Part shown: positions 1 to 37,153 of the stretch, piece after piece
Numbering within the stretch: position 1 is the stretch's first letter
How the letters are laid out: each line of letters begins with the position of its first letter
Notes under the pieces: model-generated
Seen by the model: the letters and a program-made list of their open reading frames with translations, nothing else
Told to the model about the DNA's origin: nothing
Database searches by the model: none
Translations under genes and position numbers: made by a program
NCBI GenBank assembly: GCA_025359165.1
Contig: JANYHG010000030.1
Location: 1 to 37,153 of the forward strand
Direction: 5' to 3'
DNA: 37,153 nucleotides
Origin: Hyphomicrobiaceae bacterium
Lineage (GTDB): Bacteria > Pseudomonadota > Alphaproteobacteria > Rhizobiales > Hyphomicrobiaceae

Positions 1-1046
1 CTTCCATGCAGCAGATACTGTGCATCGAGATTACGGCCTATCTCGCGTAGATCGAAACTCGGTGACACCTGGATCAGCGTCGAGCCGCGTGAAATGACCA
101 GCAACTCTTTCAATGTCGAGAGCGCCTGAATGACGCTGTCGACGATGCCTATCGTGTAGAGCGGCTCCAGGTTGGGGGACAACGCTAGGAAAGGGAGAAC
201 GACAATCGACGGACGGTTGGCTGCCGGTGCCGCCAGAGCGACCGCCGCCGCTTCCGCAGAGGGCTGAACCAAAGGTGCGACCGCCTCCGGCTGTTCCTGA
301 CGCAAACGTGCAATCAAGTCTTGCGTGAGCGGATGCGGCTCGATCTCGTAGGCATCGTCAAGTTGGCGCCAAAGCCGTGCATAGAGTGCGAGCGCGGCAC
401 CATTGTTGCCGGCAGCTACATGCGCTTTGATCAGAACGCGTACGGCCTGCTCGTTCTCAAGATCAAGCCGGAATATCGCCTTGGCCGCAGCTTCTTGCGT
501 GACCGAAACACCGGTCTGAGCTTCATCCGGCAACAGCTTCGTCAGCGCATCGATCAGGCGCTGGTGAAAGACCGGTCTGGTCTCGGTGATCCATTCCGAA
601 AACGCCGGATCGACGTTCTCGACGTCGTCCAGAAGTGTATCGGTAAGTCGTTCGCGCGCATGCAGGATTGGATCGACGGTCCCGCGCTCTGCATCCGAGA
701 CGACGTCGATTGCATCACACGCGACATCGTCGATTTCGAGGGTCACATTCAATTGGTCCGCGTGGAATTGAGAGCAGCCGAAAGCCTTGAGTTCACGCTG
801 TATCTCGCTCAACGATTGGCGCAACGAACCCTTCGCGAGCTGCTCGTCCTTTTCGCTCCAGAGAAGCCCGATCAACTTGCTTCTTGGCAACTGACGCGTC
901 GAAGACAGCATCATATAGCCGAGCAGCGCCTGCGCCTTCCGGCTGAGACCAACCTCGTGCCCATTCACGGACGCCGAAAATTTCCCGAATATTTTCAACT
1001 TCAGGCGGTCGGCTTCGCCGGCCACTGGCCCCGCGTCTCCCGGCAT
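1..1046 (-). CDS. BTAD/SARP-type transcriptional regulator with TolB-like domain (3' end outside window)
   Basis: Read on the minus strand from ATG at 1046, the frame stays open for 348 codons to the window edge, so the C-terminus is missing. Residues 15-105 look like the OmpR-type winged helix of SARP regulators (KLKIFGKFSASVNG, then RKAQALLGYMML and the SLRQSLSEIQREL helix). Residues about 110-250 are the helical BTAD region. From residue 279, RPSIVVLPFLALS and the following stretch resemble the TolB-like module that often precedes TPR repeats in large alphaproteobacterial regulators and adenylate-cyclase-type proteins. A GGGGGA ribosome-binding site lies 9 nt before the ATG. The frame is open further upstream without another ATG or GTG. 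The gene is divergent from the GNAT gene at 1390 and faces the paired inverted repeats at 1145-1238, which could be its own operator. The family call is good; the target genes are unknown. Confidence 0.8.
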   Translation of the reverse strand, partial: MPGDAGPVAGEADRLKLKIFGKFSASVNGHEVGLSRKAQALLGYMMLSSTRQLPRSKLIGLLWSEKDEQLAKGSLRQSLSEIQRELKAFGCSQFHADQLNVTLEIDDVACDAIDVVSDAERGTVDPILHARERLTDTLLDDVENVDPAFSEWITETRPVFHQRLIDALTKLLPDEAQTGVSVTQEAAAKAIFRLDLENEQAVRVLIKAHVAAGNNGAALALYARLWRQLDDAYEIEPHPLTQDLIARLRQEQPEAVAPLVQPSAEAAAVALAAPAANRPSIVVLPFLALSPNLEPLYTIGIVDSVIQALSTLKELLVISRGSTLIQVSPSFDLREIGRNLDAQYLLHG

Positions 1047-1389
1047 GGCGTTCCGTCCCCCATCGACATCGTCGACAGAAGTGTAGGAGTGCTGCCTATG
1101 GAAAGCAAAACTTTGGGGACTAAAAAATGCTGATTTTTTAAGTCGGTTGCAAGCGAAAAACTGGGTGCAACCCGCCAAACCGAAGTGCCCTTCGGAAATC
1201 TTGCTTGACGGGTTGCATGCAACATTCAAACTGCAACCTCAAGAAAAAATGAGAAACGGTCAATGCCGCATTGGAAGCTGACGGGCGTGAAACGATCGTC
1301 AAAGGCCGGTCCGACTTTAAAAATTCACGCTTGAATCATGCACCCGTGAAAAATGCCATCCAGAAATTAGATCCAGTCTGGAGGTACTC
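1047..1389. other. Divergent intergenic region
   Basis: This 343-bp gap separates the regulator from the GNAT gene. It holds the paired inverted repeats at 1145-1238 and, at 1380-1384, the GGAGG ribosome-binding site of the GNAT gene. Short frames here have no coding character. Confidence 0.6.
1145..1238. promoter_or_regulatory. Two copies of GGTTGCA-N14-TGCAACC (candidate operator)
   Basis: GGTTGCA at 1145-1151 pairs with TGCAACC at 1166-1172. The same arms recur at 1211-1217 and 1232-1238. Both copies have a 14-nt spacer and their starts are 66 bp apart. The second copy also contains the perfect palindrome GTTGCATGCAAC at 1212-1223. The block lies between the divergent regulator (start 1046) and the acetyltransferase (start 1390). 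Binding by the regulator is an inference. Confidence 0.6.
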
Positions 1390-1881
1390 ATGTTGTATGA
1401 TGGGCCGTGGGCCGAATCCGTCATCGCATTCGACCCCGGCATGCCGGTGGGGACGCAGCCAAAGATCGGCTGGTCGCGCGCCCTGAGCCCCGGATCGCAT
1501 GGAGACGAGTCGCCGCCCGGCCGGCTGGACGGCGTCTTTGGTGTGCAGGTCGACGGCCAGATTCAGGCGGTGGCGCTCTATCGTCTGAGCGGCACCGCAT
1601 CCATCAAGCGCATCATGCACCTGCTCATCGCCGTCGCAGAGGCGCATCGACGCCAAGGTATGGGGACAGCTCTACTGATGCGGTGCACGACCGTCGCGCG
1701 ACAAGGCGGATTACACTACCTCGTACTCGAAGATATCGATGCGGACGCACTTCAATTTGCGCGGATGGCCTCGGCGGAGCTCGTTTTCAGCAACGGCGAA
1801 TGCCAAGGTTGGATCGAGCTCGATCCGGTGTCATCCGCCTTCGCGGCAACGGAATTCGCCGACGTGAGGCACCATTCGTGA
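1390..1881 (+). CDS. GNAT-family N-acetyltransferase
   Basis: The 163-residue product has the GNAT fold signature. A strand followed by AVAEAHRRQGMGTALLMRC (about residues 77-95) matches motif A, where R/Q-x-x-G-x-G/A binds the acetyl-CoA pyrophosphate. GGLHYLVLEDIDADALQFA then matches the usual strand and helix after motif A. A GGAGG site 6 nt before the ATG fixes the start. The substrate cannot be told from sequence. The gene sits between the paired operator-like repeats and the convergent 3' end of the enolase-superfamily gene, with only 4 bp between the two stops. Its position suggests it may be controlled by the divergent BTAD regulator. Confidence 0.82.
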   Translation: MLYDGPWAESVIAFDPGMPVGTQPKIGWSRALSPGSHGDESPPGRLDGVFGVQVDGQIQAVALYRLSGTASIKRIMHLLIAVAEAHRRQGMGTALLMRCTTVARQGGLHYLVLEDIDADALQFARMASAELVFSNGECQGWIELDPVSSAFAATEFADVRHHS

Positions 1882-1885
1882 TGGA

Positions 1886-2998
1886 TCACGACACCGTCGC
1901 GATCCTGCCCTGTCGGTATTTTTCGACGACACGCATGTCGGGTTCAACACCAAGGCCCGGGCCTTGCGGTACCGGCACCATTCCGTTCTTGGCATCCATG
2001 CTGGTGCCGTAAGGGCTGGCTTCGAGATTAACGTACAGACGTTCCAACATCGTGTCGGTGGCCAGCGACGCCACGATATGGATCGAAGCCAGATTACCTG
2101 GGCCAAAATAGGCGCAGTGCGGCACCAATTCGACTGAATGCGCTTCCGCCAGCGCGATGATCTTGCGCATCTCGGTTATGCCGCCGATCTTTGTCACGCT
2201 GGGCTGAGCGATGTCGATGGCACCGCGCTCGAACATGTTGCGAAAATCATGCACGCCCGCGGCGTTCTCGCCGGCCGCGATACGCGTCGTCGACTTTTCG
2301 CGCACACGCGCCAACCCTGTGTGATCCTCCGGTGGAAACAGCGGCTCCTCGAGCCACGCAAGGCCGGCCGGGCGATAGGCCTGCTCCATCGCGGTCGCCT
2401 CGGCCACCGTCCACGGGCAATTGACATCGTTGGCGATGCCGATGCCCGGACCGGTGCCCGCGCGCGCGGCCAGCACGGCATCGGTGGCAATTTCATGCAG
2501 CTTGATGTGTCGATAACCCTCGGCGACGCAACCGCGACAGATGCGCTCCACGATCTCGGGCTTGCCGTAGCGCAGTAGACTTGCGTAAGCACGGACCTCG
2601 CTACGCGCAGCGCCCCCGAGCAACCGATGTAGCGGCGCGCCCGCGCGCTTAGCCGCGATATCCCACAAAGCTATGTCGATCCCGGAGTGGGCATAAACGA
2701 CTGGCCCGTTACGACCGAACAGGTGAAACGTCTGTTGCGCGGCGCGATGCAGGGCGGCAACAGGCGTCGGGTCCTTACCGATGAACCAGGGCGCAACATA
2801 AGTCTCGAGCGCGGCAAGCGTGGCTGGAATGATGGAGTGGCCGAAGGCCTCTCCCCAGCCGGTGATGCCGGCATCGGTCCGGACTTCGATCAGCAGGTGA
2901 TCCATGGTCGGGAAAGCAATGCCGCCCATGTCGTCTAACGGCGCGCCCATGTCACAGGGAATGCGGACATAGTGCCCATGGATCGCAGTGATTTTCAT
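1886..2998 (-). CDS. Enolase-superfamily enzyme (mandelate racemase/muconate lactonizing type), second copy
   Basis: The 370-residue protein has the N-terminal capping domain and C-terminal barrel of the mandelate racemase subgroup. Visible active-site positions are K166-L-H168 at the end of strand 2, metal ligands D191 (NDVN), E217/E218 (WLEEP) and E244 (GEN), and H294 (PHCAYFGPG). The Asp that normally pairs with this His, in the QPD...GG motif, is Ser here: S267 in QPSVTKIGG. The reaction would be proton abstraction alpha to a carboxylate, as in acid-sugar dehydratases or racemases; the substrate is not recognisable. It is the last gene of the minus-strand transporter cluster, starting 21 bp after livF. 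The start ATG has only a weak AGG upstream, which fits translation within an operon. Confidence 0.88.
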   Translation of the reverse strand: MKITAIHGHYVRIPCDMGAPLDDMGGIAFPTMDHLLIEVRTDAGITGWGEAFGHSIIPATLAALETYVAPWFIGKDPTPVAALHRAAQQTFHLFGRNGPVVYAHSGIDIALWDIAAKRAGAPLHRLLGGAARSEVRAYASLLRYGKPEIVERICRGCVAEGYRHIKLHEIATDAVLAARAGTGPGIGIANDVNCPWTVAEATAMEQAYRPAGLAWLEEPLFPPEDHTGLARVREKSTTRIAAGENAAGVHDFRNMFERGAIDIAQPSVTKIGGITEMRKIIALAEAHSVELVPHCAYFGPGNLASIHIVASLATDTMLERLYVNLEASPYGTSMDAKNGMVPVPQGPGLGVEPDMRVVEKYRQGRIATVS

Positions 2999-3019
2999 GA
3001 CGCCTACTCGCTCGATAGT

Positions 3020-3751
3020 TCAACTCGCGTGGCCGAAATAAGCGGCCTCGATCTTGTGCGAAAGATCGGCCGCGGTGGTCGGCTCGTCCAGGACGATGCG
3101 CCCGCGCGCGAGCGCGTAGACACGGTCGGCGCTCGCAAGAGCCTTCTCGACGAGTTGTTCAACCAGCAGCACGGCCGTGCCTTTTCGCCGCAATTCGCCA
3201 ACGACGCCAAGCACGCGATCAACCAACACCGGGGCTAAACCTGCCGACGGCTCATCAAGCATCAGCAGGCGGGGTCGCCGCACGAGGCCCTGGGCCACCA
3301 CCAGCATCTGTTGCTGGCCGCCACTGAGGGCGCCGCCGAGGTCATGACGCTTGGCCGCGATCTCGGGGAAGTACGCGAGGGCCTCGTCGATGCGCGCGGT
3401 GCGCTCGCCGCGCGGCACATCGTAGCCCGCGAGTAGCAGGTTGTCGTAGACGCTTTGCTGCGTAAACACACGATGTCCCTCGATAACATGCACGAGACCG
3501 GCACGCGCCGTTTCGCGCGGGCCTGTTCCAGCCAACGACTCTTTCGCAAACGTCGCATCGCCGCCCGTCCAAGGCAGAAGTCCGGAAATCGCCCGCAACA
3601 GGGTCGTCTTGCCTGCGCCATTGGGGCCGACGAGAGCAACCACTTCGCCTGGATTGACGTGCATCGACACACGATGCAGCACGGCGATCTTGCCGTAACC
3701 GGCGTCGAGATCGCGCACGTGCAACAGCGCTTCAGCCGCCGAGATAGGCAC
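3020..3751 (-). CDS. livF: Branched-chain amino-acid-type ABC transporter ATP-binding protein (LivF family)
   Basis: This is the second ATPase of a HAAT-type importer. It has Walker A GPNGAGKT (about residues 42-49), signature LSGGQQQ, Walker B LLMLDEPSAGL and a conventional C-terminus. The start chosen is GTG at 3751, preceded by AGGAGG with a 6-nt spacer, giving 243 residues. The frame is open to an ATG at 3811, but that adds an unlikely extension. The chosen start overlaps the end of livM-livG by 20 nt, indicating translational coupling. The protein would pair with the LivG half of the upstream fusion on the cytoplasmic face. The transported compound is probably not a branched-chain amino acid, because enolase-superfamily enzymes flank the cluster. 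Confidence 0.9.
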   Translation of the reverse strand: MPISAAEALLHVRDLDAGYGKIAVLHRVSMHVNPGEVVALVGPNGAGKTTLLRAISGLLPWTGGDATFAKESLAGTGPRETARAGLVHVIEGHRVFTQQSVYDNLLLAGYDVPRGERTARIDEALAYFPEIAAKRHDLGGALSGGQQQMLVVAQGLVRRPRLLMLDEPSAGLAPVLVDRVLGVVGELRRKGTAVLLVEQLVEKALASADRVYALARGRIVLDEPTTAADLSHKIEAAYFGHAS

Positions 3752-5537
3752 TGACGACCTCCTTGTGAGAACGAATGTCGGCTGGCGTCCCGTCCGCGAG
3801 CACGCGACCAAGATTGAGCACGGTCACATGCTGGCAGATGGCGAAGATGAGGTCGGCATGATGCTCGACCAGCAGTACAGCCGTACCATGCCGCGCAATC
3901 GCCGAAATGAGATCTCCGAGGCGCGCAATCTCATCGGGGGAAAGTCCTGCTGCGGGTTCGTCGAGCATCAGCAGTTTAGGAGCCAGCATCAGAGCGCGGG
4001 CGATCTCGATGAAGCGCAACTCGCTATGCTGCAGCCTGCTCGCGCGCACATCGGCCAGACTTTCGAGGCCGACCGCCCGGAGTGCCATGCGTCCGCGCGC
4101 AGCAAGTTCACGCTCGTCGCGGCCGCGCCCCGGCAGTGCCAGCAATGTCGTCAGAAAGCCGGCGCGACCTGAGACGGTGCCGCCGATCATGACGTTCTCT
4201 AGGACAGTCTCCTCCGCGACGACGCGCGGGGTTTGAAACGTGCGGGCAAGACCCAGATCGGCGCGCAGTTCCGGACGCCCGGTGGGCAACGGTGTGTCAC
4301 CGATGCGGACTTCGCCCTTTTGCAGCGCATAATAACCGGAGATGACATTGAGGGCTGTCGTCTTGCCGCTGCCGTTGGGACCGATCAGGCCGTGCACCGT
4401 GCCGGGTTCGATCGTCAGATCGACACCGTCGAGCGCACGAACGCCACCGAAGGCCAGAACGACCCCGCGCATCGTCAGCGGCTCCGCTGCGGGCCGGCCG
4501 GCATAGAGCCCAGGCAAAACGCTCGGATCAGGGACGATGGCGCGATTATTCGTCAAGACGCGCCGATTGTGGAAGTCGAGCACGTCGGCGATGCCGCCCG
4601 GCACTGCCAGGACAATGACGAGCAACAGCACCGCATAGAGAAAAGTCGACCAAGCCGCGAGGGGAGCTGCGAACTCCGGCAGGATCGTCAGCACCACCGT
4701 GCCGATCAGCGGCCCTAAAATCGACCCCCGTCCGCCAATGAGAATCGCGATGAAGAACAGCACCGACAGATCGAACGTGAACGCATCCGGCGTGATGTAG
4801 GTTTGCAGCACGGCGAACAGGCCACCGGCTACAGCCGCCATGGCACCACCGAGCAGAAATACCGGGATCAGCGCCCGCGATTTGGAAATGCCATTCGCTT
4901 CGGCCGCTACATCGGCATCGCGGATGGCCACCAGCGCGCGACCGTATCGACTATGAGCGACGTTCGACGTGATCCAGGTTGCGAAAGCCGCCACGCCGAG
5001 ACAGAACGTGTAAAAACCCCACGGAGTATCGAAGGGCTTTGGAAACTCTGGGCCGGTAAGGCCAATGCCACCGCCCGTCACGCTCTGCCAGGCGAGCGCG
5101 ATCTGGGTGACGATGGTGGCGAACCCGAGTGTCGAGATGGCGAAATAAAACGTGCGCAACCGCAGCGCGGGCAGCCCGACAACGACGCCAAAGATCGCGC
5201 CGGTCATCGCGGCGGCTGCAAAACATACGGCCAGAGGCATTGCCGGCAATACGTTACCAGCCGCGAGCACGCTCGTGACATAGGCCCCCAGCGTGAGCAG
5301 CGAAACGTAACCGATGGCCAACTGCCCGGCGTAACCGACGATCAGATTGAGACCCGCGACGAGTACCCAATAGATGGCTGCCCGCGTCGCGATCACGGCC
5401 CAGTAGTCGTTGCCGATGAGCGGCAAGATTGCGGCCACCGCCGCGAGGGCCACGAAAGGTCCGGCTGCAGTCAATGCCGACGCTTTGTGTCCGAGTTCTG
5501 CAGGTTTTTCGACTGCGGCATCCGATAGACTCGTCAC
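3732..5537 (-). CDS. Fused LivM-LivG: ABC transporter permease plus ATPase
   Basis: The 601-residue product joins a LivM-type permease (residues about 20-320, multiple hydrophobic segments, with the LNLIVGYAGQLAIGYVSLLTLGAY motif split over residues 63-86) to a LivG-type ATPase (residues about 354-600). The ATPase has Walker A GPNGSGKTT (386-394), Walker B LLMLDEP (522-528) and H-loop His559. The signature region reads RLQHSELRFIEIARAL, so the usual LSGGQ-like core is LQHSE (502-506) and its central Gly is absent. LivM-LivG fusions are known in this transporter class. The ATG overlaps the livH stop by 4 bp (ATGA), and livF starts inside the 3' end. The ligand is unknown. Confidence 0.9.
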   Translation of the reverse strand: MTSLSDAAVEKPAELGHKASALTAAGPFVALAAVAAILPLIGNDYWAVIATRAAIYWVLVAGLNLIVGYAGQLAIGYVSLLTLGAYVTSVLAAGNVLPAMPLAVCFAAAAMTGAIFGVVVGLPALRLRTFYFAISTLGFATIVTQIALAWQSVTGGGIGLTGPEFPKPFDTPWGFYTFCLGVAAFATWITSNVAHSRYGRALVAIRDADVAAEANGISKSRALIPVFLLGGAMAAVAGGLFAVLQTYITPDAFTFDLSVLFFIAILIGGRGSILGPLIGTVVLTILPEFAAPLAAWSTFLYAVLLLVIVLAVPGGIADVLDFHNRRVLTNNRAIVPDPSVLPGLYAGRPAAEPLTMRGVVLAFGGVRALDGVDLTIEPGTVHGLIGPNGSGKTTALNVISGYYALQKGEVRIGDTPLPTGRPELRADLGLARTFQTPRVVAEETVLENVMIGGTVSGRAGFLTTLLALPGRGRDERELAARGRMALRAVGLESLADVRASRLQHSELRFIEIARALMLAPKLLMLDEPAAGLSPDEIARLGDLISAIARHGTAVLLVEHHADLIFAICQHVTVLNLGRVLADGTPADIRSHKEVVSAYLGG

Positions 5538-6406
5538 ACGCGCCTCGCTGTCGATGTTCCGAAGAGCCCCTGCGGAACCGCAAGCAGCACAACGATAAAG
5601 ACCACGAAAACGGCCACCGAGGCGAAAATGCCGCCCACCAAGAAGTTCGCCGCCTGTTGAAAGATGCCCAAGGCGACGCCGCCGACGATCGCACCGCGAT
5701 TGTTGCCGAGGCCCCCGAGGGCGACCGGCACAAAACCGTAGAAGTTCAAAAATGCGCCGTTGGCAAAGAACGCCAACATCAGTTCACCGCCGGCGTATCC
5801 GGCGATGCCGCCGATGGCTCCCGCAAGAGCATAGCTGGCGATGCGCAAGTTCCGCTCCGGCAGTCCGAGTGCGCGGGCCGCGAAGTTGTCTTCGGCGACC
5901 GCCAGAAACGCGCGCCCGACCAACGTTTTGCGCTGCATCCACTCGAGCGCACCCATCGTCATTGCGCAGGCCACCACTGGTAACCAGAACTTCTCGTCAA
6001 GCGCGCCCGAACCAATTCCGAAAAGGCGCGGAAAGGCCTGCGGTTCCGTGCTCCATTCGATCGCGGTAACCTGCTGGATTATCAGCGCGAGTGCGAGGGT
6101 CGAGAGCACGTAGAGATGCTGGTCGAGGCTCGCGAGCACGGGACGCACGGCCACGAACTCGGTGACCATCCCGACGACTGCACAACAGAGAAGAGTGAGC
6201 GCGAAGCCGACGAGAAGCGGCATCCCCAAGCGCAACGTGAACAGCGCGCCGAGGACGCCGCCCAGCATGCCGAGTTGACCGGCGGTGAAACTCATCACGC
6301 GCGAAGTCGAGTACATCACATTGTAAGTGATGCCGATGAGGGCGTAGATGGCCCCCATCGCAAGTCCCGTAGACAGTATCGAGGCCAGCGTTGCGCCGAA
6401 TGCCAT
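5534..6406 (-). CDS. livH: ABC transporter permease, LivH family
   Basis: This is an integral membrane permease with the LivH hallmarks: an N-terminal GAIYALIGITYNVMYSTSRVMSF stretch (in two parts), the central ATEFVAVRP-like segment (VTEFVAVRP), repeated hydrophobic segments, and a late GFVPVALGGLGNNRGAIVGG region. The ATG at 6406 is preferred over the in-frame TTG at 6421, because GAGGG lies 8 nt before it; this gives 290 residues. Its stop overlaps the livM-livG start (ATGA), and the binding-protein gene ends 11 bp before it. It should pair with the LivM half of the fusion to form the transmembrane channel. Confidence 0.9.
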   Translation of the reverse strand: MAFGATLASILSTGLAMGAIYALIGITYNVMYSTSRVMSFTAGQLGMLGGVLGALFTLRLGMPLLVGFALTLLCCAVVGMVTEFVAVRPVLASLDQHLYVLSTLALALIIQQVTAIEWSTEPQAFPRLFGIGSGALDEKFWLPVVACAMTMGALEWMQRKTLVGRAFLAVAEDNFAARALGLPERNLRIASYALAGAIGGIAGYAGGELMLAFFANGAFLNFYGFVPVALGGLGNNRGAIVGGVALGIFQQAANFLVGGIFASVAVFVVFIVVLLAVPQGLFGTSTARRV

Positions 6407-6417
6407 ATCGGTCGCCC

Positions 6418-7608
6418 TCAATAACCAGGAGCGAGTTTCAAGGCACCTGATTTGGACGAGTTCGCGAGCCCCATGACGATCTCGTCCGTGGGATATCCGT
6501 TATGCTCGGTCGGGGTCCAAGTGTAGCTGCCGAACAGTCCGGGATACTTGTTCAGTCCGTTCAGGTACTTGATAATGCCCTCACTATCGGTGCTGCCGGT
6601 GGTCTCGACAGCCTTGGCCAACAGGTTGATGACATCGACGCCGGACACGACCCACCACAGCAGGGTATCTTTGAGATCGATTTTGCCCGCCGATTTGTCG
6701 AGGAACTCCTGCGTGCGTGCCGGCAGCTTACCGTCGGCATCGAAACTGCAGCTGCGATAGTTGATCGTGTATACCTTCTCCCAGTTGGCCGGCTTCTCGA
6801 TCAGCGTGCCGACCTCGCCCGAGCCCAGCGACGGGTGTCCGACGAACGGCACATCCCAGTTCAGACCGGCGCGCGCATTGAAGAGCCGCGCCGCCATACC
6901 GGTCGACGTGCTCCATGAAATGATGGCCTCGGCACCCGCGTTCTTCATGCGCAGCATATCGGGGGTCATGTCCGGCTGCGTGGCATCGATCTGCGCGGTA
7001 TAAACGACTTCGGCACCGTCCTTCTTGCACGCCTCCACGGAGGCCTTTGCGGCGGCCGTGCCGTAGCCGGTGGTGTCGCCGATGACGGCCACCTTCTTGG
7101 CCTTGAGGATCTTCAGCGCGTAGTTGCGCACCGCGTCATCCCACTGTGTGTTCGACGGAGCCATGCGAAAGGCATTGGGAAACTTGCCGGTGTCGATCAG
7201 GCTGTCGACGACGCACGGATGCAGGTTCGGCATCTTCGCCCGCGCCATCAGCGGCGTCGTGGCCAACGCTTCACCGGAGTTTGTCGGGCCCCAGATAGCG
7301 TGCACCTTGGCGGCGCTGATCATCTCCTGCGTGGCGTTGACAGCCTTGGTCGGGTCACCTTGCGTATCGCGTGTGGTCAGCTCGATCTTGCGACCCTTGA
7401 CGCCGCCTGCCGCGTTGATGCTCTCGACGGCGTACATCACGCCACGGTTGAAACCGACCGCCGGCGCGGAGCTGGGACCAGTCAGGGCGGCGAGCCAGCC
7501 GATCTTGACGGGTTCGCTCTGCGCAAAGGCCGGCTTGAGCAGACCATGCGCCGCGAGGCCAAGCGTGCCGGCACTGCCGACGGTGAATGTGCGCCGTGAA
7601 ATTGTCAT
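6418..7608 (-). CDS. ABC transporter substrate-binding protein (LivK/amide-urea type), Tat-type signal
   Basis: The 396-residue protein begins MTISRRTFTVGSAG, with a twin-arginine motif followed by a hydrophobic stretch ending at AFAQ, so export by Tat is likely. The mature part starts EPVKIGWLAALTGPSSA and continues with GVMYAVESINAAGGVKGRKIEL, the type I periplasmic-binding fold of LivK relatives. It is the specificity component for the downstream LivH, LivM-LivG and LivF genes. Its 3' end lies 11 bp before livH. It is 96 bp from the upstream enolase-superfamily gene. The ligand is not apparent; an organic or sugar acid would fit the neighbours. Confidence 0.9.
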   Translation of the reverse strand: MTISRRTFTVGSAGTLGLAAHGLLKPAFAQSEPVKIGWLAALTGPSSAPAVGFNRGVMYAVESINAAGGVKGRKIELTTRDTQGDPTKAVNATQEMISAAKVHAIWGPTNSGEALATTPLMARAKMPNLHPCVVDSLIDTGKFPNAFRMAPSNTQWDDAVRNYALKILKAKKVAVIGDTTGYGTAAAKASVEACKKDGAEVVYTAQIDATQPDMTPDMLRMKNAGAEAIISWSTSTGMAARLFNARAGLNWDVPFVGHPSLGSGEVGTLIEKPANWEKVYTINYRSCSFDADGKLPARTQEFLDKSAGKIDLKDTLLWWVVSGVDVINLLAKAVETTGSTDSEGIIKYLNGLNKYPGLFGSYTWTPTEHNGYPTDEIVMGLANSSKSGALKLAPGY

Positions 7609-7704
7609 CTGGCAGTCCCTCCGCTGGCGCGCTCATGTTGCGGCGCGCCTTCCGGGGGGAGCATCCGTTTGCGTTTCGGCAAAGTCAACGGGCACAGCCG
7701 CATG

Positions 7705-8826
7705 TCAGCGCTGCTGCACCGTCTCGTGCCCGCCGACGCGACAGGCGCGAAGGATCTCCGGCTTGAATGCCAGTCCGTGTCCGGGTGCCTCCGAGGGCGT
7801 AACGAGGCCCTGCTTTGGAACAACAGGCGTCACCCAGATATCGTCGTTCCAATCCATGTATTCGAGATAGCTGGCGTTGGAGATCGATGCCGTCACGTGC
7901 ACGCACAGTTCGTGGAAGCAATGCGGCGCAATCTTCAAACCAAACGTGTCCGCCACGGCCGCAACCTTGCGCATCTCCGTCAATCCACCGCGCATCGGAT
8001 CCGGCTGCAGGATCGGTGTGGCGGGCACGCGAAAAAACGGTCGCATGTCAAACCGCGTGAAGTGAGATTCACCGCCGACGACGCGGGTTTTGAGGGCTGC
8101 CGCAATTCGCGCGTAGGCGTCGAAGTCTTCGCAGACGACCGGCTCTTCCAGCCAGTAGATGTCGCACGCGTCGAGATGATGGCCGGCCTGGATCGCCGTT
8201 CCCGCGTCCCACCCCATGTTGACGTCGACCATGATCTCGATGTCGGGTCCGAGCGCATCCCGCATCGCGTGAACATTCTTCACATCCTCACGCCACGGAC
8301 GAATATGCGCCACCTGCATCTTGATGGCACCGAGGCCTTGAGCCGTGAAATGCCGGGCGCGCTCGATCATGCCATCGCGCCCAAGGCCGCGCCAACAACC
8401 GGAGCCGTAAGCAGGCACGGAGGAGTGCGCCGCACCCCACAGCCGGAACAACGGCAATCCCGCCCGCTTCCCGACGATGTCCCACAACGCGATATCGAGG
8501 GCTGAAATGGCAAAAAGCGCGATGCCGGCGCGACCGAGCCAGTACGTCGATGCCCACAGCGATTGCCAGATCGCCTCCACCTCCGTCGCGTCGCGACCCA
8601 ATACTTTCGGCGCGATCAGTTCCTTGATGCAGGCATCGAGCGTTTCGAGACCGCCGGTCAGGGGTTGTAGATAGCCCATTCCGGTGATGCCGCCGGAGGT
8701 GCCGACTTCGAGCACCAGGAATTCCCGCGCAATCGGTGGCATGATGCCGTTCGGTGGCGGCGGCCCTGCCCACGGCACGCGGAGAAGTGTCGTTTTCAAT
8801 GTCGTGATCGTGGTCTTTGACATCAT
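7705..8826 (-). CDS. Enolase-superfamily enzyme (mandelate racemase/muconate lactonizing type), first copy
   Basis: ATG at 8826 gives 373 residues and has GGGA about 9 nt upstream. The open frame extends to 8940, but that part has no family match. Active-site positions are canonical for the mandelate racemase group: K169-M-Q171, metal ligands D201 (VDVN), E227/E228 (WLEEP) and E253 (GGES), and the His-Asp dyad D276 (QPDPMRGG) with H302 (PHCF). Compared with the gene at 1886-2998 this copy keeps the dyad Asp, so the two are unlikely to be redundant. It is the promoter-proximal gene of the transporter cluster. The likely reaction is dehydration or racemisation of a carboxylate-containing substrate. 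Sequence does not identify which. Confidence 0.88.
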   Translation of the reverse strand: MMSKTTITTLKTTLLRVPWAGPPPPNGIMPPIAREFLVLEVGTSGGITGMGYLQPLTGGLETLDACIKELIAPKVLGRDATEVEAIWQSLWASTYWLGRAGIALFAISALDIALWDIVGKRAGLPLFRLWGAAHSSVPAYGSGCWRGLGRDGMIERARHFTAQGLGAIKMQVAHIRPWREDVKNVHAMRDALGPDIEIMVDVNMGWDAGTAIQAGHHLDACDIYWLEEPVVCEDFDAYARIAAALKTRVVGGESHFTRFDMRPFFRVPATPILQPDPMRGGLTEMRKVAAVADTFGLKIAPHCFHELCVHVTASISNASYLEYMDWNDDIWVTPVVPKQGLVTPSEAPGHGLAFKPEILRACRVGGHETVQQR

Positions 8827-9150
8827 CGAATTCCCATTGCGGCGCGCCTCGCTGCGGAAATCGTACGCATTATGAGGACACTGCGGCAAGAGGCCCGTCA
8901 CATGCAACCGGCCCCCAAGTCCAGTGCAGATCGCCGTCATGAATCGCCGACACCCGACGGCGGAAAGTCACCGACGGCATGTTCTTCCGTCTCATCTGCC
9001 GCGTCGAGGCGATGAGCGACGCGCAACGATCTCGAACGTTAGGTTGGCGGGCCAGCCGGAATAAATCTGCGAACCCGTATGTGATTGTAATTGTAGTGTA
9101 ATTTTGAGAACCAAGGTGCATCGCAAGGGAAATAGTCGACAGCGGAAGGA

Positions 9151-9173
9151 GCGGCACCGACTTACGGTGCCGC
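9151..9173. repeat. Perfect 9-bp hairpin, 5-nt loop
   Basis: GCGGCACCG and CGGTGCCGC are separated by ACTTA. There is no T-run on either side, so an operator or remnant structure is as likely as a terminator. Confidence 0.5.
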
Positions 9174-9208
9174 TGCGGAGCCGAGCAGCATGCAATGCGA
9201 TATCGCGA

Positions 9209-9216
9209 TCCTGTTT
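9209..9216. repeat. IS66 target-site duplication, left copy
   Basis: TCCTGTTT directly precedes the left inverted repeat and is repeated exactly at 10940-10947. Confidence 0.93.
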
Positions 9217-10939
9217 GTAACAGGGGCAAAACGCCGGGCGATCTGCATCGCCGGTTCGCCATTCACGCGGTCTGTACTTGGCAAGATCAGGGCGGCTGGA
9301 TGAGTGCGGGCAGCGGCGGCACGCTGGCAGCGCCCGGCACGCTGAGGCGGCAACCCAGATAATCCCAGAAGCGGACCCGCTGCTTGGCGCAGGTCTTCAT
9401 CAGTCCGAGGAAGGCGTCGCGGCAGTCGCGGCCCAGGTCCGAGCGAGTGCCGGCGGAGACCTTGCGGCGGGTGACGTGACTGCGAATGTCGCTCTCCGAG
9501 CCGTTGGTGTGCAGCGGAGTGTCTGGCCGCTCCAGCACCATCAGCAGATCGGCTTTCTTGCCGTGCAGCCGCTTTAGCAGCCGATCGAGCGTGACGAAGC
9601 AGGTCCTGGTCGTGAAGATCGCTTCGAAGCGGGTGGCCAGCTCGGCCTTGGCTTCGGGCATCGGCGCGCGAGCGTAGGCTTTCAGATCGGCGTAGAGCGT
9701 CCAGATGCGATCCCGGATCGCCTCCTTGGCTGTGCGCCGGTCCTGGGTGAACGCGTCCAACTTGTGCACGAGGCGCTCTGCATGCACCCAGCAGGCGGCG
9801 TGGTGGCCGATGTCGAACTGGCCGGCGCCGTCGGAAACGATGACGGTGTCGTCGATCAAGCCTTGTGCGCAGATCGAGCCCCACAGCGCGGCCTCGGTGG
9901 CGACACGGACGGGATCGGGGTGCACCTCCAGCGCGGTGATGCCGAGCGCCGTCAGATGCACCGTCCACGCTTCACGGCCGGCAAAGCTCGTGGTGGGGTG
10001 GCCGCAGAGCAAGGCGATCACCTTGGCCGACAGGTTGTGCTCGCCCATGTAGGAGATCGCCGCATCGTTGATCAGATGCGTCGTGTCGCCGGCGTTGAGC
10101 AGTTCGAGGAAGTTGAGCCGGCTTTTCGAGCCGGTGGTGATGAAGGCGGCGAACCGGTCGTTGCCGATGTGCGTGCACACGCCGTTCTTGGCCTTGTGGC
10201 GCGCTCCGGTGTCGTCGACCGTGATCCACGGGGCTGCGCCGAGCCCGGTGCGCAGCACGTCACGAGCTTCGCCCAGAAACGCGTCCTGGCTCTTGATCAG
10301 CAATCGAACGAGCTGACGTTTGGAGATGATGATGCCGAGGTCCTGCAGCAGGGCGAGCAGCCGCGGCATGGTGGTCTGGCCCTGATGGTACTGGGCGAGC
10401 ACGAAGCGCTTCAGCTCGGGTCCGAAGTGGGTGGTGATCCCGGTCGGCAGCGGCGCCACAATGGTCCGGCCGTCCGGTGTCTGCCAGCGCTCGCGCCGGT
10501 AGAGCACGGTCAGCGGTCGCACGATCATGTCCTGGACCAGGAACTCCTCGTAGCCCTTGAACCGCGCGCCGTCGGGCGGGTTCGCGACCTTGATCTCCCG
10601 CTCCTCGTCGATCGTGACCTTCGTGCGCTTGGAGCCGCGCCGGCCGATCTGGCGCTGGCCCTTGGCCGCCGGATCGGTTGCCTTCTCCATGCCGCTCGGC
10701 TTGATCTTGGGACGGCCCTTCAGCCCCTTGAGCCGGGCGATCTCCTCGCGCAGCTCCGCGTTCTCTGCCTTGAGCCGGGCATTATCCTCCAAGGCCTGCA
10801 CCACCAACGACTTCAGCTCTTCGAGGCCAAGCCCATCGACGGTGCGAGGTGAATCGGCCATGCTGTTACGGAGTCACAAAATACCCCCGCTTGGGAATCG
10901 CAGGCCGGCAACACCTGCCCGGACTTTTGCCCCTGTTAC
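9217..10939 (-). mobile_element. IS66-family insertion sequence, complete, single-ORF type
   Basis: The 1723-bp element is bounded by terminal inverted repeats beginning GTAACAGGGGCAAAA, with 21 of 23 positions matching (9217-9239 and 10917-10939). An exact 8-bp target duplication TCCTGTTT lies at 9209-9216 and 10940-10947. The GTAA tip and the 8-bp duplication are typical of IS66. Only the tnpC-type transposase is present, with no tnpA or tnpB, as in the ISBst12 subgroup. The intact frame and exact duplication suggest a fairly recent insertion. Confidence 0.95.
9287..10861 (-). CDS. IS66-family transposase (TnpC type)
   Basis: The 524-residue protein has the IS66 layout. An N-terminal leucine-rich coiled coil (about residues 12-47, ALEDNARLKAENAELREEI) is followed by a Lys/Arg-rich segment and a DDE catalytic domain. 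Candidate catalytic residues are the Asp in WITVDDTGARH, the Asp in VSDGAGQFDIGHH, and the Glu in TNGSESDIRSH. CWVHAERLVHKL matches the conserved CwaHarR-like region. The length is normal for the family and no frameshift is seen, so it is probably active. The gene lies inside precisely defined element ends. Confidence 0.95.
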   Translation of the reverse strand: MADSPRTVDGLGLEELKSLVVQALEDNARLKAENAELREEIARLKGLKGRPKIKPSGMEKATDPAAKGQRQIGRRGSKRTKVTIDEEREIKVANPPDGARFKGYEEFLVQDMIVRPLTVLYRRERWQTPDGRTIVAPLPTGITTHFGPELKRFVLAQYHQGQTTMPRLLALLQDLGIIISKRQLVRLLIKSQDAFLGEARDVLRTGLGAAPWITVDDTGARHKAKNGVCTHIGNDRFAAFITTGSKSRLNFLELLNAGDTTHLINDAAISYMGEHNLSAKVIALLCGHPTTSFAGREAWTVHLTALGITALEVHPDPVRVATEAALWGSICAQGLIDDTVIVSDGAGQFDIGHHAACWVHAERLVHKLDAFTQDRRTAKEAIRDRIWTLYADLKAYARAPMPEAKAELATRFEAIFTTRTCFVTLDRLLKRLHGKKADLLMVLERPDTPLHTNGSESDIRSHVTRRKVSAGTRSDLGRDCRDAFLGLMKTCAKQRVRFWDYLGCRLSVPGAASVPPLPALIQPP

Positions 10940-10947
10940 TCCTGTTT
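10940..10947. repeat. IS66 target-site duplication, right copy
   Basis: TCCTGTTT follows the right inverted repeat and matches 9209-9216 exactly. Confidence 0.93.
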
Positions 10948-10986
10948 GAGGTAAGTTCTTGATAGCAATTCGAAATGATGCGGCGA

Positions 10987-11394
10987 CTACGGGGTGGGAG
11001 TTCCAGCAGGCGGTGCGAGGGCACGTCGCACCGTGGTAACGAAGTGCTCGGCCGCGGTGATAACCTGCCCCGCATCCGCAGCCGTTACAACGGCGGCAGC
11101 ACCCGTTTCATAATCAGCGACTTCCTTGAAGTGGTAGGAGGCGCTCAAGGTGGCCGCAAATCCTGGCGCGAACGTCGGCTCGGCCATGGCAAGCCTGTGG
11201 AATTCTCTGTCGACGCCTTTATGCGTCTTAGCAACTTTGTCGGTACGCTCGAATATCAACGCCTGCGCAGCATGAAATTGAGCATAATAGGCAAGGCGGG
11301 CCGCCTGCCGGGGAATGTTGACTGCCAAGATTTGCTTGGCATCCCGGATGGCCTCGTCGGCGCTGTCGAGGTAGGCGGAGGTCTGCGGCTTCAT
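10987..11394 (-). CDS. HEPN-domain protein, partner of the MNT nucleotidyltransferase
   Basis: The 135-residue all-helical protein has the HEPN core: a first helix SADEAIRDAKQIL (11-23), then RLAYYAQFHAAQALIFER (33-50), KTHKGVDREF (57-66) and the late ADYETGAAAV segment. The R-x4-6-H RNase motif of toxic HEPN proteins is not evident. It starts inside the MNT stop codon (ATGA, 11391-11394), so the two are translationally coupled. Such pairs act as type VII-like toxin-antitoxin modules, in which the MNT protein modifies the HEPN protein. Toxicity cannot be inferred from this sequence. The gene lies 39 bp from the IS66 target duplication. Confidence 0.82.
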   Translation of the reverse strand: MKPQTSAYLDSADEAIRDAKQILAVNIPRQAARLAYYAQFHAAQALIFERTDKVAKTHKGVDREFHRLAMAEPTFAPGFAATLSASYHFKEVADYETGAAAVVTAADAGQVITAAEHFVTTVRRALAPPAGTPTP

Positions 11395-11708
11395 AGTTCG
11401 AGCCCATCCTTGCGTATCTCGTACATCAGAGGCGAAGACGGATCGCGCCAGCTTCCGGCGGGAAAAGGCATGGCATGAATGTCGGCATCCGTATGATCGC
11501 GCATGGCGAGCTCGATATCGGTGATGCGGCGCACTTCCTGCCAGCGGCTCGCGAGGTCTTTAAGAAACACGGCGACGTCATAGTCGCTGTCTGAGCGCGC
11601 GTCCCCCCGCGCGCGCGACCCATATAGTACGACGCGCTCGATGCGGTCGCCGTAAACCTCGGTGAGGGCCGCTCGGAAGCGAGTCAAGATGGGATCGGTA
11701 AAAGCCAT
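11391..11708 (-). CDS. MNT-type minimal nucleotidyltransferase (putative antitoxin)
   Basis: The 105-residue protein carries the polymerase-beta-type nucleotidyltransferase signature GSRARGDARSDSDYDVAV (30-47). The Gly-Ser pair is intact, and D42 and D44 are the metal-binding acidic residues. Known MNT antitoxins transfer AMP to the HEPN partner. The gene is first in a two-gene unit and overlaps the HEPN gene by 4 bp. The start ATG at 11708 has no strong ribosome-binding site. The neighbouring resolvase ends 72 bp upstream in the same orientation. Confidence 0.88.
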   Translation of the reverse strand: MAFTDPILTRFRAALTEVYGDRIERVVLYGSRARGDARSDSDYDVAVFLKDLASRWQEVRRITDIELAMRDHTDADIHAMPFPAGSWRDPSSPLMYEIRKDGLEL

Positions 11709-11780
11709 GCACCAAGTCTAGCAGATTGATATGAAAGTAACAAAAGGCTTGTGAGCACCGCTTGTGATGGTCGCCAGCGG

Positions 11781-12326
11781 CTATCTGAGGCGGGCAATGG
11801 TGGCGTGGTGCACGGCCATGTCGGCTGCGACGGTGCGGCAGCTTTCGCCACGGGCGAGGCGGGTGCGGGCGGTTTGCTGCTGATGTTGGGTCAATTTTGG
11901 CCGTCGGCCCATGCGTACACCACGTCGGCGCGCGGCTGAACGGCCTTCGGCAGCGCGCTTGTGGATGCGTTCGCGCTCTTCCTCAGCGAGCGCAGACAGA
12001 AAGGCGAGGAAGCCCTGTCCCATGCGCGTACTCAAATCCAGGTGTGGCTTGTCCAGAACCTTGATGGTCGCGCCACGGTCACCAACGCGCTGCATGATGG
12101 CAATGCCGTCCATCATCGAGCGGGTGGCCCGGTCCCATTCAGCCAGCACGAGCACATCGCCATTGCCAAGGGCCTGGATGGCCTTTTCAAGTTCCGGGCG
12201 GTTACGTACATCGCGGCCGGAGGCCTTCTCTGCAAAGATGGCTACGCAACCGGCGGCTAGAAGGGCGCCGAGCTGGCGGTCAAGATTCTGATGGATAGTC
12301 GAGACGCGGGCGTAGCCGATGAGCAT
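11781..12326 (-). CDS. Serine resolvase/invertase family site-specific recombinase
   Basis: The 181-residue protein has the resolvase catalytic domain with nucleophile S9 in IGYARVSTIHQNLDRQ. VLAEWDRATRSMMDG and GQGFLAFLSALAEEERERI follow, the latter forming the long E helix. A C-terminal helix-turn-helix ends with VAADMAVHHATIARL. The length matches Tn3-type resolvases and Hin-like invertases. No Tn3-type transposase is present in the window, so the gene is either a remnant or a stand-alone multimer or cassette resolver. A hairpin sits directly before the start codon (12329-12352) and candidate recombination-site repeats lie at 12365-12420. Confidence 0.9.
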   Translation of the reverse strand: MLIGYARVSTIHQNLDRQLGALLAAGCVAIFAEKASGRDVRNRPELEKAIQALGNGDVLVLAEWDRATRSMMDGIAIMQRVGDRGATIKVLDKPHLDLSTRMGQGFLAFLSALAEEERERIHKRAAEGRSAARRRGVRMGRRPKLTQHQQQTARTRLARGESCRTVAADMAVHHATIARLR

Positions 12327-12328
12327 GT

Positions 12329-12352
12329 GCCGAGCCTACCCGAAGGCTCGGC
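12329..12352. promoter_or_regulatory. Hairpin abutting the resolvase start codon
   Basis: GCCGAGCC (12329-12336) and GGCTCGGC (12345-12352) form a perfect 8-bp stem with an 8-nt loop, 2 nt from the resolvase ATG. On the minus strand the only purine-rich candidate ribosome-binding site (GGGTAGG) falls in the loop and stem. Folding could therefore limit translation. It could also act as a terminator for plus-strand transcription, where it is followed by CTTT. Confidence 0.5.
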
Positions 12353-12364
12353 CTTTCGCACCTG

Positions 12365-12420
12365 ATTTGCGCGACAGCCTATGCCGTTGATTTTGCTTGG
12401 TTCATCAGGGTGTCGCAAAT
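12365..12420. repeat. Inverted repeat, possible resolvase (res-like) site
   Basis: ATTTGCGCGACA (12365-12376) and TGTCGCAAAT (12411-12420) are inverted relative to each other across a 34-bp spacer. They match except for an inserted CG. TGTC/GACA ends resemble half-sites used by Tn3-type resolvases, and the pair lies just upstream of a serine resolvase. The function is inferred. Confidence 0.4.
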
Positions 12421-12499
12421 ATCCTGACTTTTGGGCCAGAAAACCACTCTATATCCAGCCCTTAACGATTTATTGAAATTACAAATCATATTATAAATA

Positions 12500-13399
12500 A
12501 TGGATTACGCCAAAAAAGCATTTCTGGATGGGCTGCGCGAGCTGCTATTTAATGAACTTCGGAGCGATGGTATCAAAATCAGTGGAAACCCGTTTCCAGC
12601 AAGAGAATCGCCGAACAATGGTATGTATTATAGTGCAAATAACTTAGTGATGGGGTTCACACTTCGTGAAGCTATGAAAGCGAACAACGCTTCTGCTGCG
12701 CCGTGCAAAGCCAACTCAATAAACGACCAGTTTCTCGATATAGATCGTATGCGTGTAGGCATACACGAAATTTCTCATGCTATTATCTATCAAAAATCAT
12801 TAGTGAAACCGCTGCAAGATGCCATGAAGCGTGTCTTTGATCCGCTACAAAAAGAACGCATACTATCTGTCGATCAAGAGAAAGCAGATACAATTATGCG
12901 AGAAAACATAAATGAAGCCATGGCTGATGCGATAGCCGCTCAATATATGCTTAGGCGATTTGGCACTGACCCGCGTATTTCAGCGTATGTTAAGGCGATG
13001 ATCTCAATTAGGGAAGCTCCCATACAAGACTTAACTCATCAGACCCAGGCTCTTGTGTCTAAAGTCTATGACCAATGGGACAGCAAAAAATCTATAGACC
13101 CGCGATATAAATTGACTGAGGCCGCTCGAGACGTTGTCAAAATGGTAGCCAAAGATGCTGATGCCCAAAAGCTAGGAAGGGACATCGCAAAGAGCGTTGT
13201 TTTTGCTCCGGGTTTTAGGCGCTGGATGAACGATGAAGACGAGCGTGCCAACAAGCCATTAGTGCACGGGCAAGAAATAATTCTCGATGCATACATCGGA
13301 AAATTCGGGAACACACCGCCGCCCGACGAGCGCCTTATGCGAAGAATGGAAGACAAGGAACACGCACTAAAATCTTTATGCAGCCCTACAAAGAAATGA
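12500..13399 (+). CDS. Putative zinc metallopeptidase (HEXXH...NEAxxD), family not recognised
   Basis: The 299-residue protein has no obvious named family, but it shows a metallopeptidase active site. H89-E-I-S-H93 (GIHEISHAIIYQ) is a zinc-binding HEXXH helix. N138-E139-A-M-A-D143 (INEAMADAIAAQY) lies 46 residues after H93 and resembles the third-ligand motif NEAxxD of thermolysin-like gluzincins. No signal peptide or membrane segment is seen, so it is probably cytoplasmic unless secreted by another route. The gene is AT-rich with rare-codon use unlike the chromosome, pointing to horizontal transfer. Upstream sequence is AT-rich with a TATTATAAAT-like stretch and no clear ribosome-binding site, so the start is less certain. 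The role is unknown; island location allows a defence or effector function. Confidence 0.7.
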   Translation: MDYAKKAFLDGLRELLFNELRSDGIKISGNPFPARESPNNGMYYSANNLVMGFTLREAMKANNASAAPCKANSINDQFLDIDRMRVGIHEISHAIIYQKSLVKPLQDAMKRVFDPLQKERILSVDQEKADTIMRENINEAMADAIAAQYMLRRFGTDPRISAYVKAMISIREAPIQDLTHQTQALVSKVYDQWDSKKSIDPRYKLTEAARDVVKMVAKDADAQKLGRDIAKSVVFAPGFRRWMNDEDERANKPLVHGQEIILDAYIGKFGNTPPPDERLMRRMEDKEHALKSLCSPTKK

Positions 13400-13535
13400 C
13401 CGTTGGCGCGGCATCGACAATGAAAATGTCCAGCCTCCATCGTCAGCAGGAAACACGTCGGGCGTGAAAAATTACCTATTACCGACAAATAGTTCACATC
13501 TGTCCGGTTTCGTGGGTGCGCTCAATCAAACAGGC

Positions 13536-14087
13536 TTACCTAGCGCTGACTACCCTAAATTGGGTTTTCCAATCTAGTCGTTGGCCATTTAAGAACCCCC
13601 AACCTCCAACAATAAATGTGTCTTCACCAATAACGCCTCCGCGAGGCCGGTATGTAATGCTACCGCTACTAGCAGTCACAGACCCACGATTTCCTTGCGC
13701 TATCACCCTCAGATTTGAAAGAGGAATTGTGCGATCTTTGTCAAGATAAGCGGGCGCAGAACATTCTGTTGTCGCACTTGAAACCACCATCGTTGCGGTC
13801 GCTCCGCCGGATTTCGTTGCGCCGGAGAAGGCCCTAGTATGGCAAACGGCTGCTACTGGTGGAAGTGGAACAACGGTGGAGGGTGCGGTTTTCGCTCCAA
13901 GTGACGTTGGAATATTGTTATATACGTTACACTGGATGGTCACTTTTCCGTCGCCATCTGTTTTTACAGTCGGGCTACAATAACCTTTTGTGTCTTGTGT
14001 CGTTTGCGCGAATGCGTTTGGGATTATCGCGTAAACTGTCAAAACAGCTACCGCCAGTCTTTTCGACTTAAAATAAATGCGCGACAT
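13536..14087 (-). CDS. Secreted protein with signal peptide and Ig-like C-terminus, function unknown
   Basis: The 183-residue product has a classical signal peptide: basic start, then a hydrophobic stretch ending NAFAQ with likely cleavage after A27. The mature part has four Cys residues, which could form disulfides (GYCSP, IQCNV, AVCHT, TECSA). A C-terminal SGSITYRPRGGVIGEDTFIV segment resembles the YxPxxGfxGxDxFxV pattern of bacterial Ig-like or cadherin-like repeats. The start ATG has GAGGTGG 4 nt upstream. It lies 42 bp after the GDK-repeat membrane protein in the same direction, so the two are probably cotranscribed. No family name can be given. Confidence 0.65.
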   Translation of the reverse strand: MSRIYFKSKRLAVAVLTVYAIIPNAFAQTTQDTKGYCSPTVKTDGDGKVTIQCNVYNNIPTSLGAKTAPSTVVPLPPVAAVCHTRAFSGATKSGGATATMVVSSATTECSAPAYLDKDRTIPLSNLRVIAQGNRGSVTASSGSITYRPRGGVIGEDTFIVGGWGFLNGQRLDWKTQFRVVSAR

Positions 14088-14129
14088 CCGCCACCTCGTT
14101 CAACGCTAATCACGCTGACTTCACACGAA

Positions 14130-14450
14130 TTATTTCTTCTCCTTGTAGAATGTATCTCGCCCGCTTGAGATTGCAGGACTATTATCTCCAGTAGTGCGTT
14201 GATCTATGGAAGTTTTATTCCCCTGAATCTTATCGCCGACGAATTTATCGCCTTGCACTTTATCTCCCGCCACCTTGTCGCCGGCAACTTTGTCGCCAAC
14301 AACGACATCGGCCTTTTGACCATTTGTTTGTGCAACATGCACAGGAGAAGGCGTTCGATTGTCAGAGTAAACTTGATAGCCGAATGCTGCGACGGCCACT
14401 ACGAGTCCGCCAATGGTCGCAATGTTAGCCCACGTCGGCAACTTAAACAT
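14130..14450 (-). CDS. Membrane-anchored protein with six GDK pentapeptide repeats
   Basis: The 106-residue product has one hydrophobic segment (about residues 9-27) followed by a hydrophilic domain. Residues 51-80 are six consecutive pentapeptides of the form x-G-D/N-K-x (VGDKV, AGDKV, AGDKV, QGDKF, VGDKI, QGNKT), then a TTGDNSPAISSG stretch. Similar GDK tracts are found near the ends of various bacterial membrane and conflict-related proteins and may form a small beta-helix. GGAGGG lies 8 nt before the ATG. The gene is promoter-proximal to the secreted protein at 13536-14087. No function is assigned. Confidence 0.7.
   Translation of the reverse strand: MFKLPTWANIATIGGLVVAVAAFGYQVYSDNRTPSPVHVAQTNGQKADVVVGDKVAGDKVAGDKVQGDKFVGDKIQGNKTSIDQRTTGDNSPAISSGRDTFYKEKK
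14211..14300 (-). repeat. Six 15-bp coding repeats (GDK pentads)
   Basis: The DNA repeats at a 15-bp period within the membrane protein gene and encodes six pentapeptides with an invariant Gly and Lys. The period in frame with the codons shows it is a protein repeat, not a CRISPR array. Confidence 0.8.
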
Positions 14451-14575
14451 GCCCTTACCCTCCGAAGGTCCTCTCTACGCGGAGCCATCCATACACGGTG
14501 GCGTGCGGTGATGCCAAATGCTTCGCGACGCGTGTAATCGCTCATGCAATCTAACGGCCGAATTATGACGGGGTG

Positions 14576-14713
14576 ATGAAGAACCGCAACGATGCAACAG
14601 GGGTGAGCGTGCCGTTCGACGACCTTCCCGATACGATCCCCGTCAACGCCAAGGAACTGGCGGCAATCGAAATGTTTCTTGGCGCGGTCATCGACGCACT
14701 GATTGCGGAATAG
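14576..14713 (+). CDS. Small ORF (45 aa) upstream of the serine recombinase
   Basis: ATG at 14576 to TAG at 14713 encodes a 45-residue acidic peptide beginning MKNRNDATGVSVPFDDLP and ending in an amphipathic helix (AKELAAIEMFLGAVIDALIAE, in two parts). GGGGTG directly precedes the ATG. It lies 91 bp before the large recombinase and runs in the same direction. It may be a small accessory or regulatory protein of the integrase. The call rests on position, codon composition and a plausible helix, so it is moderate. Confidence 0.5.
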   Translation: MKNRNDATGVSVPFDDLPDTIPVNAKELAAIEMFLGAVIDALIAE

Positions 14714-14804
14714 CACCCGCACGCATTCCGGCGATCGGCGTGCCAAGGGGGCGCTGGTGCGTTATAAGATGAGGAAGCGGCACGTGTCTTGAGAGGACAA
14801 GTCG

Positions 14805-16586
14805 ATGCAGAAGCCAGGGTTGCGGTCGCGGGTGATGCCGCGCGCCGATCTGGGTGTTCGTAACGCGGCGCTTTATCTGCGGGTGTCCACCGGGCGGCAG
14901 GCCGAGCAGGATCTGTCGATCCCCGACCAGAAGGCGCAGGCGCGGGCTTGGGCTGCCACGCGCGGCTGGCAGGTCGTCGCAGAATTTGTGGAACCGGGGG
15001 CATCGGCGACTGACGACAAGCGGCCGGTGTTCCAAGAGATGATCGAGCGCGCCTGCAACGGCGAGAACGCGTTCGATGTCATCGTCGTCCATTCCTATTC
15101 GCGCTTCTTCCGCGACGCGTTCGGCCTCGAATTCTATCTGCGTAAGCTGAAGAAGAGCGGCGTCCGGCTGGTCTCGATCACGCAGGAGTTGGGTGATGAT
15201 CCGGCACAAGTGATGCTGCGGCAGGTCATCGCGCTGTTCGACGAATATCAATCCAAAGAGACCGCCAAGCATGTGCTGCGGTCGATGAAGGAGAACGCGA
15301 GGCAAGGGTTTTGGAACGGGTCGCAGCCGCCCTATGGCTATAGGCCTATAGAAGTCGAGCAGCGCGGCGTGCGGGTCAAAAAGAAGCTGGTCATCGACGA
15401 TGTCGAGGCCGAGCAGGTGCGGCTGATCTTTCGCTTGTTCGCGCAAGGCGATGGTGCCAGCGGGCCGAAAGGCGTCAAGGCTGTGGTGCGCTGGCTCAAC
15501 GAGGATGGCCATCGCACGCGGCACGGAGCCCGCTGGGGCATCGGCCCGGTGCATCGGCTGCTGACCGACACCGTTTATTGCGGCCAGCATCGGTTCAATC
15601 GGAAGGTGAGCAAGACGGGCGTTGCCAAGGAGGCGGGCGAAGTCATCACGACCGAAGTCCCAGCCATCATCGAGCCCTCGGCCTTCGAGCATGTGCAGTC
15701 GTTGCTCAAGGCGCGGAACCCAAAAGTGGTTGCGCCGCGCGTCGTCACGGGGCCCATCCTGCTCACGGGATTAGCCGTGTGCGCGACCTGCGGCGGCGGC
15801 ATGACGCTGCGCACCGGCACCTCGAAGCAGGGCAACGTCTACAAGTATTACACCTGCTCGCGCCAGCATCGGCAGGGGCAGACTGGGTGCAAGGGCCGCT
15901 CGATCCGCATGGATAAGCTGGACAGCCTCGTCACCGAGCATCTGGCCAGCCGTCTGCTGACGCCGGTGCGCCTGTCCGAAATGCTGATGGCGTTGACAGC
16001 TGGGCGCGCCGAAAAAGCTGCCGCCGTCGATGATCGCGTCGGCCGCCTGGAGCAGGAAGCCGAGCAGGCGAAAACGCGATTGAACCGGCTCTACAAGATC
16101 ATCGAGGACGGCCTTGCCGAGATGGACGACGTTTTGAAGGCCCGCATCACCGGCCTGAAGCTGGAGCATGATCGCGCGCAGGCTGCCTTGGAGCGGGCGC
16201 GCACGTCGGTCCGGCCCGCCGTACATATCAACCCGGCGGTACTGGAGCGCTTCGGTGCGACGATGCGCCAGAACTTGACGACCGGTGCGGTGCCATTCCG
16301 CAAGGCCGTGATCACGTCGTTCGTGGACCGTATCGAGGTCGACGACCACGAAATCCGCATCATGGGCGACAAAGGCACGCTGGAGCGTGCCGTTCTGGGT
16401 GGTTCGGGCCCTGACGGCGGCGGTCAGGACGGGGTTCGCAGTTTGGTTCGCAATTGGCGGAGAGGGAGGGATTCGAACCCTCGATACCCTTGCAGGTATG
16501 CCGCATTTCGAGTGCGGTGCATTCAACCACTCTGCCACCTCTCCGGACCAAGGCCGCTCACGCGTGATCGCGAGCATCCGGACTGA
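14805..16586 (+). CDS. Large serine recombinase (integrase) of the island
   Basis: The 593-residue protein has the large serine recombinase layout. The catalytic domain has nucleophile S28 (ALYLRVSTGRQAEQ) and VIVVHSYSRFFRD. The recombinase domain starts around residue 175 (PPYGYRPIE) and runs to about 290. A zinc ribbon has C326, C329, C351 and C362. A coiled coil spans about 408-470. GAGG lies about 9 nt before the ATG. Residues 551-580 are encoded by the antisense of the tRNA-Ser gene at 16455-16544, and the stop lies beyond it. The attachment site is therefore at or in the 3' end of the tRNA, and the native C-terminus may differ from the one read here. Confidence 0.93.
   Translation: MQKPGLRSRVMPRADLGVRNAALYLRVSTGRQAEQDLSIPDQKAQARAWAATRGWQVVAEFVEPGASATDDKRPVFQEMIERACNGENAFDVIVVHSYSRFFRDAFGLEFYLRKLKKSGVRLVSITQELGDDPAQVMLRQVIALFDEYQSKETAKHVLRSMKENARQGFWNGSQPPYGYRPIEVEQRGVRVKKKLVIDDVEAEQVRLIFRLFAQGDGASGPKGVKAVVRWLNEDGHRTRHGARWGIGPVHRLLTDTVYCGQHRFNRKVSKTGVAKEAGEVITTEVPAIIEPSAFEHVQSLLKARNPKVVAPRVVTGPILLTGLAVCATCGGGMTLRTGTSKQGNVYKYYTCSRQHRQGQTGCKGRSIRMDKLDSLVTEHLASRLLTPVRLSEMLMALTAGRAEKAAAVDDRVGRLEQEAEQAKTRLNRLYKIIEDGLAEMDDVLKARITGLKLEHDRAQAALERARTSVRPAVHINPAVLERFGATMRQNLTTGAVPFRKAVITSFVDRIEVDDHEIRIMGDKGTLERAVLGGSGPDGGGQDGVRSLVRNWRRGRDSNPRYPCRYAAFRVRCIQPLCHLSGPRPLTRDREHPD
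16455..16544 (-). tRNA. tRNA-Ser (anticodon CGA)
   Basis: The 90-nt gene folds as a class II tRNA. The acceptor stem is GGAGAGG/CCTCTCC, followed by discriminator G and an encoded CCA. The anticodon stem is CCGCA/TGCGG with loop CTCGAAA (anticodon CGA), and there is a long variable arm and a GGTTCGAATCC T-arm. It overlaps the 3' coding end of the recombinase on the opposite strand, which is the usual picture at a tRNA-linked integration site. The 3' end of the tRNA faces the island. Confidence 0.96.
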
Positions 16587-16806
16587 GCTATGCCCCTTAG
16601 TAGGTCGCAACCGCCCAAACCAAGTGCGCAGGTGCGGAAACAAAGAAGGCGCGCGGCGGCCAGTGGTGGACCGCCGCGAACTCAGCGGCTGGTGAATACA
16701 GCCATTCTGCGGGAGGTGCAAGCGTCAGCTTGGCCTCCGCTCGAACGCGTCGGATTTCTACAACACGCGACCTGGTTGATAACGTGTGTATCAGCAGCCA
16801 CCGGGC
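16545..16806. other. Intergenic region between tRNA-Ser and transaldolase
   Basis: No gene is seen in these 262 bp. They should carry the promoter of the tRNA. A perfect 8-bp stem (CGCGGCGG at 16652-16659, CCGCCGCG at 16671-16678) may terminate transcription coming from the transaldolase gene. Confidence 0.45.
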
Positions 16807-17541
16807 TCAAGTCGGCAGCTTGAAGCCTGCGGCAATCGCATCCTTACGGAATACCTGCACGGTCTCCAGAGATGCCTCGTCCAGGTCTTTACCGAAGTTC
16901 GACAGCTTCTTGATGATGTCGTTGGTGGCGGTGATGATGTGGCATCCGATGTCGTGCGCCTGCATCACGTTGTAGGGTTCGCGCGGGCTGGCCCAGATCA
17001 TCTCGAGATTCTTGTGCGGTGCCATTTCGGCAAGCATTTTCTGCATCATCGGCACCGGATCGATGCCGGCGTCCGCGATGCGACCGGCGAATACCGAAAT
17101 GCAAGCAGGTGCCAGCCCGCCGAGCGCTGCGACCGCTTTGCTTACCTGATCGTTGGTGAAGAGCGCCGTCAAATTCACTTGCGTCCCCGCCTCCGACAGG
17201 CGTCGTATCATGGCGTACGTCGTCTCACCCTTGGTGTTGGAGACCGGTATTTTGACATAGACGTTTTTGCCCCAAGTCTTGATCAGGTTGGCCTGTTGCT
17301 CCATCTCCGCAATGTCATCGGAGAACACCTCGAACGACAGATGCCGGTCGGGGATTGCGGCGACAAGTTCCTTGGCGAACGCCTGATAGTCAGTGACGCC
17401 GGCCTTGTGCATCAGCGTCGGGTTGGTGGTGAAGCCGCGCACCAGAGGGTTCTTGTACATCTCGAGCATGGCGGCCTTATCGGCTCCATCGGCGAAGACC
17501 TTGACCTTCAGCTTGTCGGAGGTAACAGCGGTTCTGGCCAT
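16807..17541 (-). CDS. Transaldolase-family protein
   Basis: The 244-residue protein belongs to the transaldolase/fructose-6-phosphate aldolase family. FADGA near residue 16 and GFTTNPTLMHKAG (36-48) form the start of the barrel. The Schiff-base lysine is K97 in VYVKIPVSN, and QVNLTALFTNDQV matches the next conserved strand. It would act in the cytoplasm on sugar phosphates, in or beside the pentose-phosphate pathway. The ATG at 17541 has GGGAG 7 nt upstream; the longer frame to 17703 adds sequence with no family match. The gene is divergent from glcE. Short length places it with the class of small transaldolases rather than the roughly 315-residue enzymes. Confidence 0.9.
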   Translation of the reverse strand: MARTAVTSDKLKVKVFADGADKAAMLEMYKNPLVRGFTTNPTLMHKAGVTDYQAFAKELVAAIPDRHLSFEVFSDDIAEMEQQANLIKTWGKNVYVKIPVSNTKGETTYAMIRRLSEAGTQVNLTALFTNDQVSKAVAALGGLAPACISVFAGRIADAGIDPVPMMQKMLAEMAPHKNLEMIWASPREPYNVMQAHDIGCHIITATNDIIKKLSNFGKDLDEASLETVQVFRKDAIAAGFKLPT

Positions 17542-17757
17542 GATGAACTCCCGAATAGTTTGGCACGATGCCTGTCGCCCTACACTATAAGCCTTCATGA
17601 AGCGTTGCGTTCTACCAAGTCGGTAAATTCGTCGCGTCTGGCCCATAGCGGTGACAGGTTTTGACACGTCAGCCCCTCCAAGCCTAAGACAACACGCAGC
17701 CATTCACGCAAGCGCGGGAGGGCCGTCCGTAAAGCAGTTGAAAAAGGGACGTCATTC

Positions 17758-18984
17758 GTGGAACTGACAGCCGACGTGCGGCCGGACACCGAAACCGCCC
17801 TTGCCGAAACCATCAAAGCGGCAGCCGCGACGAAGACAAGCCTTGAAATCGCGGGCGGCGGCAGCAAGCGCGCGATCGGTCGCCCTACGAACGCGACCAG
17901 CCTCGTCTCGACCCGTGGCCTGCGCGGCATCACCCTTTACGAACCCAACGAGATGGTGATGTCGGCACGCTCGGGCACGTTGCTATCGGAGGTTCAAAGC
18001 GTGCTCGCCAAGAGCAATCAGATGCTGGCGTTCGAGCCGCTCGAATTGGCCGGTGTGGTCGGTGGGGATGCGCGCCACGCCACCATCGGCGGAATATTCG
18101 CGACCAACGCTTCGGGGCCGCGGCGTCTTTCGGCGGGTGCCGCGCGCGATCATCTGATGGGTATTCGCGGCGTCAACGGCCGTGGCGAAATCTTCAAGAA
18201 TGGCGGCCGGGTCATGAAGAACGTCACCGGCGTCGACTTGTGCAAGGGTTTGTCCGGCAGCTGGGGCACGTTGGCGGTGTTCAGCGAGGTAACGTTCAAA
18301 GTCATGCCCAAGCCGCCGGCTTCGACGACTCTGGTGCTGCTGGGCCTCTCGGATGAAATCGCCGTCGAAGTGTTGTGCTCGGTTATGGGCACACCCTACG
18401 AGATCACGGCCGCCGTGCATATTCAGCAGCAACTTGCAGTAACGCTCGATCACATGGGGCTGCGCGGGCAGGGCAAATCCGTCACTGCGTTCAGGCTCGA
18501 GGCGCCGCCGAAATCGATCGCCTACCGGCGCGACAAGCTGACGGCCGCACTGCGCGTGTATGGCCAGTTGCACGATCTCGAACAGAAAAGCTCAGAGATG
18601 TTCTGGGATGAGATGACGCGCCTGAGTGTCTTCGAAGGCAGCGACCATCCGCTTTGGAAACTTTCGACCGCCCCCGGCAAGGGCCCCGCAGTCGTCGCCG
18701 CGATCAGCCGTTACATGCCGGTCAGTGCTCTTTATGACTGGAGTGGCGGTCTGGTGTGGATCGACGTGCCGGTTACCTCGGACGCGGGCGCGGCGGACGT
18801 GCGCCGTGTCATCGCGAGCCACGGCGGCCATGCCACTCTGATCCGCGCCGACGCTGCCACCCGCGCCGCCACCGACGTGTTCCAAACACTGGAACCGGGT
18901 GTGCAGCGCCTCAGCCAGAAACTCAAGGCCACTTTCGATCCTGCGAACATCCTCAATCCCGGCCGTATGTACGTGGCGTTTTGA
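17758..18984 (+). CDS. glcE: Glycolate oxidase subunit GlcE, FAD-binding
   Basis: The 408-residue protein matches GlcE. It has an FAD-binding PCMH-type domain with EIAGGGSKRAIGRP (about 30-43), a second glycine-rich loop ATIGGIFATNASGPRRLS (108-125), and the C-terminal FDPANILNPGRM motif common to this oxidase family. It forms the glycolate dehydrogenase complex with GlcD and GlcF, oxidising glycolate to glyoxylate. The start is GTG, with AAAAAGGGA upstream. It is followed by glcF after a 77-bp gap. GlcD, usually encoded next to these two, is not in this window; upstream is the divergent transaldolase. Confidence 0.93.
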   Translation: MELTADVRPDTETALAETIKAAAATKTSLEIAGGGSKRAIGRPTNATSLVSTRGLRGITLYEPNEMVMSARSGTLLSEVQSVLAKSNQMLAFEPLELAGVVGGDARHATIGGIFATNASGPRRLSAGAARDHLMGIRGVNGRGEIFKNGGRVMKNVTGVDLCKGLSGSWGTLAVFSEVTFKVMPKPPASTTLVLLGLSDEIAVEVLCSVMGTPYEITAAVHIQQQLAVTLDHMGLRGQGKSVTAFRLEAPPKSIAYRRDKLTAALRVYGQLHDLEQKSSEMFWDEMTRLSVFEGSDHPLWKLSTAPGKGPAVVAAISRYMPVSALYDWSGGLVWIDVPVTSDAGAADVRRVIASHGGHATLIRADAATRAATDVFQTLEPGVQRLSQKLKATFDPANILNPGRMYVAF

Positions 18985-19061
18985 TGTGCCATGACATGCC
19001 GGCGGTCGATCGCTGACCGTGAAGACCGTCGCAGGCCGACACTGAATTGCACAAGGTTCCC

Positions 19062-20429
19062 ATGCAGACGAATTTCACCGCCGAGCAACGCAAAGATCCT
19101 CGCATCCAGGAGGTCGACAAGATCCTGCGGGCGTGCGTGCATTGCGGTCTGTGCACGGCGACGTGCCCGACGTACCAACTGCTCGGCGACGAACGCGACA
19201 GTCCACGCGGTCGCATCTACCTGATCAAAGACATGTTCGAGCGCGACGTCCGCGCCAGTCCGGAAGTCAAACATCACGTCGACCGCTGTCTCTCTTGCCT
19301 GTCGTGCATGACCACCTGCCCCGGCGGCGTCGACTATATGCATCTGGTCGACCATGCCCGCGTCCACATCGACCAGACCGGCGGACGCACTTTCAAAGAT
19401 CGGCTCCTGCGCGGACTGCTGGCCGCCGTGCTGCCTTATCCCAAGCGCTTTCGCTGGGCGCTGAAGCTGGTGCCGCTCGGCCAGCCGTTCCGCAACATCT
19501 TCAACCGAGCCGGGCTGCCGCAACTGGCTGCGATGCTGGACCTTGCGCCACGCCAGCCGCTCGCCCGCGCGGCGCGCTACGCCGGACCCGGCACTGCGGC
19601 CACTCAGGGCGAGCGGCGCAAGCGGGTGATCCTGCTCGCAGGCTGCGCACAACAGGTGCTTCGTCCCGCGATCAACGACGCCACGATACGGCTGCTGGCG
19701 CGTTCTGGCATCGATGTCGAAGTCGCCGCCGGTGCCGGCTGCTGCGGGGCACTCACCCACCACATGGGCAAGGAAGCATCCGCGATCGTATTCGCCAAAG
19801 CCAACATCGATGCGTGGTCGAAGGTGATGGCGAAAGGACCGGTCGATGCGGTGATCGTCAACGCGTCGGGCTGCGGCACGATGTTGAAAGATTACGGGCA
19901 TCTGCTGAAGCACGCAGGCGGCGACTATCCCGAGCGTGCCAAGCGCATCGCAGACCTCGCTCGCGACGTGACCGAATTCGTCACTGCCACCGACCTCGGA
20001 CCCGCCAAGCGCTGGAGTTCCATCCGCGTCGCCTACCACTCCGCGTGTTCGCTGCAGCACGGCCAGCAGATCACCGAGGAACCGAAAACACTCCTGCGCA
20101 AAGCCGGGTTCTCGGTCGTCGACGTCCCGGAAAGCCACCTCTGCTGTGGCTCCGCCGGTACTTACAATATTCTGCAGCCCGAACTGGCGGCTCAGTTACG
20201 CGCGCGGAAAGTCGACAACATCAAGTCCGTACGTCCCGACGTGATCGCGGCCGGCAATCTCGGTTGCATGACGCAAATCGGGCTCGGCACAGATATTCCG
20301 ATCGTGCACACGGTCGAACTGTTGGACTGGGCGCACGGCGGACCAGTCCCGGCTGGACTTGCGGCGCTCGAAAAATTGACCACCAACGTACCGAAACCCA
20401 AAAAGCCCGAGGAATTTCTGAGCGCGTGA
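19062..20429 (+). CDS. glcF: Glycolate oxidase iron-sulfur subunit GlcF
   Basis: ATG at 19062, with AAGG upstream, gives 455 residues and the usual MQTNF start; the open frame begins at TTG 19047. Two [4Fe-4S] motifs are clear: CVHCGLCTATCP and CLSCLSCMTTCP. Two CCG-type cysteine-rich domains follow (GCCGALTHHMG, then HSACSLQHGQ with CCGSAGTYN). The subunit passes electrons from the flavin subunits to the respiratory chain. Its stop overlaps the start of the metallophosphatase gene (GTGA at 20426-20429), so the two are translationally coupled. The length is slightly above the commonest GlcF. Confidence 0.94.
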   Translation: MQTNFTAEQRKDPRIQEVDKILRACVHCGLCTATCPTYQLLGDERDSPRGRIYLIKDMFERDVRASPEVKHHVDRCLSCLSCMTTCPGGVDYMHLVDHARVHIDQTGGRTFKDRLLRGLLAAVLPYPKRFRWALKLVPLGQPFRNIFNRAGLPQLAAMLDLAPRQPLARAARYAGPGTAATQGERRKRVILLAGCAQQVLRPAINDATIRLLARSGIDVEVAAGAGCCGALTHHMGKEASAIVFAKANIDAWSKVMAKGPVDAVIVNASGCGTMLKDYGHLLKHAGGDYPERAKRIADLARDVTEFVTATDLGPAKRWSSIRVAYHSACSLQHGQQITEEPKTLLRKAGFSVVDVPESHLCCGSAGTYNILQPELAAQLRARKVDNIKSVRPDVIAAGNLGCMTQIGLGTDIPIVHTVELLDWAHGGPVPAGLAALEKLTTNVPKPKKPEEFLSA

Positions 20430-21229
20430 CCGGCCGATCCGAAACTCCATTCGACAGGCGCCAGGAATTCGGCCCGTTCGACATCATTGGAGACGTGCAT
20501 GGCTGCGCGGACGAACTCGAAACGTTATTGGCGCGCCTCGGCTACGACATACAGTGGCCAGCATCGGGCCCTCGGCCGATCACCACCACGCCTCCCGGCC
20601 GCCGGGCCGTCTTCGTCGGCGATCTGGTAGATCGTGGTCCGCGCGCCGCCGACACTGTCGCGATCGTCATGGCGCTGTGCGAAGCCGGGCAGGCCTTCTG
20701 CGTGCCCGGCAATCACGACTCCAAGTTTCGGCGCTGGCTCGATGGCCATGCCGTCAGCATGACGCATGGATTACAAGTCACCGCCGACGATTACGCAGGC
20801 ACCGATGCCAAGCTGCGCGCGCGCATCAGCCGGTTCATCCGCGAACTGCCACCTTATCTCTGGCTGGATGGCGGCAAGCTGGTCGTCGCCCACGCCGGCA
20901 TCCAGAACGAGATGATTGGCTCTACCTCGCACAAGATCGAAAATTTCTGCCTGTATGGCGATACCGACAACAAAAAGAACGCCGCCGGATTTCCGGTCCG
21001 CTACAATTGGGCGGCTAGGTACGACGGCGCGGCGCTGGTGGTTTATGGCCATGTCTGCGTGCGCGAGCCCGCCTGGGTCACCGGCACCGTTTGCATCGAT
21101 ACCGGCTGCTGCTTCGGCGGCGCGCTGACGGCCTTGCGTTATCCGGAACTGGAGACGGTGAGCGTACCCGCTCGCTCCGTCTACATGGCCCGTGACGGCG
21201 TATTCGGCCTGCCGCCGGCCCGCAGCTGA
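20426..21229 (+). CDS. Metallophosphatase (PPP/PrpE-like calcineurin-type phosphoesterase)
   Basis: Starting at GTG 20426, the 267-residue product contains all PPP-family motifs: GDVHG, GDLVDRGP, GNHD, a later VVAHAG and YGHVC. These supply the Asp, His and Asn ligands of a two-metal centre. Such enzymes act on phosphoproteins, diadenosine tetraphosphate or other phosphoesters; close relatives include ApaH/PrpE-type hydrolases and the phosphatase part of bacterial polynucleotide kinase-phosphatases. The GTG overlaps the glcF stop (GTGA), so translation is coupled to glycolate oxidase. The functional link is unclear. A much longer in-frame reading upstream lies over glcF and is discarded. Confidence 0.88.
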   Translation: MTGRSETPFDRRQEFGPFDIIGDVHGCADELETLLARLGYDIQWPASGPRPITTTPPGRRAVFVGDLVDRGPRAADTVAIVMALCEAGQAFCVPGNHDSKFRRWLDGHAVSMTHGLQVTADDYAGTDAKLRARISRFIRELPPYLWLDGGKLVVAHAGIQNEMIGSTSHKIENFCLYGDTDNKKNAAGFPVRYNWAARYDGAALVVYGHVCVREPAWVTGTVCIDTGCCFGGALTALRYPELETVSVPARSVYMARDGVFGLPPARS

Positions 21230-21248
21230 AGCAACCCCAAGACGAAGT

Positions 21249-21257
21249 TTATCCACA
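21249..21257 (+). promoter_or_regulatory. Single consensus DnaA box
   Basis: TTATCCACA matches the DnaA box exactly. It is isolated and no cluster is seen nearby, so it is not evidence of an origin. Confidence 0.3.
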
Positions 21258-21287
21258 GACACCTCCTAGCTGATGGCATTCCGCCAT

Positions 21288-21305
21288 TTGCGTTGACCAA
21301 CGCAA
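21288..21305. terminator. Hairpin after the glcEF-phosphatase unit
   Basis: TTGCGTT (21288-21294) and AACGCAA (21299-21305) enclose GACC. It lies 58 bp after the phosphatase stop. No T-run follows, so a terminator role is tentative. Confidence 0.4.
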
Positions 21306-21402
21306 CTGCACCGTGTGCAGTCGAAACGGGTGTGTCACGGGCTGGGCGGCAGTTTTTGCCTACAAGTTCGACATGAGTTTGCGTGTGTGGTGGGGGGGGC
21401 CG

Positions 21403-22230
21403 ATGGCGCGTATTGCCATCGTTCAGACGTGCGTTCGGACGGTAGCCGGGGCCCTTATGGTGTCTGCGGCGACCCTAGGATCGGCGCGCGCCGACGTCGA
21501 TGCGGGCGATCCGTTCGTGGACGCCGACAGCGACGCTACATCCTGGCATGCGAAGACCGACGTCGATGCCGAACCATCGGCCGAAAGTTGGATCGGCGGC
21601 GAGGGCTATCGCCGCGTCGCATCCCTGTATTCAGGCGTCACCTGGGCACCTCTAGGCAACCTGCGCCAGGACGGCTTGCGGCTGCGTATCATTACCGGCC
21701 AGAGCCTCTACAAATATGCTGGCCGCCGCTACGACAGCGCCACCGACGCCAACGTCTGGCAGCGGTTCACCGGGGTCGGCCGCTTTATGGACCTGATGGC
21801 CGGCTGGCAGTTTTCATCGTCTGGCGGCACCACCGTCAAGGTCTTCGCCGGCATCGGCTCGACAACCCACTTGATCACCCCTTTCGACCCTGAAACGGCG
21901 ATCCAGGGCACCGCGCGCGGTCCCAAGGCGGCGCTCGAAATCTGGCATAACTGGACACCGAAAAGCTGGACGTCGGTGGATGTGGCCGCTGCGCGCGCAC
22001 ACAACAGCTACTCGGCCCAACTGCGCAGCGGCTGGCGTGCCGATCCGAACTGGTCGTTGGGTCCGGAGGCCGCCGTCATCGGCCATAGCGAATCGACCTC
22101 GCAACGCCTCGGTCTCTTCGCGCGATACGAGAACCTGGCCCATGAGTTCACCATTTCGGGTGGCGTTTCGCGCGCCCGCGGCGACATTCCCACCGGCTAC
22201 GGTACCGCCCAATACCTGCGACGCTTTTGA
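21403..22230 (+). CDS. bcsS: BcsS-like cellulose biosynthesis-associated outer-membrane protein
   Basis: ATG at 21403, preceded by a run of G, gives 275 residues. The N-terminal signal peptide runs from MARIAIV to about ARADVD. The mature protein has alternating aromatic and polar strands (WIGGEGYRRVASLYSGVTWAP, in two parts; ALEIWHNWTPKSWTSVDVAA) typical of a beta-barrel of the BcsS family found in alphaproteobacteria. Known BcsS genes are often near cellulose synthase genes, but none are visible here. Starts further upstream (21313, 21373) would place a long tail before the signal peptide. The name is moderately sure; the barrel character is clearer. Confidence 0.75.
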   Translation: MARIAIVQTCVRTVAGALMVSAATLGSARADVDAGDPFVDADSDATSWHAKTDVDAEPSAESWIGGEGYRRVASLYSGVTWAPLGNLRQDGLRLRIITGQSLYKYAGRRYDSATDANVWQRFTGVGRFMDLMAGWQFSSSGGTTVKVFAGIGSTTHLITPFDPETAIQGTARGPKAALEIWHNWTPKSWTSVDVAAARAHNSYSAQLRSGWRADPNWSLGPEAAVIGHSESTSQRLGLFARYENLAHEFTISGGVSRARGDIPTGYGTAQYLRRF

Positions 22231-22367
22231 GTACGTTGCATGTCACGCCAACGACGTTGACCATCCCGGAAACTGTCGCGTGACGCCGCGCGCCCAATAA
22301 GCCACAGTGTTGCCAAACGCTTGGCTTATCGCGAACGTACAGCCGACGCGCGCCCCGGAGCTGCACC

Positions 22368-22835
22368 ATGGTTTATGTCGATCTTCCCTTTTACCTCGCG
22401 GTCGCCGCGATCGGGTTCGGGCTCAGCCTGATGACGTACCGGATGTTCGCGCGCCATTACGAATGGCCGATGGGTGCGTGGCATGAAAATCATCCGACGT
22501 TGCCGTTTTTGATCGGCTTCCTGTCGCTGCTGGTCGGCACGTTGTTCGCAACCGCCCGCTGGTTCGACGGCGGTCTTTACGCCTCCGCTGCCATCGGCGC
22601 GTTCGGGGTAGCGCTGGCTATCCTGTGGACGTCGTTCCTGCGTGTCGGTTCGCAGATCTCGCTGATCCTGGCACCGGTCGCGGCGGGCTTACTCTTCGTC
22701 GCCTGGAATTTCGGCACCAGCGCCTTGCAGTACCAAACCGTGCGCAGCGAAATTCGCGAACTTCGCCAGCAACTCGAAGATCAGTACGGCTTGAAGAAGC
22801 CAGACACCACCGCACCCCGCCGCAACGTCAATTGA
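22368..22835 (+). CDS. Small multi-pass membrane protein, unknown function
   Basis: The 155-residue protein has about four hydrophobic segments (near residues 7-28, 45-63, 70-88 and 93-115). An amphipathic C-terminal helix SEIRELRQQLEDQYGLKK is probably a short coiled coil on the cytoplasmic side. The sequence HYEWPMGAWHENHP lies in the first loop. CGGAG lies 7 nt before the ATG. It stands between bcsS and purB with both running in the same direction. No family was recognised. Confidence 0.65.
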   Translation: MVYVDLPFYLAVAAIGFGLSLMTYRMFARHYEWPMGAWHENHPTLPFLIGFLSLLVGTLFATARWFDGGLYASAAIGAFGVALAILWTSFLRVGSQISLILAPVAAGLLFVAWNFGTSALQYQTVRSEIRELRQQLEDQYGLKKPDTTAPRRNVN

Positions 22836-23092
22836 CGTAAACGTCGTTTCCCATTCCGCCTGGTGTGTCTGCCTATCGCTGATGCGGTGGCACCGCGCGA
22901 TGCAGTGCCGAAAACGCCGCGACATCCTCTTTCGTCTTCTTCAGATGCACCCGCTCGGTCGAAGTCGGCTGCTTCGTGAGCCCGACGCCTGCAGACGCTG
23001 ACGGGGGGCAGACGCCCTGCTGCCGCATTGCCCCACCCTGCGTGCTCTGATACTCCCGGCTCACCTAATCACACGTGCGCCGGAGCCTGCTG
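22836..23092. other. Intergenic region before purB
   Basis: These 257 bp carry no convincing gene. A 63-codon minus-strand frame at 22873-23064 has no family match. GGAG at 23081-23084 is the purB ribosome-binding site. Confidence 0.4.
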
Positions 23093-24400
23093 ATGATCCC
23101 CCGTTACTCCCGCCCCGAAATGGTGGCGATCTGGTCGCCGGAAACGCGCTTCCGCATCTGGTTCGAAATCGAAGCACATGCTGCCGCGGGCATGGCCGAG
23201 ATCGGCATGATCCCCAAGGATGCTGCCAAGACCATCTGGGAGAAAGGCTCCAAAGCCAAGTTCGACGTCGACAAGATCGACGCCATCGAGCGCGTCACCA
23301 AACACGACGTCATCGCGTTTCTCACCCATCTGGCGGAGTTCATCGGCGAGGACTCGCGCTTCGTGCATCAGGGCATGACATCGTCGGATGTACTGGACAC
23401 CTGCCTGAATATTCAGTTGACCCGCGCCGCCGATCTTTTAATCGCCGACGTCGACGCACTGCTGGCCGCGCTGAAAAAGCGCGCGTTCGAGCACAAGGAT
23501 ACGATTACCATCGGCCGCAGCCACGGTATTCACGGCGAACCCACGACGTTCGGCATCAAGCTGGCGTTGGCCTATGCTGAATTTGCGCGCAACCGCGAGC
23601 GCTTGGTTGCCGCCCGCAAGGAAGTCGCTACCTGCGCGATCTCGGGTGCCATGGGTACCTTCGCCAATATCGATCCGCAGGTCGAAGCCTACGTCGCCGG
23701 CAAGCTCGGCCTCGCCGTCGAACCAGTGTCGACTCAGGTCATCCCGCGCGACCGGCATGCCATGTTCTTCGCGGTTCTCGCCGTTGTCGCCTCGAGCATC
23801 GAGCGCGTGGCTACCGAATTGCGTCATCTGCAGCGCACCGAAGTTCTGGAAGCCGAGGAGTTCTTTTCGCCCGGCCAGAAGGGCTCGTCGGCGATGCCGC
23901 ACAAACGTAACCCGGTGCTGACCGAAAATCTGACCGGGCTGGCGCGTATGGTGCGCTCGGCGGTGGTTCCGGCCATGGAAAATGTCGCGCTCTGGCACGA
24001 ACGCGACATCTCGCATTCGTCTGTCGAACGCATGATCGGTCCGGACGCGACCGTGACGCTGGATTTTGCGCTTCACCGTCTGGCTGGCGTCGTCGAAAAA
24101 CTCGTCGTCTATCCGAAAAACATGCGCAAAAACCTTGATCGGCTCGGCGGTCTGCACAATTCGCAGCGCGTGCTCATCGCCTTGACGCAAGCGGGCGTCA
24201 GCCGTGAGGACTCGTATGTTTTCGTGCAGCGCAACGCCATGAAGACCTGGGAGCACGGGAAAAATTTTCTGGAAGAACTCAAGGCTGACAAAGAGGTCGC
24301 GGCGAAACTCGGTGCAGCACAACTCGAAGCCATGTTCGACGACGCCTATCATGTGAAGCATGTCGATACGATCTTCGCGCGGGTGTTCGGCAAGGCCTGA
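23093..24400 (+). CDS. purB: Adenylosuccinate lyase
   Basis: ATG at 23093, with GGAG 8 nt upstream, gives 435 residues beginning MIPRYSRPEMVAIWSPE. PurB hallmarks are the TSSDVLDT region, GRSHGIHGEPTTFG with its catalytic His, and the signature loop GSSAMPHKRNPVLTENL. The enzyme carries out two steps: release of fumarate from SAICAR in purine synthesis and from adenylosuccinate to give AMP. The length is normal. A perfect inverted repeat follows the stop (24412-24443). Confidence 0.96.
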   Translation: MIPRYSRPEMVAIWSPETRFRIWFEIEAHAAAGMAEIGMIPKDAAKTIWEKGSKAKFDVDKIDAIERVTKHDVIAFLTHLAEFIGEDSRFVHQGMTSSDVLDTCLNIQLTRAADLLIADVDALLAALKKRAFEHKDTITIGRSHGIHGEPTTFGIKLALAYAEFARNRERLVAARKEVATCAISGAMGTFANIDPQVEAYVAGKLGLAVEPVSTQVIPRDRHAMFFAVLAVVASSIERVATELRHLQRTEVLEAEEFFSPGQKGSSAMPHKRNPVLTENLTGLARMVRSAVVPAMENVALWHERDISHSSVERMIGPDATVTLDFALHRLAGVVEKLVVYPKNMRKNLDRLGGLHNSQRVLIALTQAGVSREDSYVFVQRNAMKTWEHGKNFLEELKADKEVAAKLGAAQLEAMFDDAYHVKHVDTIFARVFGKA

Positions 24401-24411
24401 CAGCTTGTAGA

Positions 24412-24443
24412 GTTGACGACCAGTCGCAGAGTAGATCGTCAAC
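24412..24443. terminator. Inverted repeat after purB
   Basis: GTTGACGA (24412-24419) and TCGTCAAC (24436-24443) form an 8-bp stem with a 16-nt loop, 11 bp after the purB stop. There is no T-run. Confidence 0.45.
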
Positions 24444-24467
24444 CGCTGAACGGGTGAGGGCGGCGTG

Positions 24468-26138
24468 ATGGGGACAGTGCTTTCGGTCCGCTCGGGTTTC
24501 ATGCAGATCGTTCATGGCGGGCTGCTGGCCGTCTGTCTCACCGCAAGCGGCGCTCAAGGACAAGACGGCGGAGGCGTGGAACAACGTTACGTTCAGCCGC
24601 CCAAAGTGCTGGCATTATACCCTGATCTGGCCGTCGGTCTCGAGACACCGGCCCTTCGCCTTGGACGAACCACGTACACCACGCCAGCGGAAGTCGACGT
24701 ATTTCTCGATCGACTTGCATCGACGCCCGCGTCATCCGGCCGCCTCGCAAAACTGGTTCTTGGGATGACGCCGGGCGGACTGCCGCTTCACGCCCTGCTG
24801 TTGAGCCGCGAAGGCGTCAAGACGCCTGACGACCTGGCACAACTCGGTCGTCCTATTGTCTGGCTCATAGGCCAGCAGCACGGCAACGAGCCTGCCGGTG
24901 GTGAAGCCATGCTGGCACTTGCGCGCGCGCTGTCAGATGGCGAACTTACGCCGCTCCTCGACACGCTGTCGGTCGTTGTCATCCCGCGCGCAAATCCGGA
25001 TGGCGCAGCGGCCAACACGCGCGAAAACTCTCTCGGCACCGACATCAATCGCGATCACTCGACCTTCTCGCAGCCCGAAACCAGACTGATCCATCGTCTC
25101 GCACGCTTGCTGCCACCGGCCATCGTGGTGGACGCACACGAATTTACCGTAGGACGTCGCTGGGTCGAAAAGCTCGGCGGTCTCCAGGCGGTCGATCTCA
25201 TGCTGCTATCGTCGACGCATCCGATGACGCCGCAACCGCTGCGGACGCTGTCCGAGGAGCTTTTCCAACCTGCCGTCGTCGCCGCCATCACACCGTTCGG
25301 TTTGCGATCGTTCGTGTACCACACGACGTCGTCCAAACCGGGAGAACGCTCGATTTCGGTCGGCGGCACAGCCCCCGGCATCGCACGCAATGCTTTCGCG
25401 CTGATGGGTGCCGTTACGCTATTGCTGGAATCGCGCGGCGTCGGCGTTGGCCGCGACAGTTATCAGCGCCGAGTCGCTACGCACTACATCGCGTCGAAAG
25501 CCATTCTCGAAACCGCAGCAGCCAACGTGCATTATCTGCGCGCCGCCCGCAGTCGAGCCGCCGACCTCGTGCCCGACGTCATATTGAACCACACCGTCGC
25601 GCGGACAACGACGCAATTGCCGCTGGTCGCCGCGGCCACCGGTATAGAAAAAGTTGTGACCATCGATCTGACCGACACCCGCGTCGTGACCGGCACCGAG
25701 CGTCGCGTACGACCGGCAGGTTACCTCGTGAGGGCGGAGCAATTTCTGCGTATCGGCGCACAGCTGGAGCTTTTGGGTGCGTCGACGTGCACGCTGACCG
25801 GCGACGTCGATCTGAACGTCGAATCCTATGAGATCGTCGGCCACCCGCCAATCGACCGGCGCGCCATCAATCCGGGCAGCAGCTTGCGCGTGCGCATCCA
25901 GGCGGAGGTAGAAACGTTCAACGCTGGCGACGCTTACATTCCCGTCGATCATCCGGCCGGCACGCGGCTGATGCTGGCGCTGGAGCCCGATGCGCCCGGC
26001 AGTCTGTCGGCGCAAACCCTCGTGCACACCAACGATCCCTCCGCCATCGCAATAGTCAGGTTACCGCTCGGCGCTCTGCCGCTATTGATGAACGTCATGT
26101 CTTGTCCGACGCTGGCGAACCCGGCGCGAACGCCGTAA
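24468..26138 (+). CDS. M14-like zinc carboxypeptidase, exported
   Basis: ATG at 24468, with GAGGG about 9 nt upstream, gives 556 residues. A hydrophobic N-terminal segment (MQIVHGGLLAVCLTASGAQG) looks like a signal peptide. The M14 zinc site is visible: H138 and E141 in QQHGNEPAGGE, and H224 in VDAHEF. NPDG (177-180) and DINRDH (192-197) are also typical, and LLLESRG near residue 320 could supply the catalytic Glu. The C-terminal 150 residues form an additional domain. The enzyme probably acts in the periplasm on peptides or cell-wall fragments. The precise subfamily is not certain. Confidence 0.85.
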   Translation: MGTVLSVRSGFMQIVHGGLLAVCLTASGAQGQDGGGVEQRYVQPPKVLALYPDLAVGLETPALRLGRTTYTTPAEVDVFLDRLASTPASSGRLAKLVLGMTPGGLPLHALLLSREGVKTPDDLAQLGRPIVWLIGQQHGNEPAGGEAMLALARALSDGELTPLLDTLSVVVIPRANPDGAAANTRENSLGTDINRDHSTFSQPETRLIHRLARLLPPAIVVDAHEFTVGRRWVEKLGGLQAVDLMLLSSTHPMTPQPLRTLSEELFQPAVVAAITPFGLRSFVYHTTSSKPGERSISVGGTAPGIARNAFALMGAVTLLLESRGVGVGRDSYQRRVATHYIASKAILETAAANVHYLRAARSRAADLVPDVILNHTVARTTTQLPLVAAATGIEKVVTIDLTDTRVVTGTERRVRPAGYLVRAEQFLRIGAQLELLGASTCTLTGDVDLNVESYEIVGHPPIDRRAINPGSSLRVRIQAEVETFNAGDAYIPVDHPAGTRLMLALEPDAPGSLSAQTLVHTNDPSAIAIVRLPLGALPLLMNVMSCPTLANPARTP

Positions 26139-26223
26139 ACTTTGCCATGCGAAATACTGGCGTAACGGCGCGCGCGTGCTAAAGGCAGCTGCAGAAATCA
26201 TCAGAAACGTTCAGGAGGCACTC

Positions 26224-27720
26224 ATGATCGAATATGGCCACTTCATCGGCGGCAAGCGCGTCGCCGGCAAATCAGGCAAAGCCGCCGACGTTCTGCAACC
26301 CATGGACGGAACCGTGCGTGGCAAGGTTGCTCTGGCGTCGAAGGCCGAAGTGCGTGCAGCAGTGGAGAATGCCAAGAAAGCGCAACCCGCATGGGCCGCG
26401 ACCAACCCGCAGCGCCGCGCGCGCGTGATGATGCGGTTTGTCGACCTCATCAATCGCGACATGGAAAAGCTCGCCGACGTCCTGGCGCGTGAGCACGGCA
26501 AAACCATCGTCGACGCCAGGGGCGATATTCAGCGTGGCCTCGAAGTCGTGGAATTCGCCATCGGCATCCCGCATCTGATGAAGGGTGAATACACCGAAGG
26601 CGCCGGTCCGAACATCGACATCTACTCCATGCGTCAGGCGCTCGGCGTCACGGCCGGCATCACGCCGTTCAATTTCCCCGCGATGATCCCGTTGTGGAAG
26701 GCGGCCCCGGCCATCGCCTGCGGCAACGCCTTCATCCTGAAGCCCTCCGAGCGCGATCCCGGCGTGCCGATGATGCTGGCCGAACTGTTCATGGAAGCGG
26801 GCGGCCCCGCCGGCATCTTCAACGTCGTCAACGGCGACAAAGAATCGGTCGACGCCATTCTCGATGATCGCGACATCATGGCGGTCGGCTTCGTGGGCTC
26901 CACGGCCATCGCCGAATACGTCTACGCGCGCGGCTGTGCGGCAGGCAAACGCGTGCAGTGCTTCGGCGGTGCCAAGAACCACATGATCATCATGCCCGAC
27001 GCCGACATGGATCAGGCCGTCGATGCCCTGATCGGTGCGGGCTTCGGCTCTGCAGGTGAGCGCTGCATGGCTGTCTCCGTCGCCGTGCCCATCGGCGAAG
27101 CTACCGCCAACGCGCTGATCAAAAAACTCGTGCCGCGCGTCGAAGGTTTGAAGATCGGTCCGTCCACGTCGCTCGATGCCGACTTCGGTCCCGTCGTCAC
27201 GAAAGAGGCGCTGGCACGCGTCAAGGGCTACGTCGATATCGGCGTCAACGAAGGCGCGAAGCTGCTGGTCGATGGTCGCGGCTTCAAGATGCAGGGTTAC
27301 GAAAACGGCTACTATATGGGCGGGTGTCTGTTCGACAACGTCACAAAGGACATGCGCATTTACAAAGAGGAGATCTTCGGCCCGGTGCTGTCGGTCGTTC
27401 GCGCGAAAACGTATGACGAGGGCCTAGCGCTCGCCAACGACCACGAATACGGCAACGGTGTCGCCATCTTCACACGCGACGGCGATGCCGCCCGCGACTT
27501 CGCCGCTAAAGTGCAAGTTGGGATGGTCGGCATCAACGTGCCGATCCCGGTACCGCTCGCGTACTATACCTTCGGCGGCTGGAAACGCTCGGGCTTCGGC
27601 GATCTCAACCAACATGGTCCCGATAGCGTGCGCTTCTATACCAAGACCAAGACGGTCACCTCGCGCTGGCCCAGCGGCATCAAGGACGGTGCCGAGTTCG
27701 CGATCCCGACGATGAAGTAA
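26224..27720 (+). CDS. mmsA: Methylmalonate-semialdehyde dehydrogenase (CoA-acylating)
   Basis: ATG at 26224 follows a good AGGAGG (26214-26219) and gives 498 residues. The aldehyde-dehydrogenase fold is clear: catalytic Cys281 in GSAGERCMAVSV, TPFNFPAM with Asn150, and the substrate-loop GYENGYYMGG. The AIACGNAFILKPSERDPG and FGGAKNHMI segments match MmsA rather than general aldehyde dehydrogenases. It converts methylmalonate semialdehyde to propionyl-CoA and CO2 in valine and inositol breakdown, and can also act on malonate semialdehyde. A strong hairpin follows the stop. Confidence 0.94.
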   Translation: MIEYGHFIGGKRVAGKSGKAADVLQPMDGTVRGKVALASKAEVRAAVENAKKAQPAWAATNPQRRARVMMRFVDLINRDMEKLADVLAREHGKTIVDARGDIQRGLEVVEFAIGIPHLMKGEYTEGAGPNIDIYSMRQALGVTAGITPFNFPAMIPLWKAAPAIACGNAFILKPSERDPGVPMMLAELFMEAGGPAGIFNVVNGDKESVDAILDDRDIMAVGFVGSTAIAEYVYARGCAAGKRVQCFGGAKNHMIIMPDADMDQAVDALIGAGFGSAGERCMAVSVAVPIGEATANALIKKLVPRVEGLKIGPSTSLDADFGPVVTKEALARVKGYVDIGVNEGAKLLVDGRGFKMQGYENGYYMGGCLFDNVTKDMRIYKEEIFGPVLSVVRAKTYDEGLALANDHEYGNGVAIFTRDGDAARDFAAKVQVGMVGINVPIPVPLAYYTFGGWKRSGFGDLNQHGPDSVRFYTKTKTVTSRWPSGIKDGAEFAIPTMK

Positions 27721-27725
27721 CCTCC

Positions 27726-27758
27726 GAGGTGCGCGCCGGTTAATTCGACGCGCACCTC
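27726..27758. terminator. Strong hairpin after mmsA
   Basis: GAGGTGCGCG (27726-27735) and CGCGCACCTC (27749-27758) form a perfect 10-bp stem with a 13-nt loop, 5 bp after the mmsA stop. There is no clear T-run, but position and stem length support termination. Confidence 0.65.
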
Positions 27759-27910
27759 TATCTCGGAAACGTGCAGCCGCGATCCGTCGCAGCTGTTGCT
27801 CCCCCGCCCCAGGCGATCGCCGAAGCGCGCAGCTGAGGGGCGATCGCAAATTGCCTTGTGGATCAGAATCAAGGCAGTAGGCCGCTTGGTCCAACGACGC
27901 GCGAGGCGGC

Positions 27911-28810
27911 ATGGCGTATTTTATGGCAGTGGCGAACCGTAAAGGCGGTGTCGGCAAATCGACGATTTCAGTGATGCTTGCCCAGGCGTTCGCGATCTGG
28001 GGCAAGAAGCGCGTGCTGATGATCGATCTCGACAGCCAATGCAACGCCTCACTGATCCTCATCGGCGGCCAAGGCTGGCGGGACGCGCGCAACAACGATA
28101 AGACGATCGCCGATTTCTTCTACGATCTGTTCGATGGCATCCCGGCCAAGCCGCGCGATTATCTGTTGCCCAACGTTGGCGACGTTCACGACGACACCGG
28201 CAAGGCACCTCGTCTGGCACTTTTGCCAGGATCGCTATTGCTTGAAGATATTCAAGGTGAGCTGTTTGTCCGCCAATCGCGTGAAAGCCCAAGCCCGGAG
28301 GTCGTCGCAAGCCGCGTCCGTGGCCGTATCGAGAACCTGCTCCGACGCTACGGCGCCAGCTACGATCTGGTCGTGCTCGATTGTCCACCCGGTCTGTCGC
28401 TGGCGGCTCTCGCAGCGCTCAAGACTGCCGACAAGGTGATTGTGCCGTTCAAACCTGACTACGTGTCACAGCTCGCGGTCGATCGCATCGCGTTGCTGAT
28501 CGAGGACAAAGGCACGCTGGACGCGTTGAGCAACATCCCTCAGAATTCGCGTCGGTACGCGTGCCTTGCGAACGGCGTGCGCAACACCGGCAAGGATCGT
28601 AACCTGATCGAGGAAATCGGCCTGTTTCATCCGATGCTGGAAACGCAGATGCCGCAGAAAGACGCGATCGCAAATGCGTTTGATTGGGAACCCGGATTGC
28701 GCAGCCTCGAGCAGAAGTACGGCGACGGACTTGCGGACATGCGCAAACTCTACGACGAGGTGGCGCCGATGCTCGACCAGGCGACCAAGCTGCAAGCAGC
28801 AAATGAATAA
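27911..28810 (+). CDS. ParA-family ATPase
   Basis: The 299-residue protein has the deviant Walker A of ParA/MinD ATPases, KGGVGKS, with signature K11 and phosphate-binding K16. MIDLDSQCNAS is in place of the usual DxDPQ motif, and VVLDCPPG is the Walker B region. GAGG lies about 7 nt before the ATG. The protein is chromosomally located without a ParB or parS beside it, so it is a stand-alone ParA. Its downstream neighbour (48 bp) is a small unrecognised protein. Likely roles are positioning or segregation of an unknown cargo. Overall length and motifs are complete. Confidence 0.9.
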   Translation: MAYFMAVANRKGGVGKSTISVMLAQAFAIWGKKRVLMIDLDSQCNASLILIGGQGWRDARNNDKTIADFFYDLFDGIPAKPRDYLLPNVGDVHDDTGKAPRLALLPGSLLLEDIQGELFVRQSRESPSPEVVASRVRGRIENLLRRYGASYDLVVLDCPPGLSLAALAALKTADKVIVPFKPDYVSQLAVDRIALLIEDKGTLDALSNIPQNSRRYACLANGVRNTGKDRNLIEEIGLFHPMLETQMPQKDAIANAFDWEPGLRSLEQKYGDGLADMRKLYDEVAPMLDQATKLQAANE

Positions 28811-28857
28811 TCATTCGCGACGCTGTCGTTCTACCTGCATCGGGCTCCGAGGCTGAT

Positions 28858-29322
28858 ATGGCACGCACCACAAAACAGCTTTCCGGCGGCGGCAAAGACA
28901 AGTTTCTGCGCCGGCTCGTCGCCGAGGCAGGCCTTCCGGTCGCTCAGGCGACGGCGCTTGGCGATGTCCTGTGCGATGCGATCGCCGACGTGCGTGTGCG
29001 CCGCGATGCCTGGGAGCCGCGGCTTCAGGCTGCTATCGAAGCAACCGACGTACCGCCAGCTTCCCTACCCACAGTCACTGCTGCGTCGGCCCCGGTGTTC
29101 GATCCGTTTGTTTTCAGTGCCCTCGCCGTACTGACCAAACATGGCCGTTCAGCTCTCGTGGAGCGCTTGTCGGCGATCCCTGCCGCGGCTGATCTGCAGG
29201 CACTGGCCAAGGCTCAACACCTCGCCGTCGATCATAATCAGTCGGATGTCGATCAACTCCGCGCGGCCATCGCCACCGCCACCGAGGCGCGGCTGGCAGA
29301 GCGACGTGCCGCCGCGAGTTGA
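28858..29322 (+). CDS. Small helical protein downstream of ParA, unknown
   Basis: The 154-residue, Ala-rich, probably helical protein starts MARTTKQLSGGGKDKFLRRL, with a Lys/Arg-rich N-terminus. A conserved-looking core DPFVFSALAVLTKHGRSAL and a C-terminal helix rich in Ala and Arg follow. GAGG lies 7 nt before the ATG. It follows parA by 47 bp, in the same direction, so it is a candidate partner (adaptor or activator). ParA partners commonly use a basic N-terminal segment to stimulate the ATPase. No ParB-like motif is seen. The neighbour on the minus strand ends 7 bp away. Confidence 0.6.
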   Translation: MARTTKQLSGGGKDKFLRRLVAEAGLPVAQATALGDVLCDAIADVRVRRDAWEPRLQAAIEATDVPPASLPTVTAASAPVFDPFVFSALAVLTKHGRSALVERLSAIPAAADLQALAKAQHLAVDHNQSDVDQLRAAIATATEARLAERRAAAS

Positions 29323-29329
29323 TCGTCTG

Positions 29330-29668
29330 TTACCTCCACACGACTGAAAGCGCGATCATTACCGCGCCGGCAACAAGACTGGCGAGGCTCGACAGGGTCA
29401 CGACCTTCGCGATGAAGTGGCGCGCTAGCGAGCCGCCGACGACTTTCGCGCGCCCGATGTTGCTGGTTTCGGCATTTACGGCGTCGAACTGTGATTTGAG
29501 CTGGCCTGGCAACGCGGGCGCCGTCCGCCCCTTCGCCGCCGCGTAGGCGCTGCTGATAGCGGCCCCCTTGAGATCGATCCGGTGCCTCGCGGCCCACCGC
29601 CACAGCACGACACCGAGCCAGCACGCGGCTATTCCAATCGTCAGCAGAAGCGGGCTGTGTAGCGTCAT
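29330..29668 (-). CDS. Small membrane protein, unknown function
   Basis: The 112-residue product has hydrophobic helices near residues 7-24 and 89-109. The central segment is basic and polar (AAAKGRTAPALPGQLKSQFDAVNAETS, in two parts). It is convergent with the ParA-partner gene, the two stops being 7 bp apart. No family was recognised. It could anchor or localise something, but that is speculation from neighbourhood only. Confidence 0.55.
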   Translation of the reverse strand: MTLHSPLLLTIGIAACWLGVVLWRWAARHRIDLKGAAISSAYAAAKGRTAPALPGQLKSQFDAVNAETSNIGRAKVVGGSLARHFIAKVVTLSSLASLVAGAVMIALSVVWR

Positions 29669-29736
29669 GACCTGTCACTTCCGATTGCGGACTATATTGC
29701 GCCTCGCCGTCGTTTCACGTTGCGTCATCGGTTGCG

Positions 29737-30513
29737 TCAACCGAGCATATTGGTATCGCCGCAGACGGCCAACGACTGACCCGAGATGGTACGCCCGCGG
29801 GGCGAAGCCGTGAACACGACGAGATCGGCCAACTGCTCCGCCGTGACGTATTCTTTGATCGACGTAAAAGAAAACGCGCTCGCCTCCATCTCCTTGAACG
29901 AGATGCCCCGCGCCTGTGATTTGGCCTCAAGCACACGACGCTGACGATCGCCGGCAACTAGTCCAGGCAACAACGCGTTGACCCTGATACCATCGCCGCC
30001 CAGTTCCAACGCGGCCGACTTGGTGAAGCCGATCACGCCCCACTTCGCCGCAGCATAGGGAGCGCGCATGGCGAACCCGGTTTTACCCGCCAACGACGAC
30101 ACGTTCATCATGCTGGCATTCTTGGATTGCCTGAGATGCGGAATAGCCAGCCGCGCACAGTTGAACTGGCCGGTCAGATCGATTTCCAGGCAGCGGTCCC
30201 AATCTTCTGGATTGATATCCTCGATGCGTCCTGTCGGCCCCGCGATACCCGCGTTGTTGACCAGACAATCCAGCCCGCCCAACTGTTTCAACGTTGTATC
30301 GAAGAGCGACGCGACCTGATCGCGCTTGGCGACGTCGCACACACTCACCGTGATCGCCGGGTGTGCTTTATTCAATAGTGCCAGCGCTTTTTCGTCGACA
30401 TCGCACGTGTGCACGCGCGCGCCCTCGCGCACGAAAGCCTCCGCAATAGCGCGCCCGATGCCATTCGCGCCGGCTGTTACCAGGACGCGAAGCCCTGCAA
30501 TTTGTAGATCCAT
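29737..30513 (-). CDS. Short-chain dehydrogenase/reductase
   Basis: The 258-residue protein is a classical SDR. The Rossmann motif is TAGANGIGRAIA (13-24). NNAG (about 86-89) and the YAAAK motif in APYAAAKWGVIG supply the catalytic Tyr and Lys, with Ser in NVSSLAGK. The start ATG has GGAG 9 nt upstream. The substrate is not recognisable; the protein is likely an NAD(P)-dependent oxidoreductase of a hydroxy acid or sugar. It is divergent from the 3-hydroxyacyl-CoA dehydrogenase-like gene at 30675, so a shared promoter region of 161 bp may coordinate them. Confidence 0.9.
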   Translation of the reverse strand: MDLQIAGLRVLVTAGANGIGRAIAEAFVREGARVHTCDVDEKALALLNKAHPAITVSVCDVAKRDQVASLFDTTLKQLGGLDCLVNNAGIAGPTGRIEDINPEDWDRCLEIDLTGQFNCARLAIPHLRQSKNASMMNVSSLAGKTGFAMRAPYAAAKWGVIGFTKSAALELGGDGIRVNALLPGLVAGDRQRRVLEAKSQARGISFKEMEASAFSFTSIKEYVTAEQLADLVVFTASPRGRTISGQSLAVCGDTNMLG

Positions 30514-30674
30514 CTGCGATGCTCCATCCTTCGCCGCTGTCGGCGCAGTGGACCACCGCTATCGATATCTGACAATGTGCGTTGAAAGGGTCTGCAGGGA
30601 AAAGCGCGAACGGTTTTCCGACACGACGCACGACGCACGACGAAACAATGTCTAAAGATCAACGGGAGTGAAGC

Positions 30675-31616
30675 ATGTCGAACGTCGCCATTATCGGAGC
30701 TGGATTGATCGGTCGCGCCTGGGCGGCGATCTTCGCGCGTGCGGGTTGGCAGGTCTCGCTGTGGGACGCGGTGGCGTTGCAGCGATCTCAGGCAATCGGT
30801 CAGATCAGCGCGCAGCTTGACGACATGGCGCGGAACGGGCTGGCAGACGATGCGGCTGCTGCGGCCAGCCGTCTTCGCATGGCGACGTCGCTCGCCGACG
30901 CCGTCGCGAATGCGGATTTCGTGCAGGAAAATGGTCCGGAGTTGCTGGATGCCAAACGCGCGTTGTTCGTTGAACTCGACGCAGCAACCAAGCCCGGCGT
31001 TGTCATCGCGTCTTCGACGTCGGCGATCGTCGCCTCGCAATTCACCGAGCATCTGGCTGGTCGCGCGCGCTGCCTCGTTGGACACCCCGTTAACCCGCCG
31101 CATCTCGTTCCGGTAGTTGAGATCTGCGGCGCGCCCTGGACGTCGGAGGCAGCCAAAACGCATGCGCGCGACGTCTATGCCGGGATCGGTCAAGTTCCGA
31201 TCATGGTCATAAAAGAAATCGACGGCTTTATCCTTAATCGACTGCAGGCAGCTTTACTGTCGGAGGCATTCCGGCTGGTTCAGGAAGGCTATGTTTCGCC
31301 TGAAGATCTCGATCATACGGTCGCCGACGGCCTCGGCCTGCGCTGGTCGTTCATGGGACCGTTCGAAACGATCGAACTCAATGCGCCCGAGGGCATCGCC
31401 GATTATTGCCGGCGCTATGGGCCGTTCTTCAGGCGCACCATCGACGCTCAACCGACGCTCGCGGTTTGGGACGACGCCAACATTCAGAGGGTTGCGGATG
31501 CGTTCGGTCCGACACCGTCAGCGGCCCAGGTTGCCGCCAAATCGCAGTGGCGCGATCAGCGTCTGGCTGCCCTGGCCGTGCACAAGCGCCAACAGAAGCC
31601 GTCGAGCACAAGTTGA
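30675..31616 (+). CDS. 3-hydroxyacyl-CoA dehydrogenase-family oxidoreductase (lambda-crystallin/gulonate dehydrogenase type)
   Basis: The 313-residue protein begins with NAD-binding GAGLIGRAWA. VGHPVNPPHLVPVVE contains the catalytic His region of this family, and EIDGFILNRLQAALLSEAFRLV is the start of the C-terminal helical domain. It is about the size of lambda-crystallin-like L-gulonate 3-dehydrogenase and of carnitine dehydrogenase, rather than the larger FadB. GGGAG lies 6 nt before the ATG. The gene is divergent from the SDR. Which hydroxy acid it oxidises is not known. Confidence 0.88.
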   Translation: MSNVAIIGAGLIGRAWAAIFARAGWQVSLWDAVALQRSQAIGQISAQLDDMARNGLADDAAAAASRLRMATSLADAVANADFVQENGPELLDAKRALFVELDAATKPGVVIASSTSAIVASQFTEHLAGRARCLVGHPVNPPHLVPVVEICGAPWTSEAAKTHARDVYAGIGQVPIMVIKEIDGFILNRLQAALLSEAFRLVQEGYVSPEDLDHTVADGLGLRWSFMGPFETIELNAPEGIADYCRRYGPFFRRTIDAQPTLAVWDDANIQRVADAFGPTPSAAQVAAKSQWRDQRLAALAVHKRQQKPSSTS

Positions 31617-31648
31617 CCAGGGCTCGTCACATCGCGCTTGATGGCTCG

Positions 31649-32182
31649 TCACACTGCGCTTGACGACGGCTCGCCGGGCCCGCTGGCATCGAACACTTTG
31701 AGGATCGCTTCCGCCAACCGTGCGGTGTTGCGGTCGTCCTTGTGCACGACGTCCGCAACGCCAAGTCGCACCAGTTCTATGTGGCGGGTTCGTGTCAGAA
31801 GACCGCTGATGATAACGACAGGGCGCGCGTAGCCGCACGCGCGGATAAGGCCGAGACTGGCTTCGGCGGCGGTGACGTGTCCCAGACGATCGTCCAGAAA
31901 CACCACATCCGGCGTCTTTTCGGCCAGCGCCCGACTAATCCCGCGCAAATTCTGGACGTGCGAAATTTGGACGTCGTGGCCGACCACGAGCCGCAACGAC
32001 GATGCGAGGACATCGGCATCCCGCACCGAGTCGTCGACGATCAGGACCGATGCTAAATTTACAAGTTTGCTGATCCGCATCTGCAGGCGGCTTCGATTTG
32101 CGAGATGGTGGCGCCCAGTCTGATCGCCGCCCAACCGCAAAATCTGATGCGACACATTCCGCATTTCACCTGGCTGCAACAT
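31649..32182 (-). CDS. Stand-alone response regulator receiver protein
   Basis: The 177-residue protein has a complete receiver domain: acidic pocket D50-D51 (VLIVDDS), phosphoacceptor D97 (VVFLDDR), a Ser in IISG, and the conserved Lys in VVHKDDR. An N-terminal extension of about 44 residues, with several possible starts, precedes it and has no known domain. No DNA-binding or enzymatic output domain follows. ATG 32182, with GGAGGGG about 5 nt upstream, is the best start. It could act as a phosphorelay carrier or as a CheY-like protein. No kinase is adjacent. Confidence 0.85.
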   Translation of the reverse strand: MLQPGEMRNVSHQILRLGGDQTGRHHLANRSRLQMRISKLVNLASVLIVDDSVRDADVLASSLRLVVGHDVQISHVQNLRGISRALAEKTPDVVFLDDRLGHVTAAEASLGLIRACGYARPVVIISGLLTRTRHIELVRLGVADVVHKDDRNTARLAEAILKVFDASGPGEPSSSAV

Positions 32183-32313
32183 CTGACCCCTCCATTGCAA
32201 GTGGTCGATGCGCGCCCATTGCCGACATGGTTTTACGCATGTTCGCAGGGTAATCCTATCCGCTCAAAATATAACTGTTGTTCGCCAAGCATCAAGCAGC
32301 GACCGGCCAGTCG

Positions 32314-32985
32314 TCACTGACAGACGTGGCCGTCGCCATTGCGTCCGTGCCGCGCCAGATCGAGATGGAAATGATCGGCGTGAAAACTGTTCGCGTTCGG
32401 ACCGAGGACAGTCGTGAAGAGCGTACATGCGCCGCGATGCACCGCATGCAGGAAATCTCGTTCCCCCGCGCCGCCGTGCCAACCGCTCTTGACCGACACC
32501 GACCGCCCGTCCGAGAGGCTGAAGGCTGCGATATCGATGGCGTTGGCATGGCCATGTTCGCTCAATTTGCTGCCGGCCACGCCGTTCATGGGACGACACG
32601 AATAAGATGCAACGACCTTCAATTCGACAAGAGACGCGAAGAGATATCGTTGCGCCGCAGGCTCGACGACCTCCGTTACCCAGCGATCCACCGTCGGGAT
32701 CATCTGGCACTGCAGTGTCGCGGCAGGTGCCAAGCGAACGCGACCAGAAATCGTGCCGCTCATGTCATAGGGTTTGAGTGCGCCGCAAACGCTTGGCCCG
32801 CCGAGCGCAGAACGCTGCGTGAGAAACGGCGATTTCGCGAGATTGAACCCAGACAGGCACGAGCGCTCGGCTTCGGCGCGCCAAGGCTCTTCCTTCGCCA
32901 CGAAATCGGGCGAATGCGTACTGCACGCGGCAACGAACAGCGGGGCTACGACGCAGAGACTGAACACCAACCGGAACATACGCAT
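32314..32985 (-). CDS. Extensin-like C-terminal domain lipoprotein
   Basis: ATG at 32985 gives 223 residues. The signal segment MRMFRLVFSLCVVAPLFVAAC ends in a lipobox (VAAC) for lipid attachment. The rest is the extensin-like C-terminal domain widespread in Rhizobiales: CRPMNG, KLSEHGHANAIDI, VKSGWHGG, then LGPNANSFHADHFHLDLA. The HADHFH motif and the preceding Ser/His residues suggest metal-binding or hydrolase-like chemistry, but no activity is established. It probably acts in the periplasm at the outer membrane. An in-frame start at 33042 exists but would place the signal too deep. Confidence 0.85.
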   Translation of the reverse strand: MRMFRLVFSLCVVAPLFVAACSTHSPDFVAKEEPWRAEAERSCLSGFNLAKSPFLTQRSALGGPSVCGALKPYDMSGTISGRVRLAPAATLQCQMIPTVDRWVTEVVEPAAQRYLFASLVELKVVASYSCRPMNGVAGSKLSEHGHANAIDIAAFSLSDGRSVSVKSGWHGGAGERDFLHAVHRGACTLFTTVLGPNANSFHADHFHLDLARHGRNGDGHVCQ

Positions 32986-33379
32986 GAAACTAGAGTGCCG
33001 AGACAGGGTTAAGAAAGCGTAAACACAGACGCGGCGCGCCACGAGATCGCTTGCAATAGGTGCGCTACATTTAGGGCTTGAATAGGTTGGCGGCGTGGCA
33101 TCATCGCGTTCAATTCTTGCCGCCTATCCACAGCCGCCGGAAGGGTTTTGCACAGGCTACAGCCAGAGTTTTGAAACGATTAGCGCGCGTATGAATTCTC
33201 GTTATTATGTCCATAAGTTGTGTGCGTAACAGCGTTCCAATGCTCCTGAAGTGGCGTACTGCGGGGCTGCGTATCGAACGCCATCACAGGCTGCTGCTCG
33301 TACGATTGCCTTGGCTTTTCCAGGCGCAATCATGCGGGCAGCAGCGTTTTTTGCGGCGCTCACGCTGCTTTGTCCGCGC
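32986..33379. other. Intergenic region between the extensin-like gene and ccrM
   Basis: These 394 bp hold no convincing gene; open frames here show no family features. A near-consensus DnaA-like word (CTATCCACA at about 33124) occurs alone. The promoter of the lipoprotein gene should lie near 33000-33100. Confidence 0.4.
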
Positions 33380-36484
<3,105 letters not shown>

Positions 36485-36531
36485 GCTTATGAAGGCTGGG
36501 TCGAGTGGGTCATTCGCGCTCACGCGCAAAA

Positions 36532-36546
36532 TGGGGCTAGGCCCCA
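36532..36546. terminator. Short hairpin after the LppC-like gene
   Basis: TGGGGC and GCCCCA enclose TAG, 47 bp after the stop. A perfect palindrome GGGACGCGTCCC (36559-36570) follows. No T-run is seen. Confidence 0.4.
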
Positions 36547-36712
36547 GACCCCACTGGAGGGACGCGTCCCACCAGACCACCCGCCCATGAAAGAATTCAG
36601 TGATCTGCGCCTGCAGCGTCGAACGCCAATTCTTCGCCACGCCACGGCAGCCCCCACCCCTACCCCCCGCGAGGAGGAGGTGACAGCGAGGCGACTCTAA
36701 TCAGGCGTGGCT

Positions 36713-36864
36713 TCACACGGCCAACCTCGCCAGCACCTTCGGCAGCATCTCCGGCAGATCCTCGGCGATCAATCCGCGTCCGAACAACGTTGCGCATTCG
36801 CCGTGGAGCCAGACCGCCGCGCATGCAGCCTCGAACGGCGGCATGCCTTGCTTGCCCAATCCGG
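36713..36864 (-). pseudogene. nnrD: 3' fragment of nnrD (NAD(P)H-hydrate dehydratase), cut by IS21
   Basis: Read on the minus strand to the TGA at 36715-36713, the frame encodes about 49 residues: GKQGMPPFEAACAAVWLHGE, then CATLFGRGLIAEDLPEMLP and VLARLAV. This matches the C-terminus of NnrD, the ADP/ATP-dependent NAD(P)H-hydrate dehydratase that repairs damaged cofactors. The match ends at about 36864, where an in-frame TAG and the IS21-type repeats begin. The rest of the gene presumably lies beyond the element. Confidence 0.75.
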
Positions 36865-36867
36865 TCT

Positions 36868-36956
36868 ATTGCGACCAGTGATTCCGATTGATTGCGACCA
36901 GTCGTTCCGGCGCATTACGACCACCCATTCCGGTGGATTGCGACCAGGTTGTGGAC
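36868..36956 (+). repeat. Four direct repeats, 23-bp period (IstA-binding-type repeats)
   Basis: The repeat unit ATTGCGACCAGTNNTTCCGG starts at 36868, 36891, 36914 (ATTACGACCACCC variant) and 36937 (shortened match). The spacing is exactly 23 bp each time. Confidence 0.8.
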
Positions 36957-37043
36957 GGGGCAAACGGCGTCGTTGGGTGATCTTCGAATGAGCCATGGCT
37001 CGCTCCTTTTGGAGGGAGCGGAATGGCCAAGTAGAGATTACCC

Positions 37044-37153
37044 ATGCGGAAGATACGTGACGTGCTGCGGCTGTCAGCCGATGGCCGGTCCAATCGTCAG
37101 ATTACGGCAAGCCTCAACATCGCCGCAACTGCGGCCGGTGCGTTTGTGCGCCG
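37044..37153 (+). CDS. istA: IS21-family transposase IstA (5' part only)
   Basis: From ATG 37044, the frame runs to the window edge and encodes MRKIRDVLRLSADGRSNRQI and then TASLNIAATAAGAFVRR. This matches the IstA N-terminal helix-turn-helix region, which recognises the terminal repeats. A hairpin with arms CGCTCC and GGAGCG lies about 25-45 nt upstream. IstA needs the partner ATPase IstB, which would follow outside the window. Integrity beyond the edge cannot be judged. Confidence 0.85.
   Translation, partial: MRKIRDVLRLSADGRSNRQITASLNIAATAAGAFVR

Follow-up and report, generated by a model that had tools for sequence, protein, structure and literature searches.

Generic dimer operators include those with a pair of sites between divergent promoters, and inverted symmetry suits ordinary dimeric repressors. 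For regulators of the SARP type, the parts of the published accounts available to us describe direct repeats: the sites of AfsR (the afs box) are bound by a side-by-side SARP dimer (PMC10936776), those of PimR are direct heptamer repeats (PMC5930380), and the repeats recur with a period of 11 or 22 bp, or of 10 in one PimR site (PMC10936776; PMC5930380). According to the same excerpts, a SARP box does not always lie at the −35 region of the promoter that it controls, the main operator of PimR being without such overlap (PMC5930380), and EmbR carries a C-terminal FHA domain (PMC10936776). No named factor for GGTTGCA with a 14-nt spacer appeared among the papers listed in literature searches. 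The titles and abstract openings searched contained no inverted-repeat operator of a BTAD regulator, which is a statement about these titles and openings and not a claim of absence from print.

The locus analyzed here lies near the start of a window of 37,153 nucleotides (the whole stretch of DNA under study) from a member of the Hyphomicrobiaceae. As far as the excerpts describe the afs box and the PimR heptamers, it shares with them half-sites of ∼7 bases, their occurrence in multiple copies, and a position near the gene, or near a target, of a regulator that combines a BTAD domain with an OmpR-type DNA-binding domain. Unlike those sites, which the same excerpts give as direct repeats with a period of 10–11 or 22 bp, it has inverted arms at a distance of 21 bp. 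When the intergenic region (1047–1389) was searched for direct heptamer repeats, their number was not above chance; allowing up to one mismatch, one pair was present at an offset of 11 (shuffle mean 0.70) and none at offsets of 10, 21, or 22. The locus resembles generic two-site dimer operators in that a regulator gene and a divergent neighbor flank two near-identical inverted repeats.

The repeat pair and its surroundings

The initial annotation had described two GGTTGCA-N14-TGCAACC inverted repeats, and both were found in the sequence with perfect 7-bp arms and 14-nt spacers (candidate operator site 1, 1145–1172; candidate operator site 2, 1211–1238). The perfect palindrome reported inside the second repeat is also there, as the 12-bp GTTGCATGCAAC at 1212–1223. 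None of the repeats and palindromes is assigned to a strand. Both copies lie within the 343 bp that separate a BTAD (SARP-like) regulator gene (3–1046, minus strand; 348 aa visible from the ATG at 1046, then cut off by the contig end) from a GNAT acetyltransferase gene (1390–1881, plus strand; 163 aa; Pfam Acetyltransf_1, 32.2 bits). Their placement between the two genes, as originally claimed, depends on the regulator starting at ATG 1046. This start was our choice; in 27 of 29 homologue alignments, similarity does not begin before residue 5 (numbered from 1046), which fits it, the query itself having begun at 1046. The reading frame stays open as far as a TTG at 1229, so that a start well upstream of 1046 is conceivable. 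At the repeat pair, the GC content dips to 0.46–0.47, compared with at least 0.55 on both flanks.

Within each site, the distance from arm to arm is 21 bp, exactly two helical turns of B-DNA. From the start of site 1 to that of site 2, the distance is 66 bp, as annotated; however, the accompanying "about six helical turns" was inexact, since 66 bp corresponds to 6.3 turns (at 10.5 bp per turn), and the two sites are thus not exactly in phase. Because the spacers are equal, 1145–1238 can also be read as one nested palindrome centered at 1191.5, where 28 of 46 positions are complementary, the highest value of all centers in 1000–1440. Its inner arms can be lengthened to 13 positions, 12 of them complementary, and form an inverted repeat that links both sites (1166–1217), with TGCAACCCGcCAA at 1166–1178 pairing with TTGaCGGGTTGCA at 1205–1217. 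A small central inverted repeat, CCGAAG-TGCC-CTTCGG, occupies 1180–1195.

The repeat pair is too regular for chance. Two inverted repeats with the same 7-bp arms and the same spacer were not obtained in any of 5,000 dinucleotide shuffles of 1047–1389, and no other such pair exists in the rest of the window. Among 85 fetched genome loci (321 kb), six matches to this type of pair were counted, all of them re-fetched copies of the locus itself; this count covers 85 of 209 loci and leaves out 124, including those from the paired-motif scans. Throughout the 4.16-Mb assembly of the organism, the two repeats are the sole matches to the motif with fewer than two mismatches, and at two mismatches 17 further matches compare with 18 for a reversed control pattern. 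One further GGTTGCA/TGCAACC pair with a spacer between 4 and 30 nt is present in the assembly (contig C142, 18-nt spacer). Other measures were unremarkable: the four window matches at up to three mismatches were reached by 18 of 100 shuffles, and the score of the best gapped inverted repeat of 1100–1349, which is the inner one, was matched by 103 of 1,000 shuffles. The significance of the element thus stems from the duplication of the repeat and not from the score of a single inverted repeat.

Besides the regulator and the GNAT gene, the genes recognized by Pfam in the first 9 kb encode a branched-chain-type ABC transporter, the binding protein belonging to it, and two enolase-superfamily enzymes; a second regulator is not among them. 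As the regulator gene is cut at the contig end, the genes on its far side, perhaps including another regulator, lie outside the sequence. Farther downstream, an IS66 transposase and two serine recombinases mark a mobile-rich stretch (9287–16586). On another contig of the same genome (G000; C129, locus L054, 3977–4107), the final 131 bp of the GNAT gene recur at 83% identity, as a partial duplicate preceded by sequence that looks transposase-like by eye.

The divergent regulator and its relatives

The regulator contains a BTAD domain (Pfam PF03704, 38.6 bits against a cut-off of 22.1), which was matched by all 17 members of an alignment consisting of the window protein and 16 homologues. Trans_reg_C is weak in the window protein alone (18 bits, cut-off 26.2); at E ≤ 0.01, it was detected in 10 of the 17 members, the window protein included. 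A profile built from this alignment matched AfsR and then EmbR among solved structures. The predicted model of the regulator (mean pLDDT 82.9) gave six Foldseek matches at E ≤ 0.001, all of them EmbR or AfsR, with modest TM-scores of 0.42–0.46 by query length, and EmbR was its best solved-structure match. Having a BTAD domain and an N-terminal OmpR-type winged-helix domain, the protein falls among those of the SARP type, and its likeness to AfsR and EmbR by profile and predicted fold suggests that it is SARP-like and could in principle bind DNA. Conserved residues in the helix at 68–88, which we infer to be the recognition helix, are common to the 16 homologues. The window protein thus resembles EmbR of M. 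tuberculosis, the best match of its model and the second of its profile. It differs at the C terminus: the available part of the source gives EmbR an FHA domain there (PMC10936776), whereas the window protein runs into another region, truncated by the contig end, in which Pfam found no match.

A close orthologue of the regulator was not found among the relatives and the family and class genomes searched; the best homologue (in G821) is 42% identical (42.5% over 292 positions). Homologues were present in 29 of 60 relatives at E ≤ 0.001, many over the C-terminal part only, in 12 of 103 family genomes at E ≤ 1e-25, and in 10 of 385 class genomes at E ≤ 1e-30, each count including the organism's own genome where listed. 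Since up to five candidates were scored per genome in the class-wide search, homologues may have been missed there. The initial annotation had proposed to scan for the motif upstream of orthologues, with absence counting against an operator of the regulator. This could be followed for distant homologues (27–42% identity), there being no true orthologue among the genomes searched: none of 24 upstream regions (median 350 bp each) contained the motif within three mismatches, and the best matches, at four to six mismatches, were as in shuffles. The conservation expected of an autoregulatory operator of the BTAD family was not seen in these 24 homologues, which speaks against a family-conserved operator but is weak evidence regarding this locus itself. 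Nor did the 24 regions have a common repeat spacing with a clear peak; direct repeats were in excess over shuffles at several offsets (z of 3.0 at 30, 2.5 at 21, and 2.3 at 20, with 1.5 at 11 and −0.7 at 22), and inverted repeats gave z values of 1.7 at 21 and 1.9 at 32.

In two of the homologue loci (family genomes G820 and G802), a YcaO cyclodehydratase gene lies directly upstream of the BTAD-regulator homologue and on the same strand (L198, 4920–6266, minus; L196, 3501–4865, plus). This adjacency suggests a link of the regulator family to peptide or thioamide modification.

Among 385 class genomes, the paired form of the motif was found in the organism's own genome only, and the inner inverted repeat (1166–1217) in one of 103 family genomes, again its own. 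Of 397 genomes of the order, seven besides the organism's own contained one exact site each, compared with five genomes for the reversed control, so that single sites appear chance-like; the seven 3-kb loci around them contained neither a BTAD nor a GNAT homologue, and reading frames of 100 aa or more overlap five of these sites. Upstream of GNAT relatives (10 loci, 1,500 bp each), the motif occurred at three to six mismatches only, and none of 10 frames picked upstream of seven regulator homologues matched a GNAT family. A pattern scan of genome contigs gave 202 matches, among which the regulator had no relative. A genome-wide scan for the paired pattern, loose and incomplete, gave at least 117 stretches; among the 117 listed, no relative of the regulator or of the GNAT protein was found at E ≤ 1, also when the search was repeated with a positive control. 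Many of the best 25 of 135 paired-pattern matches are, by eye, tandem repeats or repeats with an 81-bp period.

Such 81-bp-period repeats, in L073, L116, L119, and similar loci, contain GGTTGCA-N14-TGCAACT-like pairs that mimic the motif and look coding by eye. A viral scan for the paired pattern gave six stretches, five of which lie in repetitive reading frames, as judged by eye. The sixth, on a viral contig (IMGVR_UViG_3300031455_000044, L206), is a dense array of GGTTGCA/TGCAACC heptamers at 173–340, just after a short reading frame, which includes GGTTGCA-N4-TGCAACC twice. The heptamer is the one seen here, the spacing is different, and the array looks like an operator or an origin array.

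A candidate operator and competing explanations

The repeats probably constitute a paired, locus-specific DNA operator in the divergent BTAD/GNAT region, bound by a dimeric protein. Three properties argue for this: the pair is non-random, it lies between the genes, and it is specific to the locus. The nature of the divergent neighbor, a DNA-binding type of regulator (BTAD, OmpR-type winged-helix region, likeness to AfsR and EmbR), was counted in its favor as well, as were the dip in GC content and the exact 21-bp distance of the arms. Counted against it were the lack of the motif in all 24 homologue upstream regions and the restriction of the paired form to one of 385 class genomes. The original proposal of a cooperative operator in a divergent regulator promoter thus survives as to the operator, which is the best reading of the element; its cooperativity had been drawn from the inexact six turns. 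If the proposed operator is real, each 28-bp site would take up a symmetric dimer, with contacts to the GGTTGCA arms along a single face of the DNA, and one or both of the divergent promoters would be switched when the two sites are occupied. Two weak promoter candidates, found by consensus only, would give this scheme its direction, their positions being guesses. Site 2 lies over the possible GNAT promoter (TTGACG-N16-CAAACT, 1205–1232, plus strand), which would suit repression; both sites lie upstream of the possible regulator promoter (TTGCTT-N17-TACACT, 1080–1108, minus strand), which would suit activation or autoregulation. A stricter standard scan of the region detected no sigma-70-like promoter.

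Which protein would bind is a separate matter. The occurrence at a single locus points to a factor dedicated to that locus, and the BTAD regulator is the likeliest single candidate, if a tentative one. Its role is plausible, with some contrary evidence, namely, the direct-repeat architecture of the SARP sites in the accounts cited above, which does not exceed chance in this region, and the 24 of 24 homologues without the motif. Spelled out in full, with symmetric dimers of the SARP-type protein occupying its own divergent promoter through inverted GGTTGCA arms at a 21-bp distance, and with two dimers bridging via the nested palindrome, the proposal becomes doubtful.

It is quite possible, although short of being expected, that the operator serves some different regulator and not the BTAD protein; its gene would lie past the contig end or elsewhere, and the BTAD gene, the GNAT gene, or both would be targets. 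Being a sub-case of the operator explanation, this possibility shares part of the probability given to the operator as a whole. The inverted symmetry fits ordinary dimeric repressors better than an AfsR-type dimer, which, in the part of the source available, sits on direct repeats (PMC10936776); moreover, the 16 BTAD homologues share conserved residues of helix 68–88, yet the motif is missing from the 24 upstream regions. On the other hand, a global factor should have more sites than the N14 sites at this one locus (fewer than two mismatches), and the first 9 kb offer no second regulator recognized by Pfam.

Alternatively, but improbably in our view, the nested palindrome might act at the RNA level: within the 5′ leader of either the regulator mRNA (minus strand) or the GNAT mRNA, it would fold into a long hairpin that serves as an attenuator or stability element. 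The region 1140–1243 is predicted to fold stably (minus strand, z −4.76; plus strand, z −3.60; none of 200 shuffles was as good on either), and G-U pairs on the regulator-sense strand lengthen the inner stem of the predicted structure. However, when the four arms were held fixed and the rest was shuffled, the additional stability was not significant, although both strands lean that way (P = 0.057, minus; P = 0.073, plus). The fold is thus mostly a product of the arms, and folding does not help to decide between an RNA element and a DNA operator. Each 38-nt repeat alone folds weakly (z −0.8 to −2.5), a terminator-like site is absent from 1000–1450, and Rfam gave two hits only on 900–1600, both far below their gathering scores.

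Just as improbable is a non-functional remnant, be it the end of a mobile element, a recombination site, or a chance palindrome in a mobile-rich contig: the IS66 transposase and the two serine recombinases at 9.3–16.6 kb, the partial copy of the GNAT tail on C129, and the ordinary score of the best gapped inverted repeat would fit it, but a second match to the intergenic DNA was found neither in the assembly (E ≤ 1) nor in the plasmid and phage collections, and chance is unlikely for a duplicated repeat that no shuffle reproduced. Two specific candidates of this kind were rejected. For a MITE or transposon end, the possible outer repeat (1133–1146/1311–1324) is chance-like (383 of 1,000 shuffles reach its score), and the assembly lacks the second match just mentioned. 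The 28-bp length of the sites resembles that of a small-resolvase site; in the window, GGTTGCA is found only at 1145, 1211, 20262, and 34986 and TGCAACC only at 1166, 1232, 8903, and 26294, and no copy is near the resolvase gene (11781–12326).

Possible consequences for SARP-type regulators

Taken as an operator alone, the repeat pair would be an ordinary regulatory site of a single locus, a new instance of a familiar kind. More would follow if the BTAD protein binds it. A symmetric dimer on inverted arms would differ from the side-by-side mode on direct repeats that the available parts of the AfsR and PimR accounts describe (PMC10936776; PMC5930380). Proteobacterial SARP-type proteins could then use inverted rather than direct repeats, which, if true, would alter how the targets of SARP-type proteins are predicted.
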